Shown: piece after piece, positions 1 to 64,000 of the stretch
Position numbering within the stretch: position 1 is the first letter of the stretch
Layout: the number at the start of each line of letters is the position of its first letter
NCBI GenBank assembly: GCA_947473045.1
Contig: CANJCO010000017.1
Coordinates: 1 to 64,000 of the forward strand
Direction of reading: 5' to 3'
DNA length: 64,000 nucleotides
Origin: Myxococcales bacterium
Lineage (GTDB): Bacteria; Myxococcota_A; Polyangia; Polyangiales; Polyangiaceae
Notes under the pieces: model-generated
Databases searched by the model: none
Told to the model about the DNA's origin: nothing
Seen by the model: the letters and a program-made list of their open reading frames with translations, nothing else
Translations under genes and position numbers: made by a program

Positions 1-672
1 GGCGTGCCGGGCGCCCTGCACGCGACCGCGCAGCTCGTCGACGTCGCCCCGACGATGGACGCGAAGATGTACGCGGCCGCTCAAGTGTTCGACGAAGCTC
101 GGCACCTGGAGGCCTACGACCGCTACCTGCGCGAAAAGATCGAGCTGGTGTATCCGGTCAGCCCGCACCTCAAGCAGCTGCTCGATACCTTGCTCCAGGA
201 CTCCCGCCCCGACTTCAAGTTTCTCGGAATGCAGATCATGGTCGAAGGCGTGGCGCTCGCCGCGTTCGGCCTGATTCAGCAGCTGTCGACCGAGACGCTC
301 ATCAAGCAAATCACGCAGATGATCATGCAGGACGAGTCGCGCCACGTGGCGTTCGGCGTGCTGTCGCTCAAGGACACCTACCGGCAGATGGCCCCGAACG
401 AGCTGCGCGACCGCGAAGACTTCATCATCGAGTCGTCGAAGCTGCTGCGCGATCGCTTTCTCGCGCAAGAGGTCTGGGAGCGCATGGGGCTGCCGCAGCA
501 GGCGTGCCAGGAAGCCGTCGAAGCGAGCGAGGCGATGGCAATATTTCGCAGGCTGCTTTTTTCGAAGATCGTGCCGAACACCAAGCGACTCGGGCTGCTC
601 ACGCCGTATGTGCGCAAGGGCTTCGAGGAGCTCGGCGTGATTGAGTTCGAGCACCTGCCCGCGACCGCATGA
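1..672 (+). CDS. Ferritin-like diiron domain protein (5' end outside window)
   Basis: The reading frame is open from the window edge, so the N-terminus is missing. Counting from the codon at position 4, diiron-type ligands are visible as an E-x2-H pair (E31, H34 in DEARH), a Glu on the next helix (E81 in VEG) and a second E-x2-H pair (E111, H114 in DESRH). This is the helix 2-3-4 pattern of ribonucleotide-reductase-like or AurF-like diiron oxidases; the helix 1 Glu must lie upstream. The family couples O2 activation to oxidation of a substrate or metal; the substrate here is unknown. The stop overlaps the following TetR start (ATGA), so the two are co-transcribed. A Rieske protein follows. 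Confidence 0.7.
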   Translation, partial: GVPGALHATAQLVDVAPTMDAKMYAAAQVFDEARHLEAYDRYLREKIELVYPVSPHLKQLLDTLLQDSRPDFKFLGMQIMVEGVALAAFGLIQQLSTETLIKQITQMIMQDESRHVAFGVLSLKDTYRQMAPNELRDREDFIIESSKLLRDRFLAQEVWERMGLPQQACQEAVEASEAMAIFRRLLFSKIVPNTKRLGLLTPYVRKGFEELGVIEFEHLPATA

Positions 673-1409
673 GCGAGGCGCGCGAGGCGGGCGGCTCCCG
701 TGTAATGTCAGAGGCAATGACGGCGCGAACAGACAGCAAGGCGCCGCGTCCGCGCAACGCCGCTGACACGAAGAAGCGCATCCTCGACGCCGCGGAGGCC
801 GAGTTTGCGGCCAAGGGGTTCGACGGAACGCGCCTCGGCAACATCGCGCGAACCGCGGGCGTGCAGCAGGCGCTCATTCACCACTACTTCGACGACAAGT
901 CGGGGCTCTACCGCGAGACCGTCGACCGGGCGCTCGGGGCGATGAGCACCGAAGGGTGGGACATTCTCGCGCGTACGGTGTCGGCGGTGGGCAAGAGCTC
1001 GCGCAGCAAACCCGCGCAGAAGCTCGACAAGAAGAATGTGCGTCCGCTCGTCGAGGCGTTCATCGAGCTGCTGCAGCGCTTTTTTACCGAGCACGGGCAC
1101 ATCCTCGCGATCGTTCGGCACGAAGCGTCGAGCGGCTCCGAGCTCGCCCGGGACATCGTGCGCACGCGGGTCAAGCCCGTGGTCGATGCGATCACCGCGT
1201 ACCTCGACGCGCTCAAAGGCTCGGGCGACGTGCGCGGCGACGTTGACGTTCGTCAGCTCGCCATCGCAGCGATGGGCATGGTGGCGTTCCCGCTGATGGA
1301 GCACGGACTGACGCGCTGGGTGTGGCCCATCGAGCCGCGCGACAAGTCGTTTCTCGACGGCGCGCGCGCCGAGATCGTCGAGACCCTGCTCGCGCGAATG
1401 CTGCCGTAG
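669..1409 (+). CDS. TetR/AcrR family transcriptional regulator
   Basis: The N-terminal region has the TetR helix-turn-helix pattern: GTRLGNIARTAGV then ALIHHYFDDKSGLY, the usual second helix, turn and recognition helix with the HHYF/YYHF-type signature. The remaining ~150 residues are a helical ligand-binding and dimer domain with no recognisable ligand. The first ATG (669) overlaps the previous stop by ATGA; in-frame ATGs at 705 and 717 are alternatives and leave the HTH intact. Overlap with the diiron gene suggests it controls its own operon, possibly including the Rieske gene 73 bp downstream (inference). Confidence 0.85.
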   Translation: MSEAREAGGSRVMSEAMTARTDSKAPRPRNAADTKKRILDAAEAEFAAKGFDGTRLGNIARTAGVQQALIHHYFDDKSGLYRETVDRALGAMSTEGWDILARTVSAVGKSSRSKPAQKLDKKNVRPLVEAFIELLQRFFTEHGHILAIVRHEASSGSELARDIVRTRVKPVVDAITAYLDALKGSGDVRGDVDVRQLAIAAMGMVAFPLMEHGLTRWVWPIEPRDKSFLDGARAEIVETLLARMLP

Positions 1410-1482
1410 GGCGCACTCTTGGCCGGGCCGTGAGGCGAGCAACCCGGCAACCGTTGCGAAGCTCGACTACAGTCGAAGGCGC

Positions 1483-3237
1483 ATGAAGCACGACTTTTTT
1501 GACCTCGGACCCGCGAGCGACTTTCCCGCCGGTGCGCCGGTGCTGCGCAAGGGCCCGGGCGGCCTTCGCTTCGCCTGCGTGCGCGAGGGCGAAGCGGTGC
1601 ACGCGGTCGACGATCGCTGCCCGCATCAGGGCTATCCGCTGTCTCAAGGCGAAGTCCGCGGCGGCGTGCTCACGTGCCGCTGGCACAACTGGAAGTTCGA
1701 GCTCGCGAGCGGCGCCTGCACGTTCGGCGGAGAGCCCGTGCGGCGCTACGCAACGCGCATCGAAGACGGTCGCGTCCGGCTCGACCTCGCCCTCGATCGC
1801 GGCGCGGAGGTTCGGAGGCTCGTGGCGAGCCTGAAAGCCGCGCAACGCCGCGATGAGACGGCCCGCGCGCTGCGCGACGGCCTGCGCCTCGGCGACCTCG
1901 GGCTGCCTCGCGGTGACGAGGAGCGTGCCGGACTCGGCAAGCTCGCCACGGCGTTCGAGGTTGTCGCGATCGACGGCGCCGAGCGGGCGAGCGAAGGCTT
2001 CGATCATGGTCTGGCCGTGCTCGCCGACCTCTGCGCGTGGGCCGATCGCGGCCTGATCAAGCCAGAAGAGGCGTTCGTGCTCGGCGCCCACGCCATCGCG
2101 GCGGAGAGCCTCAACCTCGGGGTGCGCGGAGCGCCGACGCCCGGCGCTCGCGTGAGTCCCGCGACCTCGTTCGCGCGCCTGGCCGATCTCGAGGGCAAGG
2201 ATCTCGAGCCGGTGAGAGACGCCCTCGTTGCGGAGCGCCGCGAGGAGGCTGAAGCGATGGTGCGCGCGATCGTGGAGTCGCGCGGCATCGACGCCGCGAC
2301 CGACGCGCTGCTGCCCTTCGTCGCGGAGCACCTTTACGACCGCGGTCACGGCGCCATCTTCGTCGCCAAGGCGCTGGAGCTCTCGCGGCGCTTTCCGCTG
2401 GCGGCGATCGAAGTCTTCGCGGCCGTCACGGTAACCCTCGCATGGGCCACCGCCGATACCGCGCTGCCGCCGTTTTCTGCCACGCGCAGGGCGCTCGAGC
2501 AGACTGCAGACCTGCCGCTCGGCGCCGGACCGCTCGTCGATCGCGACGCGTATGAGCTCGCGGTGCTCGCGGGCGAGTCCGAGGCGGTAACAGCGACCGT
2601 CGCGCGGCTCGCGTCGGGCACCGATCCGGCGGCGCTGCTGCGCGCGGTCGGGCGCGCGGCCGCCGTACGCCTTCTGCGCTTCGACGCGGCGTGGGAGTCG
2701 CGAACCGACGCCGCCGTGACCGTGCTCGACGTCTCGCACGCGGTCACCTTCGCCGAGGCGGCCATCGCGCTCACCAGCGCACGGCCCGAGCGCGCCCGCA
2801 TCGCCGCGCGGCTCGCAGTGCAGGCCGCTGGCTTCGCGGGCAAGCTCCGACGCGGCGACGCGCCATCCGCACAGGCCGCGCCGTTGGCCCGAGCTGGGCA
2901 ACAATCGCTGCTTGAAGCTGCAAGCGCCCGCGACGTGGCGCAGGCCCTCGCCGTGGTGACGGGACTCGGGCGCGACGAGCGCGCGGCGAGCTACGACGCG
3001 CTGGCCCCTTTCGCCGCTTTCGACGCAGCCACCCTGCCGATATTTTACGCGCACGCGATCAAGGTGAGCGAGGCGCTGCGCCGGCTCGACGCGGCCGACG
3101 ACGCGGCCGACGACACTTACTTGCGTGCGCTGGTCGCGTACCTCGTGCCCGTCCGACCCGAGCGCCATTGGCGCCGCACCGCCGCCATCGCCGCGCAGTT
3201 TTTAAGCGACGGCCGTCCGCCAAAAGGCCTCTACTGA
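1483..3237 (+). CDS. Rieske [2Fe-2S] domain protein with large uncharacterised helical C-terminal region
   Basis: The first ~105 residues form a Rieske domain: C46-P-H48 in RCPHQG and C65-x2-H68 in CRWHNW supply the two Cys and two His ligands of the cluster. The remaining ~470 residues are Ala/Leu/Arg-rich and predominantly helical; I do not recognise a family with certainty. Short islands such as YDRGHGAIF, DVSHAVTFAEAA and FYAHAIKVSEA contain His residues, but no known motif is matched. Typical Rieske ferredoxins are ~110 residues and ring-hydroxylating oxygenase alpha subunits carry a different C-terminal fold, so this is a distinct fusion. The neighbouring diiron protein and TetR suggest a redox unit (inference). 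Confidence 0.75.
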   Translation: MKHDFFDLGPASDFPAGAPVLRKGPGGLRFACVREGEAVHAVDDRCPHQGYPLSQGEVRGGVLTCRWHNWKFELASGACTFGGEPVRRYATRIEDGRVRLDLALDRGAEVRRLVASLKAAQRRDETARALRDGLRLGDLGLPRGDEERAGLGKLATAFEVVAIDGAERASEGFDHGLAVLADLCAWADRGLIKPEEAFVLGAHAIAAESLNLGVRGAPTPGARVSPATSFARLADLEGKDLEPVRDALVAERREEAEAMVRAIVESRGIDAATDALLPFVAEHLYDRGHGAIFVAKALELSRRFPLAAIEVFAAVTVTLAWATADTALPPFSATRRALEQTADLPLGAGPLVDRDAYELAVLAGESEAVTATVARLASGTDPAALLRAVGRAAAVRLLRFDAAWESRTDAAVTVLDVSHAVTFAEAAIALTSARPERARIAARLAVQAAGFAGKLRRGDAPSAQAAPLARAGQQSLLEAASARDVAQALAVVTGLGRDERAASYDALAPFAAFDAATLPIFYAHAIKVSEALRRLDAADDAADDTYLRALVAYLVPVRPERHWRRTAAIAAQFLSDGRPPKGLY

Positions 3238-3270
3238 CCGCTCGCGGCCTGATCGGGATCGGCTCGCGCG

Positions 3271-4335
3271 TCAGACCCGCCGGTGGGCCTCGTGCGCGGC
3301 GAGCCGCTCGCGCTCGATGTCGCGCGCAGCAGTCGGCCCGCGATAAATGAACGCCGTGTAGATCTGCACGAGGTTGGCGCCAGCGTCGAGCATCGCGCGC
3401 GCATCTTCGCCGCTGCTGACGCCGCCCACGCCGATGATCGTGGCCGCCCTGCCGAGCTTGCGTCGAACGCGCGACACGACCTCGAGCGCGCGCACGCGCA
3501 GTGGAGGACCGCTCAGCCCACCGGCGCCGATCGCTTCCACTTCCGCCGAAGGTGTCGACAGGCCCTCGCGGCGAATCGTCGTGTTGGTCGCGACCACGCC
3601 GGTGAGCCCGACCTCACCGACCACGTCGAGCAGCGCGTCCAGGTCTTCGTTCGACAAGTCAGGCGCGATCTTCAGCAGCAACGGGCGGGCGCCGGCGTTT
3701 TCGCGGGCAAGCGCGCCGAGCAGCGCGCGCGCGAGCTCCGGCCCCTGCAGCGCGCGCAGGTTCTTCGTGTTGGGGGACGATACGTTGATGACGACGAAGT
3801 CACTCACGGGCGCGACGGCCCGAAAGCTCCCCAGGTAGTCGGCGACCACAGGTTCGGGGTCTTCGTCGACGTCGACGCTGCGACTTTTGCCGATCGAAAA
3901 TCCGACAGGCACCCCCGCCGCGGACCGCCCGCCACCTGCGACAAAACGCGCGACGACGGCCGCCGCGCCTTCGTTCGGAAAGCCGAGCCGATTGATGAGC
4001 GCCCGATCGGCGGGCAGCCTGAAGAGGTTCGGCTCGGGGTTGGGCTCCTGCGCCCGCGCGGTCACCGTTCCAAGCTCGAGGAAGCCAAAGCCCAGAGAAG
4101 CGAGGGCTTTCGGACGCGCGGCGTTCTTGTCGAATCCGCCCGCCAGGCCCACGGGCGACGGAAAATCGAGCCCCATGGCGCGCACCCGCGAGCGCGGATC
4201 ACGGTCTGCCATCAGTCCGCTGGCAACGGTGCGCAGCGGCCCGACGCGCTCGAGCACCCCGAGCGCCGCGTTGCCGGCGGCATGCGCCGACGTCGGCGAC
4301 ATCGAAAACAGCAAGGGTCGCAGCAGCGCGTACAT
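3271..4335 (-). CDS. pyrD: Dihydroorotate dehydrogenase (quinone), class 2
   Basis: Oxidises dihydroorotate to orotate in pyrimidine synthesis, passing electrons through FMN to the quinone pool at the inner membrane. The 354-residue length and the N-terminal helical extension (MYALLRPLLFSM) are those of membrane-associated class 2 enzymes. Visible signatures are GLAGGFDKNA, the NRLGFPNEG loop, NVSSPNT with the catalytic Ser of class 2, LLLKIAPDL, and the FMN phosphate-binding GVGGVSSGEDA followed by VQIYTAFIYRGP. It stands alone, convergent with the Rieske gene and divergent from the cupredoxin lipoprotein. Confidence 0.95.
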   Translation of the reverse strand: MYALLRPLLFSMSPTSAHAAGNAALGVLERVGPLRTVASGLMADRDPRSRVRAMGLDFPSPVGLAGGFDKNAARPKALASLGFGFLELGTVTARAQEPNPEPNLFRLPADRALINRLGFPNEGAAAVVARFVAGGGRSAAGVPVGFSIGKSRSVDVDEDPEPVVADYLGSFRAVAPVSDFVVINVSSPNTKNLRALQGPELARALLGALARENAGARPLLLKIAPDLSNEDLDALLDVVGEVGLTGVVATNTTIRREGLSTPSAEVEAIGAGGLSGPPLRVRALEVVSRVRRKLGRAATIIGVGGVSSGEDARAMLDAGANLVQIYTAFIYRGPTAARDIERERLAAHEAHRRV

Positions 4336-4391
4336 TCGTGCGGCTTTAGCATCGCTTAGCCCGCGGCGCGCCGCATGCTACAGTGTCGCGC

Positions 4392-4934
4392 ATGAATCAA
4401 GCCCGCTCCGCGTTCGCTGCCGGTCTCCTGCTCACTTCGGTGCTCGCCCTCGCGTGCTCCAGCGCCGACGACACCGTCGTCCCGGGGGCCGACGCCGGCA
4501 GCACCAAAGACAGCGCGACGACGCCCGACAGCAGCGTGGCCCCGGATGCGAGCGCCGATGCGAGCGCCAAAGACAGCGCCGCCGCGAGCGACTCCAGCGT
4601 GGTCGACAGCGCGGCGCCCGACTCCAGCGTAATCGACAGCGGTCCGCCTCCGGTCAACGGCTGCAAGGACACCGACTACGTCGCCGCAAACACCATCAAG
4701 TGGGACTTCCAGATCGTGCCCGCGTGCGTGACGATCAAGGCCGGCGACTCGGTGACGTGGAACGGCAACTTCGTCACCCACCCGCTCGCCGCCTTCAACG
4801 GAGCCAGCCCCAGCCCCATTCCGAACGTCAGCTCCGGGGCGACCACGACCGTGAAGTTCCCGAGCGCGGGCGTCTACGGCTACCACTGCACGATTCACGG
4901 CTCGATGATCGGCGCCGTGAAGGTCACGCCCTGA
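4392..4934 (+). CDS. Cupredoxin-domain lipoprotein
   Basis: A signal peptide ends at LALAC (Cys22), indicating a lipoprotein. Residues ~25-85 are an Asp/Ser/Ala linker of repeated SxxxDSS-type units. The C-terminal ~90 residues are a plastocyanin-like domain with a complete type 1 copper site: H130 (VTHP), C166 and H169 (YHCTIH) and M172. Expected role is single-electron transfer or copper binding on the envelope surface; the partner is unknown. I chose the ATG at 4392, which begins the basic n-region, over a GTG nine bases upstream. The HAD gene follows on the same strand after 52 bp. Confidence 0.85.
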   Translation: MNQARSAFAAGLLLTSVLALACSSADDTVVPGADAGSTKDSATTPDSSVAPDASADASAKDSAAASDSSVVDSAAPDSSVIDSGPPPVNGCKDTDYVAANTIKWDFQIVPACVTIKAGDSVTWNGNFVTHPLAAFNGASPSPIPNVSSGATTTVKFPSAGVYGYHCTIHGSMIGAVKVTP

Positions 4935-4986
4935 CGGTTCACGGGCCTGTTTTTACGCCAAAGCTCGGCTACAGGTCACCGCCCCA

Positions 4987-5739
4987 ATGATCGACGCAGC
5001 GCTCCTCGAAGACGTCGATCTGTTGTCCCTCGACGCCGGCAACACGGTCATTTTTCTCGATCACGAGCGGCTCGCCCGACTTGCCCGCGATGCCGGTTTT
5101 CCCGGCGTCACGCGCGAGCGCCTGATCGCGACCGAAGGCGAAGCCAAGCGGCTGGCCTCCGATGCCACACAGATGGTCGATCCTGCGTGGCCCGAGCGCG
5201 ACGGCCCGGGGGCAGCCGCATGGGGGCGCATGGTCGCGACGATGCTGGCGCGCGCCAACGTTGCGGAGAGCGCGCTCCCATCGCTGATTTCAGCCATTTG
5301 GAAGAGCCACGTCGATCACAACCTGTGGTCGCTCGTGCCCGAAGGCTTCGCCGACGCGATCGCTCGCGTGCGCAGCGCGGGCGTCAAGACGGTGATCGTA
5401 TCGAACTCAGAAGGCATGCTCGACCGGCTATTTCACAAGCTCGGAATCGACGCGTGCTTCGACGCGGTCATCGACAGCGGCCGCGTGGGGCACGAAAAAC
5501 CCGGCGCACGCATTTTTGAGCTCGCCTGCGAGGCCGCGGGCACGACGGCGGCTCGGGGGCTGCACCTCGGAGACACCTTCGCGACCGACGTGCTCGGCGC
5601 CCGTAACGCCGGCATGCGCACAGCGCTCATCGATCCCTACGGTCACTATGAGGGCCTGTACGCCGATGTGCCGCGCGCGGAGGGCGTCGTCGCCGTGGCC
5701 CTCGCGCTCGCGGCCCGCGGGCGCGTCACGCGTCGCTGA
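4987..5739 (+). CDS. HAD-superfamily hydrolase (haloacid dehalogenase-like phosphatase)
   Basis: The 250 residues contain all four HAD motifs: LDAGNTV (nucleophile Asp, in the DAxGT form of dehalogenase/HDHD3-like members), VIVSNSEG (motif II), the Lys in GHEKPG (motif III) and HLGDTFATDVLGA (motif IV acidic pair). A helical cap lies between motifs I and II. The substrate cannot be told from sequence. The 3' end overlaps the convergent kinase gene by 14 bp (5726-5739). Confidence 0.85.
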   Translation: MIDAALLEDVDLLSLDAGNTVIFLDHERLARLARDAGFPGVTRERLIATEGEAKRLASDATQMVDPAWPERDGPGAAAWGRMVATMLARANVAESALPSLISAIWKSHVDHNLWSLVPEGFADAIARVRSAGVKTVIVSNSEGMLDRLFHKLGIDACFDAVIDSGRVGHEKPGARIFELACEAAGTTAARGLHLGDTFATDVLGARNAGMRTALIDPYGHYEGLYADVPRAEGVVAVALALAARGRVTRR

Positions 5740-8700
5740 GCCACTGCCGCGCGAGCGCGACAATCGCCGCGTTCTCGGCGTTTTGCTCAAGATAACTGCG
5801 ACGCCAGCGACCGTCGCCGATCAGCGAGGCCCTCGACAGCACGACCTCGCGCGCCTTGCGGATCGCGGCGTGCGCGGCGCCAACATCGCCCAGATCCATC
5901 AGCACTTGCGCGAAGGCCAGTCGCGCCTGCTCTTCGCCCTCCTCGACAATCGCTGCGGCCTCGAGCACCCCGATCGCGTCGGTTGCGACGTCGAGCGCCT
6001 CGCCCACGCGCCCCTGCTCGCGGAGCGCGTGCGAGAGCGTCGCCGAGGCGTAGACGTACGCCGAAGCGTGCGCCGCGAGCTCGGGTCGAACCGCCCGCGC
6101 CAGCTCCTCAGCCCCCGCCCAGTCGCCCGCGAGCCTCGCGATCTCGGCGGCGTACAGCTGAGACCAGAGGGTCATCAGACGCACGCCCAGCCCCTCAGAC
6201 GTCGCGATCGACAGGGAGATGAACGCGCGGGCACCGTCAAAGTCGCCAGCGCGGGCGAGCGCGAGCGCGAGGTTCTGCGCGGCCCCGGCTGCGTAATGAA
6301 CAAGCCCCATGCGCTGCGCCTCCTCGTACGCCCCGCGAAGCACACCGGCGGCGCTCCCGTCGCCAAGGCGCGTAAGCGCGTAGCCGAGATTCACGCGCTC
6401 GCGAACGATCTCCCGCAAATCGCCCGATTGTTCGAACGCGGCGATCGCCTGCGAAAAACTCTCCGCGGCGGCGCCAAAATCGGAGCGATCGTGAATCTGA
6501 AAAATTCCGTCAACGAACGCGGCGTAGCCGCGCAGCGTCGGGGCGTGCGCCGCGTGCTTGTGAACGAGCGGTTCGACGAGGTCACGCAGTCGCCACGCCT
6601 GGTCGCGTGCGGCTCCCCGCATCAGCGAGCTCGCCGTGCGCAAGATGACCACCGCCAGCGCGGCGCTCGCGTCTTTGCGATCGTGAAACGCGTCGCAAAC
6701 GTCGTCAATCCACGCGACCGCCGAAGGAAGATCGTCGACGTGGACGCTCGCCACGACGGCCTGCGAAGCCAGCGCGATCCACGAGTCGCTGCCCCGCTGC
6801 GCGTGCTGCAGCCCGAGCAACGCCGACTCGCGCACCGCGTGGTACTTTCCCTTCGCCGCCCAGGACTCGATCATCAGCACGTGCAAGTGCGCGAGCTCCT
6901 CTCCGCGAGCCCCGCACGCGACGCCCCGGCGGCCGCGGTCGATGACGGCGTCGAAGTCGGCGCCGGCGAGGGCGTCCTCGGCCGCACGCGCCCACCACGC
7001 GATCGCCTCGGCCATCGCGCCGCCGCGCTCGAGATGCTCGGCGAGCACCCGCGCGTCCGTCTCGCCGTGCTCCAGCAGCCAGTCTGCCGCGAGACCGTGA
7101 CCGAGCGCCCGGTCCTGATCGGTCAGGGAAGCGTAGGCCGCCTCGCGGGTGAGGGCGCTCGAGAACGTGAGCTGCTCGTGCCCGACGAAGCGCGCGTCGT
7201 AGCTCGGGGTGAGCAACTCGAGGGCCACGAGCTCGGAGATCGCGGGCAGCACATCGGCCGGGTCCGGCAGCCCGAGCAGAACCCCCACACCGTCGACCCA
7301 GAGCGTCTGCCCGAAGACGCTCGCCGCACGCAGCGTGCGTCGCAGCTCGCTCGGAAGCGCCTCGAGGCGCGCCTGCACCATCGCCACGACGGTGTCGGGA
7401 AACGCGAGCGTCGGCGAGGTCGCGCTCGCGCGAATCATCTCCTCAAGAAAAAAAGCGTTCCCCGCCGCGCGCGAGACCAGGGAGGCGACGCGATCGGGCG
7501 GCGCGCCGTCGCCCAGAAGCGACCACGCGATGCGCTCGGCCACCTTTTTCGGGAGCGGCGCGAGGCTCACGCGCTCGACCGATCGCTGCGCCCATAGATT
7601 CGGAAAGAGCTCGAATACCTCCGGCCTCGCGAAGGCCAGCACCGCGAGCGGCCGCTCGGCCAGGTTTCGAAGCGCCGCGTCGAGCGCGTTGACCGTGGGA
7701 AGGTCGCCCCACTGCAGGTCTTCGATGACCACGAGCACCGGATGCTCCGCGAGCTCGGCCTCGAGGAAGTCCTCGAACGCGCGGCGGATCTGATCGCCCA
7801 TCGTGACGGGGTTGGCGCGCGCGGCGCGAAGCTCGACCGACACGTTCGCCGCGGCGGTCGGCGCCCCCACGATCTCGCCAAGAAAAGCCGCGATTCGCGC
7901 GGTTTTTGTGTCGGTGATGCTCTCGCCGATGCGGCTCTTCAACGACGCCGACCGCGCCTCGAGCGTCTCGCCGTCGCGCAGCCGCGCCGCGCGCTTCACC
8001 ATCTGGGCGAGCAGCCCGAACGGCGAGCCGACGCTCATCGGATCGCCTCGGGCGAGCAGGATTTTCGCCGTCGGGCGCCGGGCGCGAACCGCGGCGAGCA
8101 CCTCGGAGCCAAGCCGCGATTTGCCGAGGCCCGCCGGCGCCGTGACCAGCGCCACCTGGGCGCGCGACTCATCGAACGCAGCGTCGACCAGCCCGCCCAG
8201 CGTCGAAAGCTCGAGGTCACGACCGAAAAATCGCGTGGCCTTTCCGAGGACCGTGCGCGACGCGTCTTCTCCCGATCGCTGCGCGCGAAGCAGGGTCAAG
8301 GGCCCGGTGCGCACGACCTCGAAGCGCGCCTCCACGAGGCACGCGGTGACCTCGTCAATCGCAACGTACGAAGCGCTGGCGTGGCGCGGGTCCTGCGACA
8401 CGTCGCGGAGCATGGCCGCGGCGCGGGAGAACACGTCACCGCCTTCGCCGTCGCTCGCCGATCCGTCGTGCGCGAACACGCCGCTGCCGGTAACGAGCGC
8501 GATCGCGGCGCCGCTGAGCACCGCGCGGAGACCGAGCGCGCAGCTTGCCGCGCGCATTGACAGCTCGGCCGCGCCGCCGCGGTTGGCGAGGGCCACCACC
8601 AGCGATCCATCGGCGAGCAGGTCGGCGCGTGCGTCGAACGGCTCGACCTGGCGCCGAACGCGCTCCAGCTGCGCCTGGGCGAGTGCGCTGACGACGCCTT

Positions 8701-9634
8701 CGAACGACAGCGGTGGAAGCCGAACGTCTGCGACGATGATCGAACGCAGCCGCAGCTCATCGTGGGTGAGACCCGCGCGCAGAACCAATGGGTCGATCGC
8801 GTGCGCTGCAGAGTGCTCCGACACCTCGATTTTTCGGAGTCGATCGGCCACCTCACGACCGTTGAGCGGCCGCATGTCACGATCTTTCGACAACATGTCT
8901 TCGACGAGCGCGTCGAGGTCGGACGCAACCCAGGGCACGAGCTCGCTGACCCTCGGCGCCTCTTCAAGCAGGATCTTCGTGAGCACCGAGAGCATGTCGG
9001 GGCCGGCGAACGGCACCGCGCCCGTCAGGCAACGAAACAGCACGCAGCCCAGAGAAAATACGTCCGCGCGCGAATCGACCTCCGAGGCGCAGCGCGCCTG
9101 CTCGGGGGCCATGTAAGACGGCGTTCCCATCGCCCTGTGGGCCTGCGTCTGTTCGCTCGCGCGCAGCCGCACGAGGCCAAAGTCGATGAGCACGGGGTTT
9201 CGAATCTCGCCGCCGCTCAGCACGATGTTGCTCGGCTTGACGTCGCGATGCACGACGCCGTGCTCGTGGGCGTGGCCGAGCGCCTCGGCGATACCCATCA
9301 CCAGCTCGACCGACTCCGCGTGAGAGAGCGGCTGCCGCACGATGCGATCGGCCAGCGTCTCTCCGTCGACCCACGCCATCGCCACAAAGGGACGTCCGTC
9401 GTCTCCCAGCCCGTGCGCCACGTATCGGACAACGCCCGGGTCGATGAGCTCGGCCAGCACCTCGCCTTCCTTGGTCAGACGGAGCGCGGCGTTGTCGGTG
9501 TCGCCCAGCAGCACCTTGAGCGCGACGGTCTCGCCGGTCTGCCGGTCGAGCGCGCGGTAGACGGCGCCCATGCCGCCCTTCGCCGCGAGCTCAAGGAGCT
9601 CGAAGCGGCCCGCGACGACAGGATTGCCGCTCAT
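5726..9634 (-). CDS. Ser/Thr protein kinase fused to a degenerate cyclase-like domain, AAA-type ATPase and TPR region
   Basis: A 1,302-residue multidomain protein. Residues 10-270 are a complete Hanks-type kinase: glycine loop AKGGMGAVY, K40, HRD 129-131, DFG 151-153, APE 176-178. Residues ~295-455 follow the outline of a class III nucleotidyl cyclase (IIVADV, then ADGSLVVAL, ALVTGSGVFA) but lack recognisable metal-binding Asp residues. A STAND/AAA-type NTPase follows, with Walker A APAGLGKS (K505) and Walker B VLVVIEDLQW. The C-terminal ~500 residues are helical repeats of TPR type. This layout is common in myxobacterial kinases and in AfsR/MalT-like regulators. It is soluble, with no membrane segment seen. 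The signal and targets are unknown. It is divergent from the dehydrogenase gene. Confidence 0.88.
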   Translation of the reverse strand: MSGNPVVAGRFELLELAAKGGMGAVYRALDRQTGETVALKVLLGDTDNAALRLTKEGEVLAELIDPGVVRYVAHGLGDDGRPFVAMAWVDGETLADRIVRQPLSHAESVELVMGIAEALGHAHEHGVVHRDVKPSNIVLSGGEIRNPVLIDFGLVRLRASEQTQAHRAMGTPSYMAPEQARCASEVDSRADVFSLGCVLFRCLTGAVPFAGPDMLSVLTKILLEEAPRVSELVPWVASDLDALVEDMLSKDRDMRPLNGREVADRLRKIEVSEHSAAHAIDPLVLRAGLTHDELRLRSIIVADVRLPPLSFEGVVSALAQAQLERVRRQVEPFDARADLLADGSLVVALANRGGAAELSMRAASCALGLRAVLSGAAIALVTGSGVFAHDGSASDGEGGDVFSRAAAMLRDVSQDPRHASASYVAIDEVTACLVEARFEVVRTGPLTLLRAQRSGEDASRTVLGKATRFFGRDLELSTLGGLVDAAFDESRAQVALVTAPAGLGKSRLGSEVLAAVRARRPTAKILLARGDPMSVGSPFGLLAQMVKRAARLRDGETLEARSASLKSRIGESITDTKTARIAAFLGEIVGAPTAAANVSVELRAARANPVTMGDQIRRAFEDFLEAELAEHPVLVVIEDLQWGDLPTVNALDAALRNLAERPLAVLAFARPEVFELFPNLWAQRSVERVSLAPLPKKVAERIAWSLLGDGAPPDRVASLVSRAAGNAFFLEEMIRASATSPTLAFPDTVVAMVQARLEALPSELRRTLRAASVFGQTLWVDGVGVLLGLPDPADVLPAISELVALELLTPSYDARFVGHEQLTFSSALTREAAYASLTDQDRALGHGLAADWLLEHGETDARVLAEHLERGGAMAEAIAWWARAAEDALAGADFDAVIDRGRRGVACGARGEELAHLHVLMIESWAAKGKYHAVRESALLGLQHAQRGSDSWIALASQAVVASVHVDDLPSAVAWIDDVCDAFHDRKDASAALAVVILRTASSLMRGAARDQAWRLRDLVEPLVHKHAAHAPTLRGYAAFVDGIFQIHDRSDFGAAAESFSQAIAAFEQSGDLREIVRERVNLGYALTRLGDGSAAGVLRGAYEEAQRMGLVHYAAGAAQNLALALARAGDFDGARAFISLSIATSEGLGVRLMTLWSQLYAAEIARLAGDWAGAEELARAVRPELAAHASAYVYASATLSHALREQGRVGEALDVATDAIGVLEAAAIVEEGEEQARLAFAQVLMDLGDVGAAHAAIRKAREVVLSRASLIGDGRWRRSYLEQNAENAAIVALARQWLSDA

Positions 9635-9725
9635 CGCCCCAGTATCAGCGCGACTGCGGCCCCGCGTCCAGTCGCGCCTCAGGGCCTTTCACGCGCGGCG
9701 CGCCGATCGCCTATACTCGCGCGCC

Positions 9726-10799
9726 ATGTCCAAGCACACCATCGCGGTTCTTCCCGGCGACGGCATCGGCCCCGAGGTCATCGCCCAGGCTACGCGGCTG
9801 CTCGACCTGCTGCGCGAAAAGCGGGGTCTTCCGCTCGATCTGTGGCATCTCGACCTCGGAGCCGATCGCTACCTCAAGGACGGTACGACCTACCCAAAGG
9901 AGATCGCCGACCGGGTCAAAGGAGAAGCGAGCGCGGTGCTCCTCGGCGCGCTGGGAGATCCCCGCGTGCCCGGCCTCGAGCATGCCCGCGACATCCTGTT
10001 CGGCATGCGCTTCGGTCTCGACCTCTACGCGAACGTAAGGCCCGTCAAGGCGCTCGCAGACCGGCTCGTTCCCCTGAAGGGTCGAGGCCGCAGCGACGTC
10101 GACTTCGTGGTGTTCCGCGAGAACACCGAGGGCATTTATGTGGGCATGGGAGGTCAGTTCAAGCGCGGCACCCCCGACGAAGTGGCCATCAGCGAAGACC
10201 TCAACACCCGCAAAGGCGTCGAGCGCCTGATCCGCGCCGGGTTCGAGTACGCCAGGGCCCACGGCAAAAAGACTGTGCACATGGCCGACAAATCGAACGC
10301 CATGCGCCACGCCCACGAGCTGTGGTACCGCGCCTTTTTCGAGGTCGCGGCGGAGTATCCCGGGATCACGCCGAAGCACGTCTACGTCGACGCGCTTTGC
10401 CTCTACCTCGTCCAGGATCCCTCACCCTTCGAAGTAGTTGTAACCTGCAACCTTTTCGGGGACATCATCACCGACCTCGGCGCAGCGCTTCAGGGAGGGC
10501 TCGGCATGGCCGGCAGCGCCAACCTGCACGCCAGTGACCGATCGCGCGTCGCGTTGTTCGAGCCGGTGCACGGCTCAGCCCCGCCGCTCGCCGGAAAAGA
10601 CCTCGCAAACCCCATCGCGAGTTTTCTCACCGTTGGGATGATGCTCTCGCACCTGGGATGGCCCGAGGAGGAGCAGCGCATCGAAGCCGTATGCGCCCGC
10701 GCCATCGAGGAGAAGCAGTGCACTCGCGATGTGGGAGGCGAGCTGGGAACGCGCGCCTCGGCCGAGTGGATGCTGGCCGAGATCGCGCGCTCTTTGTGA
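9726..10799 (+). CDS. Isocitrate/isopropylmalate dehydrogenase family enzyme (probably 3-isopropylmalate dehydrogenase)
   Basis: NAD(P)-dependent beta-decarboxylating dehydrogenase of 357 residues. It begins with the family start IAVLPGDGIGPEVI and contains RENTEGIYVGMGG, a DKSNAMRHAHELW segment with the metal/substrate residues, CNLFGDIITDLGA and FEPVHGSAPPLAGKDLANP. These fit LeuB (leucine synthesis) best, but homoisocitrate, tartrate and NAD-isocitrate dehydrogenases share them, so specificity is not fixed. The reading frame extends 52 codons upstream with no conserved sequence; the ATG at 9726 sits directly before the conserved core. No other leu gene is in the window. Confidence 0.82.
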   Translation: MSKHTIAVLPGDGIGPEVIAQATRLLDLLREKRGLPLDLWHLDLGADRYLKDGTTYPKEIADRVKGEASAVLLGALGDPRVPGLEHARDILFGMRFGLDLYANVRPVKALADRLVPLKGRGRSDVDFVVFRENTEGIYVGMGGQFKRGTPDEVAISEDLNTRKGVERLIRAGFEYARAHGKKTVHMADKSNAMRHAHELWYRAFFEVAAEYPGITPKHVYVDALCLYLVQDPSPFEVVVTCNLFGDIITDLGAALQGGLGMAGSANLHASDRSRVALFEPVHGSAPPLAGKDLANPIASFLTVGMMLSHLGWPEEEQRIEAVCARAIEEKQCTRDVGGELGTRASAEWMLAEIARSL

Positions 10800-10803
10800 G
10801 GCC

Positions 10804-12270
10804 TCAGGGAATGTAGATCACGACGCGGCCCGGGCCGCCCGCGCCGCCCGTGCCGCCGCCGCCGACGCCGCCGGCCGAGATCCCGTTCGCGAAATACTTG
10901 CTCACGTTGTTCGGGGGGGTCACTCCGGAGCCGGCGAGGGTGAGCACCTTGGTCGCGACAGCCGCGAGGTGACCCGAACCGCCGCCGCCGCCGCCGCCGC
11001 CCGCGACGGAGCAGAACGGGAAGCCCGCGGCCCTGGCGCCGCCGCCGCCACCGAAAAAGCCGCCACCACCGCCGCCGCCGCCCGTGCTGCCGCCGCGACC
11101 GCCGCCGGGCGTTCCCGCCAGCGATACCGGGGAATCAGCCGACGCGCCCAGCAGCGACGAGCCCGCTACGCCGTTCGCGCCGATCAAGCAACTCGTTCCG
11201 CCCGCGCCCGCAGCGACGCCGCTGCCGCCCTTGCCGCTGAAGTTCGTCACGCCGTCGGTACCGTTGCCGCCCGAGCCGTTGCCACCGGCCCGGCCCTGAC
11301 TCGCATACGACAGCGTCGGGTAGTAATATCCTCCGGAGCCGCCCGCGCCGCCCCCAACGACGAGAAGGTACGGATCGGCGCTCCCGCCGTCGCCTGCGTC
11401 GAGTCCGGCGTCGCTCGGCTGCGAGGCATCGGCGGCGTCCACGCCCGCGTCCACGCTTGCGTCTACGCTCGCGTCCGCGCCGGCGTCGCCAGCCTGCGCC
11501 TGCCCGATGGACACGACGGAATAGCCGCCTCCGGCGCCGCCGCCGCCAAGATTCGCGTTCGCCTGCGTGCCGCCTCCGCCGCCGGTCGCGACCTTGATCG
11601 CCAGCGTCTGGTTCGGGGTGAGCACGAACGTGCCTTCGCCGTAGCCGCCCGCGCCACCCGCGCCGCCAAGAAAGCCGCCTGCGGCAGTCGCCCCGCCACC
11701 GCCCCCGCCGCCCCACGCGAGGATGGTCGCGACGGTGACATCGGCAGGAACGACAAACGTGGTCGAGACGTCGGCAAGCAGCAGCAGGTGACCCACGCGC
11801 ACGTTGATGGTCTTGGTGACCGAGACGCCCGAAGGAGTCGCGACCGCGAGCACGTCAACCGGAGTCACCTTGCCCGTAACGGCGCTCGGGCCGGCGTAAA
11901 CATTGATGATAGCGGTCGACGCGTTGGCGGTAATGACGCCCGATCCGGTCACGCCCGCAGGCGGATTGCCGAGGAGCACTGCGACCGCGTCGGTAAATCC
12001 GTTTTGGCGGGCGATGGTGACCTCGAGCTGAGCCGGGGCGCCGTTGGGCTCGAGCACGACGCTCTCCTGCTTCACCGAAAGCGTGAAGCCAGGCTTGGCG
12101 GGCAGCGAGTCCGGACGCGCGTCGGCGGGGGCGTCCGCCACGCTCGCGTCGACGAGGGCGGCGTCTGCTTCTGCCGCAAGTTCACGGTCTTCGAGGCCGG
12201 CCATGACCTCGCACCCCGTCGCCGAGAGCAACGGAAGCCCGACAACGATGAGCCATCGACGGGCGCGCAT
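10804..12270 (-). CDS. Glycine-rich surface lipoprotein
   Basis: A signal peptide with Cys20 (SATGCEV) suggests a lipoprotein. An Ala/Asp-rich linker (~25-60) is followed by an Ig-like or cadherin-like beta region (~60-165) and then by ~300 residues of glycine-rich sequence with runs of up to eight Gly (WGGGGGGGA, AGGAGGYGEG) that includes conserved beta segments. Glycine-rich domains of this type occur in exported myxobacterial and fungal surface proteins of unknown function. The poly-Gly tracts come from GCC/GGC trinucleotide runs. The start overlaps the upstream gene's stop (TGATG), so translation is coupled to the TPR/membrane protein. Confidence 0.7.
   Translation of the reverse strand: MRARRWLIVVGLPLLSATGCEVMAGLEDRELAAEADAALVDASVADAPADARPDSLPAKPGFTLSVKQESVVLEPNGAPAQLEVTIARQNGFTDAVAVLLGNPPAGVTGSGVITANASTAIINVYAGPSAVTGKVTPVDVLAVATPSGVSVTKTINVRVGHLLLLADVSTTFVVPADVTVATILAWGGGGGGGATAAGGFLGGAGGAGGYGEGTFVLTPNQTLAIKVATGGGGGTQANANLGGGGAGGGYSVVSIGQAQAGDAGADASVDASVDAGVDAADASQPSDAGLDAGDGGSADPYLLVVGGGAGGSGGYYYPTLSYASQGRAGGNGSGGNGTDGVTNFSGKGGSGVAAGAGGTSCLIGANGVAGSSLLGASADSPVSLAGTPGGGRGGSTGGGGGGGGFFGGGGGARAAGFPFCSVAGGGGGGGGSGHLAAVATKVLTLAGSGVTPPNNVSKYFANGISAGGVGGGGTGGAGGPGRVVIYIP
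10981..11001. repeat. GCC trinucleotide run encoding poly-glycine
   Basis: Seven consecutive GCC units (GGC on the coding strand) within the glycine-rich lipoprotein; shorter GCC/ACC runs lie at about 11041-11105. Length changes would stay in frame and only alter the glycine tract. Confidence 0.9.
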
Positions 12271-13298
12271 CAGAAAGCCCCCATCACGGCGAGGCCGCCG
12301 CTGCTGCTGCCCACACTCGGAAGGACGCGAAGGTGCGCGGCCGTTGGCGCGGGCGTCGACGAGGACGTCGCCACGAGGATGGCGCCGAGGCCGATGAGCG
12401 CAACGCCGGCGGGCACCAGGATGTCGGCCATCAGCGCGCTGGTGTGAGCCGCGTCATTTTTGTCGATCGCCTGCTGCGTCGAGCACGGACCTGTCGGGCA
12501 CTGCGACTTCACGTCGCTAGCCGAGGCCAGCGTGAGCACGCCGAACGTCGCGCCAACATTGAGCGCAACAACACCGAGGCCGATCGTCACCCAGCCACCC
12601 ACACGTTTGCCGGAGCCGCTGTCTTCCTTGGGTGGCGGAGCCGCCAGCGCATGCGCGGACGGAGGCGCCTCGACGGGCGTGACCTGCACCGGGCGCGGCG
12701 GCGGGGGCGGAGTTTTGTGCGCATCGACGGCGTTCTCGTCGTCCTCGAGGGTGGGCAGGCCAAGGCTTGCCGGCAGCCCTGAGTCGATCTCGACGTCGAG
12801 GGTGCGCGACTTCTTTCCGGGCGCGGAGAAGACGAGCGAATGATGCCCCGGATCGACCGGAAATTCTTTGTTCGGCGCGAAGCCTTCGACGACCTTGCCA
12901 TCGAGGGAGACGACCCCGTCGTCGTCGAGCTCGCCCATGAGCGTGAGCATCGACAGCGCGGGCTCGAGCGCTGCGATGTGCTGCTTGGCCGCGGCGACGC
13001 GCTTGTCGGCGCCGCCGGTGCGAACCGCTTCCGTGTATTGTGCAAAAGCCGACGCCGACTTGCCGGCCTTCTCGTAGCAGCTCGCCAGATACAGGCGCGT
13101 ACCGAGGCCGGGGTCCAGCTGCAGGCTCTCGGCGAGCTTCGGACACGCAGCGTCGAACTGCTTTTTGTCCATCAGGCGCTTGGCGTCGTCGAACAGCGTC
13201 TGCGCCCGCGCGGCGTCATCGGCGAAGGCCGCGACCGACGAACAAAGACAAGCCCCTACGATCGCACCACCCAGCAGCAACTGTCTCGCCTTGCTCAA
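12270..13298 (-). CDS. Exported TPR-like protein with two C-terminal membrane segments
   Basis: An N-terminal signal peptide ends near SSVAAFADD. Residues ~27-120 contain two TPR-like helical pairs (ARAQTLFDDAKRLM; LGTRLYLASCYEKAGK). A beta-rich PEGA-like section follows (VSLDGKVVEG, VDPGHHSLVFSAPG), then a Pro-rich linker and two hydrophobic segments (WVTIGLGVVALNVGATFGV; ILVPAGVALIGLGAILVA). This architecture is widespread in Myxococcota and uncharacterised. The start codon is TTG, chosen because a perfect AGGAGG lies eight bases upstream and the signal peptide begins there. The following lipoprotein overlaps its stop. Confidence 0.75.
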   Translation of the reverse strand: MSKARQLLLGGAIVGACLCSSVAAFADDAARAQTLFDDAKRLMDKKQFDAACPKLAESLQLDPGLGTRLYLASCYEKAGKSASAFAQYTEAVRTGGADKRVAAAKQHIAALEPALSMLTLMGELDDDGVVSLDGKVVEGFAPNKEFPVDPGHHSLVFSAPGKKSRTLDVEIDSGLPASLGLPTLEDDENAVDAHKTPPPPPRPVQVTPVEAPPSAHALAAPPPKEDSGSGKRVGGWVTIGLGVVALNVGATFGVLTLASASDVKSQCPTGPCSTQQAIDKNDAAHTSALMADILVPAGVALIGLGAILVATSSSTPAPTAAHLRVLPSVGSSSGGLAVMGAF

Positions 13299-13306
13299 GA
13301 TATCCG

Positions 13307-13312
13307 CCTCCT
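13307..13312 (-). promoter_or_regulatory. Shine-Dalgarno AGGAGG fixing a TTG start
   Basis: On the minus strand this reads AGGAGG, with an 8-base gap to the TTG at 13298. It is the main reason for accepting a TTG start for the TPR/membrane protein. Confidence 0.75.
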
Positions 13313-13879
13313 GCTCGCTCGCGGCGACGCGTCATCCCGCACTGGCGATGCCCGCGCGAGACGAAGTGGCCCAAGTCAGTGAGCAAACTATCACGAGGCT
13401 CACCGGTATGGGTACCCCCGCGGAAGACGCGCGGCGGCGCGCTGCGGCTCGATCGCAGCGACGCATGGAGCCCGCTTCGCGCCCAACCTCGCAGGCACAG
13501 GGCGATCGCGCGCATGGCCAGGGCCAGCAGCCACGAGAGCGATCGGGCGCTTGTCGAGCACGCGGGGCACGTGGGGGCATGCACGACGGCGCCCCGGCAC
13601 GACCGGAGCATCCGCAGGCCAGGCCTGCGAGCGCCGTCGGACGCGCGCCCAAGGATCGCGAGCGCCGCGTGTTTCGATCAAGCGCTGGGAACTTTCGCGT
13701 GCCCGGCGCTGTCGAAGCCACATCAGGAGGGTGGCGGTCCGATTTTTTGCTTACATCGACCTACCGCGCGCTCGCCGGCGCGAACCAATCGGTCGTTTAT
13801 TTCGCGCGTGCGGGGAGACTCGCGCGGCGCGCCCCGTACACTCTCAAGCGAGCCGCATGACGGCGTCGCAGAGGGCACC
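13313..13879. other. Region without a convincing gene
   Basis: About 570 bp between a minus-strand and a plus-strand gene. Open frames exist on both strands, but their products are Arg/Ala/Ser-rich with no domain, no signal peptide and no good ribosome binding site, as expected for GC-rich non-coding or decayed sequence. A 15-base palindrome lies at 13614-13628 (GCAGGCC-A-GGCCTGC). The last ~130 bases must hold the promoter for the gene at 13880. Confidence 0.5.
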
Positions 13880-14404
13880 ATGCAACTTCACACGCCGAAC
13901 GCTGTTTTGCTCGCCATGCTCGGATGCCTCTTCCTCGCGAGCGGCACGCACCATGAGCGCGCCGTCATTTCAGCGGAGCGCGCCGACGCGGTGCGCGCGC
14001 TCGAGGCTTCGTATTCCGAGCGACACGACGCCTCCGCGCTCCAGCAGCTCGCGCAAGCGTACGTCGACGCCGAGTCGCCCGGCCTCGCCGTGAGCGCGAT
14101 CGGAGGCGCCCCCGTCGCCCTGAGGGCCACGCCCGTCGTGCAGCACACCTACGCGCGCGCCCTGCTCGACTCCGGCAGGGCCCAGGACGCCCTCGTAGCC
14201 GAGCACCGCGCCCTCGACGCGTGCGCATCGGCGGCCGAAACCGGCAGCCCTTGCGAGACGTGGCTTGTCGCCTCCGCGACGAGAAGGGCTGACATTCTAG
14301 CCCAGCTCGCCATTCTCGGGGTGCAGGACGCGCAGGCTCACCCGGAGGCCAGCGCGATCGCCTACCATAACGCCACCCGCGAAGCGCGGTTCGCCGTCCG
14401 ATGA
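13880..14404 (+). CDS. Small exported protein with TPR-like helices
   Basis: A 174-residue product with a hydrophobic N-terminus (VLLAMLGCLFLASG) that looks like a signal peptide, followed by helical segments with TPR-like spacing (ASALQQLAQAYVDAESPGLAVSA then VVQHTYARALLDSGRAQDAL). I do not recognise a named family. The ATG at 13880 was chosen because it begins the signal peptide. The stop overlaps the protease start (ATGA), so the two are co-translated and may act together in the envelope (inference). Confidence 0.65.
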   Translation: MQLHTPNAVLLAMLGCLFLASGTHHERAVISAERADAVRALEASYSERHDASALQQLAQAYVDAESPGLAVSAIGGAPVALRATPVVQHTYARALLDSGRAQDALVAEHRALDACASAAETGSPCETWLVASATRRADILAQLAILGVQDAQAHPEASAIAYHNATREARFAVR

Positions 14405-15231
14405 CCGCGGCGGCAGGCGCGCGTTCCGCCTGCTTTCTCGCGGCGGCCGCCCTGTCCGGCGCGTGCGCGACGACCGCGCAGCGACCCGTTCGTCCGGCGT
14501 CAAGCCGCGCGCAAGAAGTCGCGAAGCTGCGCTTTTTCCCGCCGCCGCTCGCGCTCGCCGAGCCCGAAGACGCGATCGTGCGCATCGTCCTGCCCGGCAC
14601 GACCTGCTCCGGAACGCTCGTGGCCGAAGACCTCGTGCTCACTGCCCACCACTGCGTCGTCAGCCTCTCGGCGGCGGGCACCTACGGCACCGAGATCGTC
14701 GATCCGGCGCGCGTCGTCGTCGAACTCGGCGGCGATTACCTGCCGTGGGGCAACATCGCCGCGAAGGCCATCGTCGCTCCGCCCTGCGGCGAGGCGGGCG
14801 GCACCGGCGACGTCGCGCTCATCGTGCTGCCCCGCAAGCTCGTTGGCATCGCGCCCTTTCCAGTGCGACTCGACGCGGCCCCGCGCATCGGCGAGGTCAT
14901 CGATCCGGCCGGATTTGGCCGCTGCGCCACCAGCGCGTCGGGAATTCACCGCGAGCGCAGGTCCGGGTCGGCGGTCGCAGCGCTCGGTCTGGGAACCATG
15001 ACCCTCTCCGCCTCGATTTGCCCCGGTGACTCGGGGGGCCCGGCGTTCGCCCGCGGTTCGCACGAAGTGGTGGGCGTCGTCAGCATGAGCGCGATGGACG
15101 GCGACGCCTCCACGCAGAGCCCAACCGTCATGGCGAGGGTCGACGTCATGCGCCCGCTGTTCGCCGCCGCGCGCCTCATCGCCGACGGCGCCACAAAGAA
15201 CGAACTTCCGCCGCTGTCGTGCAACCGATAA
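14401..15231 (+). CDS. Trypsin-like serine protease, exported (possible lipoprotein)
   Basis: S1-family protease of 276 residues. The catalytic triad is complete: H84 in LTAHHC, D137 in GTGDVAL and S211 in CPGDSGGP. A short hydrophobic N-terminus ends at LSGAC (Cys22), so it is exported and perhaps lipid-anchored, although the lipobox is not ideal. There is no long propeptide; about 35 residues separate the signal and the protease core. It is translationally coupled to the small TPR-like exported protein. The substrate is unknown. Confidence 0.88.
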   Translation: MTAAAGARSACFLAAAALSGACATTAQRPVRPASSRAQEVAKLRFFPPPLALAEPEDAIVRIVLPGTTCSGTLVAEDLVLTAHHCVVSLSAAGTYGTEIVDPARVVVELGGDYLPWGNIAAKAIVAPPCGEAGGTGDVALIVLPRKLVGIAPFPVRLDAAPRIGEVIDPAGFGRCATSASGIHRERRSGSAVAALGLGTMTLSASICPGDSGGPAFARGSHEVVGVVSMSAMDGDASTQSPTVMARVDVMRPLFAAARLIADGATKNELPPLSCNR

Positions 15232-15232
15232 A

Positions 15233-15249
15233 GACCTGAGGGTCAGGTC
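15233..15249 (+). other. Perfect hairpin between protease gene and glmS
   Basis: GACCTGA and TCAGGTC form a 7-bp perfect stem with a 3-base loop, beginning one base after the protease stop and 44 bases before the glmS start. There is no T-tract, so it may be a weak terminator, an operator palindrome or chance. Confidence 0.4.
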
Positions 15250-15292
15250 GCCCGCGATACCGCGCGCTCCTGCCTTCGTTGAAGAGGTCGTT

Positions 15293-17125
<1,833 letters not shown>

Positions 17126-17137
17126 TCGCCCGCGTCG

Positions 17138-18742
17138 TCAGCCGCCGAGCTTGGAGACCGCGGCCGCGAGCTGGTCGACCGCGGCCCGCTCGGACCGCGC
17201 CGCCTCGTCGATTCGAGCCACCGACGCGAGCAGCTGATCAGAGACGCGTGACTGCGCTTTCTGGCTCGCGTTCACCTGGCCGACCATCGTGCTGATGGTG
17301 TCGATCATGGTCTCCATTTGCTTGCCGCCGCGCGTCTGTTCTCCAGCGCCGCGCTCCACCTGCTGCGTAATCGCGCGGATCTTGTCGGCGCTCTTCATGA
17401 TGAGCTCGGAGCCGCGCGCCTGCTGCGCCGTGGCCGCAGCGATGTGCTGCACGGTCTCGGCGATGCGCCCGATGGCGTCGGTCACCTGCTTGCTGCCCTT
17501 GGCCTGCTCCACCGTCGCGCGGGCGATCGCGCGCACCATGTTCGTCGACTTCTGCGAGCTCTCGAGGATCTTCTTGAGCGCGCGCTCGGCGTCATTGGAG
17601 ACCTCGACGCCGCGGTCGACGTTCTGCGCCCCGCGCTCGACCGCCGCGATCGCGTTGCGGCTCTCGGTCTGCACCGTCTTGATGAGGTCGGTGATCTCAC
17701 GCGTGCTGGCGCCGGCCCGTTCGGCGAGGTCTTTGATCTCGTCGGCGACGACGGCAAAGCCCTTGCCCTGCTCGCCTGCCTGCGCGGCGATGATCGCGGC
17801 GTTGAGCGCGAGCAGGTTGGTCTGCTCCGCGACGTCGTCGATCACGTTGACGATCTGACCGATCGCCTCGATGCGCGAGCCGAGGTTGCTGATGACGCTG
17901 ACGGCCTCCTGCGAGCTCTCTTTGATGCGGTAAATCTCGCTGATCGTGTTGAGGATAGCCTCGGCGCCTTTCTCGGCGTCGAAGGCGACCTCCTCGGAGA
18001 GACGCGCGGTTTCGTTGGCGTTCGACTGCACCTGATCGATCGAGACGTCCATCTCGTTCATCGACGAGCTGGTCTCTTCTGCCGTGAGCGAGAGCGCGTC
18101 GACGTTCTTGGCGACCTCTTTGATTGAGTACGCCATCTCCTCGATCGAGCTGACCGTCTCGCGCACGCTGCCGGCCAACTCGCCCACGCTGTGCGCGACT
18201 TCACCGGTCGTGACCTTCATGGAGGCGATCGAGTCTCCCGACTCACCCGCGCTCAATTGAAGCGAATCGACGCCGACGCCGACTTCACGAATCGCGGCGG
18301 CCAGCTCGCGAACCAGCCGCGTCGTGTCCGAAGCGCTGACAAGCTGCGACTCGACCGACGACAGCAGCCGCGCGGTCAGCGCATCGAGCGCCTTCGCGGA
18401 CTTCGCCACCTCATCGCCGCGCCGCTCGAGAGAGGCCTCGTCGCGGCGCCGTTTCGTAGCGAAAGCCGACAGCTCTTCATAGGCGCGCGCCACCTCGGGC
18501 GAGGCTCCCGCAGGCGCCACGGGGCGCTCTCCATCGGCGGCAGCACGAATCGCATCACCCAGCCCGCGAGCGTCCGACGAGGGTTGGCCGCCGAGGAACG
18601 CGAGCACTCCCGCCGCAGCAATTCCGACCGCGATGACCGCGAGCATCGCGGTCTGACCCGAATCCTTCACCACGGCAGCGCCCGCGAGGGCGACGAGCAG
18701 GACAACGAACAAGCCCTGGACCTGAGTGCGAGATAGGCTCAT
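17138..18742 (-). CDS. Methyl-accepting chemotaxis-type protein without periplasmic sensor
   Basis: The 534-residue protein begins with two hydrophobic segments (residues ~10-25 and 31-50) separated by only about five residues, so there is no periplasmic domain. A ~60-residue linker leads into a long coiled-coil signalling domain with the hairpin tip AGEQGKGFAVVADEIKDLAERA that contacts CheA/CheW. Such receptors sense membrane or cytoplasmic signals, and in myxobacteria many serve motility or development rather than classical chemotaxis. No che gene is adjacent. It is convergent with glmS. Confidence 0.9.
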   Translation of the reverse strand: MSLSRTQVQGLFVVLLVALAGAAVVKDSGQTAMLAVIAVGIAAAGVLAFLGGQPSSDARGLGDAIRAAADGERPVAPAGASPEVARAYEELSAFATKRRRDEASLERRGDEVAKSAKALDALTARLLSSVESQLVSASDTTRLVRELAAAIREVGVGVDSLQLSAGESGDSIASMKVTTGEVAHSVGELAGSVRETVSSIEEMAYSIKEVAKNVDALSLTAEETSSSMNEMDVSIDQVQSNANETARLSEEVAFDAEKGAEAILNTISEIYRIKESSQEAVSVISNLGSRIEAIGQIVNVIDDVAEQTNLLALNAAIIAAQAGEQGKGFAVVADEIKDLAERAGASTREITDLIKTVQTESRNAIAAVERGAQNVDRGVEVSNDAERALKKILESSQKSTNMVRAIARATVEQAKGSKQVTDAIGRIAETVQHIAAATAQQARGSELIMKSADKIRAITQQVERGAGEQTRGGKQMETMIDTISTMVGQVNASQKAQSRVSDQLLASVARIDEAARSERAAVDQLAAAVSKLGG

Positions 18743-18806
18743 GCGTAATATCCCAGCCTATAGAACGCAGTTACCCCATGGCAAGGGCATCGCGGCCGGC
18801 TGCGCC

Positions 18807-18959
18807 TCAGAGCAGACCGCGCATCAGCGCCACGGCGTGGCCTTTGGGGCAGACGACGTAGCCTTTTTCGCTCGCCTGCGCCTCGTCGACCGGCACCTGC
18901 GCGCCGCACTCGGGGCAGCGCACCACGTTGTCGGGCTCAGGCTTGTGCTGATCGGTCAT
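18807..18959 (-). CDS. 50-residue zinc-ribbon protein
   Basis: A short gene upstream of the methyl-accepting protein. The product has C15-P-E-C18 followed by C37-P-K-G-H41, a CxxC...CxxxH zinc-binding pattern, in an otherwise polar 50-residue chain beginning MTDQHKPEPDNVV. Start ATG 18959, stop TGA at 18807. It lies 9 bp downstream of the DNA methyltransferase stop on the same strand, so both are probably on one transcript. Small ribbons of this kind often bind nucleic acid or assist a partner; the function here is unknown. Confidence 0.7.
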   Translation of the reverse strand: MTDQHKPEPDNVVRCPECGAQVPVDEAQASEKGYVVCPKGHAVALMRGLL

Positions 18960-18968
18960 GGTCCGGGC

Positions 18969-19943
18969 TTAGCACGCGGGCGCCGGCGCGCCCTCGGCGA
19001 GCGGCGCGAGGCCTCGAAGCCGCGCGGCGGCCGTTTCGAGGGCGACCGCACTCTCATCGATGCCGGCTGCGCGGCGCCCCATGCGGCGGGCGACCGCGAG
19101 CGTCGTGCCGCTCCCCGCGTAGGGATCGAGCACCCAGTCGCCTTCGTTCGACAGCGCCCCGATCACGCGTTCGAGCAGCGCCTCCGGCTTCTGCGAAGGG
19201 TAGCCCGTACGCTCGCGCGACACCGGCGCGATGACGCCAATGTCCCACACGTCGCCCATCGGAACGCCCGGAGTGGCCTCGTCGGTAGACGACGAGCGCA
19301 GCCGTCGCCCGCCCTCGCCAACCACCGCGCGCTGCTTCTTCTTGCCCCACGCAGCGAGCGTCGACGGCGCGAGCGGCTCGTAGAGCACGTTCCATCGCGG
19401 GGGCGTCGCCGGATCCTTGCGGTAGCGCAGCAGGACGTCGTGAACGCGCTGAAAGTTGGGCGTCTTCGAAGGCCAACGCCGGTAGCGCCACACGATTTCG
19501 CTCGCGAAGGCGTCTTCTCCAAAGAGCTCGTCGCACAGCACTTTTACGTAGTGGCTCGTCTTCGGGTCCACGTGCACCACGAGGCTGCCGTGGGGCGCGA
19601 GCAGCGCGCGCGCTGCGGCAATTCGCGGCCCGAGGGCCTCGAGGTAGCTGGCGCGGTCAGTCCAGCGATCGTCAAACGCGGGGCGCGTCGCGCGATCACC
19701 TCTCGAGGTGGCTTCGTGCACCCGACCGGTCAAAAATGGGGGGTCCATGTACACGAGCGAGAACACCTCGCCCACCGCGCGCGCCATCGCGCGCATCACC
19801 TGCAGATTGTCGCCGGCGTAGAGCGCGCTGCCATCATCTGCACAATACACGGGTTCAAGCGCCGCGGCCTTCGCCAGTGGGGGCCTGGCACCCTCGGAGG
19901 GCCTGCCATCCCATGACAGCGTCACACGGCGGGAGTTCTTCAC
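18969..19943 (-). CDS. Site-specific DNA methyltransferase (N4/N6 type, beta order)
   Basis: The catalytic motif MDPPF (motif IV) comes before the SAM-binding motif LDPYAGSGTT (motif I), which is the beta arrangement of amino methyltransferases. TGYPSQKPEALLERVI, just before motif I, is typical of the same class. A central ~120-residue stretch with many basic residues is the likely target recognition region. At 324 residues it is full length. No restriction endonuclease gene lies beside it, so it is probably a solitary methylase; the target sequence cannot be deduced. Confidence 0.88.
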   Translation of the reverse strand: MKNSRRVTLSWDGRPSEGARPPLAKAAALEPVYCADDGSALYAGDNLQVMRAMARAVGEVFSLVYMDPPFLTGRVHEATSRGDRATRPAFDDRWTDRASYLEALGPRIAAARALLAPHGSLVVHVDPKTSHYVKVLCDELFGEDAFASEIVWRYRRWPSKTPNFQRVHDVLLRYRKDPATPPRWNVLYEPLAPSTLAAWGKKKQRAVVGEGGRRLRSSSTDEATPGVPMGDVWDIGVIAPVSRERTGYPSQKPEALLERVIGALSNEGDWVLDPYAGSGTTLAVARRMGRRAAGIDESAVALETAAARLRGLAPLAEGAPAPAC

Positions 19944-20003
19944 GACACCGATCGTATCGGGCCGGCCTTGGGGTCCCCAAGTTTTCGGGGTATTCGTCAG
20001 CGC

Positions 20004-20456
20004 GTGCGCCCCCGGATTGTCGCCCTGATGCTCGCGCTGGCCGCCTGCTCGCGGCCCCCGCCCGAGAGCACGCCCGAAGGCGCGTTGCGGTCGTGGATCG
20101 AGAAAATGGAATCTCAGGCCGGCAGCGCGCGCCCATCAAAAGACGCGTTCGCGCTGCTCGGACCCCAGGCCCGCGCCGCCCTCACCGAGCGCGCCGATCG
20201 GGCGAGCCGCGCCCAGGGACGCCGCGTCGAAGCCTGGGAAATGCTCGCGCAGGCTCGCTTCGGACTCAAGTTCAGACCGGCAACGCTGCGCGCAACGGTC
20301 ACGGGAGACTCGGCCGTCGTCGATGTGACGGGCGACGACCCTTCCGTCGACCACGCCACGGTGCGCTGCGCGCGCGAGGGCGGCGTGTGGAAGATCGAGC
20401 CCGAGCTGGCGGCCCTCCCTGCAGCCCAGAGGCGCCCGGGCAGCGAGCGGGAGTGA
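20004..20456 (+). CDS. Small lipoprotein of unknown function
   Basis: From the GTG at 20004 the product is 150 residues: a short basic n-region, the hydrophobic stretch IVALMLALAAC with a good lipobox (Leu-Ala-Ala-Cys), then a domain with the pattern PEGALRSWIEKMES near its start and DHATVRCAREGGVWKIEPEL near its end. That outline resembles small NTF2/DUF4878-like lipoproteins, but the match is not certain. An in-frame TTG at 19968 is a less likely start. It is divergent from the methyltransferase. Confidence 0.6.
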   Translation: MRPRIVALMLALAACSRPPPESTPEGALRSWIEKMESQAGSARPSKDAFALLGPQARAALTERADRASRAQGRRVEAWEMLAQARFGLKFRPATLRATVTGDSAVVDVTGDDPSVDHATVRCAREGGVWKIEPELAALPAAQRRPGSERE

Positions 20457-20521
20457 GCGCAGCGCTTGAGCCTCGCAGCTCTCGAACAATCTGATAGCCT
20501 CACGCCTTAAGAGCGGCCCCC

Positions 20522-21805
20522 GTGATCCGTCTCATTCCTGCCGTGCGTCGATTCTTCCGTCCACTGAAGGGGCTCATGATTGGGTCCGCAGCGCTCACCG
20601 GCCTGCACGCGTCCACGGCGCGCGCCGACGGCGTGAAGGGGCACGGAGCGACAGGCCTCGCGCACGCCGTGGGTCAGCCGCAGCAGAGCGAGCTGGGCTT
20701 CGGCGGCGTCGCGCGGCTCGCGATCGAGGTGCCGATCGGCGCCCATTTTGGCGTGTCGGCCGCCGGGCAAGCCACGGGCCTCGCTCCAGGAGCGCCGCCG
20801 GCCGATCCGCGCTTCGCGAGCCGCGGCTTCGGCTTCGGGCTCGGCTTCACCGGAGCGGCGAGGGCAAACTTCGCCGGCGCGTGGCTCGAAGGGGGAGCCG
20901 GCGCCGCGATCACCGGCGGCGGCGTCCGACCCGCGGTCGAGCTGCGCGCCGGTTACGACCTGCGCGCGGGGGACGACAGCGCTTGGACGATCGGGCCATT
21001 TTTAGGCTACTCGCACGTATTTCAAGTCGCCGACGCGCTTCGTAACGAGGACGCCACGGTGCTCTGCCTCGGGTTCGAAGTGGCCGTCGGATCGCGCCCA
21101 CCAGCGCCCACGCCGGTCGCTCTGCCGCCACCGCCGCCGCCGCCCACACCCCCGGCTCCCTCCGATCGCGATCACGACACCATCGTCGACGCACAAGACG
21201 CGTGCCCCGACACCCCCGGCGTCCGCAGCGACGATCCGGCCGCGAACGGCTGCCCGAGCGACCGCGATCACGACAACGTCATCGACGCAGAAGACGCGTG
21301 CCCCGACGTCGCCGGCGTTCCAACTTCCGATCCTTCGACCAACGGCTGCCCGCCCACCCCGATGCGCCTCGTGGGCGACCAAATCGTGCTCGACGACGTG
21401 ATCCACTTCCGCTTCGGAAGCCGCGAAGTCGCCGACGGATCGCGCCCGCTCGTGCGCAAAATCGCCGAGTACCTGACCGCCCGCGGCGACGTCACCGCGG
21501 TCGAGATCGAAGGCCACGCCGACGAAGTCGGCAGCGAGGCGTACAACATCAACCTCAGCCGCGACCGCGGCGAGGCGGTGAAGCGGCTGCTCATCGACTA
21601 CGGCGTAACCGCGACACTCAGCGTGCACGCCTGGGGCAAGGCCCGTCCCCGTTCGCGCGGGCACGACGAGCTGCAGCTTCGCCAAAACCGACGCGTGGAG
21701 TTTACCGTCACCCGTCAGCGTGCCGTACCTTCAACGGCAGCGGCGCCCCCGCCGCAAAGTTCGGCCGTCCCCGCCCCCGATCCGAGGTCCGATGACGCGA
21801 AATAG
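20522..21805 (+). CDS. OmpA-family outer membrane protein with TSP3-like repeats
   Basis: An N-terminal signal peptide (to STARADG) precedes a ~170-residue Gly/Ala-rich beta-strand region likely to form an outer membrane barrel. After a Pro-rich linker come two thrombospondin type 3-like calcium-binding repeats (DRDHDTIVDAQDACPDTPG and DRDHDNVIDAEDACPDVAG). The C-terminal ~120 residues are an OmpA peptidoglycan-binding domain (VEIEGHADEVGS, LSRDRGEAVKRLL, RQNRRVEF). It anchors the outer membrane to the wall. The start is GTG. The following lipoprotein overlaps its 3' end by 14 bp. Confidence 0.88.
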   Translation: MIRLIPAVRRFFRPLKGLMIGSAALTGLHASTARADGVKGHGATGLAHAVGQPQQSELGFGGVARLAIEVPIGAHFGVSAAGQATGLAPGAPPADPRFASRGFGFGLGFTGAARANFAGAWLEGGAGAAITGGGVRPAVELRAGYDLRAGDDSAWTIGPFLGYSHVFQVADALRNEDATVLCLGFEVAVGSRPPAPTPVALPPPPPPPTPPAPSDRDHDTIVDAQDACPDTPGVRSDDPAANGCPSDRDHDNVIDAEDACPDVAGVPTSDPSTNGCPPTPMRLVGDQIVLDDVIHFRFGSREVADGSRPLVRKIAEYLTARGDVTAVEIEGHADEVGSEAYNINLSRDRGEAVKRLLIDYGVTATLSVHAWGKARPRSRGHDELQLRQNRRVEFTVTRQRAVPSTAAAPPPQSSAVPAPDPRSDDAK

Positions 21806-22943
21806 CCTCGCTGCGGTCGCCATCCTCGCAACTTCCGTCGGCCTGTTCGCGGGGGGAGGGTGCGGGGTCGAAAATGGCATCGTGGGCGGCGAGTGCGCTC
21901 CCGCGTACGTCGCGTGCGGGGGCACCTGCATTCAGGTCGATCACGATCCCGCGAACTGCGGCGCGTGCGGATACGCGTGCGCCCCCGGGGTGGGCTGCAC
22001 GGGCGGCCTGTGCGACGACGGCTCCAACGATCCCGACGCAGCAGCGAGGCGCGACGGCGCGCGCGACCGGATCGACGGCGCCCGGCCCCCCGACGGCAGC
22101 CTCGGCGACAGCGGCGTTGCCGACGACTCCGGCGCCGACGGCAGCGACGGCAGCGGTGGCTGCGCCCCGCCTCAGATTTACTGCGGGCTCACCTGCGTCG
22201 ACTCCGCGACCGATCCCGACAACTGCGGAGGTTGCGGCCATTCGTGCCCGTCGAACGTGTGCCTCGGCGGCGCGTGCCAGGGGGCCGCCGCCGGACACGT
22301 GGTCGCGATAGGGCACGACTATCAAAACGCTCCCAGCGCGACATCGTCGCAGGCGCGGGTGCTGGCAAACGCGGTGTTCATCGCCAAGTCGAACCCTGTC
22401 GCCGTGCTCAGTTTCGAGCACTACTGCCCGGCGCAGGACGTAAGCAACGTGACGTCGCTGCTCGCAGCGCAGGCGAAGAAGCTCGGTCGCACGGTCAACG
22501 TCACGCACACGGCCGTAGACGGCGACGTGTCTTCGGGGCTCACCATCAACGACTACGACGTGCTGCTCGCGTGCGACCAGCGCACGGCGCCTCCCGGCGT
22601 GCTCGCTGCGCTCGGCAGCGCATGGAGCAACTCGGGGAAAATCAGCGACTTTCTGCACGCGGGCGGCGTCGTGGTGCTGCTCGACGGCGCGACGGGCTCG
22701 GCGGAGATGCCCGCCCTTTCGTCGAATATGGGCGCGCTTGCGATCACGGCGCACGCTGCGCAATCGTCGCCGCAGCTCGTGGTGCTGGCCCCGGGCGACG
22801 CGGTCGGGTCCGGAGTGGTGAGCCCTTACGTGCCGACGAAATCGACGGCGTGGTTTACCACCGAGCCCGCCAGCAGCACCGTCACCTACGTGGCCGGCAC
22901 CAGCGCGGCTCAGCCCGCCGTCGTGCACAAAGTGCTGCCGTAA
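21792..22943 (+). CDS. Cysteine-rich lipoprotein with NCGxCG repeats
   Basis: A signal peptide and lipobox-like cysteine (LFAGGGCG) begin this 383-residue protein. Two copies of a cysteine repeat typical of Myxococcota surface proteins follow: DPANCGACGYACAPG...C..G.LC and DPDNCGGCGHSCPSNVC.GGAC, separated by an Asp/Gly-rich linker. The C-terminal ~220 residues are a different alpha/beta domain (VVAIGHDY, YDVLLACDQ, GGVVVLLDG) with a Rossmann-like or glutamine-amidotransferase-like strand pattern and no catalytic motif I can name. Its start lies inside the end of the OmpA gene, so they share a transcript. Confidence 0.75.
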   Translation: MTRNSLAAVAILATSVGLFAGGGCGVENGIVGGECAPAYVACGGTCIQVDHDPANCGACGYACAPGVGCTGGLCDDGSNDPDAAARRDGARDRIDGARPPDGSLGDSGVADDSGADGSDGSGGCAPPQIYCGLTCVDSATDPDNCGGCGHSCPSNVCLGGACQGAAAGHVVAIGHDYQNAPSATSSQARVLANAVFIAKSNPVAVLSFEHYCPAQDVSNVTSLLAAQAKKLGRTVNVTHTAVDGDVSSGLTINDYDVLLACDQRTAPPGVLAALGSAWSNSGKISDFLHAGGVVVLLDGATGSAEMPALSSNMGALAITAHAAQSSPQLVVLAPGDAVGSGVVSPYVPTKSTAWFTTEPASSTVTYVAGTSAAQPAVVHKVLP

Positions 22944-23846
22944 TCAGCCGGCGCGAAAGCGGTCGACGAGGGCGCGCACGCGGGCGATGCCGCCCACGCT
23001 CTGCGAGCCGTACCAGCACAAATCCTGACCGCCCGTGGTGACGACGGCTCCGGCGCGCGCAGCGGGAATATCGAGCGCGCGAAACACGTCGGCGTCGGCC
23101 TCCGAAAACGGGTGCGGCTCATCGGGCAGGAGCACGAGCTCGGGAGCGCGCGCGATGACCTCGTCGATCGTCACCCTGGGGTAGCGCGTATCGCGGCCGC
23201 CCAGCGTCTCCCCCGCCTTCGCGCGTGCGCGCCCGAGATCAGCCGCGAGGGGGTAGCGCCGCACGCGATCGGCGAAGACGTTGGAAGCGCCCGCAACGCC
23301 CAGCATATCGCTGATGAATGTGTCTGCATGAATGGTCATCAGCGGGTCCATCCATATCGGGCAAAATACACGTATCGGCGCGCGCAGAGCCTGGGCGTAG
23401 TTGGCCTCGCGCAGCGCCTCGTACCCCGATTTCACCATCGATTTCACGCGCGGGTCGCCCGCGACGCCCATGACCCGCGCGAGGCGCGCGAGCTGCCCGA
23501 GTCCGTCGATGACGCGCTTGGGAAACGCGACGAGCACGCGCACGCCCGCCTGCGCGAGGCGTTCGAGATCGGCGCGCGTATTTTCTTCCTGGTTGGTGAG
23601 CACGAGGTCAGGCTCGAGCGCGAGGACCTCGTCGATGCGCGGGTTCTTCGTGCCACCCACCGAAGGCACGCGCTCAGCCAGCTCGGCCGGCCTCGTGCAG
23701 TAATCGGTGCGCCCCACGAGCGCCGAAGCGCAGCCGAGCTCGCACAGGGTCAGCGTGTCGCTGGGCACCAGCGAAACCACGCGCCGCGGGGTGCTGAAGA
23801 AGGTAAGCAGACGGTCGCGATCGTCTTTAATCTCGAGCTTGGCCAC
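22944..23846 (-). CDS. BtuF/TroA-like helical-backbone metal (cobalamin/siderophore) binding protein
   Basis: The 300 residues follow the type III periplasmic-binding fold: RRVVSLVPSDTLTLCELG, the strand VGRTDYC, NPRIDEVLALEPDLVLTNQEEN, RVLVAFPKRVIDGLGQLARLARVMG, and a second lobe ending in RVTIDEVIARAPELVLLPDEPHPF. These match BtuF-like cobalamin and haem or siderophore receptors of ABC importers. Oddly, no signal peptide is visible: the N-terminus is MAKLEIKDDRDRLL. It may therefore be cytoplasmic. No ABC permease or ATPase lies nearby. Convergent with the cysteine-rich lipoprotein with no gap. Confidence 0.8.
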   Translation of the reverse strand: MAKLEIKDDRDRLLTFFSTPRRVVSLVPSDTLTLCELGCASALVGRTDYCTRPAELAERVPSVGGTKNPRIDEVLALEPDLVLTNQEENTRADLERLAQAGVRVLVAFPKRVIDGLGQLARLARVMGVAGDPRVKSMVKSGYEALREANYAQALRAPIRVFCPIWMDPLMTIHADTFISDMLGVAGASNVFADRVRRYPLAADLGRARAKAGETLGGRDTRYPRVTIDEVIARAPELVLLPDEPHPFSEADADVFRALDIPAARAGAVVTTGGQDLCWYGSQSVGGIARVRALVDRFRAG

Positions 23847-23849
23847 AGG

Positions 23850-24224
23850 TCAGTCCCTCGGTCGTTCGTCTACGGGTGGCGGCGCCGGCGGACCGCCGTC
23901 GGCGTGAACGCCAATCTGGGCGGCGCACCCGGCCCACTCGCGATCGGCGCATTTCGCGTCGCGCCATTCGTCGCGGGGCGAGCCCTCCGGCGTGGCACTT
24001 TCGGAGCGCGCCGCCACGCAGTCGATGACGGCGAGGTGCTCGCGCTCGACCACGCGATCGAGCACGAACGCGCAGCCACGCTCGCAGGCCGCGCGATCGC
24101 AGCGAGCCTTCGCGCGCTCGGCGCACGCATCGGCGCAGCGCGCGAGCGGAACGTGAGACGGAGCCGCGCCGGGACACGCGCAGATCGCAAGCGCCAGCAG
24201 GGGCGCGATGGCCAGAAACTTCAC
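23850..24224 (-). CDS. Small secreted cysteine-rich protein
   Basis: A 124-residue product from a GTG start. A hydrophobic signal-like stretch (FLAIAPLLALAICAC) is followed by eight cysteines (C30, C34, C42, C47, C51, C69, C92, C100) and a Pro-rich tail, a spacing that suggests a disulfide-stabilised helical fold. Family unknown. It begins 13 bp after the VKOR-DsbA fusion gene on the same strand and ends 3 bp before the BtuF-like gene, so all three probably form one transcript. It is a plausible substrate or partner of the upstream disulfide-forming enzyme (inference). Confidence 0.65.
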   Translation of the reverse strand: MKFLAIAPLLALAICACPGAAPSHVPLARCADACAERAKARCDRAACERGCAFVLDRVVEREHLAVIDCVAARSESATPEGSPRDEWRDAKCADREWAGCAAQIGVHADGGPPAPPPVDERPRD

Positions 24225-24237
24225 GGGCGCACCTGTA

Positions 24238-25353
24238 TCACGGGTTGCGGGCCGCACCGGCCTGCGCGTGCGCCGAGAGCGCATCCGCGACCGCCGACCG
24301 GAGCGCCTCGGCACCGCGCGCCCCCTCGATGCGCGTGCGGTCGATCCACACCGTCGGCAGTCCGCGTCCGCCCTGAGCCCGAAACGCTTCGCGCTCGGCG
24401 TCGACCCTGCGCGAGTTTTGCGGGTCGTCCATGCAGGCCCGGTACTGGGCGGCATCGAGCCCAATTTGGCCGGCGAGGGCCGCGCAGCCCGCCTCGGTGA
24501 GCGCGTCGACTGGAGTGGCAAACAGGCCGGCCGACATCGCCTCTGCCTTGCCCATGGCCGCGCCGCACGCCGCTGCCCGCGCAGCCGTCATCGCGTGGGG
24601 GTGCATCGTCACGAGCGGCACGTTCTTGCGCACGACACGCAGCCTGCCCGCGCTCTCGGCGATGATCGGCGCGAAGTCAGCGTGCGTCTTTCGGCAGTGC
24701 GGACACTCGTAGTCTACGTACTCGACCACGCACACCTGACCCGGCGGCGTGGCCGCGAGCTCGGCCGCCACGTCCGGAGGCACAGCGACCGGCGTCCCGA
24801 TCGCCACGACCGCGGGCGCGACAGCGGCCACCAGAAAAGCCGCGGCGGGGCCCACCGCGAAGGCGGCTCGGGGAGGTCGGTCGAACGCGTGCCTGCGGCG
24901 AACATACGCGAGCGCGGCGAGCCCGAGGCAGCTCGCATCGACGACCATGCAATACTTGCAAAATACACCCAGTTGCAGCTGCGTGATGATGAGCGCCGCA
25001 GCCACCGCCGCAGCTACCGCAGCGAGCGCAGCGTTGGCAGTTCGCGCCCGCGCGCCACGAAGCAGCGTCGACACGGCGATCGCGCACAAGCCCGCCACGC
25101 CGACGGCGGGCAGCGGAAGCCGTCCGACGAACGCGAGCGCCGAATGGCGCAAGGCAGCGCAACCGCTGCCAGCGTCACAGAACAGCGGCGCAGGGCGAAG
25201 GTAGTCGACGAGGAGCGCGGCGCTCGCCGAGAGCGCAAGCGCGATGAGCAGCGACGAGGCCGCCAGCCACGCGACCGCCCCGGGAGACGCCGGCCGAGCC
25301 GGGTCGTCCTGGGTGGGAGGTGACAAATCGGCGACTCGTGGTAGTGTGGTCAT
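24238..25353 (-). CDS. Vitamin K epoxide reductase (VKOR) fused to a DsbA-like thioredoxin domain
   Basis: 371 residues from the ATG at 25353. The N-terminal VKOR half has several membrane helices (~27-50, 73-97, 106-127, 136-151), loop cysteines C59 and C65, and the quinone-side motif C132-K-Y-C135. A further helix (~163-187) leads to a DsbA-like domain with C217-P-H-C220 and the cis-Pro segment GLPTVW. VKOR reoxidises the DsbA domain and hands electrons to quinone, so the fusion is a self-contained oxidative folding machine in the inner membrane facing the periplasm. A more distal start (25380) is possible but adds only a short basic stretch. Confidence 0.92.
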   Translation of the reverse strand: MTTLPRVADLSPPTQDDPARPASPGAVAWLAASSLLIALALSASAALLVDYLRPAPLFCDAGSGCAALRHSALAFVGRLPLPAVGVAGLCAIAVSTLLRGARARTANAALAAVAAAVAAALIITQLQLGVFCKYCMVVDASCLGLAALAYVRRRHAFDRPPRAAFAVGPAAAFLVAAVAPAVVAIGTPVAVPPDVAAELAATPPGQVCVVEYVDYECPHCRKTHADFAPIIAESAGRLRVVRKNVPLVTMHPHAMTAARAAACGAAMGKAEAMSAGLFATPVDALTEAGCAALAGQIGLDAAQYRACMDDPQNSRRVDAEREAFRAQGGRGLPTVWIDRTRIEGARGAEALRSAVADALSAHAQAGAARNP

Positions 25354-25540
25354 TCGGAAGTGCGCCCGCGCGCCCCTCATAGAGGCTTGGCGGAGGCGAT
25401 TTCTTCCCGGCCCGAGGTGCGGGGCCTTACCTTCGCGCCACCCACACTAACGAAATTGGGGCGGGCAACAACCCCTCGCCGACAAGCGGCGATCGCTGCG
25501 CAGACCGCGCCCACCGAGCCCCTCGAAAGACCACGAAAAC

Positions 25541-28015
25541 ATGTCATCACGCAACGAGGAGCAGAGCCGCCCCGGCGCCCGCAGTCTGCCCACACGCCAG
25601 TCAATCGTCGAGCTCATCGCCCAGGCGAGGCGGGCGCTTCACACCGCCGACATCGCCGCGCGCCTCTCGGTCCCCGACGGCAGCCGCGCCGCGCTCCTGC
25701 GCATGCTCGACGACATGGTCATGGGCGGCGTTCTGCTCGCCAACGCGGGCCAACATTTCGCGCTCGCTGCCCCCGAGGCCTACGTTCCCAAAAAGGGCCT
25801 GCCGCTGCGCACGCGTGAGGCACCAAAGGCCGCCCTGCGCGAGGCCCCCAGGGCCGCCGCGCGCCCCGATGACGCGCGGGCCGCCCGCGAGGGCTTCGTA
25901 TCGATTACGCCCAGAGGCGCTGGGTTCGTCGCGAGCCTCGGCGCCCCCGGCGACGACGTGTTCGTGCCGCGCGAGTCCATCGGCGGCGCCATGCACGGCG
26001 ACCGAGTCGAAGTCACCGTCATCGCGCGGGGCGCCCGAGGCCCCGAAGGCACCATCCTCAAGATCATCGAGCGCGGCACCAAGCGCGTAGCCGGCGTGCT
26101 GCGCAGGCGCGGCCGCAGCGCGTGGCTCGAGCCCGACGACACCCGCATCCGCGGCCCGATCATCCTCTCCGCCACGGTCGACACCACCGGCCCCGAGGGC
26201 AACAGCGGCGACGACGGCGACGCGGCCGTGGCCTCGATTTCGCGCTACCCGCTGCTGCCCGACGAAAACCCCGAGGGCGTGCTCGAGGCCGTGCTCGGCA
26301 GGCCCGGCGAGCTGTCGGTAGAAATCAAAAAGGTGCTCGTCACCGAGCAGATCGAGGAGCTTCACTCCGAAGCCGCGGTCGCCGAGGCCGAGGCGTACGG
26401 CCTCGAAGTGCCCGCCGAGATGCTCGTCGGTCGAGAAGACCTCACCCACCTCCCGCTGCCCACGATCGACCCCGAAGACGCGCGCGATCACGACGACGCC
26501 GTTTGGGTCGAGCGCACCAACGACGGCGGCTACACCGCGTGGATCGCGATCGCCGACGTAAGCTCGTACGTGCGTCCGGGCACCAAAATCGACGAAGAGT
26601 CCCTGGCGCGCGGGTGCAGCGTTTACCTGCCGAGCCGCGCCATCCCGATGCTGCCGCGTGCGCTGTCGTCGAACCTCTGCTCGCTTCTGCCCGACGTGAT
26701 TCGCCTGTGCCTGTGCGCCGAGGTCACCCTCGACGCGGGGGGCAACGTGCGGGGAGAGCGCCTGATTCGCGGCTTCATGAACAGCCGCGCCAAGCTCACC
26801 TACGGCGGCGTCGCGCGCGCGCTCGGCTACTCGGAGCTGCCCGAAAAGCAGGAGAAAGCCGAAGAGATGGTCGACGGCCTGAAGGTCGCCGCCGAGCTGT
26901 CACGCATGCTGCGAAGCAAGCGCATGAAGCGCGGCGCCATGGACTTCGAGCTGCCCGAAGCGAAGATCATTCTAAACGACGAAGGTCAGCCCATCGACGT
27001 CGAGCGCCGCGCCCAGGATGCCGGCGTGAAGAAGGCCTACCAGCTCATCGAAGAGCTCATGCTGCTCGCCAACGAGGTCGTCGCGCGATGGCTCGTGGCC
27101 AAAGAGTCGCCCACCGTGTTTCGCGTTCACCCGGCGCCCGATCAGAAGAAGCTCGAGAAGTTCATCGGGCTCTGCGGCGAGCTGTCGATTCAAGTCGACG
27201 CCGACATCGCGCTCGACGCGAAGAAGCTCTCGACGCTGCTCAAGAGCCTCGCCGATCACCCGAAGGCCGCTGTGCTCAACATGCTGCTTCTGCGGTCGAT
27301 GAAGCAGGCCGCCTACGACGTCACCAACCTCGGGCACTTCGGCCTCGCGTCGAAGGCCTACGTCCACTTCACGTCGCCGATCCGGCGCTATCCCGATCTC
27401 GTCGTGCACCGCGCGGTCCACGGCATCTTGAGCGGCCAGAAGATCGATCGATCCGAAGAGGCCAAGAAGACGCTCGCCGAGGCCGCGCTCACCGCGTCGA
27501 AAAACGAACGCCGCGCGATGGAGGTCGAGCGCGAAATCGGTGACCTCTACCGGGCCTATCTCATGCGCGACAAGGTGGGCGCGCGCTACGAAGGCACCGT
27601 CACGGGGCTCGCGGGCAGCGGCATTTACGTCGCGCTCGATTCGCCGTTCGTCGATGTCATGGTGAAGTTCGATGCGCTCGGCGGCAGCGGCTGGGAGCTC
27701 GACGATACCGGCCTGCGCGCCACGGGCAGCAACGGTCAGGAGGTCAAGCTGGGCGACCGGCTCCTCGTCGAAATCATCGACGTCGCGATTCTCCGCCGTA
27801 CGGTCTACGCGCGTCGCATCAGCGGCGGCGGCGACGACCCGGGACGCGGCAAGCGCAGTCGCGAGCGCGGCGCCGAGGGTCCCGCGAAGGGCGCTCCTGG
27901 CGCGAAGGCGGCCAAGCGCGACGTGCGCGCGAAGGTACGCAAAGTCGAGTCCCGCAAAGGCGGCGGCGGCAAGAGCGGCGGCAAGAGCAAGGGCGGGGGC
28001 AAGCGCAAGCGCTAG
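25541..28015 (+). CDS. rnr: Ribonuclease R (RNB-family 3'-5' exoribonuclease)
   Basis: 824 residues. An N-terminal winged-helix-like segment (HTADIAARLSV) and OB cold-shock domain precede the RNB catalytic core with the metal-binding Asp cluster TIDPEDARDHDDAV, then IAIADVSSYVRPGT, SVYLPSRAIPMLP and HFTSPIRRYPDLVVHR. An S1 RNA-binding domain (ARYEGTVTGLAGSGIYV) follows. The last ~65 residues are a Lys/Arg/Gly-rich tail, typical of RNase R and thought to help open structured RNA. The enzyme degrades rRNA, mRNA and structured RNA in the cytoplasm. Convergent with the DnaJ-like gene. Confidence 0.95.
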   Translation: MSSRNEEQSRPGARSLPTRQSIVELIAQARRALHTADIAARLSVPDGSRAALLRMLDDMVMGGVLLANAGQHFALAAPEAYVPKKGLPLRTREAPKAALREAPRAAARPDDARAAREGFVSITPRGAGFVASLGAPGDDVFVPRESIGGAMHGDRVEVTVIARGARGPEGTILKIIERGTKRVAGVLRRRGRSAWLEPDDTRIRGPIILSATVDTTGPEGNSGDDGDAAVASISRYPLLPDENPEGVLEAVLGRPGELSVEIKKVLVTEQIEELHSEAAVAEAEAYGLEVPAEMLVGREDLTHLPLPTIDPEDARDHDDAVWVERTNDGGYTAWIAIADVSSYVRPGTKIDEESLARGCSVYLPSRAIPMLPRALSSNLCSLLPDVIRLCLCAEVTLDAGGNVRGERLIRGFMNSRAKLTYGGVARALGYSELPEKQEKAEEMVDGLKVAAELSRMLRSKRMKRGAMDFELPEAKIILNDEGQPIDVERRAQDAGVKKAYQLIEELMLLANEVVARWLVAKESPTVFRVHPAPDQKKLEKFIGLCGELSIQVDADIALDAKKLSTLLKSLADHPKAAVLNMLLLRSMKQAAYDVTNLGHFGLASKAYVHFTSPIRRYPDLVVHRAVHGILSGQKIDRSEEAKKTLAEAALTASKNERRAMEVEREIGDLYRAYLMRDKVGARYEGTVTGLAGSGIYVALDSPFVDVMVKFDALGGSGWELDDTGLRATGSNGQEVKLGDRLLVEIIDVAILRRTVYARRISGGGDDPGRGKRSRERGAEGPAKGAPGAKAAKRDVRAKVRKVESRKGGGGKSGGKSKGGGKRKR

Positions 28016-28027
28016 CCCGGCTGCGGC

Positions 28028-28960
28028 TCAGAGCTTGAAGTCGGCGCGCGGATCGTCCTGTTCGAGCTGGTCGATGAGCGGGCCGGCCTCATCGCCGGTG
28101 GGCAGGTGCACGAGAAACTGCACGTAAAGGTCGCCCGGCTCGCGATCTTTGCGAGCGATGCCCTTGCCACGCAGACGCAGCCGCGTGCCGCTCTGCGTGC
28201 GCGGCGGCACCTTCACGGTCACCGATCCGTCGAGCGTTGGCACGTGAATTTTCGCGCCGTGATAGGCCTCTTTCAGGGTGATCGGCACGTCGAGCCGCAG
28301 GTCGTCGGCGTCGCGTTTGAGCCTCGGGTGCGGCTGCACGTGAAGCAGCAGGATGAGATCGCCGGTCATGCCGCCGGTTGGAGACGGCCCGCCCTGCCCT
28401 GCGATGCGCACGCGGTTGCCTTCTTCTGCGCCGGGCGGGATGCGCACCTTGATCGGCTCGCTGTCGGGACCGCGCGGCCGAAGCTCGAGCGTCGTGCCGC
28501 GTGCGGCCGCCATAAAGTCGATGGAGATCGCGCTCTCGAGGTCTGCGCCGCGCACGTCGGGCCTGCGCCTGCGCCCGCGGGAGGCTCGCCCGAAGAGATC
28601 GCCGAACACGTCGTTGACGTCGCCTCCACCGCCCTGCTCGCCGAACAGGTCTTCGATGCGCGGGCGCGAGCCGCTGGCGGCGCCGCCCTGCCGCGCGTAC
28701 TGGCGATAAGCGCGAGCGCGGGCGGGGTCGAAGCCGTCGCGCAGACCTTCTTCGCCGAACTCGTCGTAGAGCTTGCGCTTGCCGTCGTCGCTGAGAACTT
28801 CGTAGGCGTGATTGACGGCCTTGAAGCGCGCCTCGGCGGGCGCGTTTCCCGGATTGCGATCGGGATGGAGGTCTTTCGCCAGCTTGCGATAGGAGCGCTT
28901 GAGTACGGCAGCGTCGGCGTTCTTTGACACTCCGAGCGTCGCGTAGAGATCTTCGGCCAT
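28028..28960 (-). CDS. DnaJ/CbpA-type co-chaperone (no zinc finger)
   Basis: 310 residues from the ATG at 28960. A J-domain comes first (MAEDLYATLGV, with the HPD motif in DLHPDRNPG), then a Gly-rich region (GEQGGGGDVNDVFGDLF) and two DnaJ C-terminal beta-domains (IPPGAEEGNRVRIAGQG; DVPITLKEAYHGAKIHVPTLDG; PRTQSGTRLRLRGKG). The CxxCxGxG zinc repeats of DnaJ are absent, so it is CbpA-like (class B). It stimulates DnaK ATPase and delivers substrates. An upstream extension to 29038 has no conserved sequence. Confidence 0.92.
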   Translation of the reverse strand: MAEDLYATLGVSKNADAAVLKRSYRKLAKDLHPDRNPGNAPAEARFKAVNHAYEVLSDDGKRKLYDEFGEEGLRDGFDPARARAYRQYARQGGAASGSRPRIEDLFGEQGGGGDVNDVFGDLFGRASRGRRRRPDVRGADLESAISIDFMAAARGTTLELRPRGPDSEPIKVRIPPGAEEGNRVRIAGQGGPSPTGGMTGDLILLLHVQPHPRLKRDADDLRLDVPITLKEAYHGAKIHVPTLDGSVTVKVPPRTQSGTRLRLRGKGIARKDREPGDLYVQFLVHLPTGDEAGPLIDQLEQDDPRADFKL

Positions 28961-29015
28961 GACGGCGGCAAGGTAAGGCGGCCCAGCCTCGGGAGCAACG
29001 GGGGCGCGGGCGCGC

Positions 29016-29585
29016 TCAGTCGGTCGCGAGCACCGCAAACAGTGCGTGATCGAGCCACCGCCCGCTCACTCGCTCCGCGTGGCGCGCGACCCCTTCGAAG
29101 CGGTAGCCGAGGCGGCGCAGCACCGCGAGCGACGCGTGGTTGTCGGTCGCCACCGCGACGCGCACGCGGTGCGCTTTCACGCTCGAAAAGGCCCAGGCGA
29201 CGCAGGCACGCGCCGCCTCGGTCATGATGCCCTTGCCGCTGGCATCGGTGCGGAGCCAGTAGCCGAGCTCGCAGCTCTGATGCATGTGAGACAAGGCCTC
29301 GAGTCCCACGACGCCCAAAAATCGCCGCGTCGCGCGGTCGCGAATGGCGAAGCGAAGCGCCCGACCCGCGTCCCAGTCCATCGTGCTGGCCTCGGCGTAG
29401 CGGTAGCTCGCGGCCTGATCGACGTTGTAGGCCACCCACGCGAGCCAGGGCTCGAGCTGCGCGCGCGAGGAATCAACGCCAAACCACAGGTCGTGCGCAT
29501 CACGCACGTCGATCGGCGTAAGCTGCAGACGCTGCGTCTCAAGCGCGTGATGCCTCAACTCGATGCGCGAAGGGATGGCGAGCAT
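29016..29585 (-). CDS. GNAT-family N-acetyltransferase (RimJ/RimL type)
   Basis: 189 residues matching the RimJ/RimL group: TQRLQLTPIDVRDAHDLW at the start, GVVGLEALSHMHQSCELGYWLRTDASGKGIMTEA (motif A, acetyl-CoA binding, read in parts) and VAVATDNHASLAVLRRLGYRFEG (motif B, with the Asn and Leu-Gly-Tyr-Arg of the family). Members acetylate N-termini of ribosomal proteins or small amines; the substrate is not evident. It lies 55 bp upstream of the DnaJ-like gene on the same strand. Confidence 0.9.
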   Translation of the reverse strand: MLAIPSRIELRHHALETQRLQLTPIDVRDAHDLWFGVDSSRAQLEPWLAWVAYNVDQAASYRYAEASTMDWDAGRALRFAIRDRATRRFLGVVGLEALSHMHQSCELGYWLRTDASGKGIMTEAARACVAWAFSSVKAHRVRVAVATDNHASLAVLRRLGYRFEGVARHAERVSGRWLDHALFAVLATD

Positions 29586-29643
29586 GGTAGGCCGCCGCCC
29601 AGCATAGACCTTCGGTGCGCGACCCGCCGCAACGAAGGTGACG

Positions 29644-30012
29644 TCAGCGCGCCTTGCGGGCGGGTGCGGCGTCGGGGTAGGCCGCCACGAGCGACTTCGA
29701 CGGACGCTCGACGCCCTCGAGCGGGCTCGTCACGAGGTCGCGACCCTCGCTTGAAAAGAAGAGCGCCTCGCCGGTGCGCGGCTCACCCGGGTTGGGAACG
29801 ATCGCGCCGTTGAGGTAGAATTTGATTCCGCCGTGTACGCGCCGGCGGAGCGCAAGGTGCCCGTGCAGAAACTCGCCGCTGCGGCGATCGCGGACGGCGA
29901 CGCAGTAGCCATCGCGGAAGTGATACTCGGTGTTCTTGGTGACGTAGACGCGATGCCGCCGGCGGTCGTCGCTGCCTTCGAACGCTTTCGCTGTGCTCTG
30001 TTCGTCGCTCAT
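29644..30012 (-). CDS. Conserved hypothetical protein
   Basis: A soluble product of 122 residues from the ATG at 30012 (an ATG at 30033 would add seven). The body has a beta-strand pattern with many basic residues (RRHRVYVTKNTEYHFRDGYCVAV, GIKFYLNGAIVPNP, GEALFFSSEGRDLVTSPLEGVERP). I do not recognise a family. It sits between the LolA-like and acetyltransferase genes on the same strand. No signal peptide or membrane segment. Confidence 0.6.
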   Translation of the reverse strand: MSDEQSTAKAFEGSDDRRRHRVYVTKNTEYHFRDGYCVAVRDRRSGEFLHGHLALRRRVHGGIKFYLNGAIVPNPGEPRTGEALFFSSEGRDLVTSPLEGVERPSKSLVAAYPDAAPARKAR

Positions 30013-30074
30013 GGTCGCTGACTCCGTAGCCATCGACCATGCATCGCGGGCCGCGAACGGGCCAAATTTCCCGC

Positions 30075-30701
30075 TCAGTCGGGCAGGCGCATCGCCGCGG
30101 GATCGACGGCGGCGTCCTTCGCCAGCTCACCAAAAACGATGTCGGTGCGGTCGCGCGGGCTCTCGACGAGCGTGACCCGCCGCGGTCGCACCAGATCGGC
30201 GTCGAGGGCGAGCACGACCTTGGCAAAGTGCGCGCTCGCGGTCTTCGGGCGGGCCTCGAAGGTGACCCCGCCCCCCTCGCCGGCGACCTCCACGAGCTCG
30301 TAGCGGTCGCGCAGGGTGCGTGGGTCACCGCTGAGCCACGCGCGCAGCTCGTCGAGGTCGCGGGAGAGCTTCTGCGTGGCCGGCAGCCTCCCGTGCGATT
30401 GCGGGCCCCGGTAGGCGAGCCCTTCGGGAGCGATCCAGTAAGTGACTTGCTCTTCGGTGACATCCCAGCGCAGGCGGTCGGGTCGCACGAGCGTCAGCCT
30501 GCCGGTGGAGCGAATCTTCGTGGCGAGCAGGCCGATCGTGCGCTCCTGCGTGAACGGGCCGCTGAGCGTCTTCATCGACGCGCGCGCGCCGGCGATGGCC
30601 GTCAGGCGATCGAGCAGGGGATCGGCGTGGGCCCGTCCGGCCGCCACCGCGAGCGCACCGAACGCGCCGCCCGCAAGCACGCAACGCCTGGAGATCTTCA
30701 T
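30075..30701 (-). CDS. LolA-like outer membrane lipoprotein carrier protein
   Basis: 208 residues with a signal peptide of twin-arginine look (SRRCVLAGGAFGALAVAAG). The mature part has the LolA order: a helix with MKTLSGPFTQERT, then antiparallel strands STGRLTLVRPDRLRWDV, YWIAPEGLAYRGPQ, and EVAGEGGGVTFEARPK. LolA ferries lipoproteins across the periplasm; LolA-like members also occur in lipid or polyene export clusters. The start overlaps the C45-family gene by ATGA, which with the glycosyltransferase makes a three-gene cassette. Confidence 0.82.
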   Translation of the reverse strand: MKISRRCVLAGGAFGALAVAAGRAHADPLLDRLTAIAGARASMKTLSGPFTQERTIGLLATKIRSTGRLTLVRPDRLRWDVTEEQVTYWIAPEGLAYRGPQSHGRLPATQKLSRDLDELRAWLSGDPRTLRDRYELVEVAGEGGGVTFEARPKTASAHFAKVVLALDADLVRPRRVTLVESPRDRTDIVFGELAKDAAVDPAAMRLPD

Positions 30702-32152
30702 GGCCGGTCGCCCCCTGTGCGAGCCGCGCCGGCCTTGGCGCGCCCCTGCGCGTAGCGACCGTCCGACAAGATCGGATCGGCCGCGATTTCAGCCGCATTT
30801 CCGTCGCGCGCGGGATCGTGGCCGGGCGCGAAGACGGTCTTGAGATCGAACCGCACGAATCCGCCCGACAGGTGGGGACCCCGGCTCACCCAAAGCACGC
30901 GGTCGGTCGTGTCGGCCACCACGCCGTGGGTCGCGATCAACGCGTCGATGCTGCGCCTGTCGCCCAGCGCGCACGCCTCGCCGCCCGCGCAGGCGTGGTC
31001 GCGAAGCATGGCCACTGCGCGCTCGGGATCGGCCGTCATCGCCTCGGTCGACGCGAGCAGCTCATCGAGGCGGGCGCGCCGCGCCAGCGTCGTGGTGCCC
31101 GCGCGAACGGCCTGATTTTTCGGGTCGGATGCGAGCGGACCCTCGAAGTGATTGGTCACGCCGACGCGGTCGCGATCGGCAAACGACTCGCGCACGAACG
31201 CCGGCTCCCCGGCCGCGCGCTCGACCACGGCGAATCGCCCGGCGGCGTCTGCGACGAACACGAGGTGCGAGACCATGACCTCCTGCCCGCGAAGAATCGC
31301 GACGGCCTCGGTCGTTGTGCGCGCCCGCTGCAACGCCTCGCGCAGGCTGAACACGACGGGCACGCCGGTGGTGCGGGGCTCCCGCGCGCGCGCGCCGTTG
31401 ACGAGCACCAGGACGCCTTCGGCGTTCATCCCGGTGAGCACGCCGGTCATGCCGGGCCACGACACGCTGGCGTACGGAATGGCGCCGTCTTCGCGCACGA
31501 AAAAGACGGCTTTGTCGGTGTCGAACACGTCGCCCGCCTCAAAGTCGAACGCGCGGCCGACCAGCACGTGACCGTCTGCCGTCACGCTCGCCCCAAGCCC
31601 GAAGGCCGAGCAGCCGATGAGCGGCGAGTGCTCGAAGCTGAGCGCGATGTCGTAGACGGCGTGGAGAAAGACGAGCCGCTGATAGCTCGCCATCTCGGAC
31701 GCGAACGGGTCGGGCTGCAAGCCAAGCGCCTCGGCGGCGAGCTCGCGACGGCGATCGCCCGCGACGGCCTGATCGACGTGGCGGTAGCGCACGCGGCTCA
31801 CGTCCATCATGAGCGCGCGCGCGGGCGACAGCGGCACGAAATGCGAAAAGGTCTGCCAGAGCTGCCCTTCGTTTTCGATCATGTGATCGCGAAGCAGCTT
31901 CGCGTGCGCAAAACCCAGCATTTCGGGCGTGCCTTGCAGGTACACCTCGCGCACCCCTCCCCATAGACGCGTGTACGACGCACCGTCTCTGCGAAGCGGA
32001 GCCGCCATGTCGACAGCCGCCCCGACGGGCGCCGCGATCACCGGCGGGACCATCGTGGTCGACGCGCGGACGCCCCGGTGCGCGAGCCAGATCGACGCCG
32101 CCGCGGCCGCGAGCCAGGCGAATTTATTTCTGTGGCGCGACGCAAAGCTCAT
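30698..32152 (-). CDS. C45-family autoproteolytic acyltransferase/hydrolase
   Basis: 484 residues with an N-terminal hydrophobic anchor (FAWLAAAAASIWLAH). The core matches acyl-CoA:6-aminopenicillanate acyltransferase-like Ntn hydrolases: a conserved FAHAKLLRDHM region, then IGCSAFGLG, where C181 would become the N-terminal nucleophile after self-cleavage, GRAFDFEAGDVF, GMTGVLTGMNAEGV and VGVTNHFEG. Family members cleave or transfer acyl groups on amides. The neighbouring LolA-like protein and glycosyltransferase suggest work on an acylated glycolipid or lipoprotein (inference). It overlaps both neighbours by 4 bp. Confidence 0.85.
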   Translation of the reverse strand: MSFASRHRNKFAWLAAAAASIWLAHRGVRASTTMVPPVIAAPVGAAVDMAAPLRRDGASYTRLWGGVREVYLQGTPEMLGFAHAKLLRDHMIENEGQLWQTFSHFVPLSPARALMMDVSRVRYRHVDQAVAGDRRRELAAEALGLQPDPFASEMASYQRLVFLHAVYDIALSFEHSPLIGCSAFGLGASVTADGHVLVGRAFDFEAGDVFDTDKAVFFVREDGAIPYASVSWPGMTGVLTGMNAEGVLVLVNGARAREPRTTGVPVVFSLREALQRARTTTEAVAILRGQEVMVSHLVFVADAAGRFAVVERAAGEPAFVRESFADRDRVGVTNHFEGPLASDPKNQAVRAGTTTLARRARLDELLASTEAMTADPERAVAMLRDHACAGGEACALGDRRSIDALIATHGVVADTTDRVLWVSRGPHLSGGFVRFDLKTVFAPGHDPARDGNAAEIAADPILSDGRYAQGRAKAGAARTGGDRP

Positions 32153-32874
32153 GGAGCAGACCGTTGGACGTGCGCCGCGGCCTTTCGACGCAGCACATGC
32201 ACGTCGGCGAGCGTGCGCAGCACCGCGCCGATGATGCGCGCCGGATCGCGCACCTTGTCGAAGTGGGTGACGCGCAGGTGCTCCGGCGGATAGTAAACGC
32301 GGACCGGCACTTCGACGACCGGCAGGCCGGCGGCGAGGGCCCGCAAGATGATCTCAGCCTCGAACGCGTAGCCTCGCGCGCGCCCCGCAAGCGCGAGCGT
32401 CGCGGCCACCGGATAGCGGCGCAAACCGCACTGGGTGTCCCGGAGCGTGCGCGCCGAAAAGCGCGACAGAAAGTAGTTCGAGATGCCGTTCGAGAGCTGA
32501 TTTTTGCGGGGTGCGCCCGCTGCTGCGAGATCGCGCACGCCAAGAACGAGCGCGCCCGGATCGTCGGATCCGCCGAGAACGACCGCCGCCTCGTCAGGAG
32601 GGTGCTGCCCATCGGCGTCGACCGTCACCGCGGCGTCGAAGCCGTCGCGCAGCGCGCGCCGAAGGCCGGTACGAAGCGCGGCGCCCTTGCCCTGATTGGG
32701 ACCGTGCGCGATCACGGTCGAGCCCGCGCGCCTCGCGCACTCGGCCGTGGCGTCGTCGGAGCCGTCGTCGACGACGAAAATGGCGACGCCGGGCAGCGCG
32801 CGCGCGACGCCTGCGACGACCTCACCGACGGTCGCCTCGGCCTGATATGCGGGGATAATGATGCACGTTCGCAT
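32149..32874 (-). CDS. Family 2 glycosyltransferase (DPM1-like)
   Basis: 241 residues from the ATG at 32874. The GT-A fold is clear: CIIIPAYQAEATVGEVV, IFVVDDGSDDATAE, GPNQGKGAALRTGL and the metal-binding VTVDADGQHPPDE. The pattern is that of polyprenyl-phosphate mannose/glucose synthases or lipid-linked sugar transferases. There are no membrane helices, so it is cytoplasmic or peripheral. It is the first gene of a tightly overlapping three-gene unit with the C45 acyltransferase and the LolA-like protein. Divergent from ybeY. Confidence 0.88.
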   Translation of the reverse strand: MRTCIIIPAYQAEATVGEVVAGVARALPGVAIFVVDDGSDDATAECARRAGSTVIAHGPNQGKGAALRTGLRRALRDGFDAAVTVDADGQHPPDEAAVVLGGSDDPGALVLGVRDLAAAGAPRKNQLSNGISNYFLSRFSARTLRDTQCGLRRYPVAATLALAGRARGYAFEAEIILRALAAGLPVVEVPVRVYYPPEHLRVTHFDKVRDPARIIGAVLRTLADVHVLRRKAAAHVQRSAP

Positions 32875-32934
32875 GGCGGCACGAATTGACCGGGAGCCCA
32901 ATCGACCTGTACCACGGCGCGCGGAGGTTCTGAC

Positions 32935-33435
32935 ATGACGGTTCGACTGGTGATCGAGCACGGCCCCTACCGCGGCGTAAGCGCGCGGGAAGTGGAGCGC
33001 CGGGCGCGCGCAATGATGCGCTCAATCAAACGCGCTAACGACGAGCTTTCAATTCTCATAACAGACGACAATCATATTCATGAGTTGAACCGCGAGTATC
33101 GAAAGAAAGATCGCCCCACCGACGTGCTCGCTTTCGCGATGAGCGAGGGTGAGTTTGGCGGCCTTTCTTCCGGCCTTCTGGGCGATGTCATCATCAGCGC
33201 GCCCACGGCCGCGAAGCAGGCTGCGGAGAGGAGCGCGACCCTGCTCGACGAGGTGACGATGCTCCTGGCGCACGGCCTGCTGCACCTGCTCGGTTGGGAT
33301 CACGAGACGCCCGCGAAGGATCGCGCCATGCGGGCCGAGACCGAACGCCTGTGCGCGGCCTGTGCGCGACCGGGCGCAGATGCGGCGCCCCCCAATGGAC
33401 GTTCCAAGCCTGCGCGAATGCGCACAAAGAGCTGA
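32935..33435 (+). CDS. ybeY: Endoribonuclease YbeY (rRNA maturation)
   Basis: 166 residues. The metal-binding signature HGLLHLLGWDH is intact (three His), preceded by the conserved ELNREYRKKDRPTDVLAFAM and LLGDVIIS segments. YbeY acts in 16S rRNA 3'-end maturation and ribosome quality control. A ~35-residue polar tail extends beyond the usual end. The usual neighbours phoH and corC are not here. Confidence 0.94.
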   Translation: MTVRLVIEHGPYRGVSAREVERRARAMMRSIKRANDELSILITDDNHIHELNREYRKKDRPTDVLAFAMSEGEFGGLSSGLLGDVIISAPTAAKQAAERSATLLDEVTMLLAHGLLHLLGWDHETPAKDRAMRAETERLCAACARPGADAAPPNGRSKPARMRTKS

Positions 33436-33706
33436 CTCAAAGAGAGAGAGCAAATGCCCATACCCTCGATAACAGGGGCCTTTGGTGCCCTCGAATCGGT
33501 CCGTATGCCTTGAATTCAGGGCGATTGTCAGCGCGCCGCGTGAAAAACACGTCATTTTCCGCTTGCACCCCATGGAAGCGCGGTGATACCGATGGAATTT
33601 GAGGGTCCCACTCGGGGGGAAGGCTGCTTCCCGGGTGCGAGCGTTCTGCGAACGCTCGTCGCTTAGGTCGGTTGACTGACGTGGGTTTCCTGATTTCATC
33701 AATCTG
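33436..33706. other. Intergenic region upstream of the HU-like gene
   Basis: About 270 bp, noticeably less GC-rich than its surroundings. It holds a 9-bp perfect hairpin (33638-33658) and presumably the promoter of the highly expressed HU-like gene, though no clear -35/-10 pair could be assigned. No gene is seen in it. Confidence 0.5.
33638..33658. promoter_or_regulatory. Perfect palindrome in the leader of the HU-like gene
   Basis: CGAGCGTTC and GAACGCTCG are separated by TGC: a 9-bp perfect stem with a 3-base loop, 60 bp before the HU start. No T-tract follows, so it is more likely a regulator site or a stabilising mRNA leader hairpin than a terminator. Confidence 0.5.
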
Positions 33707-33712
33707 AGGAGG
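33707..33712 (+). promoter_or_regulatory. Shine-Dalgarno AGGAGG deciding the HU start
   Basis: Perfect AGGAGG, six bases before the ATG at 33719. An in-frame ATG at 33713 directly abuts it and cannot be used, so 33719 is the start. Confidence 0.85.
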
Positions 33713-33718
33713 ATGCAT

Positions 33719-34033
33719 ATGTCCGCAAAGAAGCGTTTGACGAAGGCTCAAGTGGTCGCGGAGATCGCGGAGCACGCTGAGCTCGACAAGAAGAGCGTAA
33801 ACCGTGTGTTTGATTCGCTCACCGAGCTGATCAAGAAGCAGCTCGGTAGCCGTGGTCCCGAAGAATTCGTGATCCCCGGTCTGCTCAAGCTCAAGGTCCG
33901 CAAGACCAAGCCCGTGCCCGCCGGCCCGCGCTACAATCCGTTCACCAAGGCGATGGAAAACCGCCCGGCGAAGCCCGCGCAGAAGAAGATCCGCGCGACC
34001 GCTCTCAAGGCCCTGAAAGACCTCATTCAGTAA
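33719..34033 (+). CDS. HU-like histone-like DNA-binding protein
   Basis: 104 residues in the HU/IHF fold: helical N-terminus (LTKAQVVAEIAEHAELDKKSVNRVFDSL in two helices), LGSRGPEEFVIPGLLKLKVRKTK for the saddle and arm base, and a C-terminal helix (ATALKALKDLI). The DNA-wrapping arm reads PRYNPFTKAMENRPAKPAQKK, so the Asn-Pro that kinks DNA is kept, but the usual PARxGRNPxTGE wording is altered and Lys-rich. The strong ribosome binding site fits an abundant nucleoid protein. A terminator hairpin follows 23 bases after the stop. Confidence 0.9.
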   Translation: MSAKKRLTKAQVVAEIAEHAELDKKSVNRVFDSLTELIKKQLGSRGPEEFVIPGLLKLKVRKTKPVPAGPRYNPFTKAMENRPAKPAQKKIRATALKALKDLIQ

Positions 34034-34048
34034 GCTGGCGACCCTTCG

Positions 34049-35608
34049 TCACACGTCGGGCGCTGCGGTTTTTCCGCGGCGCCCGTTGTGTTTTGTGCGC
34101 CAGAGCGCGCCCGCGATCACGAGCGCCAGCAGGGTGCCGAGCGGCCAGTCACCCGCTCGGCTGTACGCTGTGGCGTGCTCGAGGAGCGCAGGCTCAGCGA
34201 TGAGCGTCGAGGCGAAGCCGCCATCGAGGCGGCCCCGGACGACCCCCGCAGCGTCGATCCACGAGGTGGGCCCCCGATTGACCGCGCGAACCATGTCGCG
34301 CCGAAGCTCCACGGCGCGCAGCACCGAAAGGCGCAGGTGCAGCTCGCTCTCGGCGCTGCCGAAGAACCACGCGTCGTTGGTGATGTTGGCGAGCAGGTTG
34401 GGTGACACGGCGGCCGCCTCGACGCTGGCCTCGGGCAGGGTGTCCTCGAAGCAGTTGAGCACGGCGATGCGCGCCGGTCCGCTCTGCTGAAGCACCTGCG
34501 CATCTCCGGGCACGAGGCCCAGGCCGCGCGCGAACGTGCTGCGAATCCACGGAAATGTGCCCGCCAGCGGCACGCCCTCACCAAACGCGAGCAAGTGCAT
34601 CTTGTGGTACGGCGGCGCGATTCGTCCCGCGGTGACAACGGCCGCGGAGTTGTACGAGCCTTCCTTGCCGCGCATCATCAGGCCGGCCAGCACCGGTCCG
34701 CGCACCCCCGGCTGCAAGACCGCGAAATCGCCGATAAGATCGTAGCGGGCGCTCTCATTCAACGTGTACGGAAAGGCCGCCTCGGGCCAGACGGTAAGCT
34801 CGGCGCCGCGCGATTCCGCGCTGCGCGTGAGGCTCGCGAGCCGGGCGACGATGCCGGCGGCGCGCGCCTCGTCCCAGCGTTCGCTGGCCTCGATCGACGG
34901 CTGCACGAGGCCGATCGTCATGTGCGGAGCGCGCGCGCGAAGCGCCTCGACCACGCCGATTCGCCACCGGCCATATCCCCACGTAGCTACGGGGACCAAG
35001 ATCGCGGCCGCTGCGAAAATGGCCGCCCTTCGGCGCGCTTGTCCGGCGACGAGCGCACGCAGGCATTCCGCCGCGAAGCCGCTCGTCAAGGCCATGAGGA
35101 ACGTCACGCCGCGCTCTCCGACGAGCTCAGCGAGCTGCACCATCGCGGGCCACGGAGTCACGCCTCCCGCGGCGCTCCACGGAAACACCGCGGGAACAAA
35201 CGTCCCCACATAAATGCCGACTCCGAAGGCCAGCGCGCCCGGGACGCCGCGCTTTTTCGCCCCAACCGTGACCATCGCCGCGACCGCAAATCGGGCACTT
35301 TGCGCGACCGACAAGAGCAGCAGCGCCAGAGCGCCCGCCGTCCACGGCAGCGGCGTGAAGCGCACGATCACGTCGGGCACGAAGCGCAAGGCCACGACGT
35401 TGGCTGCCACGCCAAACGCAGCGCCCCGCAGGCTGCCGGCCCGAAGCCGCGCGCTGCGCGTCGGCAACGCATCGCCACCGCTGCCGAGCGCAAACGCAAG
35501 GCCCGCCATTCCCAGCCACAGCGCCGGGTACCAGTCGAGCGACGGCGCTGCGAGGGCGAAGAGCGCGCCCGACGCGAGCGCGACCATGAGCTTTGTGCGC
35601 GACGTCAC
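34049..35608 (-). CDS. lnt: Apolipoprotein N-acyltransferase
   Basis: Adds the third acyl chain to the N-terminal Cys of lipoproteins in the inner membrane. 519 residues: five or six hydrophobic segments in the first ~230, then a nitrilase-like domain with the catalytic triad E276 (WPEAAF), K336 (YHKMHLLAFGE) and C386 (LNCFED). The ANITNDAWFF segment is also diagnostic. The many lipoproteins in this window would be its clients. Its last codons lie within the HU terminator hairpin; the genes are convergent, 15 bp apart. Confidence 0.95.
   Translation of the reverse strand: MTSRTKLMVALASGALFALAAPSLDWYPALWLGMAGLAFALGSGGDALPTRSARLRAGSLRGAAFGVAANVVALRFVPDVIVRFTPLPWTAGALALLLLSVAQSARFAVAAMVTVGAKKRGVPGALAFGVGIYVGTFVPAVFPWSAAGGVTPWPAMVQLAELVGERGVTFLMALTSGFAAECLRALVAGQARRRAAIFAAAAILVPVATWGYGRWRIGVVEALRARAPHMTIGLVQPSIEASERWDEARAAGIVARLASLTRSAESRGAELTVWPEAAFPYTLNESARYDLIGDFAVLQPGVRGPVLAGLMMRGKEGSYNSAAVVTAGRIAPPYHKMHLLAFGEGVPLAGTFPWIRSTFARGLGLVPGDAQVLQQSGPARIAVLNCFEDTLPEASVEAAAVSPNLLANITNDAWFFGSAESELHLRLSVLRAVELRRDMVRAVNRGPTSWIDAAGVVRGRLDGGFASTLIAEPALLEHATAYSRAGDWPLGTLLALVIAGALWRTKHNGRRGKTAAPDV
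34057..34085 (+). terminator. Rho-independent terminator of the HU-like gene, overlapping the lnt 3' end
   Basis: A 12-bp stem (one T-G wobble) formed by CGGGCGCTGCGG and CCGCGGCGCCCG with a TTTTT loop, followed by a T-rich stretch (TTGTGTTTTGTG). It starts 23 bases after the HU stop and is entirely inside the last codons of the convergent lnt gene. Confidence 0.75.
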
Positions 35609-35660
35609 GCGAGCCGTTTAGCGCACCGGGCACGACGCCAACGCGACGACCTCGACCGGC

Positions 35661-36563
35661 TTAGAAATAAAACGTGATGCCGGCGGTAACGACCGCGCCG
35701 CCGGAGACGTTGGTCGTGCGACCGGTGGCGGTGTCGACAAACTCGGGGCTCGTCTTCGCTGCTGCGTCGGTGCGCCCCCGAACGATGCCGCGAACGTCGG
35801 AATTTAGAGCCACCACGCGCGACAAGCGGAGCTCGAGGCCGGCGCCGAGCTGGCCGCCAAAGTAACGGTAGGTGAGGTCCTGGCTCGCAAACGCAGAGCG
35901 GTCGTCGGTGACGTTGGCCACCGACCAGTTGATACCGCCGAGCAAGTAGAACTGGGCCCGCGACGCCGGGTTGACGAACACCATCCCGGTGACCGAAAAC
36001 GCCGATTCGCCGCGGCTCATACCGTTGTAGTCACGGCCGCCGATATAATCGAGACCGCCTTCGACGCCGAACCACGGTGAGGGCTTGAAGCGCAGGCCCG
36101 CGCCGACGCCGCCCATGCCCGAATCGCCGAACTTTCCGCTGCCCATGGCCGCCCCGTCGAACCGCAGGTTGATGCCGAACTCGCTCTGCCGGTAGGGGGG
36201 GCGCGACACGCGCGTGGGCTGCCGGTAATAGTAGCCGCGGTAGTCGGGCTGCTGCTGCACATACACGGGGCGCTGCGGCTGTTGGTAGACGACCACCGGC
36301 GCAGGCGCGGGCTGGTAGACCACCGTCGGCGGCGGCGCAGGCGCGGGCTGGTAGACCACCGCGGGAGCCGGCGGCGCCTGGGGCAGCGGCTGGAGCTGCG
36401 GCTGGGCGACGGGCACTCCGATCTGCACCTGAGCATCCGCGCAGAACCAGCTGCCGGGCGGACACCCCTGCTGGGGCGTGGCCGAGGCTGCGGTGGCGCC
36501 GAGCGCAACCATTGCGAACGCCGAGAGCGTGAGGAAAGTTTTAATAGGCCGCTTGGTGGTCAT
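35661..36563 (-). CDS. Outer membrane beta-barrel protein with Pro-rich N-terminal repeats
   Basis: 300 residues. A clear signal peptide (to ASATPQQ) precedes a short Cys pair (CPPGSWFC) and a ~75-residue Pro/Gln/Tyr linker with repeated VVYQPAPAP units. The C-terminal ~170 residues alternate Gly/aromatic strands (FGINLRFDGAAMG, PWFGVEGGLDYIGG, FYLLGGINWSV) and end in phenylalanine (ITFYF), the outer membrane insertion signal. Role unknown, probably structural or a porin-like barrel. A perfect AGGAGG lies upstream of the ATG. Confidence 0.78.
   Translation of the reverse strand: MTTKRPIKTFLTLSAFAMVALGATAASATPQQGCPPGSWFCADAQVQIGVPVAQPQLQPLPQAPPAPAVVYQPAPAPPPTVVYQPAPAPVVVYQQPQRPVYVQQQPDYRGYYYRQPTRVSRPPYRQSEFGINLRFDGAAMGSGKFGDSGMGGVGAGLRFKPSPWFGVEGGLDYIGGRDYNGMSRGESAFSVTGMVFVNPASRAQFYLLGGINWSVANVTDDRSAFASQDLTYRYFGGQLGAGLELRLSRVVALNSDVRGIVRGRTDAAAKTSPEFVDTATGRTTNVSGGAVVTAGITFYF
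36298..36361. repeat. Two direct copies of a 28-bp unit
   Basis: Identical 28-base units at 36298-36325 and 36334-36361 (period 36 bp, 12 codons) encode the VVYQPAPAP-type repeat of the beta-barrel protein; a degenerate third copy lies at about 36277-36297. Confidence 0.85.
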
Positions 36564-36572
36564 GGGCTCGTG

Positions 36573-36578
36573 CCTCCT
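36573..36578 (-). promoter_or_regulatory. Shine-Dalgarno AGGAGG of the beta-barrel gene
   Basis: Reads AGGAGG on the minus strand, nine bases before the ATG at 36563, supporting that start. Confidence 0.75.
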
Positions 36579-36751
36579 GAGAGCACGTGTGCGTTCCTGT
36601 AAAGCAACGGAGGTGCCAGCAGGCTTTGGCTCATTTTCAAGGGCGAGCCGCGGGGCTGTGAACGTTGGTTGGCGCCCGGACCCCGAACGGGCGTCGTCGG
36701 CGCACGTTTTTTGGGCGCTTGGGCGAGGAAGCTTCGACTATACCGCAAACC

Positions 36752-37942
36752 ATGCCGATCGTTTGCCTCAAGCCGGGCCACGTGCAGCCGGTCTGGGCGG
36801 GTCACCCCTGGATTTATGCTCAGGCCATCGAGCGCGTCGAGGGCGGCGCCACCGCCGGCGACGAGGTCTCGGTGGTCGACCCCCGCGGGAATTTCCTCGG
36901 CCGCGGATTCTACTCGCCCGGCTCGGCGATCCCGGTGCGCATCGTGGTGCGCGACCAGACGACCCGCATCGACGGCTACTTCTTCCACGACAAGCTCGCG
37001 CGAGCGGCCGCCTGGCGCAAGGAAATCGGTCTGCCCGGCCCCGAGACCACCGGCTACCGCCTCGTTCATGCCGACGGTGACGGACTGCCCGGCCTTATCG
37101 TCGACGTGCTCGGCGACGTCGTGGCGGTGCAGCTCCTGACGTTCGGCATGAAGGCGAGAGAGAGCCTCGTGCTGCAGGCGATCGTCGACATCGTGCGTCC
37201 GCGGGCGATCGTCGATCGCACTCCGGCCCGCACGGCCGCGGCCGAAGGATTCGAGGCGAAGAGTGGCGCGGTCCTTGGGGCCGACATCACCGAGCTGGCG
37301 TTCGTCGAGCGCGGCCTGCAGTTTCGCATTCCGATCGATCTGGGGCAGAAGACAGGCTTCTACTTCGACCAGAGGGGGCTCCGCGCGCGCGTGGAGGCTC
37401 TGGCTCGCGGCAAGCGCGTGCTCGACGCGTACAGCTACGTGGGCCCCTTCGCTTTGGCCGCCGCGCGCGGCGGAGCCACCGAGGTCGTGGCGATCGACGA
37501 GAGCGCGCTGGCGCTCGAGATCGGGGCCGAGTGCGCACGGCTCAACGGGCTCGAGGGACGCATCAGGTTCGAAAAACGCGACGCGCGCGTCGCGATGCAG
37601 AGCGCAGGCGACGCATCGAACGGCTTCGATCTCGTTCTCGCCGATCCGCCCCGCCTCGCGCCGTCACGCGGCTCGCGCGACGCAGCGCTGGTGGGCTACG
37701 CGAAGGTCGCCGAGCTGGCCGCGCGGGCTACGAAGCCAGGCGGGCTCCTCGTGCTGTCATCGTGCTCGGCGGCCATCGACGTTGGTGCCCTGACCCGCGC
37801 GCTCGCGATGGGCGCCCTCCGCGCCAACCGCAGCGCCACAGTGGTCGAACGCTCGTATCAGGGGCCCGACCATCCCGTGGTCGCGGCGCACCCGGAGGGC
37901 CTCTACCTCAAGAGCGTGATCGCCCGAATCGACGCGCGATGA
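36752..37942 (+). CDS. Class I SAM-dependent rRNA methyltransferase (RlmI-like)
   Basis: 396 residues from the ATG at 36752. An N-terminal PUA domain (LKPGHVQPVWAGHPWIYAQAI; VSVVDPRGNFLGRGFYSP) is followed by an RlmI-type domain (GQKTGFYFDQRGLR) and a Rossmann methyltransferase core (VLDAYSYVGPFALAAARGGA; DLVLADPPRLAPS). The family makes 5-methylcytosine in 23S rRNA; the active-site Cys is probably in LLVLSSCSAAI. Upstream in-frame codons to 36665 lack homology. The stop overlaps the next start by ATGA, beginning a four-gene run that ends with the ATPase-like gene. Confidence 0.88.
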   Translation: MPIVCLKPGHVQPVWAGHPWIYAQAIERVEGGATAGDEVSVVDPRGNFLGRGFYSPGSAIPVRIVVRDQTTRIDGYFFHDKLARAAAWRKEIGLPGPETTGYRLVHADGDGLPGLIVDVLGDVVAVQLLTFGMKARESLVLQAIVDIVRPRAIVDRTPARTAAAEGFEAKSGAVLGADITELAFVERGLQFRIPIDLGQKTGFYFDQRGLRARVEALARGKRVLDAYSYVGPFALAAARGGATEVVAIDESALALEIGAECARLNGLEGRIRFEKRDARVAMQSAGDASNGFDLVLADPPRLAPSRGSRDAALVGYAKVAELAARATKPGGLLVLSSCSAAIDVGALTRALAMGALRANRSATVVERSYQGPDHPVVAAHPEGLYLKSVIARIDAR

Positions 37943-38730
37943 AGCCGCTCGCGACCCTGACGCCGGGCGAGGCCTCGCGTCTGTCAGGCGTACTGTTCGA
38001 CCTCGACGACACCTTGCTCACCCACGGCGTGCTGACGCGCGCGGCTTACGGCGCGCTGTGGGACCTGCGCGAGGCCGGGCTGCAGCTTGTTGCGGTCACC
38101 GGACGTCCGAGTGGCTGGGGCGAGGTGGTCGCACGACAGTGGCCCATCGAGGCGGCCGTCACCGAAAATGGCGCCGTCGTCATCGCGCGCGAGCGCGGGG
38201 CCGTCCGCGTGATCGATGCGTGCAGCGGCGAAGAGCGGCGGCGGCGGCGCGTGCGACTGGCCGCCCTCATCGAGCGCGTCCGCGAGATCGTGCCCGAAGC
38301 GCGGCTCGCCGATGACGTCGGCGCGCGCACGAGCGACGTGACCTGGGACATCGGCGAGAGCGTGCGGCTTCCCGAAGATCGCGTGCAGATGATCGCCGGC
38401 GAAATCGCGCGCGCGAAGGCGCATTCCACGCGGTCGTCGGTGCATTTGCACGCGAGCTACGACACGCACGACAAAGCCTCGGGGTCGATCGGATGGCTCT
38501 CGAAGGCGTTCGGCGTGGACCCCGGCTCGGCGCTTTCGCGGTATGCTTTCGTCGGCGACAGCGGCAACGATCGCGCTTGTTTCTCGGCGTTTCACACAAC
38601 ATTCGGCGTCGCCAACGTGGTCGCAGCGGCCGCGCAGCTCCCCGTACTGCCGCGCTACGTCAGCCGCGCGAAGATGGGCGAGGGCTTCGCCGAAATCGCC
38701 CGCGCGTTGCTTGCTGCTCGCGCCAAGTAG
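37939..38730 (+). CDS. HAD-IIB family hydrolase (mannosyl-3-phosphoglycerate phosphatase-like)
   Basis: 263 residues with HAD motifs GVLFDLDDTLLT (nucleophile DxD), VAVTGRPSGWG, the cap containing TENGAVVIAR, the Lys in DKASGS and YAFVGDSGNDRACF (motif IV). TENGA and DKASGSIGWL are typical of the Cof/MPGP group, which act on sugar phosphates. Substrate unproven. Overlaps rlmI-like by 4 bp and precedes argD by 16 bp. Confidence 0.87.
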   Translation: MKPLATLTPGEASRLSGVLFDLDDTLLTHGVLTRAAYGALWDLREAGLQLVAVTGRPSGWGEVVARQWPIEAAVTENGAVVIARERGAVRVIDACSGEERRRRRVRLAALIERVREIVPEARLADDVGARTSDVTWDIGESVRLPEDRVQMIAGEIARAKAHSTRSSVHLHASYDTHDKASGSIGWLSKAFGVDPGSALSRYAFVGDSGNDRACFSAFHTTFGVANVVAAAAQLPVLPRYVSRAKMGEGFAEIARALLAARAK

Positions 38731-38746
38731 TCCTAAAAATCGCCGG

Positions 38747-39967
38747 ATGTCGAAGTCGAGCGCGCTGCTTTCGTCGGCCCAAAAATATCTCTACGCGAAC
38801 TACAAACCTGCGCCGGTCGTGTTCGAGCACGGCAGCGGCGTGGTGCTCGTCGATGTCGACGGCAAGCGCTACCTCGATTTCGCCGCCGGCGTAGCGGTGA
38901 GCGCGGTCGGGCACGCGCATCCGGCGCTCGTTCGCGCGATCGCAGACCAGGCGGGCAAACAGCTGCACGTATCGAACTACTATTACAACGACCGCAACAT
39001 CGAGCTCGCCGAGGCGCTGTGCACGCGCACCGGCTACGCGCGCGCGTTTTTCTGCAACTCGGGCACAGAGGCCAACGAGGCCATGCTCAAGCTCGCGCGG
39101 CACCACTTTTATGCGCGCGGCGACGCGCGGCGCCAACGCATCGTCGCGTTTCACAACGCGTTTCACGGGCGCACCATGGGCGCGCTGTCGGTCACGGGCA
39201 CCCCCAAATACCGCGAAGGCTTCGGCGACTTCGGCGCGGTGACGCACGTCCCCTACGGCGATCTCGAGGCGGTGAAGGCTGCCATGGGCGACGACGTGGC
39301 CGCGGTCATCGTCGAGCCCGTGCAGGGCGAAGGCGGCGTGAACGTGTCGCCGATGGGCTTCTTCGGCGGGCTGCGCGCGGCCTGCGATGCCGCCGGCGCG
39401 CTGCTGCTCGTCGACGAAGTGCAAACGGGCATCGGGCGGCTCGGACGCTTCCTCGGACACGACGGATGGTGCGCGCGGGGCGACGCCGTTGCGCTCGCCA
39501 AGGGGCTCGGAGGCGGCGTGCCGATCGGCGCGATGCTCACGACCGAGGCCCTCGCCGGCGCGCTGCCGGCAGGCAAACACGGCACCACCTTCGGCGGAAA
39601 TCCGCTGGCGTGCGCGGCTTCGCTTGCCGTGCTGGGCATCATCGATCGCGAGGGCCTCATCGAGGGCGCACGCGCGCGAGGCGAGGCCCTCCACGCCATG
39701 CTCGCCGGCCTCGTCGCGGACTTGCCCAACGTCTGCGAGAGCGCGCGCGGCGACGGACTGCTGCGCGGCCTCGTGCTTCGCGAGGGCTTCGTGGCCCGTG
39801 ATATTCTGCCGCACGTGCTCGAGGCCGGCGTGCTGCTGACGGCGGCCGGCGATCGCGTCCTGCGCTTTTCGCCGCCGCTCATCGTCACCGAGGCCGAGCT
39901 GGCGCAGGGCGTCGCGGCGTTGCGAACCGTGCTCGCGGCCGTGCCGCACGTCCCGCCGCCGGTCTGA
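38747..39967 (+). CDS. argD: Acetylornithine aminotransferase (class III PLP aminotransferase)
   Basis: 406 residues. Typical motifs are FAAGVAVSAVGHAHPALVRA, FFCNSGTEANEAMLKLAR, FHNAFHGRTMGALSVTG, VIVEPVQGEGGVN, LLVDEVQTGIGRLG and ALAKGLGGGVPIGA with K252 as the PLP-binding Lys, then HGTTFGGNPLAC. It transaminates N-acetylglutamate semialdehyde in arginine synthesis; related succinylornithine and succinyldiaminopimelate transaminases cannot be excluded. No other arg gene is in the window. The ATG at 38747 begins the conserved region. The ATPase-like gene starts 4 bp after the stop. Confidence 0.9.
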   Translation: MSKSSALLSSAQKYLYANYKPAPVVFEHGSGVVLVDVDGKRYLDFAAGVAVSAVGHAHPALVRAIADQAGKQLHVSNYYYNDRNIELAEALCTRTGYARAFFCNSGTEANEAMLKLARHHFYARGDARRQRIVAFHNAFHGRTMGALSVTGTPKYREGFGDFGAVTHVPYGDLEAVKAAMGDDVAAVIVEPVQGEGGVNVSPMGFFGGLRAACDAAGALLLVDEVQTGIGRLGRFLGHDGWCARGDAVALAKGLGGGVPIGAMLTTEALAGALPAGKHGTTFGGNPLACAASLAVLGIIDREGLIEGARARGEALHAMLAGLVADLPNVCESARGDGLLRGLVLREGFVARDILPHVLEAGVLLTAAGDRVLRFSPPLIVTEAELAQGVAALRTVLAAVPHVPPPV

Positions 39968-39971
39968 TCGC

Positions 39972-42233
39972 GTGGTGTCGAGCGCCCCATCCTGCCCGGC
40001 ATGCGCGCGGCCCGTCGACGCGCTCCGAGCGGGAGAGGTGGCGATTCTGGGCGGAAAATTCGTCTACTTTTGCAACCGGGCGTGCAAGGTCGACTATCTG
40101 CAATCGCTGCGTCCGGGCGTGCTCTCGGCGGAAGTGCAGACCGCCGAACCTCCCCCCACCGCGCCGCGTTCGCCGCCCCCAAAAGCCACCTCGGAGACGC
40201 CTCAACCACGCGCCGATCGGGCTGAAGACGCCGTTGCAGTCGAGGACTCCGAGCCTGCGAGCGTGCCGCTCCTCGAAGCCCTCGCGGACGACCCGCCGGT
40301 CGATGAGGTCGACAGCTTCGAACACGAGCCCCTGCCGCCGTCGCAGCTCGAGAGCGAGCGGAGCGCCGAAGAGCCCCGTGAGCGCGTCGGCGTTCCGCGC
40401 ATCCTTTCTGCGGGCGCCGTCGGTGCCGGGCTGCTCTCGCTCGGGCTGCCGCTCGCCGGAGGCGCTGCGCCGGGGGCACGCACCGCGCTCGCGCTCGGCG
40501 CAATCGCCTTCGCCATGCTGCGACAGGCAACGGGCACGCGCACGCACTTCCGCGAAGGCTGGCTCACGGTTGCGGCGCTCGCGGGATGCGGCGCCTCGCT
40601 GGCGTGGTCGCAGGCGCGGATCAGTCCCCACGCGAGCACCATCGCGGCGCTGACCGGCCTCGCGGCGGCGGCCGCGGTCGTCGTGCGCGAGTTGGTGGAG
40701 CGCGAGCGAAGGCCCGTCGAAGAAGCGCGTTCGCGCCTTGCGGCGGAGCTCACGATCACCGCGAGGGTCATCACCGCGGAGGGCTCGCGCGACGTGGACC
40801 ACGCCGAAGTGCGAGCCGGAGAGGTCGTGCTCCTCGTGGCCGGCGACGTCGCTCCGGTCGACGGCGTCGTGGCGTCGGGCGAGGCCACCATCGTGCCGTG
40901 GATCGACGCGCCGCTTGAAATCGTCGTGCGGGAAGGAGAGGCCGTGCTCGCCGGAGCCGCGTTGCTCGCCGGCTCCCTGCGCCTGACCACCACCCGGACC
41001 GGCGCCGATCGCGGCCTCGCCCGCCTCGCCCTCTCGGCGGGCTCCGGCGTCGACGTGGCTGCGCCGCTGCCGAGACTCGCCAGGCAAATCGCGACCCGTG
41101 GCGCGCCTGCGACGGCGCTGCTCGCGGGCGCCGCTGCGCTCGCAATATCGTCGTCGCTTTCAATGGCGATCGCCGTCGCCAGCGCGACGCTCCTGGCGCT
41201 CTCCGCCGAAGCCACCGCAGCCATTGTCGCGGCGTCTCACGCGCGCGCGCACCTCAGGGCCCAACAGCGCAGCGGCATCATCTACAAAGACGCCGCCGCG
41301 TTCGATCGCGCCGGGCGCGTCGACATCGCCGTAGCGTGCGCGCGGGGAACGCTGCTTCTGGGCGAGCCCGAGATTGTAAGCGTCGACGGCTACGGAGCGT
41401 GGGACACCGCCCGGGTCCTGTCGCTCGCGGCGGCCCTCGCGAACGGATCGACCCACCCGTTCGCCCTCGCGATCGCGAGGGCGGCGCGCGCCGGCGGCGT
41501 GAAGGTCGCGAACGTGAGAAACACGATCCACGACGGCGCCGGCGTCACGGCGCTCGACGCCGCCGGAGACCGTATCGTGCTCGGGCGCCGCGCGTTTTTG
41601 CTCAGCGAGCGCGTGGGCGTCGCAGCCGCAGATGCCCGGGTGGGCGACCTCGAAGCTCAGGGCCGAAGCGCGCTGCTGCTGGCTTGCGCCGGCAAGATCG
41701 TCGGACTGGTCGCGCTTCAGGACGGCCTGCGAGCCGGCGCACGCGCCGCCGTACAGCGGCTGCTGGACGCGCACATCGAGCCGGTCATGCTCTCGGGCGA
41801 GTCTCGCGAGACCTGCGAGACGATCGGCGCGGCGCTCGACATCGAACACGTGCGCCCCGAGGTCATGGCAGCCGATCGCGGCGCCGAAGTCCGCGCGCTC
41901 GCCGACGGCGGAAGTGTCGTCGCGGTCATCGGTCGCGCGCCGGACGACGACTCCGCGCTCGGCGCGGCCGACGTGTCGCTGGCGCTCGGCGCGGCCGGTA
42001 GCGCGCCCGGAGAGTGGTCGGTCGCGCTCGCGAGCGATGACGTGCGCGACGCCGTGCTCGCGCTTACCATCCCGCGCACCGCGTCTGAAATCGCGCGGCG
42101 GGCGCTGATGCTCGGACTCGTTCCAGGCGTGGCGTGCGCGCTCTCGCTGTCGCTCGGCTGGGCGCCGCTGTGGCTGGGTCCCCTCGCCGGTGTCGTGGGC
42201 ACCCTCGCTGCCGCGCTCTACGCCCGCGACTGA
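39972..42233 (+). CDS. Catalytically degenerate P1B-type (heavy-metal) ATPase homologue with N-terminal YHS/TRASH-like domain
   Basis: 753 residues, no frame break. Residues 8-43 carry four Cys (C8, C11, C34, C38; CPAC and FCNRAC) like YHS/TRASH metal-binding domains, followed by an acidic, Pro-rich linker (~55-140). The rest follows a P1B ATPase: four membrane helices (~141-241), A domain (RAGEVVLLVAGDVAPVDGVV), helices ~378-420, N domain with the kept HP (H495-P496), P domain and two final helices. The catalytic motifs are changed: DKTGT reads CARGT at 456-460 (Asp to Cys); A-domain TGE is absent; CPC reads SSL; TGD reads SGE (608-610); GDGxND reads GRAPDD (654-659). It cannot work by normal phosphorylation. 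Perhaps a metal sensor or regulatory pseudoenzyme; function unknown. Confidence 0.85.
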   Translation: MVSSAPSCPACARPVDALRAGEVAILGGKFVYFCNRACKVDYLQSLRPGVLSAEVQTAEPPPTAPRSPPPKATSETPQPRADRAEDAVAVEDSEPASVPLLEALADDPPVDEVDSFEHEPLPPSQLESERSAEEPRERVGVPRILSAGAVGAGLLSLGLPLAGGAAPGARTALALGAIAFAMLRQATGTRTHFREGWLTVAALAGCGASLAWSQARISPHASTIAALTGLAAAAAVVVRELVERERRPVEEARSRLAAELTITARVITAEGSRDVDHAEVRAGEVVLLVAGDVAPVDGVVASGEATIVPWIDAPLEIVVREGEAVLAGAALLAGSLRLTTTRTGADRGLARLALSAGSGVDVAAPLPRLARQIATRGAPATALLAGAAALAISSSLSMAIAVASATLLALSAEATAAIVAASHARAHLRAQQRSGIIYKDAAAFDRAGRVDIAVACARGTLLLGEPEIVSVDGYGAWDTARVLSLAAALANGSTHPFALAIARAARAGGVKVANVRNTIHDGAGVTALDAAGDRIVLGRRAFLLSERVGVAAADARVGDLEAQGRSALLLACAGKIVGLVALQDGLRAGARAAVQRLLDAHIEPVMLSGESRETCETIGAALDIEHVRPEVMAADRGAEVRALADGGSVVAVIGRAPDDDSALGAADVSLALGAAGSAPGEWSVALASDDVRDAVLALTIPRTASEIARRALMLGLVPGVACALSLSLGWAPLWLGPLAGVVGTLAAALYARD

Positions 42234-42246
42234 GCAGGCCGGGCGA

Positions 42247-42462
42247 TCAGACGGGCGCCGATGGCGCGGCCTCGAAGCCGGCTCGGGCGATGGCCTCGCA
42301 CACACGAGAAAGGTCGATTTGCGCTGAATCGAGGTCGAAACTCGCCTGCCCGACAGCGACGTCCACGTTGGTCACGCCCGCCTGACGGCCCAGGACCGCC
42401 CGCACCGCGACGACGCAACCGCCGCAGCTCATCCCCTGAATATCGATCGCAACACGGGTCAT
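42247..42462 (-). CDS. HMA-domain copper-binding protein (CopZ-like)
   Basis: 71 residues forming one heavy-metal-associated domain: VAIDIQGMSCGGCVVAVRAVL with the CxxC copper site, then the strand VDVAVGQASFDLD and the final helix CEAIARAGFEA. Small soluble HMA proteins carry Cu(I) in the cytoplasm to copper ATPases. Here it converges on the catalytically degenerate ATPase homologue 13 bp away. Confidence 0.9.
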   Translation of the reverse strand: MTRVAIDIQGMSCGGCVVAVRAVLGRQAGVTNVDVAVGQASFDLDSAQIDLSRVCEAIARAGFEAAPSAPV

Positions 42463-42591
42463 GGTTCAGCTCCGAGCCGAAGTTCGCGGGCGCGCGCAAC
42501 GCAAAAGCGTCCGCGAGCACGCAATGATTGAACACTGTACGTGGTGCGCGCAGAGGTTCAACCCGTGTAATATGGAGGGCTCGCGCATCCC

Positions 42592-45500
42592 ATGACCGAC
42601 GTCCACCAACCGACCATTCCCACCCGCGACGTGCTCGAGCGACGCATCGGCTCGACGCTCCGGGGCAAATGGAAAGTAGACGCGCTGCTCGGCGCAGGCG
42701 GCATGGCCGCGGTGTATGCAGCCACGCATCGCAACGGACAACGCGCGGCGCTGAAGATCATGCACCCGGCACTCGCCGCTGACGATCGCCTCATCGAACG
42801 CTTCGTCAGCGAAGGCTACATCGCAAACAAGGTGTCGCACGCGTCGTGCGTCGCGGTGCTCGACGACGACATCACAGACGACGGCGCGCCCTTTTTGATC
42901 ATGGAGCTGCTCGAGGGCGAGACGGTTCGCGATTTCTGGAAGCGAACCGGGCGTCGCCTACCGATCGGCCAGGTCTTGCAGATCGCCGAGCGCGTACTCG
43001 ACTGCCTCGAGGCCTGCCACGGCGCGGGCATCGTTCACCGCGATCTGAAGCCCGCGAACGTTTACGTGACCACCGACGGCCGCATCAAGCTGCTCGACTT
43101 CGGCGTGGCGCTTGTCGAGGGCGGCGATGCCACGCCGGGCTTTGCCATGGGCACCCCCGCGTACATGGCGCCCGAGCAAGCCAAGGGGCGCGCCGAAAAA
43201 ATCGATCACCGCGTCGACATTTTTTCAATGGGCGCGTGCATGTATGCGCTCGCCTCAGGCAAGCGCGTCCACCGCGCGAAGACCGAGCAGGAATCGCTCA
43301 GGCTGGCGGCGACGACCCCCGCCCGCTCCGTGTCGACGGTGGCGCCTGACCTGCCGCTCGAGGTCATCAACCTCATCGATCGCGCCCTTTCGTGGAACGC
43401 CCACGATCGCTTCGCCTCGGCGCGCGAAATGAAGGTGGCCGTCACCTCCGCCCTTACGCGCGTGCAGCGCGTTTCGAACCGCGCGCCGTCGATGCGACCG
43501 GAGAGCTTCGACGACGACGAGGACTACACGCCCATGCACGGCACGCCCGTCGTCGATGCGACCAGCGCCGAGCGCGCCCGCGAGGGACTCGCGACGTTCG
43601 GCGACGCCGTTCAGCTCGGTGCACGCGAAGGCATCGACGCCCCGGAGGTGCGCGCCCTGCTCGACGGCGCGTTCGAGCAGCTCACCGCGTGGCTTTCGTA
43701 TCACTCGCCGCTCGGCGTGATCGTGCGACCATCCGGCCTGTATGCGTTCGGCAAGAGCGTGTGGCACCCCTCCGACGAGCTCGATTCGATCGCTCGCGAC
43801 CTGTTCGCCGCCGGCGTACGCAGCCTGCGGTTGAGCGTTGGCGTGCAGAGCGACGAGCTGCTGCGCCTGTCGCGACTGCTGGTCGATCGCCGCTCGCTGA
43901 CGCCAAACGAGGACCTCGGCACGGCCATCTGGGATCTCGCGCTGACCCACGTGCGCGCCGAGGTGGCGACGGGGTTCCGCATGGGAACCGCCGCGGAGCG
44001 CGAGGCGCACGGCGCTGCGTTCGAGGAGCTCGACGCGCTCGTCTCGCTCGCCCAGCGCAAATACGCCTTTAGCCTTTCGAACCCCAGCCTGCGCGCGCCG
44101 CGCCACCGGTCACCACTCGCGTTCGACGACGTCGCGCGATCGGCAGGCGGCGCGCAGCTCGAAGGCCCGAGCGATCTGCTCGCCGAGCGTCACCTCGACC
44201 TGTGCGCCGACGCGATGCTCGACGCCGCCCGCCACAACGAGGTTGCCGTCGTGCTCGACGCGCTTCGGCGCTCGTCGATTCGAGCGCTCTCACAGCGGCG
44301 GCACACTTCGGTGATGGCCTCGGCGCAGGGCCTGTCACGCCGCCTACGCGAGCTGGTCGGTCCGGCCGACGCTCCGCGTGTCGAAGGTGCGATCAGCCGC
44401 GCTCTGTTTGGCAAACACGCCTTGGTCGCCGCGCTCGCAAACCTCGACGAGCAAACCAAGCCGGTGCTCGACGTAACGCTTGGCGAGCTCGCGCCAGAAG
44501 ACGCGGTCGCGGCGTTGATCGCGCTGCGCCGCCCGTTGTCCGAGACAGGCGCAGCGATGCTGCTCGACACTTGCGGCGAAGCGTTGCGCGGTCGCGAGAG
44601 CGAAGTCGTGCAGCGCGCGACCCGATCTTCGAGCGGAGTGCGACGCGCCGTCGCCAGCTGGCTGTCGTCGACGGGGCACGGTTCGCTCGCGAGCTCCCTG
44701 GCTGCCGTCGCGCCGATGCCGCTCGCCCATGCGGTGCGCCCCGGTGCGTGCGCCGACGAAGCGCTGATCGTGGCGCTGCGCGACCTCGTGACGATGGCCG
44801 ATGCCCGCCAGCAGGCGACACCTGCCTACGAGCGCGCGATTGCCGATGCCGCCGCGGCGGTCGCTCGCATGCCGACCGCGAGCGGGACGCTGTCGATCGA
44901 GTTTGCGGACGGCGTCGTGTTCATCAACGGCGCACTCGCGCAGCTGTCCGCCGATGGCTTCGCCGCGGCTCAAACCCTCGCAGCGTCGCTCGTGCGCCGC
45001 GATCGGTCGCGGGCTATCAGTCTCCCGCGCGACGCTTCGGGCGACGACTTCCGCACCTTCGGAGTCGATCTCGCCACCACCGGCGGCGGCTCGCGCATTC
45101 GCCTCTCTGCGCTCTCAGACGTCGCGCGCCTGCAGGGCCTCGAGGCCGACCGCCCAACCCTCGAACAGCGTGTGACGCGAGCGTACTGCTCCGCCGTGCT
45201 TTCGCTCCGCGCGCTCCCGGCGGTTTCGCGCGCAAACCTGCCCGCAGCCCGCAGAGCGCTCGTGCACGCGGCCCAGGAACTGGTCGACTGCTCGGAGCCG
45301 ATGACCCCCGCGTTTTTGGGCCCCGCCTATCAGACCGTCGATACGAGCAACGCAGGGCGCGCGGCCTCGACCTGCCTGCTCGCGATCGCGGCTGCGCGGG
45401 AGTCGACGACTGACGTTTCGGCTCTGCTCGACGTCGCTCTCGGCGCGCTGCTCAGCGATGTGAGCCGCACGGCCACGCTCGTTGGTATGGGCTGGGCCGA

Positions 45501-47553
45501 CGCGGAGCGCGGCGCGCCGATCGTGATCGCGCGGGAGGCCGCGAACCTGCGGGGCGGCCGTCCCGCCCGCGAGACAGGCGCGCCGCTGCTCGCATCCCGC
45601 ATCGTGCGCGCGGCGAGGCGGCTCGTCGATTTGCGTGCGGACGATCCGCAGCTCATCCTCGATGAAGTGATCGCGGCCATCGCTCGCGATCTGCTCGACC
45701 CTGCAGACGTGAGCGCGCTGCGCGCGGTCGTCGCCGGACTCGGCGTACTGCCTGCCGGCACGATCGTCGAGCTGTCTACGGGCGAAAGCGCCGAGGTGCT
45801 CGAAGCAAACGAAGAAAACGGGCTCAGGCCGCGCGTTCGCATCACGGCCGATGCGTCAGGTCAGGCGGTTCAAGGCGGCCCCAGCCTCGAGCTCGACTCC
45901 GAAGACGAGATCGTCATTCGCCGCGCGCTCACGATCGACGGATGGAAATCCGGGCGATCTCAGGCGCCGCCAGTGTTGCCGCCCAAGCCCGAACCGAAGA
46001 CACCCATAAGCCCGATCGCCGCCGCACCGCGGGTACAGACCTCCGTCGAGCGGCCCGCACCGACGGCGAAGGGCGATCTCAACACGACGCCGCTGCCCCA
46101 CGTTCTCGCCTACATGCTCGACCGCGAGCTGACCGGCACGGTCGAAATCAGCGAGGCCGACGGCGCCTCGCATCTCGTCGCGTTTTCCCGCGGCGCGCCG
46201 ATCCGAGCGGTGACGGGCCGCCTGCTCGCGCCCCTCGGCGCCTACCTCGTTTCAGCGGGTCTCCTCACCGACGCCGACGCGGCGAACGCCGTCACGCGCG
46301 CCAAGCTCGCGCGAACGCCACTCGGTCAATACCTGGTAGCAAACGACCTGCTGGCGCGCGTCGATCTGCTGCGGGCCCTCGAGCTTCAGGTGCGGCGCAA
46401 GCTCGCGGCGCTGGCGAACGTAGCGAACGGCGCGACGTTTGCATTCTACAAGCATGTCGACCTGCTCGGCGCGCCGGCCGGCCCGGAGACGCTCGAGGTC
46501 GATCCGCTCGACGCTATTTTCGATTGCGTGCGCGTCTGGCGCGATCAGGATCGCATGCGCGCGACGCTCGCAGCCTATGCCGACGTGCCGCTCGCGCTGC
46601 ACGCCGACTCGCGCATCGACCTCATCGATCTGACGACCGCGGAGCGCGCCCTGCTCGCAGAGCTGCGCGCGGTTCCGCGAACCCTCGCCCAGTTGTGGGA
46701 GCGCCCTGTCGCCGACAGCGCCGTCATTCTTTCGACCGCGTACATGCTCGTCATCACGCGCCAGATCCGGACCGACGCGCAGGCAAAACCCCCTCTTGGC
46801 GGACGCGCGACGAGCGAGTCAGAAGAGCGCCCGTCCACCTTCCCGGATCGCCCGTCGAGCGTGTTCGCGGTGCCACCGCTGCCCGTGCGAAGCGCAGCGC
46901 CGCCGCCGTTGCCGCCCCGCGCCGCCGCGAGGCCTGCGTCGCCATCGCAGCGCATCGCCGCGCCTCCCGCCTCCGCCCGTGCGCCCGCGCTCCCCCAGCG
47001 CGTCATCGCGCCGTCGATCAGCGCGCCGTCGATGCCCGAGGCTGCGCCATCTTCAAGGCGTCCGGAGGCTCCCCCGCCGAACGCTTCGATCCAGAGGCCC
47101 GCGCCTGTCGTTCCGAAAGACTCCGAGCCGCCGTCGTCGCGCTCGCTGGGCACCAAGCCTCCGCGAAAGCGCAACGAAGCCACTGTGCGCGAGGTCGAAA
47201 AGGCCGATCAGGCGCTCGGGCGCAAAGACATCGCAAACGCAGAGCGCGTGGCGTTGAAGGCGCAGCTCAACGACAGTCGCGACCCCGATCTCAACGCGCT
47301 CGTCATTTGGATTCGAGCGCTGGCGGGAAGTTTGAAGGTGCCTTCGGCGATCGAGGAAATGAACCGCATCATCGTCGATTCGCCCGAGTGCACGCGCGCG
47401 CGGCTGTATCGCGGCAAGCTCTACAAGCGCGACAACAAGCTCAAGGAGGCCGCCGCCGACTTTGAGTACGTCTGCGCAGTAGAGCCCGCCCAGAAGGAAG
47501 CCAGCAACGAGCTGAAGCTTCTGCAGCTGACCATGAAGCTCGGCCGACGCTGA
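42592..47553 (+). CDS. Very large Ser/Thr protein kinase with PATAN/DUF4388-like and TPR C-terminal regions
   Basis: 1,653 residues. A complete Hanks kinase lies at ~25-300: LLGAGGMAAVY, K55, HRD 149-151, DFG 169-171, APE 193-195. A central region of ~850 residues is Ala/Arg/Leu-rich and helical without a family I can name. At ~1160-1340 a PATAN/DUF4388-type domain is likely (GDLNTTPLPHVLAYMLDRELTGTVEIS, in parts; LVAFSRGAPIRAV). A Pro-rich linker (~1400-1530) ends in TPR-like repeats (ARLYRGKLYKRDNKLKEAAADFEYV). No membrane segment is seen. PATAN domains recur in gliding and polarity regulators, so a role in cell organisation is possible (inference). Confidence 0.85.
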   Translation: MTDVHQPTIPTRDVLERRIGSTLRGKWKVDALLGAGGMAAVYAATHRNGQRAALKIMHPALAADDRLIERFVSEGYIANKVSHASCVAVLDDDITDDGAPFLIMELLEGETVRDFWKRTGRRLPIGQVLQIAERVLDCLEACHGAGIVHRDLKPANVYVTTDGRIKLLDFGVALVEGGDATPGFAMGTPAYMAPEQAKGRAEKIDHRVDIFSMGACMYALASGKRVHRAKTEQESLRLAATTPARSVSTVAPDLPLEVINLIDRALSWNAHDRFASAREMKVAVTSALTRVQRVSNRAPSMRPESFDDDEDYTPMHGTPVVDATSAERAREGLATFGDAVQLGAREGIDAPEVRALLDGAFEQLTAWLSYHSPLGVIVRPSGLYAFGKSVWHPSDELDSIARDLFAAGVRSLRLSVGVQSDELLRLSRLLVDRRSLTPNEDLGTAIWDLALTHVRAEVATGFRMGTAAEREAHGAAFEELDALVSLAQRKYAFSLSNPSLRAPRHRSPLAFDDVARSAGGAQLEGPSDLLAERHLDLCADAMLDAARHNEVAVVLDALRRSSIRALSQRRHTSVMASAQGLSRRLRELVGPADAPRVEGAISRALFGKHALVAALANLDEQTKPVLDVTLGELAPEDAVAALIALRRPLSETGAAMLLDTCGEALRGRESEVVQRATRSSSGVRRAVASWLSSTGHGSLASSLAAVAPMPLAHAVRPGACADEALIVALRDLVTMADARQQATPAYERAIADAAAAVARMPTASGTLSIEFADGVVFINGALAQLSADGFAAAQTLAASLVRRDRSRAISLPRDASGDDFRTFGVDLATTGGGSRIRLSALSDVARLQGLEADRPTLEQRVTRAYCSAVLSLRALPAVSRANLPAARRALVHAAQELVDCSEPMTPAFLGPAYQTVDTSNAGRAASTCLLAIAAARESTTDVSALLDVALGALLSDVSRTATLVGMGWADAERGAPIVIAREAANLRGGRPARETGAPLLASRIVRAARRLVDLRADDPQLILDEVIAAIARDLLDPADVSALRAVVAGLGVLPAGTIVELSTGESAEVLEANEENGLRPRVRITADASGQAVQGGPSLELDSEDEIVIRRALTIDGWKSGRSQAPPVLPPKPEPKTPISPIAAAPRVQTSVERPAPTAKGDLNTTPLPHVLAYMLDRELTGTVEISEADGASHLVAFSRGAPIRAVTGRLLAPLGAYLVSAGLLTDADAANAVTRAKLARTPLGQYLVANDLLARVDLLRALELQVRRKLAALANVANGATFAFYKHVDLLGAPAGPETLEVDPLDAIFDCVRVWRDQDRMRATLAAYADVPLALHADSRIDLIDLTTAERALLAELRAVPRTLAQLWERPVADSAVILSTAYMLVITRQIRTDAQAKPPLGGRATSESEERPSTFPDRPSSVFAVPPLPVRSAAPPPLPPRAAARPASPSQRIAAPPASARAPALPQRVIAPSISAPSMPEAAPSSRRPEAPPPNASIQRPAPVVPKDSEPPSSRSLGTKPPRKRNEATVREVEKADQALGRKDIANAERVALKAQLNDSRDPDLNALVIWIRALAGSLKVPSAIEEMNRIIVDSPECTRARLYRGKLYKRDNKLKEAAADFEYVCAVEPAQKEASNELKLLQLTMKLGRR

Positions 47554-47603
47554 TCGCCCCGCGGCGAAAGCACGCCGCGTCGATTGCGCCTATACTGCGC
47601 GCG

Positions 47604-48269
47604 ATGACTCGAACGCTGCTCTCGCTCGCGCTGCTCGCGTGCGCATGTGACAAGGCTGATCGACCCACGCCGGCGCCCGCCCTGCCCGAGCCTTCCGCCG
47701 CAACGCTCAGCGCCCCGGCCGACGCTTCGATCGCGCCTGCCCTTGCGGTAGCCATCCCGCATCCGGCGCCTTCGGCCAGCGCGACGCAAGCTGCCACTTC
47801 GCGCGCGCTGCCGCCCGCAGCAAGCGCAGCTACGCCCGTCGATGCTGCGGCACCGGTTTCGGCAGCGACCGTCGCGCCCGGCGTGGGAATGCATTTCGAC
47901 GCGCCGTCGTTCGCGGTCGACGCACCGGCGCCCGCCGCGTGCGACAAAGGTGCAGTCTGCACATTTACGGTACGCGTCACCGCGAAAGACGAATTTCACG
48001 TGAACAAGGACTACCCCTACAAGCTCAAGATGGAAGACGCGGCGGGCGGAGACTTCGCGGGGCGCGACACGCAGGGCAAAAACGTCTTCTCCAAGTCGGC
48101 AGGCGACTTCGCGCTCGACGGCGAAAAGTCCGGCGTGATGACCGTGCGCGTCACGGCCGCAAGCAGCGGCCCCATGGCGCTCACGGGCACGCTCAAGCTC
48201 AGCGTCTGCAACGCCGCGAACTGCATGCTCGAGCAGGCGCAGGTGCACGTCACGGTGCCGGTTCGGTGA
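47604..48269 (+). CDS. Lipoprotein with DsbD N-terminal-like beta domain
   Basis: 221 residues. A lipobox ends at LLAC (Cys13). A ~80-residue Ala/Pro/Ser linker leads to a C-terminal beta-sandwich-like domain containing CDKGAVCTF, EFHVNKDYPYKLKME and SVCNAANCMLEQ. The HVNxDYP wording and the terminal Cys pair resemble the periplasmic N-terminal domain of thiol:disulfide interchange protein DsbD, but this is a weak assignment. The stop overlaps the start of the PLD-like gene (GTGA). Confidence 0.65.
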   Translation: MTRTLLSLALLACACDKADRPTPAPALPEPSAATLSAPADASIAPALAVAIPHPAPSASATQAATSRALPPAASAATPVDAAAPVSAATVAPGVGMHFDAPSFAVDAPAPAACDKGAVCTFTVRVTAKDEFHVNKDYPYKLKMEDAAGGDFAGRDTQGKNVFSKSAGDFALDGEKSGVMTVRVTAASSGPMALTGTLKLSVCNAANCMLEQAQVHVTVPVR

Positions 48270-48874
48270 AGCGCACCGCGCGCGTTGAGCTCATTTTCGG
48301 AAAGGAGCACTACGACGCGCTCGTGCTCGGCACGATCCTCAAGGCGCGGACGAGCGTGTGGATCGCGACGGCCAACGTGAAGGAGATGATGCACGAAGCG
48401 CCCATCGGCTCGGCGGCGCGCGCGCGCGGAAAGTTCATCTCGATTCTGGAGTCGCTCCGCGACATGGCGAAGCGGGGCGTCGAGATACGACTCCTGCACG
48501 CAGGCGCGCCGTCCGGCCCGTTTCGCGCGGCGCTCGCCAAACACAAGCCGCTCGCAGAGCCGCACTTCCAGATGCGTCAATGTCCGCGCGTGCACTTGAA
48601 AATCATCGCGGCGGACGGCGCCAAACTCTACCTGGGCAGCGCCAACTTCACGGGCGCCGGGCTCGGCGCGAAAGGCGAAGGGCGGCGCAATTTCGAGCTC
48701 GGAATGCTCACCGACGACGACGTAATGCTCGACCAGACGCAGGCGCATTTCGACGCCATCTGGCAGGGCAAAGAGTGTGCATCCTGCAAGATTCGGCCGC
48801 TGTGCCCGAGGCCGCTCGACACGCCCGCCAAGGCCACGCGGCCAAGGCGGGTCGCACCCAAAAAGACTGGCTGA
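48266..48874 (+). CDS. Phospholipase D-like protein with a single HKD motif
   Basis: 202 residues from a GTG that overlaps the previous stop. One HxKx4D motif (VHLKIIAAD) is followed by YLGSANFTGAG, the GSxN part of the PLD signature; the N-terminal half has the matching strand order (VWIATANVKE). Single-motif members such as Nuc act as homodimers on DNA or phospholipid. A C-terminal cluster CASCKIRPLC and a basic tail follow, perhaps binding metal or nucleic acid. No signal peptide, so a cytoplasmic nuclease is the better guess. Confidence 0.78.
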   Translation: MKRTARVELIFGKEHYDALVLGTILKARTSVWIATANVKEMMHEAPIGSAARARGKFISILESLRDMAKRGVEIRLLHAGAPSGPFRAALAKHKPLAEPHFQMRQCPRVHLKIIAADGAKLYLGSANFTGAGLGAKGEGRRNFELGMLTDDDVMLDQTQAHFDAIWQGKECASCKIRPLCPRPLDTPAKATRPRRVAPKKTG

Positions 48875-50038
48875 TCAGGCTCGCTCGACCAGGCCCGCCG
48901 CGCCCATGCCGCCGCCGATGCACATGGTCACGATCGCGCGCCGCTGCCCGCGACGCCGCAGCTCATAGAGCGCCGAGGCCACAAGCTTAGCGCCGGTGCA
49001 GCCGAGCGGATGACCGAGCGCGATGGCTCCGCCGTTGACGTTCAGCTTCTCGTCGGGAATGCCGAGGGTACGCTGGCAGTAAACGGCCTGGCTGGCGAAC
49101 GCCTCGTTCATCTCGATAAGGTCGATGTCGGCGATGGTGAGGCCGGTCTTCGCGAGCAGCTTCTGAACCGACGGGATCGGGCCGATGCCCATGATGGATG
49201 GATCGACACCCGCGGTCACGAACGCACGGAAAATTCCGAGCGGAGCGACACCCAGTTTGTCCGCGGTCTCGCGGCTCGTGAGGATCGCGGCGGCGGCGCC
49301 GTCAGACAGCGGCGACGCGTTTCCAGGCGTGACCGAGCCGGTCGTCGAAAACGCAGGCTTGAGCTGCGACAGCCCCTCGAGGGTGGTGTCGGGACGCGGG
49401 AGCTCATCGCGATCGAAGGTGAACTCGACGCGCTCGTTGCCCGCGAACTTTACGCCCTTGACCGCGACGATCTCGTCCTTGAAGCGGCCCGCTTCGATCG
49501 CGGCCGAAGCCTTCTTCTGGCTGCCGAGCGCGAACGCGTCCTGATCGGCGCGCGAGATGCCGAAGCGGCGCGCGACGTTCTCGGCGGTGATCCCCATGGG
49601 GGTGTAAACGTCGGGGCAGCGCGCCATCGCCTCGGGCGACGCGCTCAGCTTGTTGCCAGTCATCGGCACCATGCTCATCGACTCGACTCCGCCGGCGATG
49701 ACGATGTCGGCCGAACCAATCGCGATGGCTCCGGCTCCGAGCGCGAGGGCCTGCAGCCCGCTCGAACAGAACCGGTTGATGGTCATCGCGCTCGACTCCT
49801 GCGGCAGACCGCCGAGCATGCCTGCGACGCGCGCCACGTTGAGGCCCTGCTCGCCCTCGGGCATCGCGCAGCCGAGCACGAAATCTTCGACGAGATCGGG
49901 AGTGACCTGCGGAACGCGGGCAAGCAGCGCGCGAATCACCTCGCCCGCGAGCTCATCGGGGCGCTTGTGCGCAAGCGATCCCTTGAGCGCGCGACCGACG
50001 GCAGAGCGAACGGCCTCGAGAATGACAATTTCTTTCAT
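48875..50038 (-). CDS. fadA: Acetyl-CoA acyltransferase (thiolase)
   Basis: 387 residues with the three thiolase signatures: nucleophile C91 in NRFCSSGLQA, MNEAFAS and the second catalytic Cys in VTMCIGGGMGAAG, plus LGHPLGCTGAK. It performs the last, chain-shortening step of fatty acid beta-oxidation. It lies 20 bp downstream of the fadN-like gene on the same strand, the classic pairing of thiolase with the hydratase/dehydrogenase subunit. Confidence 0.94.
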   Translation of the reverse strand: MKEIVILEAVRSAVGRALKGSLAHKRPDELAGEVIRALLARVPQVTPDLVEDFVLGCAMPEGEQGLNVARVAGMLGGLPQESSAMTINRFCSSGLQALALGAGAIAIGSADIVIAGGVESMSMVPMTGNKLSASPEAMARCPDVYTPMGITAENVARRFGISRADQDAFALGSQKKASAAIEAGRFKDEIVAVKGVKFAGNERVEFTFDRDELPRPDTTLEGLSQLKPAFSTTGSVTPGNASPLSDGAAAAILTSRETADKLGVAPLGIFRAFVTAGVDPSIMGIGPIPSVQKLLAKTGLTIADIDLIEMNEAFASQAVYCQRTLGIPDEKLNVNGGAIALGHPLGCTGAKLVASALYELRRRGQRRAIVTMCIGGGMGAAGLVERA

Positions 50039-50058
50039 GGCTCTTTCTCCGCTCTCTC

Positions 50059-52431
50059 TTAGTTACGCAGGGGCTTGTTGTTCATCAGCATGTGCTGCAT
50101 GCGTTCCTGGCTCTTCGGCTCGCCACACAGGCTCACGAAGGCCTCCCGCTCCAGCTCAAGCATCTCGTCTTCGGTGACCTCTCTCGACGCCCCGCCCTTG
50201 CCCCCGCACAGAACGGCTGCGAGCTTGCCCGCGATCTTGCCGTCGTGCTCGGTGGCATAGCCGCCGGCAACGAGGGTCGAGACCATCATCTCGAGCGTGG
50301 CGATTCCGCTCTCGCCAGGAAGGGTGAACGCGCGGGGCGTAGGCGGGTGATACCCGGCCTCGGCGAGGCCAATCGCGCGGCACTTCGCCTCGGTGACGAT
50401 ACGCGCGCGATCGAACGAAACGCCGTCGGTGCGACGGAAGTACCCAAAGTGCTTCCCCTCCTCGGCGCTGGTGGCGACCTTGGCGAGCGCGATGTTCTTG
50501 AAGACCTGCGTGACGTACTCGTACGTGCTCACGTTGGCGCCCTCGGGAATGCCCTCGAGTGCGCGCCAAAGCATGTTGAGGTTGCCCGCCCCGCCCGGAA
50601 TCAGGCCGACTGCGACTTCGACGAGTCCCGAGTAGGTCTCCGCAGCGGCCTGCACCGCGTCACCGGCAAAGCACAGCTCGAGCCCGCCGCCGAGCGTCAT
50701 CCCGAAGGGGGCGATGACGACAGGCACCCGCGCGTACTTGAGGCGCTGCGTGGCGTATTGATAGCCTTTGACCATATCGCGAATCGTGTCCCATTGACCC
50801 TGGCTCGCGGCCATCACCACCAGGAACAGATTGGCGCCTACGCAGAAGTGCTCCCCCTGATTGGCAATTACCAGTGCGCGAAAATCCTGCTCGGCGCGCG
50901 CTGCAGAGTCGTGAAGCATCTTGATGACGTCGGGGTCGATGCTGTTGGCCTTCGTCTTGAACGAAAGGCCGAGCACGCCATCGCCGAGATCCCAGGCCTC
51001 GGCGCCGTCGTTCTTGAGCACGGGAGCCTGACCGCGCTTGAGTATGTCGAACGTGGCGTTTCGCGGGTCTACGCGGCGCTTGACGTAGGCGGCCTTCTCG
51101 AGGTCCCAGATTTCGTCACCCTTGTAGAATGAAGTCGCGCCCGCCGCCTTCATCTTGCGAATCGACTCCGGCAGCGAGATTCCGTCTGCCTCCATGCGCT
51201 CCACAGTGGCCGCGAAGCCGAGCGCATCCCAGGTCTCGAACGGACCCATCTCCCAGTTGTATCCCCACTTCATCGCGTCGTCGACGCTCACCACGTCGCC
51301 GGCGATCTCGGGAATGCGCCGAGCCGAATAGGCGAGCGAGCGCGAAAGCACCTTCCACGCAAACTGGCCGGTCTTGCCCTGATCGGCGACAAGCTTCACA
51401 AGCCGGGCTGCGGTGTCTTCGATCTTCGAAATCGACTTGGTGGCGGCCTTGATCGCCTCATCTCCGCCCTTGGCCCTGTATTCGAGGGCGTGGGGGTCGA
51501 AGGTTTGGATGTCCTTGCCGACCTTCTTGTAAAACCCGCCTTTGGTCTTGTTGCCGAGCAGCTTTTTGTCGGCCATGGCGCGGATAAACGACGGCACCTC
51601 AAAGACAGCGCGCTCTTCGTCACCGGTCAGGGCTGCGTGGCAATTGTCGGCCACGTGAATAAACGTATCGAGGCCGACGAGATCGGCCGTTCGAAAGCTC
51701 GCGCTGCGGGGATGGCCCATGGGCGCGCCGGTGATGTTGTCGACGTCTTCCGGGGTGAGCCCGTCGGTCAGCATCTGGTGAATACCCACCATCATGGCGT
51801 GCGTGCCGATGCGATTGCCAATGAAGTTCGGCGTGTCTTTGCCGACAACAATGCCTTTGCCGAGTTGGTCCTCGCCGAAGCGGCGAATCGCCTCGAGCGT
51901 GGCGGGCGCAGTATCGGGGCCGCACACGAGCTCGAGCAGCTTCATGTAGCGAACCGGGTTGAAGAAGTGCATCACGATAAAGCGCTGCTTGAAGCCCTCG
52001 CTGCGCCCCTCGACCATCTCGGCGATGCGCAGCCCGCTCGTGTTCGACGCGACGATCGCGTGCGCCGGCAACACGGCTTCGAGCTTGGCGAAGAGCGCCT
52101 GCTTCGGCGCGAGCTTCTCGATGATGGCCTCGACCACGAGATCGCAGCCGGCCAGCTTTTCGAGGTGATCTTCTACGTTGCCGGTCGACACGAGGCGCGC
52201 CCCGCTCTTGTGAAAGAACGCGGCAGGGCGGGCCTTTGTGGCCTTGTCGAGCCCGCCGATCGCGAACCGGCTGCGCGCGGCCGGATCGCCCTTCTCGGCG
52301 TCGGAAAGACCCGGCGGCACGATGTCGAGCAGCACGACCTCGATGCCCGCGTTGGCGAGGTGCGCGGCGATGCCGCTCCCCATGACTCCGGCGCCGATGA
52401 CACCGACCTTGCGAATCACGCTCTGGCTCAT
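50059..52431 (-). CDS. fadN: 3-hydroxyacyl-CoA dehydrogenase / enoyl-CoA hydratase, FadN type
   Basis: 790 residues from the ATG at 52431. The dehydrogenase half comes first (Rossmann GVIGAGVMGSGIAAHLANAG; catalytic His in MHFFNPVRYMKLLELV), followed by a second C-terminal dehydrogenase unit and then the crotonase half (FGMTLGGGLELCFAGDAVQA; GLVEVAVGLIPGGAGN). This order is reversed relative to FadB/FadJ and matches FadN. It carries out the hydration and oxidation steps of beta-oxidation, with the downstream thiolase completing the cycle. A TTG/GTG extension upstream has no homology. Confidence 0.92.
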   Translation of the reverse strand: MSQSVIRKVGVIGAGVMGSGIAAHLANAGIEVVLLDIVPPGLSDAEKGDPAARSRFAIGGLDKATKARPAAFFHKSGARLVSTGNVEDHLEKLAGCDLVVEAIIEKLAPKQALFAKLEAVLPAHAIVASNTSGLRIAEMVEGRSEGFKQRFIVMHFFNPVRYMKLLELVCGPDTAPATLEAIRRFGEDQLGKGIVVGKDTPNFIGNRIGTHAMMVGIHQMLTDGLTPEDVDNITGAPMGHPRSASFRTADLVGLDTFIHVADNCHAALTGDEERAVFEVPSFIRAMADKKLLGNKTKGGFYKKVGKDIQTFDPHALEYRAKGGDEAIKAATKSISKIEDTAARLVKLVADQGKTGQFAWKVLSRSLAYSARRIPEIAGDVVSVDDAMKWGYNWEMGPFETWDALGFAATVERMEADGISLPESIRKMKAAGATSFYKGDEIWDLEKAAYVKRRVDPRNATFDILKRGQAPVLKNDGAEAWDLGDGVLGLSFKTKANSIDPDVIKMLHDSAARAEQDFRALVIANQGEHFCVGANLFLVVMAASQGQWDTIRDMVKGYQYATQRLKYARVPVVIAPFGMTLGGGLELCFAGDAVQAAAETYSGLVEVAVGLIPGGAGNLNMLWRALEGIPEGANVSTYEYVTQVFKNIALAKVATSAEEGKHFGYFRRTDGVSFDRARIVTEAKCRAIGLAEAGYHPPTPRAFTLPGESGIATLEMMVSTLVAGGYATEHDGKIAGKLAAVLCGGKGGASREVTEDEMLELEREAFVSLCGEPKSQERMQHMLMNNKPLRN

Positions 52432-52537
52432 GCAGATCTCCGTGGGATGCGCGCCACGCGCAAGCGGGCGACGCGAGGACTGTAGTCGCGAGTTGGATGC
52501 ACGCGCAACGCACCGCGTCGCGAAGGCGCCGGAAGGC

Positions 52538-53260
52538 CTACTTCGCGCAGACGTTCGCGCTGACGATGCGCGTCGGGGCCGCGGGCGGCTCGCCGCGAGC
52601 GATCTTCGGGAGAACGTCGAGCCCTTCGGTGACGTTGCCGAGGATGGTGTAGCTCTGGTTGAGCGACGGATACGGGACGAACGTGATGAAAAATTGCGAG
52701 CCGGTGGTGTTGGGCGCCCCGGCGTTGGCCATCGCCACAATTCCAGGAGCGTCAAAGTTCACCGCAGGGTTGGCCTCGACGTCGAAGCTGTAGCCGGGCC
52801 CCCCGGTGCCCCAGAGCTTCTTGTTCGCCTTGAGCGTGTTGGGGTCTCCGCCCTGCGCCATGAACGCCTCGATGACGCGGTGAAACAGCAGGCCGTCGAA
52901 GTAGTGATGAAGCGTGAGGAATACAAACGAGTTGCTCGCGATCGGCGCGTCCTGCGTGCGAAAATGCCACACGATGCGCCCCTGATCGGTCTCGACGACC
53001 TCAAGGTAGTCCTTCGCCGGGTCGAGCACGGCGTCGGCCTTGGAGAAGGTGTGCGTAACGGCGCTCTCAGTCGCGAACGGCACCAGATTGTAGCCCGCGG
53101 GGCAATAGGCGACCGGAGCGGCATCGGCGGCGTCGGCCTCGCCGGCTTCGCTCGCTTCGCCGGCGTCGATCGCGGCATCGGCGATCGAACCCGCGGGGGT
53201 TGCGCTCGTGCTCGAGCAGGCGACGAGGAGCAGCGGGGACAGTAGGGAAAGAAGGCGCAT
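52538..53260 (-). CDS. Cyclophilin-type peptidyl-prolyl isomerase lipoprotein
   Basis: 240 residues. A lipobox ends at LLLVAC (Cys15), followed by an Ala/Asp/Glu-rich linker. The cyclophilin domain shows FVFLTLHHYFDGLLFHRVIEAFMAQGGDP, the conserved catalytic Arg in FHRV, and SQFFITFVPYPSLNQSYTILGNV (both read in parts). It should speed proline isomerisation of envelope proteins at the membrane surface. It is divergent from pxpA, whose start nearly abuts it. Confidence 0.9.
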   Translation of the reverse strand: MRLLSLLSPLLLVACSSTSATPAGSIADAAIDAGEASEAGEADAADAAPVAYCPAGYNLVPFATESAVTHTFSKADAVLDPAKDYLEVVETDQGRIVWHFRTQDAPIASNSFVFLTLHHYFDGLLFHRVIEAFMAQGGDPNTLKANKKLWGTGGPGYSFDVEANPAVNFDAPGIVAMANAGAPNTTGSQFFITFVPYPSLNQSYTILGNVTEGLDVLPKIARGEPPAAPTRIVSANVCAK

Positions 53261-53278
53261 TTGGAGTATTGTATCGAT

Positions 53279-53968
53279 GTGCGCGCGCGACCGCTGCTGA
53301 ATATCGACGCCGGCGAGCTCGCAGGCGAGCCCGAGGCGCTCTACGCGCTCGCCCAGATCGCCAACGTCGCCTGCGGAGGTCACGCCGGCGACGACGACTC
53401 GATGCGCCGCGCGATTGACGCGTGCAGCCTGCACGGCACCGCGCTCGGGGCGCATCCGTCGTTCCCTGATCGACCCGGCTTCGGACGCGTGCATCAGGAG
53501 ATGCGGACGGAGGACCTCGAAGCGGCCGTCGCCGGGCAGTGCGCCGCCCTCGCGCGCCTCGCGCGGCAAGCGGGCACGACGGTGCGCTACGCGAAGCTGC
53601 ACGGCGCGCTCTACCACGCCGCCAGCCGCGATCCTGGCGCGGCGCGCGCCTGCATTCAGGGCATCCGCACCGCGCTCGGCGACGCCGTGACGGTCATCGG
53701 CCCGAAGTCCTGCGCCCTGTCGGAGGCCGCCGCGCACGCACGCCTCCCCTACGCCGTCGAAGCGTTCGCCGATCGCGGAGTGCAGGCCGACGGCGCGCTG
53801 ATTCCGAGAGGTCAGCCCGGGGCGATGATCACCCATCCGCCGCAGGCCGCGGAGCGCGCGCGAGCGCTGATGACCACTTGCGACACGCTTTGCGTGCATG
53901 GCGACTCGCCCGGCGCTGTCGCGATCGCGAGGGCCGTACGTGAGGAGATCGATGCTGCAGGTCCGTAG
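53279..53968 (+). CDS. pxpA: 5-oxoprolinase subunit A (LamB/YcsF family)
   Basis: 229 residues. The LamB/YcsF signatures are LLNIDAGE near the start, ANVACGGHAGD and GAHPSFPDRPGFGR, then YAKLHGALYH and EAFADRGVQADGALIPRGQPGA. With PxpB and PxpC it opens 5-oxoproline to glutamate using ATP. The GTG at 53279 aligns the conserved N-terminus best; a TTG at 53261 would add six residues and abut the divergent cyclophilin start. pxpB begins 17 bp before its stop. Confidence 0.9.
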   Translation: MRARPLLNIDAGELAGEPEALYALAQIANVACGGHAGDDDSMRRAIDACSLHGTALGAHPSFPDRPGFGRVHQEMRTEDLEAAVAGQCAALARLARQAGTTVRYAKLHGALYHAASRDPGAARACIQGIRTALGDAVTVIGPKSCALSEAAAHARLPYAVEAFADRGVQADGALIPRGQPGAMITHPPQAAERARALMTTCDTLCVHGDSPGAVAIARAVREEIDAAGP

Positions 53969-54554
53969 ACTGGGAGACACCGCGTTTCGAATCGAGCGCC
54001 CGGCGGGGCTCGACGCACGCTGCCTGTTCGAGCGCGCCCGCGCGTGGCCGGCGGTCATCGACGCGGTCGTGACCGAGCGTCATGTCGCGGTCTATTTTGC
54101 TGCTGCAACCGAGTTGCAGGATGCCTGGCTCGCGAGCCTCGCCGCGCCCTCGGAGGCTTCGCTCGCGACCGCGCGGGAGCACGTGATCGCGGTCGTCTAC
54201 GACGGGCCCGATCTCGATGACGTCGCGGCGCGCGCAGGGCTGCGTCCGCGGGAGGTGATCGCGGCGCACCAGTCGGCCCTCTACGAGGTCGCGATGATGG
54301 GATTCCAGCCTGGATTTGCCTATCTCACGGGCCTGAGCGCGCGGCTCGTGCTGCCCCGACGCGAGACCCCGCGCACCCGCGTCCCCGCGGGCTCGGTCGC
54401 GATCGGCGGACGCTACGCGGGCGTGTATCCGTTCGCCTCGCCAGGAGGCTGGCACCTGCTCGGGCGCGCGGTCGGAGCGCCCCTGTTCGACTCTGAGCGC
54501 GGCGCGCGACTCGCAGTGGGAGATCGCGTGCGGTTCAAGCAGGAGGCAAAGTGA
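53952..54554 (+). CDS. pxpB: 5-oxoprolinase subunit B (KipI/AHS1 domain)
   Basis: 200 residues from the ATG at 53952, overlapping pxpA by 17 bp. It shows the KipI/AHS1 pattern: VVYDGPDLDDVAARAGL, MGFQPGFAYLTGL, LPRRETPRTRVPAGSVAIGG and YPFASPGGWHLLGR. It forms the ATP-dependent 5-oxoprolinase with PxpA and PxpC. The stop overlaps the pxpC GTG start (GTGA). Confidence 0.92.
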   Translation: MLQVRRLGDTAFRIERPAGLDARCLFERARAWPAVIDAVVTERHVAVYFAAATELQDAWLASLAAPSEASLATAREHVIAVVYDGPDLDDVAARAGLRPREVIAAHQSALYEVAMMGFQPGFAYLTGLSARLVLPRRETPRTRVPAGSVAIGGRYAGVYPFASPGGWHLLGRAVGAPLFDSERGARLAVGDRVRFKQEAK

Positions 54555-55354
54555 TCGTCATCGAGAGGGCCTCGCTCGCGCTCGTGGTCGACGACGGTCG
54601 TCGCGGCCGCATGCACGAGGGGGTCGCGTGGAGCGGACCGCTGGCTCCCGAGCTGATGGCGCGAGCGAACGCAGCGGCGGGCAATGCGCGTCTGGCGGCG
54701 GCCATCGAGCTGCACGGCGCGATCACCCTACGCGCCACCGCGCCGGCGCGCCTGGCGACTGAGCGCGGCGACGTGCATGCGCTCGAGGCGGGCGACGCCT
54801 TGACGATCGGTCGCGACGCTTCGCTGCGCGTTCGCTACCTCGCGATCACGGGCGGATTCGACGTGCCGCGTGTGCTCGGCAGCCGCACGACGCTGCTGGC
54901 AGCGCGGCTGGGCGGCGCGGGCGGCGCTGCGCTGCGCAGTGGAACGAGCCTCAGCGCCGGCACCGACCTCGGCGACGATCGACCGCCGCCGTGGGAGATG
55001 CGCGCGGACGAGCCGCTCGCGATTGTGGCAGGCCCCGACCACGAGGCATTCCACATTTCGGCGATCACCGAGTTGACCTCCCAGGAGTACACCATCACGC
55101 CCGCGAGCGATCGCACCGGCACGCGGCTGTCGGGCCCCCCCCTCGTTCGGCGCGGACCGGACACGCAGCCGTCCGCGCCCATGGTGGCCGGCGCAATTCA
55201 AGTCGCAGCCGACGGAGCCCCCATCGTGCTCGGTCCCGATCACCCCACGACCGGCGGCTACCCCGTGGTGGCGGCGATCGCATCGCGCGATCTCGGGCGT
55301 TTCTTCGCGCGCCCCGTGGGATCGCCCGTCCGCTTTTGCGAGCTTCGTTCGTAG
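54551..55354 (+). CDS. pxpC: 5-oxoprolinase subunit C (KipA/AHS2 domain)
   Basis: 267 residues from GTG 54551. The AHS2 domain is recognised from ARANAAAGNARLAAAIEL, the strand YLAITGGFDVPRVLGSRTT, and the C-terminal LGPDHPTTGGYPVVA. It completes the pxpABC set for 5-oxoproline (pyroglutamate) recycling. Slightly shorter than many PxpC proteins (~300). The next lipoprotein gene follows after 9 bp. Confidence 0.92.
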   Translation: MIVIERASLALVVDDGRRGRMHEGVAWSGPLAPELMARANAAAGNARLAAAIELHGAITLRATAPARLATERGDVHALEAGDALTIGRDASLRVRYLAITGGFDVPRVLGSRTTLLAARLGGAGGAALRSGTSLSAGTDLGDDRPPPWEMRADEPLAIVAGPDHEAFHISAITELTSQEYTITPASDRTGTRLSGPPLVRRGPDTQPSAPMVAGAIQVAADGAPIVLGPDHPTTGGYPVVAAIASRDLGRFFARPVGSPVRFCELRS

Positions 55355-55363
55355 GACAAAGAC

Positions 55364-55891
55364 ATGAGACTCAGCTGCTTCCTCGCCGCGCTCGCGTCGG
55401 TCTGCGCGGCCTGCGGTTCAAACCGACCGCCTCCGCTGAACGACAGCGAGGCGGGAGCTCCGGTCTTCGACTACGACGCGTCGAATCGTGGTGACCTCGG
55501 CGCGCCCCCCCTCGCGCCCGACGCCGGCGGAGGCGCAGGCGCGAGCGCGCGCGACTACGAGGGCGTCTGCACACCAGGCATGACGCCGATCTGGCACTTC
55601 CACGATTTCAAGACGCACACGCCCGGCAACGCTCACATTATTTTGACGGCCAGCACCGCGCCCACACAAGCGGCGCTCGCGAAGGCACCCACCGTGCAGC
55701 TCGCCGTCATCAAGGGCCCCGACATCAAGACCTGGGCGGGCGTCGACGTCGAGCCCATGTTGCAGAGCATCGGCCAGCGATCGCTGTTGTGGCTGCGGAT
55801 CACGACCGAGATGGTGCCAGACACGAGCGACGCCGGCTCACCCCAAATGAACGCGTCGCGGCAACTCTACGACTGCGTGGTCGGGCAGTAG
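55364..55891 (+). CDS. Small lipoprotein of unknown function
   Basis: 175 residues with a signal peptide and a Cys near residue 17 (SVCAACGS). A Gly/Asp/Ala linker leads to a domain with CTPGMTPIWHFHDFKTHTPGNAHI, strands TVQLAVIKGPDIKTW and a final Cys (YDCVVGQ). I do not recognise a family. It lies 9 bp after pxpC and 33 bp before the dioxygenase-like gene, so it may be on their transcript. Confidence 0.6.
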   Translation: MRLSCFLAALASVCAACGSNRPPPLNDSEAGAPVFDYDASNRGDLGAPPLAPDAGGGAGASARDYEGVCTPGMTPIWHFHDFKTHTPGNAHIILTASTAPTQAALAKAPTVQLAVIKGPDIKTWAGVDVEPMLQSIGQRSLLWLRITTEMVPDTSDAGSPQMNASRQLYDCVVGQ

Positions 55892-55924
55892 CCCCACAGA
55901 CGCCCGAGCACGCAAAGGCCCACC

Positions 55925-56686
55925 ATGTCCGCACCCATGCCCGTCATCTTCATCGCGCACGGAGCCCCCATGCTCCTCGAGGACGACATCTGGACGACCC
56001 AGCTCGCCGCGTGGGCGAAGGCCATGCCCCGGCCCGCCGCCGTGCTCATTTTCTCGGCCCACTGGGAGGCATCCCCGCCCAATCTGGGCGCAACGTCCCG
56101 GGTGCCGCTCATCTACGATTTCTCGGGATTTCCGGCACATTTCTACGCCCTCGAGTATCCCGCCCCCGGAGCGCCCGAGCTAGCCGCGCGCGTACGAACG
56201 CTGCTCGGCGCGGGCCCGTCCTCATGCGTAGATGCCCCCGGGCGGGGACTCGATCACGGCGCCTACATCCCACTCATGTGCATGTACCCGGAGGCAGACA
56301 TCCCAGTTCTTCAGGTCTCCCTGCCCGGTGAAGACCCGGCGCGCCTGCTCGCCCTCGGCCAGGCGCTCGTCCCGCTGCGTGACGAAGGCGTGCTCATCGC
56401 CGGGAGCGGCTTTTTGACGCACAACATGCGGGCATTTTCGAACGCGACCCCCGCGTGGGCCACGGCCTTCGACCAGTGGGCCGCGCGCACCCTGGCCGGC
56501 GGCGACATCGAGGCCCTCTGTGACTATCGGGCCCGCGCACCGAACGTGGCGACGGCGCTCCCCACGCGCGAACACTTCACGCCGCTGATCGTGGCGGCAG
56601 GGGCGGCGCGCGGAGACAGCGCAAAATTTCCCATCGAAGGGTTCGCGTTCGGCTCGTTTACCAAGCGATCGGTGCAGTGGGGGTGA
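55925..56686 (+). CDS. Extradiol ring-cleavage dioxygenase (DODA/YgiD type)
   Basis: 253 residues matching class III LigB-like DODA enzymes: VIFIAHGAPMLL (metal His), LIFSAHWEASPP (second His), YDFSGFPAHFYALEYPAPG, GLDHGAYIPLMCMYPEADIPVLQVS and GSGFLTHNMRAF. Members open catechols such as DOPA using Fe(II) or Zn(II); the true substrate is unknown and YgiD-like proteins are often uncharacterised. Confidence 0.9.
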   Translation: MSAPMPVIFIAHGAPMLLEDDIWTTQLAAWAKAMPRPAAVLIFSAHWEASPPNLGATSRVPLIYDFSGFPAHFYALEYPAPGAPELAARVRTLLGAGPSSCVDAPGRGLDHGAYIPLMCMYPEADIPVLQVSLPGEDPARLLALGQALVPLRDEGVLIAGSGFLTHNMRAFSNATPAWATAFDQWAARTLAGGDIEALCDYRARAPNVATALPTREHFTPLIVAAGAARGDSAKFPIEGFAFGSFTKRSVQWG

Positions 56687-56693
56687 CCGTCGA

Positions 56694-57032
56694 TCAGGCG
56701 ATCGTCAGCGAGAACGGATCGCGGACGACCACCACATCGCCTTCGATGCGCGCCCGAAACGTGCGCTGATCGTCGCACAGTCCCTTCGGCGAAATCAGCT
56801 CTCCGCTGGTGAGCGAAAACACATACCCGTGCATCGGACAGACCACGCACGCGGGGCGAAGCACGCTCCAGCCGCCCTCGGTGAGGCTGGCTCCAGCATG
56901 ATTGCAGGCGTCTTCGATCGCGTAGGGCTCGCCGTCGACGAGGCCAACGATTACGTCGAACGGCGGATGGGAGAGCCGCACGAGCGCCCCGTTTTCGAGC
57001 GCCGCCAGCGGAACAGTTCCGACCCACTTCAT
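56694..57032 (-). CDS. Rieske-type ferredoxin
   Basis: 112 residues from the ATG at 57032. The [2Fe-2S] ligands are C-N-H in EDACNHAG and C-P-M-H in VVCPMHGYVFSL. The size and shape match NirD/bacterial ferredoxin components of oxygenases (small soluble electron carriers). No oxygenase is adjacent; it is the last gene of a ten-gene minus-strand run, 5 bp after the LON-domain gene. Confidence 0.9.
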   Translation of the reverse strand: MKWVGTVPLAALENGALVRLSHPPFDVIVGLVDGEPYAIEDACNHAGASLTEGGWSVLRPACVVCPMHGYVFSLTSGELISPKGLCDDQRTFRARIEGDVVVVRDPFSLTIA

Positions 57033-57037
57033 GACGG

Positions 57038-57697
57038 TTAGTTGCTGATCCGCGAGCCGCCGGTGAGGCTGGCGTGCTGCATGGCGAGCTCGCGGGTGAC
57101 GAGCGACACGCGCGCGGCGTCGTCGAGCTCCTCGAGCACCGACTGTCGCGCCTCCCCGTCGATCATAAGGTAGTGCGCGCACACGTCCGCGAGCTGTCCG
57201 GCGGCGAGGCCTTCGGGGAGCTCAAACGCGACGTCGGCTTCGCGACGGCGCATCTCGGTCACGAACGCGGTCGCGGCCGCGACGAGCGCAGCGCTGTCAT
57301 TTTGGGTAACCCGGGACGCGCGCGTTTCGAGCAGGGTGGCGCGCGCGCGGCGGTAGGGGATCTCGAAAGGCAGCTCCTCGAGGCTCACCCGCGCAAGCCC
57401 TTCGAGCACGATGTCCGACCGCCCGTCGGGCAAGCGCGCGACCTCCTTCACGAACCCGACGCCGGCGACGCGCGCGAGCCGCGGATGACCGCGCGGGTCG
57501 ATGAGATCGGCCGGATCGGGCACCATGACGATGGCCATGATCCCGTGCTGCTGAATGCAGTCTGCAAGCATTTTTCGGTAACGCGCCTCGAAGACATGCA
57601 GCGGCAGCTGGGCGCGCGGAAACAGCGCCGCCTGCGAGAGCGGAAACAGCGGCATCGCCAAAAGGGCTGCGTCGAGATCGAACCGGCTGCGCTGCAT
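57038..57697 (-). CDS. LON peptidase substrate-binding domain protein
   Basis: 219 residues. It begins with MPLFPLSQAALFPRAQLPLHVFEARYRKML (read in parts), the N-terminal LON substrate-binding fold, with GVGFVKEVARLPDGRSDIVLEGLARV following. The ATPase and protease parts of Lon are absent. Such standalone domains may recognise unfolded substrates. It starts 2 bp after the SDR stop and ends 5 bp before the Rieske ferredoxin. Confidence 0.9.
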   Translation of the reverse strand: MQRSRFDLDAALLAMPLFPLSQAALFPRAQLPLHVFEARYRKMLADCIQQHGIMAIVMVPDPADLIDPRGHPRLARVAGVGFVKEVARLPDGRSDIVLEGLARVSLEELPFEIPYRRARATLLETRASRVTQNDSAALVAAATAFVTEMRRREADVAFELPEGLAAGQLADVCAHYLMIDGEARQSVLEELDDAARVSLVTRELAMQHASLTGGSRISN

Positions 57698-57699
57698 CG

Positions 57700-58386
57700 T
57701 CAGGCTCCGAACATTTCGACGGCGCTGCCGTTCATGGCCGCGGGGGCATCGAGGCCGGCATAGGCGATCAGCCCGGCGACGTCTGCCGCGGTCATTTCAG
57801 GCTCGTAGCCGCTGCCCGCGAGCATGTCGGTGTCGACCGAACCTGGGAGCACGCACAGCGCCTGCACCCCGCTGCCACGCAGCTCTTCCGCGAGCGACTT
57901 CACGAGTCCGGTGACTCCCCATTTCGACGCGCAGTACGCGCTCTGCGCGGCCGTGCCGACGGTGCCGGAGATGCTGCCGACGGCGACGAAACGGCCTTTT
58001 CTGCAGGCCAGCATCGCGGGAAGAAAGGCGCGCGCGGTCAGGAACGCGCCTTTTAGATTCACCCCCACGACGAAGTCCCAGTCGGCCTCGCTCAGGGCGA
58101 CCACGTGGCCGCGGCGCACGACCCCCGCGTTGGCGACAACGACGGCGGGGCCTCCCAGATCGCGCAGGACGCGATCGCGAGCGGCGTCGACGTCGGCCGC
58201 GACCGATACGTCACACGGCACCACGAGCGCGGTCACGCCGAGTTGGCGAACCTCCGCTGCCACGCGGTCGAGGGCCTCCGGCGAGCGCGACATCAACGCC
58301 ACGTTGAGCCCCCGCGAGGCGAACGCGAGGGCGGCGGCGCGGCCGATTCCGCGGCTGGCTCCCGTAATCACGGCGACCGGCCTCAT
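57700..58386 (-). CDS. Short-chain dehydrogenase/reductase (3-oxoacyl reductase-like)
   Basis: 228 residues from the ATG at 58386. Classical SDR motifs are VITGASRGIGRAAAL (cofactor), NAG in VVVANAGVV, catalytic Ser in VGSISG and YCASK. The pattern is that of FabG-like NADP(H) oxidoreductases. Substrate unknown. The start overlaps the folE stop by ATGA; sepiapterin-like reductases are also SDRs, so a pterin role is possible but unproven. Confidence 0.88.
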   Translation of the reverse strand: MRPVAVITGASRGIGRAAALAFASRGLNVALMSRSPEALDRVAAEVRQLGVTALVVPCDVSVAADVDAARDRVLRDLGGPAVVVANAGVVRRGHVVALSEADWDFVVGVNLKGAFLTARAFLPAMLACRKGRFVAVGSISGTVGTAAQSAYCASKWGVTGLVKSLAEELRGSGVQALCVLPGSVDTDMLAGSGYEPEMTAADVAGLIAYAGLDAPAAMNGSAVEMFGA

Positions 58387-58925
58387 GCCAGGGGCCCCAT
58401 CACGCGCAGCGCAGCGTCGCGATCTCCGCGCAGGGCCACCGTCGCGAGGGAGGCACCGTGCCGGCGATCCCCGCGGGCGGTCATGCACGAGTGGGTCATC
58501 GAGAGGCGACACACCACCCATTTGGGATGTACGTGATCCCACATCGACTGCGCGACCTCGTCGCCGATTTGCTCCTGCAGCGTCAGGCGCCGCGCGAACA
58601 CGTCGACCAGCCGCGCGATCGCGCCGACCCCGAGAATATGGCCGATCGCTTCATAGCCCACCAGGGCGGTGCCCCACGCGGGCATCAGGTGGTGCGGACA
58701 CGTCGTGGTGATCGCGATGTCGCGCAGCACGATGACGCCGCCGTTCTGCGCGATGAGATTGTCGGCCAGCAGCGCGCCTGGATCCTGAGAGTAGCCCGAA
58801 CAGAGGTCAGCGTACGCGTCCGCGACGCGGGCGCCGGTTTCCTGGAGCGAAGCCTCGCGCGCGGGATCGCGCCCAATCGCCCTCAAAAATTCGTCAATCG
58901 CAGCTGCAGCGCGCCGTCGGTCCAA
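58383..58925 (-). CDS. folE: GTP cyclohydrolase I
   Basis: 180 residues. The zinc site is intact: C76 and H79 in TTCPHHLMP and C147 in THSCMTARG. IGHILGVGAIARLVDVFARRLTLQEQ is the family core (read in parts). It makes dihydroneopterin triphosphate from GTP, the first step of folate or tetrahydrobiopterin synthesis. The start is TTG at 58925, with no better alternative seen. Translationally coupled to the SDR gene. Confidence 0.9.
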   Translation of the reverse strand: MDRRRAAAAIDEFLRAIGRDPAREASLQETGARVADAYADLCSGYSQDPGALLADNLIAQNGGVIVLRDIAITTTCPHHLMPAWGTALVGYEAIGHILGVGAIARLVDVFARRLTLQEQIGDEVAQSMWDHVHPKWVVCRLSMTHSCMTARGDRRHGASLATVALRGDRDAALRVMGPLA

Positions 58926-58935
58926 GCCAGTGCTC

Positions 58936-59367
58936 CTAGTTGACGAGCTTCTTGCGCGCGTCGGCGCCGATCGCCTTGCGGCTCGAAAACCCTTCGCTCA
59001 GCTTGTGATAGTGCGTGATGGATCCTTCGCCAAGCCTCCAGCACAGCCACACCAGCTCGCCCTCGACTTCGCCGTAGAAATCAACGAGGCCGCGGCGGGG
59101 ATCCTTGAGCACGCCTCCGAGCGCTTCGAGCTCGTTCCACGCCTCGGTGTACTGGGATATCTGGCGGGTCAGCGCCTGCTTCTTGCGGCGCACTTCCGCG
59201 CCGTCGGCCGGCTCGACGCGCAAGTGGGAGGTCGCCTTGCCGAGCTCGATACCGAGCTCTTCGAGTCCGCGCTCGATGTCCGCGCGGCGCGCGAGCTGCG
59301 CATGAAAAATGCGCTCGAGCTCGGGAATGAGCGCCGACGCCGCCTCAAGAGTTTTTTTGGGCTGCAC
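58936..59367 (-). CDS. DUF2203-family protein
   Basis: Small soluble protein of about 143 residues. The sequence LEAASALIPELERIF, a coiled-coil-like middle (EVRRKKQALTRQISQYTEAWNELEALG, in parts) and GLVDFYGEVEGELVWLCWRLGE, followed by ITHYHKL, match the DUF2203 family of unknown function. The GTG at 59367 is preferred; a TTG at 59385 would add six residues. It ends 10 bp before folE. Confidence 0.78.
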   Translation of the reverse strand: MQPKKTLEAASALIPELERIFHAQLARRADIERGLEELGIELGKATSHLRVEPADGAEVRRKKQALTRQISQYTEAWNELEALGGVLKDPRRGLVDFYGEVEGELVWLCWRLGEGSITHYHKLSEGFSSRKAIGADARKKLVN

Positions 59368-59386
59368 ACCCCGATGGTAGCGCAAA

Positions 59387-60559
59387 TCAGCCGCGCATGG
59401 CGTCCATGGGATCGACCGTCGCCGCCCGCCACGCGGGGACGACCGACAAGCCCACGAACGGCGCGATCACCGCGAGCGAGAGCCCGACGAGCTGTGCGAG
59501 GTCTACTTCAGGCGTGAGGCGCGCCTCGGGATACAGCACGCTCCAACCGACGAGCGCGGGACGCAGCCCTGGCGCGCCCATCCAGAACACCCACGCATAG
59601 GCGCTGAGCAGCCCAAGCGCAGTCGCGAACGAAGCGATCACGAGCGACTCGGCCATGCGTGCCCAGAGCACATCGGACGTGGAAAATCCGACCGCTTTGA
59701 GGACCGCGATCTCCCGTTTGTCATCCGGCGACAGGCCGCTGGTTCGATGCCACGCGAGCACGAGCAGCGCGATCAGCGCCGGAATGCTCGCCGCGAGGAG
59801 CAGACCTCCGCGCCGACCGTAGGCGAGCGCGTAGACCCGTGAAAGGGCCTCTTTTTCCAGCACGCGGGCTCCTGGAATTCGCTCGAGCGCCGTCTGGGCC
59901 GCAATTTTTCGCTCGGCAGGATTCGCGACGGTGAGCGCCAAATCGGTCGCGTCGCCGGGCGCGAGCCCCAGAAGCGCGCGCGCGTCAGCGTCGTCGCACA
60001 GCACGACATCGGCGGCGTAGAGATCAAGGTCGGAGCGGAACGTGCCGGCTACGCGCAGGGCAGGCGAAGGCTTCGGCGTTGGCAGCCCCAGGGTGTCGCC
60101 GACGGCGAGGCCGAGCGAGCGCGCGAGGGTATCGCCCACGAGCATCTCGTGCGCCCCGCGGCGGCGGTCGGCTCCAGCCGACAACACCCCGCGCGAAGGG
60201 TCGAGGGTTGGGGCGTCGTCGGCGAGGCCAACGATCGTGACGTTGCCCTGAAGCGCAGGCAGAAACAGGTAGCCCCACACGCGCGCGCGCACGCTCGTGA
60301 CGCCGTCGATCTGCGCCAGCAGCGCGGCGTCCGACGTTTGGAGCACCGTCGGCCGCCCTCCGACCAGTCGTTGCACGACGACATCCGGCATCGCGCGGGC
60401 CGCGCGGGCCGACTCCGCACGCAGCGCATCGGTCAGAAACAGCACCGCAGCCACGAGCGTGAGGGTCAGCGCCAGCGCGAGCCCGAGCGCGATCGATTGA
60501 CCGGCGCGGCGGCGCAGACCCGCCACCGCATACGCAAAGATCGACGTTGCTGCCCTCAT
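59387..60559 (-). CDS. ABC transporter permease (FtsX/MacB/LolC-like)
   Basis: 390 residues. One N-terminal helix (IALGLALALTLTLVAAVLFLTDAL, in parts), a ~210-residue periplasmic domain, then three helices near the C-terminus (LLLAASIPALIALLVLAW; ESLVIASFATALGLLSAYAWVFW; LVGLSLAVIAPFVGLSV), with the FtsX-type coupling segment DDKREIAVLKAVGFS and the final WRAATVDPMDAMRG. No ATPase gene is adjacent. The start overlaps the small upstream gene (ATGA), two genes after mlaE. Confidence 0.87.
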   Translation of the reverse strand: MRAATSIFAYAVAGLRRRAGQSIALGLALALTLTLVAAVLFLTDALRAESARAARAMPDVVVQRLVGGRPTVLQTSDAALLAQIDGVTSVRARVWGYLFLPALQGNVTIVGLADDAPTLDPSRGVLSAGADRRRGAHEMLVGDTLARSLGLAVGDTLGLPTPKPSPALRVAGTFRSDLDLYAADVVLCDDADARALLGLAPGDATDLALTVANPAERKIAAQTALERIPGARVLEKEALSRVYALAYGRRGGLLLAASIPALIALLVLAWHRTSGLSPDDKREIAVLKAVGFSTSDVLWARMAESLVIASFATALGLLSAYAWVFWMGAPGLRPALVGWSVLYPEARLTPEVDLAQLVGLSLAVIAPFVGLSVVPAWRAATVDPMDAMRG

Positions 60560-60852
60560 CGCGCGGACCTCCACAGCTCCGCCGGCGGCGACATCACGCC
60601 GCCCGCGGGATCGGGATCGGGCAGCGCGGGGCCGTCGGCGAAGGCCGCGTTGGGCTCCTCCATCGATGGAGCGCGCAGCCAGCGAGCGCCGCCGCTGAGG
60701 GCGAGGTCGCTCGACGGCAGGCGGGCCGCGATCGCGTCGATCGCGGGGCGCCGCGCGGCACGATCGGCGCGACGGGACCGCGCATCGAGCGCGAGCGCAG
60801 CGACGAGCACAGGCAGCACCACAAGCACCGCGAGCGCGCGCCCGCCCCTCAC
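60556..60852 (-). CDS. Small membrane-anchored or exported protein
   Basis: 98 residues from GTG 60852: an N-terminal hydrophobic segment (ALAVLVVLPVLVAALAL), then a polar, Pro-rich tail. No family recognised. It overlaps mlaE upstream (GTGA) and the permease downstream (ATGA), which makes a real, translationally coupled gene likely despite its small size. Confidence 0.6.
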   Translation of the reverse strand: MRGGRALAVLVVLPVLVAALALDARSRRADRAARRPAIDAIAARLPSSDLALSGGARWLRAPSMEEPNAAFADGPALPDPDPAGGVMSPPAELWRSAR

Positions 60853-61706
60853 GACCAGCCGATCGCGAGGAATGCCTTGGTGAGAATGAAGTCGGCGATG
60901 AGTATGCAGATCGACACGACGACGACCGTCTTGGTTGTGGCGCGACCCACGCCCTCGGTGCCGCCGGTGGTGCGCAGGCCGAAGTGGCAGCCTACGATCG
61001 CGATGATGAATCCGAAGACCGGCGTCTTGGCGAGGCCCGCCCAGAGATCGGCGAAATTGGCGGTCTCGAGCGACGTGCGCACGAAAAGCTGCGGCGTGAT
61101 CCCGTACTCGGTCGCGCAGATGAGCATGGCGCCGAGGGAGCCGAGAGCGAGCGCGATGAGACTGAGCACCGGCATCGCGATGATCGACGCCAGCACGCGC
61201 GGGAGTACCAGTTTTTTTGCCGGATCGGCGCCGAGCGCCCGAATGGCGTCTACCTGCTCGGTGACATTCATCGCGCCCACTTCGGCGGCCATGCCGCTTC
61301 CGATTCGCCCGCCCACGATCACCGCGGTGAGCGTCGGCGCGAGCTCGCGCAGATACGACAGCACGATGACCCGCGGGATGTACTCGACTCCGCCGAAGCG
61401 TCGCAGCCCGAACGCAAATTGAATGGTCATGACCATGCCGATGAAAATGCTGGTCACTGCGACGATGCCGGTCGACTCCACGCCGAGCGCGTCGAGCTGG
61501 TGGATCGTGGCGTCGATCTCGAGCGGCCTGCGAAAGAGCGATCGCGCCGTGCGCGCGGAGAGCAGCGCGACGGCGCCGAGCTGCGTCACCAGCTCGGTGA
61601 CCCGGGCCACCTGCCCCTGAACGAAGGACGGAGCGCCCGCCGCGAGCGGCGGAGGTGCGATCGACGACCCCGGCGGCGCGGGGTCAGGCACCTTGCGACC
61701 CGTCAC
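60849..61706 (-). CDS. mlaE: MlaE-family lipid ABC transporter permease
   Basis: 285 residues. MlaE/YrbE signatures: SIFIGMVMTIQFAFGLRRFGG, LSYLRELAPTLTAVIVGGRIGSGMAAEVGAM, EQVDAIRALGADP and TPVFGFIIAIVGCHFGLRTTGGTEGVGRATT (all read in parts), with five to six membrane helices. MlaE with MlaF (ATPase) and MlaD moves phospholipids between membranes; neither partner is in the window. It is preceded by an overlapping lipoprotein gene and followed by the small membrane gene and FtsX-like permease. Confidence 0.93.
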   Translation of the reverse strand: MTGRKVPDPAPPGSSIAPPPLAAGAPSFVQGQVARVTELVTQLGAVALLSARTARSLFRRPLEIDATIHQLDALGVESTGIVAVTSIFIGMVMTIQFAFGLRRFGGVEYIPRVIVLSYLRELAPTLTAVIVGGRIGSGMAAEVGAMNVTEQVDAIRALGADPAKKLVLPRVLASIIAMPVLSLIALALGSLGAMLICATEYGITPQLFVRTSLETANFADLWAGLAKTPVFGFIIAIVGCHFGLRTTGGTEGVGRATTKTVVVVSICILIADFILTKAFLAIGWS

Positions 61707-62230
61707 TTTTCGACCGCGCGCGGCGCGTCGGCGTCGAGCGCGCGAAACCCCTTCGCGAACGCTTCGAACGTCGGCGCCCCGACCTCAAAATGCTCCGGCG
61801 GTACGACGTAGGCGAGGTCGTAGACGCAGCCGTTTTTCTTCATCACGAAGAGGTCGTAGCGCATGCGAACGCCGTCGAGGTTTGCCGCCATCACCGTGTG
61901 CTGCGCCTCGCGTCCGTCGAACGGCACGAGGGCTTCGGTGACGTATTCGCGCTGCGTCGTGCCCATGATGAGCTGCGCCGTCAGCGAGGCGAGCGGCACG
62001 TCATCGGCGGCCACATCGCAGCGAGCCGTCACGAGCACCGAGGCTCCAAGCGCGTCGTCGCGAAACGCGAGCTTCGCGTCCGTCACCCGAAGCGCGCGCC
62101 ATGCCTCGGGAACTGCGGCCACTCCAAACGCGACGTGCGCGTCGCGGTAGACGCGTCCATCGAATGCGGCAGCGCCGCAGCCGAGCATCGCGGCCAGCGC
62201 CGCAACCACTACGCCGCGACAAGCCCGCAT
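61703..62230 (-). CDS. Lipoprotein upstream of mlaE
   Basis: 175 residues. A signal peptide with a good lipobox (AAMLGC) is followed by a single beta-rich domain with TVMAANLDGVRMRYDLFVMKKNGCVYDLAYVVP (in parts). The pattern resembles PsbP/DUF-type envelope proteins, but no firm match is claimed. Its stop overlaps the mlaE start (ATGA), so it probably serves the lipid-transport unit. First gene of the ten-gene run. Confidence 0.68.
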   Translation of the reverse strand: MRACRGVVVAALAAMLGCGAAAFDGRVYRDAHVAFGVAAVPEAWRALRVTDAKLAFRDDALGASVLVTARCDVAADDVPLASLTAQLIMGTTQREYVTEALVPFDGREAQHTVMAANLDGVRMRYDLFVMKKNGCVYDLAYVVPPEHFEVGAPTFEAFAKGFRALDADAPRAVEK

Positions 62231-62279
62231 GCCGAGCGTGATACCACAATCGCGGGCGCCTTCGCGACGCCCGCGGCGA

Positions 62280-63725
62280 TCAGTCTGCGGCGCCGAGCTT
62301 GCGCTCGATGGCCTCGAGGTGCGCTCGCACCTCCGGATCGGCCGTGCGCAGGCCCTCCACCTTGCGAACCGCGCTCATGACCGTCGTGTGATCGCGGTTG
62401 CCGAACGCCCGTCCCAGCTCGGGAAAGCTGCACTTGAGGCGCTGCTTGCACAGGTACATCGCGACGTGTCGCGCAAAGGCGATGCTCTTGTGGCGGTCTT
62501 TCGACAGCAGATCGGTCGAGCGGAGCTTGAAGTGGTGGCAGACGATTCGCTGGATGTCCTCGACGCTCGACTCGGTGGGCCGCGCCGACGACGCAGCCAG
62601 AATTTCCTGGCGCGCGAACTCGATGGTGATGGGGCGCCCGAGCAGCGACGACTTCGCCGTGAGGCGAACGAGGGTTCCTTCGAGCTCGCGCACGTTGCTG
62701 CGCACGCTCTGAGCGATCGTGAGCACGACCTCGTCGGCGATGTCGATCTTCTCGAGCTGCGCCTTTTTGCGTACGATCGCGACGCGGGTCTCGAGCTCCG
62801 GGGGCTGAATGTCCGCGACGAGCCCGCTCGCGAAGCGCGAGACGAGTCGCTCTTCCATGCGCTCGAGCTGCTGCGGGTATTTGTCGCTCGTCAGGATGAT
62901 TTGGCGATCGGCCTGATGCAGAGCGTTGAACGCGTGGAAGAACTCTTCCTGCGTCTGCGTCTTGCTCGCGAGAAACTGAATGTCGTCGACCAGCAGCAAG
63001 TCGCAGCGTTCGCGATAACGGGCGCGAAACTCGCTCATTTTCTGGTCCTGCAGCGCCTGCACGAACTCGTTGATGAACTTCTCGGCCGAGATGTAAACGA
63101 TGCGCGCGCCGGGACGCTCTTCGCGAACGCGGTGCGCTACGGCATGCACGAGGTGCGTCTTGCCGAGACCGGTGCCCCCGCACAAAAAGAGCGGGTTGTG
63201 GCGCGGGCCCATGCCGCCGGCGGCCGCCATCGAGGCCGCGTACGCCAACTGATTGGACGGGCCGATGACGAAGTTCGAAAACGTGTATTTTGCATTCAGA
63301 CCTTCGAGCGGCGGCGCCACAGCCTGCAGCCGAACGCTCTCGGGGGCCCTGGTTCGCGTCGGCGCTGGCATCAGCTCGCGCTCCGGAGTGGGAGCGTGCA
63401 CCGAGACCGGCCGCTCGAGCTGCCCGCCGACAGACCACGCCACCTGAACGCTCCACCCCGTGGCCTGCCGAATCTGGTCGGTCATCGTCGGCATGAAATG
63501 GTCGTGCACCCACTGCCGCACGAACTCGTCGCGGGCCCGCAGCGACAAGACGCCGTCGATAAGGCCATCGAACTGAACGCCTGCAAACCACTGATCAAAG
63601 CTGGCCGAGCGGGCGCGGGCATAGGCGACCGAGGCCTCCCACGCGTCGACGCCGCCCACAGATGCTAATTCACGGGACAAATGCCCCGTGGTCACACTTG
63701 AATCGCTCACGATGTCCGTCGTCAT
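62280..63725 (-). CDS. dnaA: Chromosomal replication initiator protein DnaA
   Basis: 481 residues from the ATG at 63725. An N-terminal oligomerisation domain (DQWFAGVQFDGLIDGVLSL) and linker precede the AAA+ core: Walker A GGTGLGKT (K189), Walker B LLLVDDIQFL and sensor regions. The C-terminal DNA-binding domain has the DnaA signature in GRAFGNRDHTTVMSAVRK. It recognises TTATCCACA boxes and opens the origin. A perfect box lies just upstream, so autoregulation is expected. The stop is 49 bp before the ten-gene run begins. Confidence 0.97.
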   Translation of the reverse strand: MTTDIVSDSSVTTGHLSRELASVGGVDAWEASVAYARARSASFDQWFAGVQFDGLIDGVLSLRARDEFVRQWVHDHFMPTMTDQIRQATGWSVQVAWSVGGQLERPVSVHAPTPERELMPAPTRTRAPESVRLQAVAPPLEGLNAKYTFSNFVIGPSNQLAYAASMAAAGGMGPRHNPLFLCGGTGLGKTHLVHAVAHRVREERPGARIVYISAEKFINEFVQALQDQKMSEFRARYRERCDLLLVDDIQFLASKTQTQEEFFHAFNALHQADRQIILTSDKYPQQLERMEERLVSRFASGLVADIQPPELETRVAIVRKKAQLEKIDIADEVVLTIAQSVRSNVRELEGTLVRLTAKSSLLGRPITIEFARQEILAASSARPTESSVEDIQRIVCHHFKLRSTDLLSKDRHKSIAFARHVAMYLCKQRLKCSFPELGRAFGNRDHTTVMSAVRKVEGLRTADPEVRAHLEAIERKLGAAD

Positions 63726-63795
63726 TTCCGAGCTCGACTCCTGGCGACTGATGCGGCGCAGGCCGCAAAAAACGGAACCAAAAAATTCCAACAAG

Positions 63796-63804
63796 TTATC
63801 CACA
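63796..63804 (+). promoter_or_regulatory. Perfect DnaA box TTATCCACA
   Basis: Exact consensus match, 71 bp upstream of the dnaA start. A second, inverted box (TGTGGACAG, two mismatches) at 63808-63816 is separated by three bases, making a palindromic pair with CCACA-gcg-TGTGG at its centre. Confidence 0.85.
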
Positions 63805-63807
63805 GCG

Positions 63808-63816
63808 TGTGGACAG
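63808..63816 (-). promoter_or_regulatory. Inverted, imperfect DnaA box
   Basis: Reads CTGTCCACA on the minus strand, two mismatches from consensus, facing the perfect box at 63796. Suggests cooperative DnaA binding at its own promoter. Confidence 0.55.
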
Positions 63817-64000
63817 CTTTTCGTGGTGTGCAGCTTTCGCCGCCCGATTTCCGACTCGGATTGAAGACCCCCGAGGACGGGAGGGGAACCACCGACTTGC
63901 CCCGACTCTCCCGTGAGGAGCCTCGGCCAGGAGGGTGCACTGCAGTGAAACGGTCGGGGCAGTCCCAACCAGGAAACGACTGCGTATCACCCGGCTGTTC

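Follow-up and report, generated by a model that had tools for sequence, protein, structure and literature searches.

Rieske oxygenases are regarded as a single architecture; the classical ring-hydroxylating enzymes of this type have a 2-His-1-carboxylate ligand set. The questin-oxidase-type dioxygenases, which are ring-opening iron enzymes, are treated as single-domain proteins and are best known from fungi. BTG13, the questin oxidase of Cercospora sp. JNU001 (PDB 7y3w, 7y3x and 7y3y), is a protein of ~440 residues without a Rieske domain, and its iron site is reportedly made up of four His and a carboxylated Lys (K377). The hydroquinone dioxygenase PaD (8z4q, 8z4r) and an AflY-type non-haem iron dioxygenase from Aspergillus brunneoviolaceus (8yxs) are single-domain enzymes without Rieske as well, and the Rieske domain is also absent from the bacterial PF14027 (Questin_oxidase) proteins.

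The window analysed here, a stretch of 64,000 nucleotides that forms the first part of an 88 kb contig from a Myxococcales bacterium, carries a gene, present as one copy in its genome, in which features of both groups meet. As in phthalate dioxygenase and dicamba monooxygenase, a fused Rieske domain is proposed to feed a mononuclear iron; unlike in these Rieske ring-hydroxylating oxygenases, the partner domain has another fold, being all-helical with four His and one Lys as candidate ligands. The chain looks like a cross of the two groups, neither a PF14027 protein by the Pfam model nor a classical Rieske oxygenase by fold. We read it as a putative Rieske-wired, 4-His/Lys non-haem iron oxygenase of questin-oxidase fold, and give this reading a probability of roughly 0.7. 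It is supported by the fusion itself, by the predicted fold, by the invariance and register of specific residues, and by a tendency of the Rieske domain and the metal motif to be lost together.

The Gene and Its Rieske Domain

The open reading frame encodes a product of 584 aa, as had been noted from the letters of the DNA (Table 1). Residues 8–80 match the Pfam Rieske model PF00355 at 2.1e-13, and residues 2–103 of the AlphaFold2 (AF2) model superimpose on the naphthalene dioxygenase ferredoxin 2qpz with a VIA-align Z of 19.0 (rmsd 1.0 over 101 residues). The CxH...CxxH ligands C46, H48, C65 and H68 are intact, and the N-terminal 2Fe-2S domain is complete, as stated in the sequence-only reading. 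The protein is not a stand-alone Rieske ferredoxin, a single domain of ~100 residues, as its 584-residue chain contains a conserved second domain.

Table 1. Features of the Rieske gene and its surroundings, in window coordinates
Feature	Position	Strand	Basis
Truncated ORF at contig start, overlaps TetR start	1–672		Weak AurF / ribonucleotide reductase small chain diiron match, below cut-off
TetR-type regulator directly upstream of Rieske gene	669–1409	+	PF00440, 7.4e-14
Whole gene, Rieske plus questin-oxidase-like domain	1483–3237	+	ORF (ATG at 1483, stop ending 3237), homologues, AF2 model
Rieske [2Fe-2S] ferredoxin-like domain, residues 1–103	1483–1791	+	PF00355; structural match to 2qpz
Rieske ligand stretch C46-x-H48 ... 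C65-x-x-H68	1618–1686	+	Invariant, 61/61 rows
All-helical C-terminal domain, residues 105–584; predicted questin-oxidase fold ~143–570	1795–3234	+	AF2 models, structure comparison
H175, candidate metal ligand 1 (GFDHG)	2005–2007	+	61/61; in global hhalign, register with NH of the PF14027 proteins
H289, candidate metal ligand 2 (GHGAI)	2347–2349	+	61/61; register with THGxIR His of PF14027 set
H419-x-x-T422, candidate metal ligand 3 and conserved Thr	2737–2748	+	61/61; BTG13 H296-x-x-T299
H524-x-x-K527, candidate metal ligands 4 and 5	3052–3063	+	61/61; BTG13 H374-x-x-K377
1302 aa ORF, by eye Ser/Thr kinase plus ATPase/TPR part	5726–9634	-	

Predicted Fold of the C-Terminal Domain

Sequence comparison says little about the remainder of the chain. 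Residues after ~104 gave no significant match in the Pfam or NCBIfam libraries, PF14027 was not reached over its cut-off by the window protein or by any of 31 family members tested, and PDB sequence searches with C-terminal profiles returned nothing relevant. The full-length AF2 model, calculated with a 60-row alignment (A3) as input, has a pLDDT of 92.8 and a pTM of 0.92; its strands of at least three residues are confined to residues 5–101, the remainder being helical. The C-terminus folded alone reaches a pLDDT of 91.4.

Comparison of these models with the PDB by VIA-align points to the questin-oxidase fold. Residues ~143–570 of the full-length model align with BTG13 7y3y at Z 20.4 over 338 residues (rmsd 4.4), followed by 7y3w (19.2), 7y3x (19.1), 8yxs (19.1) and PaD 8z4q (18.1). 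For the C-terminus alone, the top six chains are the same as for the full-length model and all of questin-oxidase type (Z 17.4–20.3, 325–338 residues), and the best unrelated match reaches Z 8.6 over 99 residues, leaving a gap. With the full-length model BTG13 scores Z 19.1–20.4 over 329–338 residues; 8yxs scores 19.1–19.2 across the two comparisons. Identity to BTG13 is 10–11%, and sequence search misses it. Foldseek, run with the C-terminus alone, ranks PaD first and second and the AflY-type 8yxs third (probabilities 1.00, 1.00 and 0.97, then 0.20 or less), with weak E-values of 2.7e-3 to 5.4e-2 and large rmsd. The predicted C-terminus has the fold of the questin oxidase/BTG13 structural superfamily over most of the domain.

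Residues ~227–327 locally resemble the C-terminal helical domain of MgsA/RarA (VIA Z 8.6, 99 residues), and an MgsA_C match occurs in two of 31 family members, the better at 1.8e-5. A search of a viral fold library gave a best E of only 0.19.

The chain shares with classical alpha subunits the N-terminal Rieske domain with CxH...CxxH, together with a similar proposed role, and might on these grounds be taken for a divergent ring-hydroxylating oxygenase alpha subunit of Rieske plus helix-grip domain. The C-terminal helix-grip catalytic domain is, however, missing: no strand of at least three residues follows residue 101 in the pLDDT 92.8 model, Rieske oxygenases align over residues ~1–109 only, and no catalytic-domain Pfam model is matched. 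The classical fold is rejected, in agreement with the sequence-only reading, and this explanation has next to no chance of being right.

That reading had also called the partner domain unknown, possibly oxygenase-like, and had left room for haem. The domain is not unknown, because its predicted fold matches the solved BTG13/PaD/AflY-type family of non-haem iron dioxygenases, and an oxygenase-like partner is plausible. Haem binding is rejected, as CxxCH is absent from the sequence and the enzymes matched by fold belong to a non-haem iron family. A non-enzymatic repeat fold lacking conserved ligands, named beforehand as what would count against that reading, is not supported, since unrelated helical folds reach Z 8.6 at most.

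Invariant Residues and Their Register with Questin Oxidases

Conservation was counted over 61 rows, comprising the window protein and 60 full-length loci with a Rieske domain. Thirteen C-terminal positions are invariant (R131, G172, H175, G288, H289, I292, P329, L415, H419, T422, F451, H524 and K527); K527 is the only invariant Lys of the C-terminus, four of the thirteen are His, and H283 is kept in 59 rows. One of the two seed patterns of the scan spanned H419 and T422, whose invariance is therefore partly a result of selection; H175, H289, H524 and K527 were unseeded. It had been suggested that the scattered His in RGHGAIF, SHAVTF and FYAHAI could bind a metal and that orthologues should be aligned for invariant residues. 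Each of these segments does hold an invariant His (H289, H419 and H524, respectively), and the alignment adds K527 and a fourth His, H175 in GFDHGL, that had not been named there. Judged from the alignment, H175, H289, H419, H524 and K527 could form the predicted metal site.

The relationship of these residues to those of known enzymes was probed with alignment A5, which comprises eight bacterial PF14027 proteins (L116, L117, L119–L123 and L125), all of which match PF14027. Comparison of the window family with A5 by hhalign gave scores of 31.8 (local) and 20.2 (global) with a probability of only ~10%; 40 column shuffles reached at most 18.6 and 7.05, and reversed rows 16.3 and 7.6. In the global register H175 falls on NH, H289 on THGxIR, H419/T422 on HxxT and H524/K527 on HxxK. 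The two families are thus in register at all four His as well as at the Thr and at the Lys. The window domain itself gives no PF14027 match. Searched against the PDB, the A5 profile finds PaD (1.6e-7), 8yxs (1.2e-3) and BTG13 (2.5e-3 to 4.7e-2). Positions counted from these alignments place the BTG13 residues at H55, H58, H159, H296-x-x-T299 and H374-x-x-K377, and the deposited BTG13 mutants H58F and T299V lie on or beside the counted motifs; whether H175 corresponds to H55 or H58 is ambiguous. The window family shows the H...H...HxxT...HxxK order of the questin oxidase/BTG13 superfamily, as found in BTG13 and, in the alignment, in PaD.

Joint Loss of the Rieske Domain and the Metal Motif

The coupling between the two domains was assessed in a set obtained by profile searches without His-motif seeds, the matches being aligned to the A3 profile. 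The Rieske ligands (CHCH) and the metal motif (HHHTHK) are both kept in all 49 full-length strong matches, which include the window gene and several genes already among the earlier loci. The site is altered or lost in 16 rows (14 from the unseeded searches, with L019 and L013 added), and 12 of these also lack a recognisable Rieske domain. Five fragment rows in the set derive from two genes (L151/L154 and L179), and L153, L183 and L193 lie outside the coupling table. The metal motif and the Rieske domain tend to be lost together, which is the usual pattern and not a strict one; because groups share descent, the counts are not independent events.

Four proteins keep the Rieske domain despite an altered or lost metal motif. 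In L018 (=L184) and L019 all six site positions are changed, while the other rows of alignment A1 keep them (11/11). L152 (940–2940) and L182 (1123–2910) retain the Rieske domain and part of the site: GH and the third-motif His are kept, the first His is lost, and the Lys reads Gln in L152 and is missing from L182 too. These two proteins possibly represent a natural reduced ligand set. L180 (1279–2847) has an N-terminus that is Rieske-like by eye but lacks the Cys/His loops, and changes are also present in its C-terminal ligands; this N-terminus looks like a vestigial Rieske domain, and both sites have decayed in one chain. Distant homologues of ~500 aa without Rieske or ligands (L181, L185–L192 and L194) come mostly from one family (f14) in the window's phylum.

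These data bear on the source of the electrons. Among solved structures, the nearest ones are single-domain enzymes that lack a Rieske domain, PaD is titled a hydroquinone dioxygenase, and the chemistry of BTG13 or PaD is reportedly proposed to draw electrons from a reduced (quinol) substrate. The window protein might accordingly be a questin-oxidase-type enzyme supplied by its quinol substrate, with a Rieske domain whose part is limited to priming or repairing the metal or to reducing a quinone substrate. We consider this unlikely, since the fusion of Rieske in 49/49 full-length strong matches with an intact site speaks for a constant requirement for electrons from outside.

The joint losses also speak against a role of the conserved residues in binding Zn, Mn or Cu, or in a hydrolase or isomerase, next to a Rieske domain with an independent role. 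A shared fold by itself does not show function, which leaves this explanation some room; two solved relatives are, however, titled non-haem iron dioxygenase and hydroquinone dioxygenase, respectively, and with the Rieske domain and the site mostly lost together it appears highly improbable. A Rieske-wired non-haem iron oxygenase remains the preferred reading.

Distribution and Genomic Neighbourhood

Full-length homologues at 57–61% identity (tblastn) occur in two other genomes of the window's family (L015, L016), and near full-length homologues were found in six other genomes among 39 related ones (L015–L020; E 1e-197 to 1e-37). A profile scan of one-per-species genomes returned 72 loci, of which 60 are full length with a Rieske domain. 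With these full-length homologues and the 72 loci of the wider scan, the gene is not a chance reading frame. Titles of the 72 loci name Myxococcota, Alpha- and Betaproteobacteria, Planctomycetota, Actinobacteria, Acidobacteria and SAR324; the nearest relative is from Minicystis rosea (73% identity over 529 columns), and the titles of the nearest rows name Polyangiaceae (Myxococcota). By profile search, 28 of 289 genomes in the class to which Tistlia consotensis belongs carry the C-terminal domain, as do 42 of 282 in the window's phylum, where divergent Rieske-less rows are included in the count. The distribution is patchy.

Twelve of the 72 loci fall outside the 61-row count, having an ORF below 480 aa or, in the frame called, no Rieske domain (L049, L069, L076, L077, L085, L088, L099, L104, L107, L108, L111 and L113). 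Their motifs are mostly kept where the stretch is present, in a shifted frame in L107 and L111; L069 (3400–4695) is a broken copy with two in-frame stops, its HxxK stretch gone. L075 was left out of A3 for an X in its translation. One contig labelled as a Bifidobacterium breve MAG (L114) encodes a protein identical to L012 (G096) of the window's phylum and is probably a mislabelled bin. Against plasmids, the window protein matched with its Rieske part alone, and as a lone query against genome contigs it led nowhere. No PF14027 proteins were matched in its own genome or in 14 family-holding genomes, which is no proof of their absence.

The immediate neighbours of the window gene are not shared. 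No homologues of its TetR, diiron-like and PyrD neighbours were found in the flanks of relatives, and the kinase query from the window matched flanks in nine loci, matches that are taken for common myxobacterial kinases. Clustering of ORFs around the 72 loci revealed one frequent neighbour, a SufR-like regulator of ~220 aa at 25 loci, mostly divergent and adjacent (L063, L065–L067, L073, L074, L078, L079, L086, L087, L092, L093, L097, L098, L101, L107, L111 and others). All eight neighbours tested match NCBIfam SufR (TIGR02702), with values of 2.2e-41 to 3.7e-26 that fall short of the curated cut-off, and the five-Cys cluster is kept in 23 or 24 of the 25, one row being truncated. This neighbour hints at regulation that responds to Fe-S or redox status. 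No reductase gene was recognised as a conserved neighbour among the few neighbours compared with family libraries.

The SufR-like regulator beside 25/72 loci would also suit a redox or iron sensor, in which the Rieske cluster and the metal site sense O2, NO or iron and act with that regulator. The chain has no output domain, however, its fold is that of an enzyme, and the window gene has a TetR neighbour in place of SufR. A sensor is consequently very unlikely.

Proposed Mechanism

As a Rieske-wired oxygenase, the protein would function as follows. First, a separate NAD(P)H-dependent reductase would deliver electrons to the N-terminal Rieske [2Fe-2S] cluster. From the cluster they would move on, within the same chain, to a mononuclear metal centre of the helical C-terminal domain. 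This metal, most likely Fe(II), would be held by H175, H289, H419, H524 and K527; K527 is probably carboxylated, by analogy to K377 of BTG13. The reduced metal would then activate O2, the presumed oxidant. Finally, the activated O2 would oxygenate or cleave an electron-rich substrate, probably phenolic or quinol. The binding of a metal, its identity as iron, the electron path through the Rieske cluster, O2 as the oxidant, the carboxylated Lys and the substrate class are inferred.

Implications

On balance, we lean modestly towards these proteins forming another class of Rieske non-haem iron oxygenase that evolved independently of the classical one, with an all-helical 4-His/(carboxylated) Lys site, present in Myxococcota, Pseudomonadota, Planctomycetota, Actinomycetota and others and accompanied in many lineages by a SufR-like neighbour. 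The open-licence literature searched yielded no description of the BTG13 metal site and no description of a Rieske and questin-oxidase-like fusion, which does not prove that none exists. If the family is what it appears to be, a large group of Rieske proteins left half-annotated by Pfam would gain a function, and the question of the electron source in the questin-oxidase fold would become directly approachable through removal of the Rieske domain, with the natural altered-site variants as ready controls. Furthermore, a widespread bacterial family joining the two architectures would suggest more than one origin of Rieske-to-iron wiring, and that nature may have a second means of connecting a Rieske cluster to a metal site that activates oxygen.

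Follow-up and report, generated by a model that had tools for sequence, protein, structure and literature searches.

The window, a stretch of 64,000 nucleotides from a Myxococcales bacterium, carries at positions 39,972–42,233 (plus strand) an open reading frame that runs from a GTG start codon at 39,972 to a stop codon ending at 42,233 and encodes a 753-amino-acid protein with the fold of a P1B-type ATPase, here called X. Its start codon lies 5 bp 3' of the stop codon of argD (38,747–39,967, plus strand), the gene for acetylornithine aminotransferase (TIGR00707, 1.3e-130, above the cut-off), and both genes probably belong to one operon. Convergent to X, a CopZ-like HMA protein of 71 amino acids is encoded on the minus strand (42,247–42,462; PF00403, 6.7e-10). 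Further downstream lies a large ORF of 1,653 amino acids (42,592–47,553), the start of which resembles a Ser/Thr protein kinase. A sequence-only reading of the window had described X as a 753-codon frame without stops and with the codon use of its neighbours. The ORF and its translation bear out the former, and the GC content at the three codon positions (0.78/0.58/0.84) is close to that of argD (0.75/0.49/0.87).

The Pfam families E1-E2_ATPase (1.1e-8) and Hydrolase (HAD hydrolase, 1.1e-10) match X, as does the NCBIfam model of heavy-metal P-type ATPases (TIGR01525, 1e-51), the latter scoring 176 bits where the cut-off is 346. We modelled X with AlphaFold2 (AF2) using a 40-member alignment (mean pLDDT 89). 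The model comprises an N-terminal domain, the A, P and N domains and eight long helices positioned as in P1B pumps, and its top PDB match in Foldseek was CopA (7r0g, E 1.2e-33); both agree with the eight-helix P1B layout that had been proposed before. When the X family profile was compared with the PDB, CopA again ranked first (3j08, 4e-82). That is, profile matches, order-wide homologues and the predicted structure place X within the P-type ATPase fold as a P1B homologue. In the model, the membrane helices MA, MB, M1 and M2 (residues 136–245; 40,377–40,706) are followed by the A domain (residues 260–345; 40,749–41,006), whose TGE motif is altered (Glu to Ala at 313), and by M3–M4 (residues 365–430; 41,064–41,261), where SAE at 411–413 stands in the place of CPC. 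The P domain reads CARGT for DKTGT at the phosphorylation motif (residues 456–460; 41,337–41,351) and, further on, SGE (608–610) for TGD and GRAPDD (654–659) for GDGxND (41,793–41,948). The nucleotide pocket of the N domain has Ala at residue 490, HP at 495–496 and GxG at 522–524 (41,439–41,543), and M5–M6 form the final membrane helix pair (residues 694–752; 42,051–42,227; all on the plus strand). The motifs of the window (CARGT, SAE, SGE, GRAPDD and HP) had been read correctly.

To compare catalytic sites, we used about 115 non-redundant X homologues from Polyangiales, 107 of which cover these sites, and 19 canonical pumps. The phosphorylated aspartate, the defining feature of P-type ATPases, was found in none of the 112 X members scored, the commonest replacements being CARGT, CSRGT and SARGT. 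The Glu of TGE was absent as well (0/107), with Ala, Ser or Gly in all 109 members that have a residue at that position, as were CPC (0/107) and the conserved Lys of P1B pumps (0/107, mostly Arg instead), while the Mg-site Asp of GDGxND was present in 1 of 107 members. All of these sites are retained in the canonical pumps, with the single exception of one that lacks the first Cys of CPC. X therefore has none of the features of an active P1B pump, namely the phospho-Asp, the TGE Glu, the Mg-site Asp and Lys, and CPC. The earlier statement that all catalytic motifs are lost holds for the phospho-Asp, the TGE Glu and CPC, but goes slightly too far for other sites: most relatives retain the Asp of TGD (D in 77 and E in 26 of 113 members), the second Asp of GDGxND (D659) is present in 111 of 113 members, and for the most part DKTGT still has its GT. 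The losses are common to the order-wide family.

X homologues occur in Polyangiales (Myxococcota), among them Labilithrix, Sorangium, Polyangium and Minicystis, and finished genomes of isolates carry them too, for example those of Sorangium So ce26 and Minicystis rosea. Matches above about 180 bits were obtained in about 44 genomes (59 relatives searched; weaker matches were ordinary pumps) and a match at E 1e-45 in 86 of the 116 genomes of the order, both counts being lower bounds, as the divergent members L266 (family f2) and L268 (family f12) fell below the thresholds. These two extend X to at least two further taxonomic families. Both come from small-genome families, are highly divergent and have a barely recognisable P-domain motif (L266:4,804–6,921 and L268:4,331–6,994, minus strand); L052, L220 and L223 are very divergent, too. 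Class-wide and phylum-wide samples from outside the order contained no X member among the readable loci: top matches reached at most about 160 bits, and the readable ones carried DKTGT and CPC (L129 from the same order and L191 from the class, in which DKTGT was not readable, were set aside). In a phylogenetic tree, all 53 sampled X members were located on one side of a branch with an SH-aLRT of 100, apart from the 19 canonical pumps; the quick method and the long branches of L052, L220 and L223 limit the fine placement within this tree.

Close pairs of X genes gave dN/dS values of 0.06–0.38, similar to those of the adjacent argD in the same pairs, and the value near 1 expected of a decaying gene was not seen among them. 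The search for orthologues with an intact DKTGT had the same outcome inside the X clade, where all 112 scored members lack it. Judged by alignments and substitution rates, X is a maintained pseudoenzyme under purifying selection. Since the losses are common to a monophyletic clade and dN/dS is low, the shared catalytic loss is older than the diversification of Polyangiales, X having been retained ever since. The proposal that X is a maintained pseudoenzyme and not a fresh pseudogene is therefore strongly supported, by monophyly, by the absence of phospho-Asp and TGE Glu from all 107 members, by intact frames and by a dN/dS far below 1. A decaying pseudogene or a sequencing artefact could explain why nearly all hallmark motifs are changed, and our script found no single open frame in the copy of a Sorangium MAG (L078). 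However, identical losses recur with open frames in about 110 genomes including finished isolates, and non-catalytic residues are invariant; together with the dN/dS values, this clade-wide conservation rules out decay or error for X, to which we give practically no credence.

The N-terminus of X (residues ~8–38; 39,993–40,085, plus strand) had been described as a four-Cys YHS/TRASH-like domain. C8, C11, C34 and C38 are retained in 102–103 of the 104 X members covering them. The Pfam family TRASH matched 8 of 40 members (best 2.3e-5), and zf-FCS likewise 8 of 40. In the AF2 model, the domain is a small unit of two strands and one helix, for which Foldseek listed L24e zinc ribbons first and also the TRASH structure 2das, none of them with E <0.001. 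Cys conservation, Pfam matches and fold matches of low significance all speak for the earlier description, and sequence and model point to a four-Cys site of the TRASH/L24e type that would bind metal. A CcoI-type domain (PF12156) was rejected as the N-terminus of X, as just 1 of 40 members matched it (E 0.29). L24e is described as consisting of one TRASH domain, with four Cys as its metal ligands; YHS/TRASH domains are found on Cu-ATPases too, and an adenylyl cyclase of M. phlei has a YHS domain that probably senses copper (PMC4626032).

In the nucleotide pocket, the GxG glycines G522 and G524 are retained in 111–112 of 112 X members, the pocket Glu (490) in 96 of 113 and the His (495) in 78 of 113. 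The HP pair reported as kept is present in the window; its His is missing from many relatives. The full set of Glu, His and both glycines occurs in 69 of 112 members, and Glu490, Ala in the window, is lost in the window's own genus. In ATP7B, the GxG glycines are close to ATP, and the H1069Q exchange by itself does not abolish ATP binding (PMC3203118). Given the losses of Glu490 and His495, some X members may bind nucleotide less well or no longer at all. The mean identity of the N domain (0.44) and of P2 (0.51) in X is comparable to that in canonical pumps (0.42 and 0.55). In contrast, the membrane regions overall reach 0.22–0.31 in X versus 0.44–0.61 in canonical pumps, with a mean pairwise identity of 22% versus 44% for MA–M2 and 31% versus 61% for M5–M6. 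We searched the helices in the family alignment for conserved Cys, Met, His, Asn or Tyr and found none, and residual membrane transport by X was rejected on the grounds that its helices hold no conserved ligands. The near-invariant residues specific to X (R516, R540, E561, D599, R612 and E616) are charged and cytosolic. Since the N domain and P2 are conserved as in pumps while the helices drop, we infer that X is an anchored cytosolic device rather than a pump.

We then looked at gene neighbourhoods in 83 non-redundant loci with both flanks. In 51 of them, argD or argD-argF is located upstream on the same strand as X, argD being the upstream gene in most loci of the window's own family; in 18, argH (usually followed by lysA) is directly downstream, in two argH is divergent from X, and 12 show neither arrangement. 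That is, X is linked to arginine genes in 71 of 83 loci. The order X-argH-lysA is found even in L266, which is very divergent and belongs to another taxonomic family. As a rough guide, chance alone would place an arg gene beside X in far fewer than 1% of arrangements, an estimate of our own, not computed by a tool, from about ten arg genes, two neighbour slots and about 5,000 genes. In six genomes without the argD type of arrangement, argF is far from X, and in five of them it is beside argD, again without X; X thus accompanies two separate arginine units. These may go back to two recruitments or to one broken ancestral cluster, and they are not certainly independent. Arginine genes are missing beside X in family f6, in part of f3 and in two loci of the window's own family (L068 and L084). 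In L068, X is directly preceded by an RlmI-like methyltransferase gene, which in the window stands two genes before argD; argD seems to have departed there while X stayed. In two f6 loci (L215 and L219), the gene beside X looks by eye like frr, which encodes the ribosome recycling factor. In the window's own genome, argH is away from X and beside argF (L248 on contig C47), and it shares only about 40% identity with the argH found behind X in other families, which suggests that argH was replaced in this genome. It is on gene neighbourhood alone that we infer a role of X in arginine synthesis.

Two kinds of metal-related genes are also found next to X. The CopZ-like HMA gene facing X is real, as its PF00403 match confirms, but it adjoins X in the window's own genus and L089 only and is probably not part of the conserved X unit. 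The suggestions made on sequence grounds, that X goes with this gene or with a true CopA, are weakened by the lack of conserved adjacency and by the absence of a conserved metal ligand from the helices, and a functional pair of X and the CopZ-like gene was rejected. A Fur-family gene lies just downstream of X in 32 non-redundant loci (for example L046:3,800–4,282), often behind X loci of the argD-argF type and convergent in Sorangium. Among the loci with both flanks, it accompanies X in 26 of 83, versus 71 of 83 for arginine genes, and two f8 members have fur by X and no arginine gene in the available flank. In NCBIfam, these Fur-family genes score best with the models for iron Fur, at values under the cut-off. 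We saw no such gene beside X in the X-argH families, nor in the window's own clade, whose fur orthologue is located elsewhere. In the window, the CopZ-like gene stands where the Fur-family gene stands in other loci.

How could a P-type ATPase fold serve without its catalytic residues? A single recruitment, at the base of Polyangiales or earlier, would have put the fold to a job that requires no phosphorylation or metal transport. X would reside in the inner membrane with its TRASH domain in the cytosol, where it would bind a transition metal, and its N domain would still bind adenine nucleotide in most members. Unable to cycle, the head of A, N and P domains would respond to metal and/or nucleotide by a change of shape or of partners, and in this way serve arginine (ornithine) synthesis as a sensor-regulator or scaffold. 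We hold it to be about an even bet that X, a maintained pseudo-ATPase, is anchored in the membrane and linked to arginine synthesis as a metal- or nucleotide-responsive regulator or scaffold. The narrower proposal, that these order-wide non-catalytic P-type ATPases are membrane regulators which read metal through the TRASH domain and adenine nucleotide through the N domain and control arginine synthesis, is put forward tentatively.

Several alternatives have to be weighed against the responsive regulator or scaffold. X could sense nothing and act as a pure anchor whose head docks ArgD, ArgF, ArgH or other proteins at the membrane. The charged, cytosolic, near-invariant residues would fit this, those of the N and P domains being the supposed docking sites; unconserved helices are what an anchor predicts, and the linkage to two different arginine gene sets is in keeping with it. 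However, the near-perfect retention of the TRASH Cys and of the GxG loop exceeds the needs of an anchor, and we consider this explanation unlikely. It is similarly doubtful that X regulates metal homeostasis by sensing copper, zinc or iron, in concert with either the Fur-family regulator or genuine P1B pumps. Its P1B ancestry and its TRASH domain would fit, as would the 32 loci with a Fur-family gene, including the two f8 members, and the CopZ-like gene in the Fur position of the window. But Fur linkage is confined to part of the family, being unseen with X-argH and in the window's own clade, and the arginine linkage is wider; on this reading, the arginine genes would be incidental operon mates.

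Passive passage of a metal or an arginine-related compound through the membrane part, as in a channel or transporter without ATP-driven cycling, is very improbable. All eight helices are kept in the AF2 model, but they offer no conserved metal-ligand residue and their identity is about half that of canonical pumps.

If correct, regulation by X would put the P-type fold to a new use and connect metal or energy state with amino-acid synthesis in a new way, and the constant company of arginine genes provides a direct hypothesis that is testable in culturable myxobacteria. In this clade, the phospho-Asp is lost, the rest is under selection and conservation has shifted away from the membrane core and towards the cytosolic head, making it a natural experiment on further uses of the fold. 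X also risks being labelled a heavy-metal pump in annotations, and surveys of metal resistance would then be misled.

In the one open-access full-text library searched, we found no P-type ATPase pseudoenzyme family. With pseudoenzyme families in general, X shares a clade-wide loss of catalysis with purifying selection on the remainder. With TRASH/YHS domains (ribosomal L24e, the ZMYM5 TRASH domain 2das and the YHS domain of the M. phlei adenylyl cyclase), it shares the fold of the four-Cys metal site and the spacing C-x2-C-x22-C-x3-C; it differs by a family-specific VDPLRA signature, the fold matches being statistically weak. The closest comparison is with the P1B copper pumps (CopA; 7r0g, 3j08, 3rfu; TIGR01525/TIGR01511). 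X has their fold, their A/P/N domain order and eight helices, the GxG of the N domain, mostly the HP and the last Asp of GDGxND. Unlike them, it lacks the phospho-Asp, TGE, the Mg Asp, the conserved Lys and CPC, scores about half the TIGR01525 cut-off, carries a TRASH-like N-terminus instead of HMA and is located in a context of arginine synthesis. By sequence, X is a member of the P1B fold family that stands apart from the working pumps.
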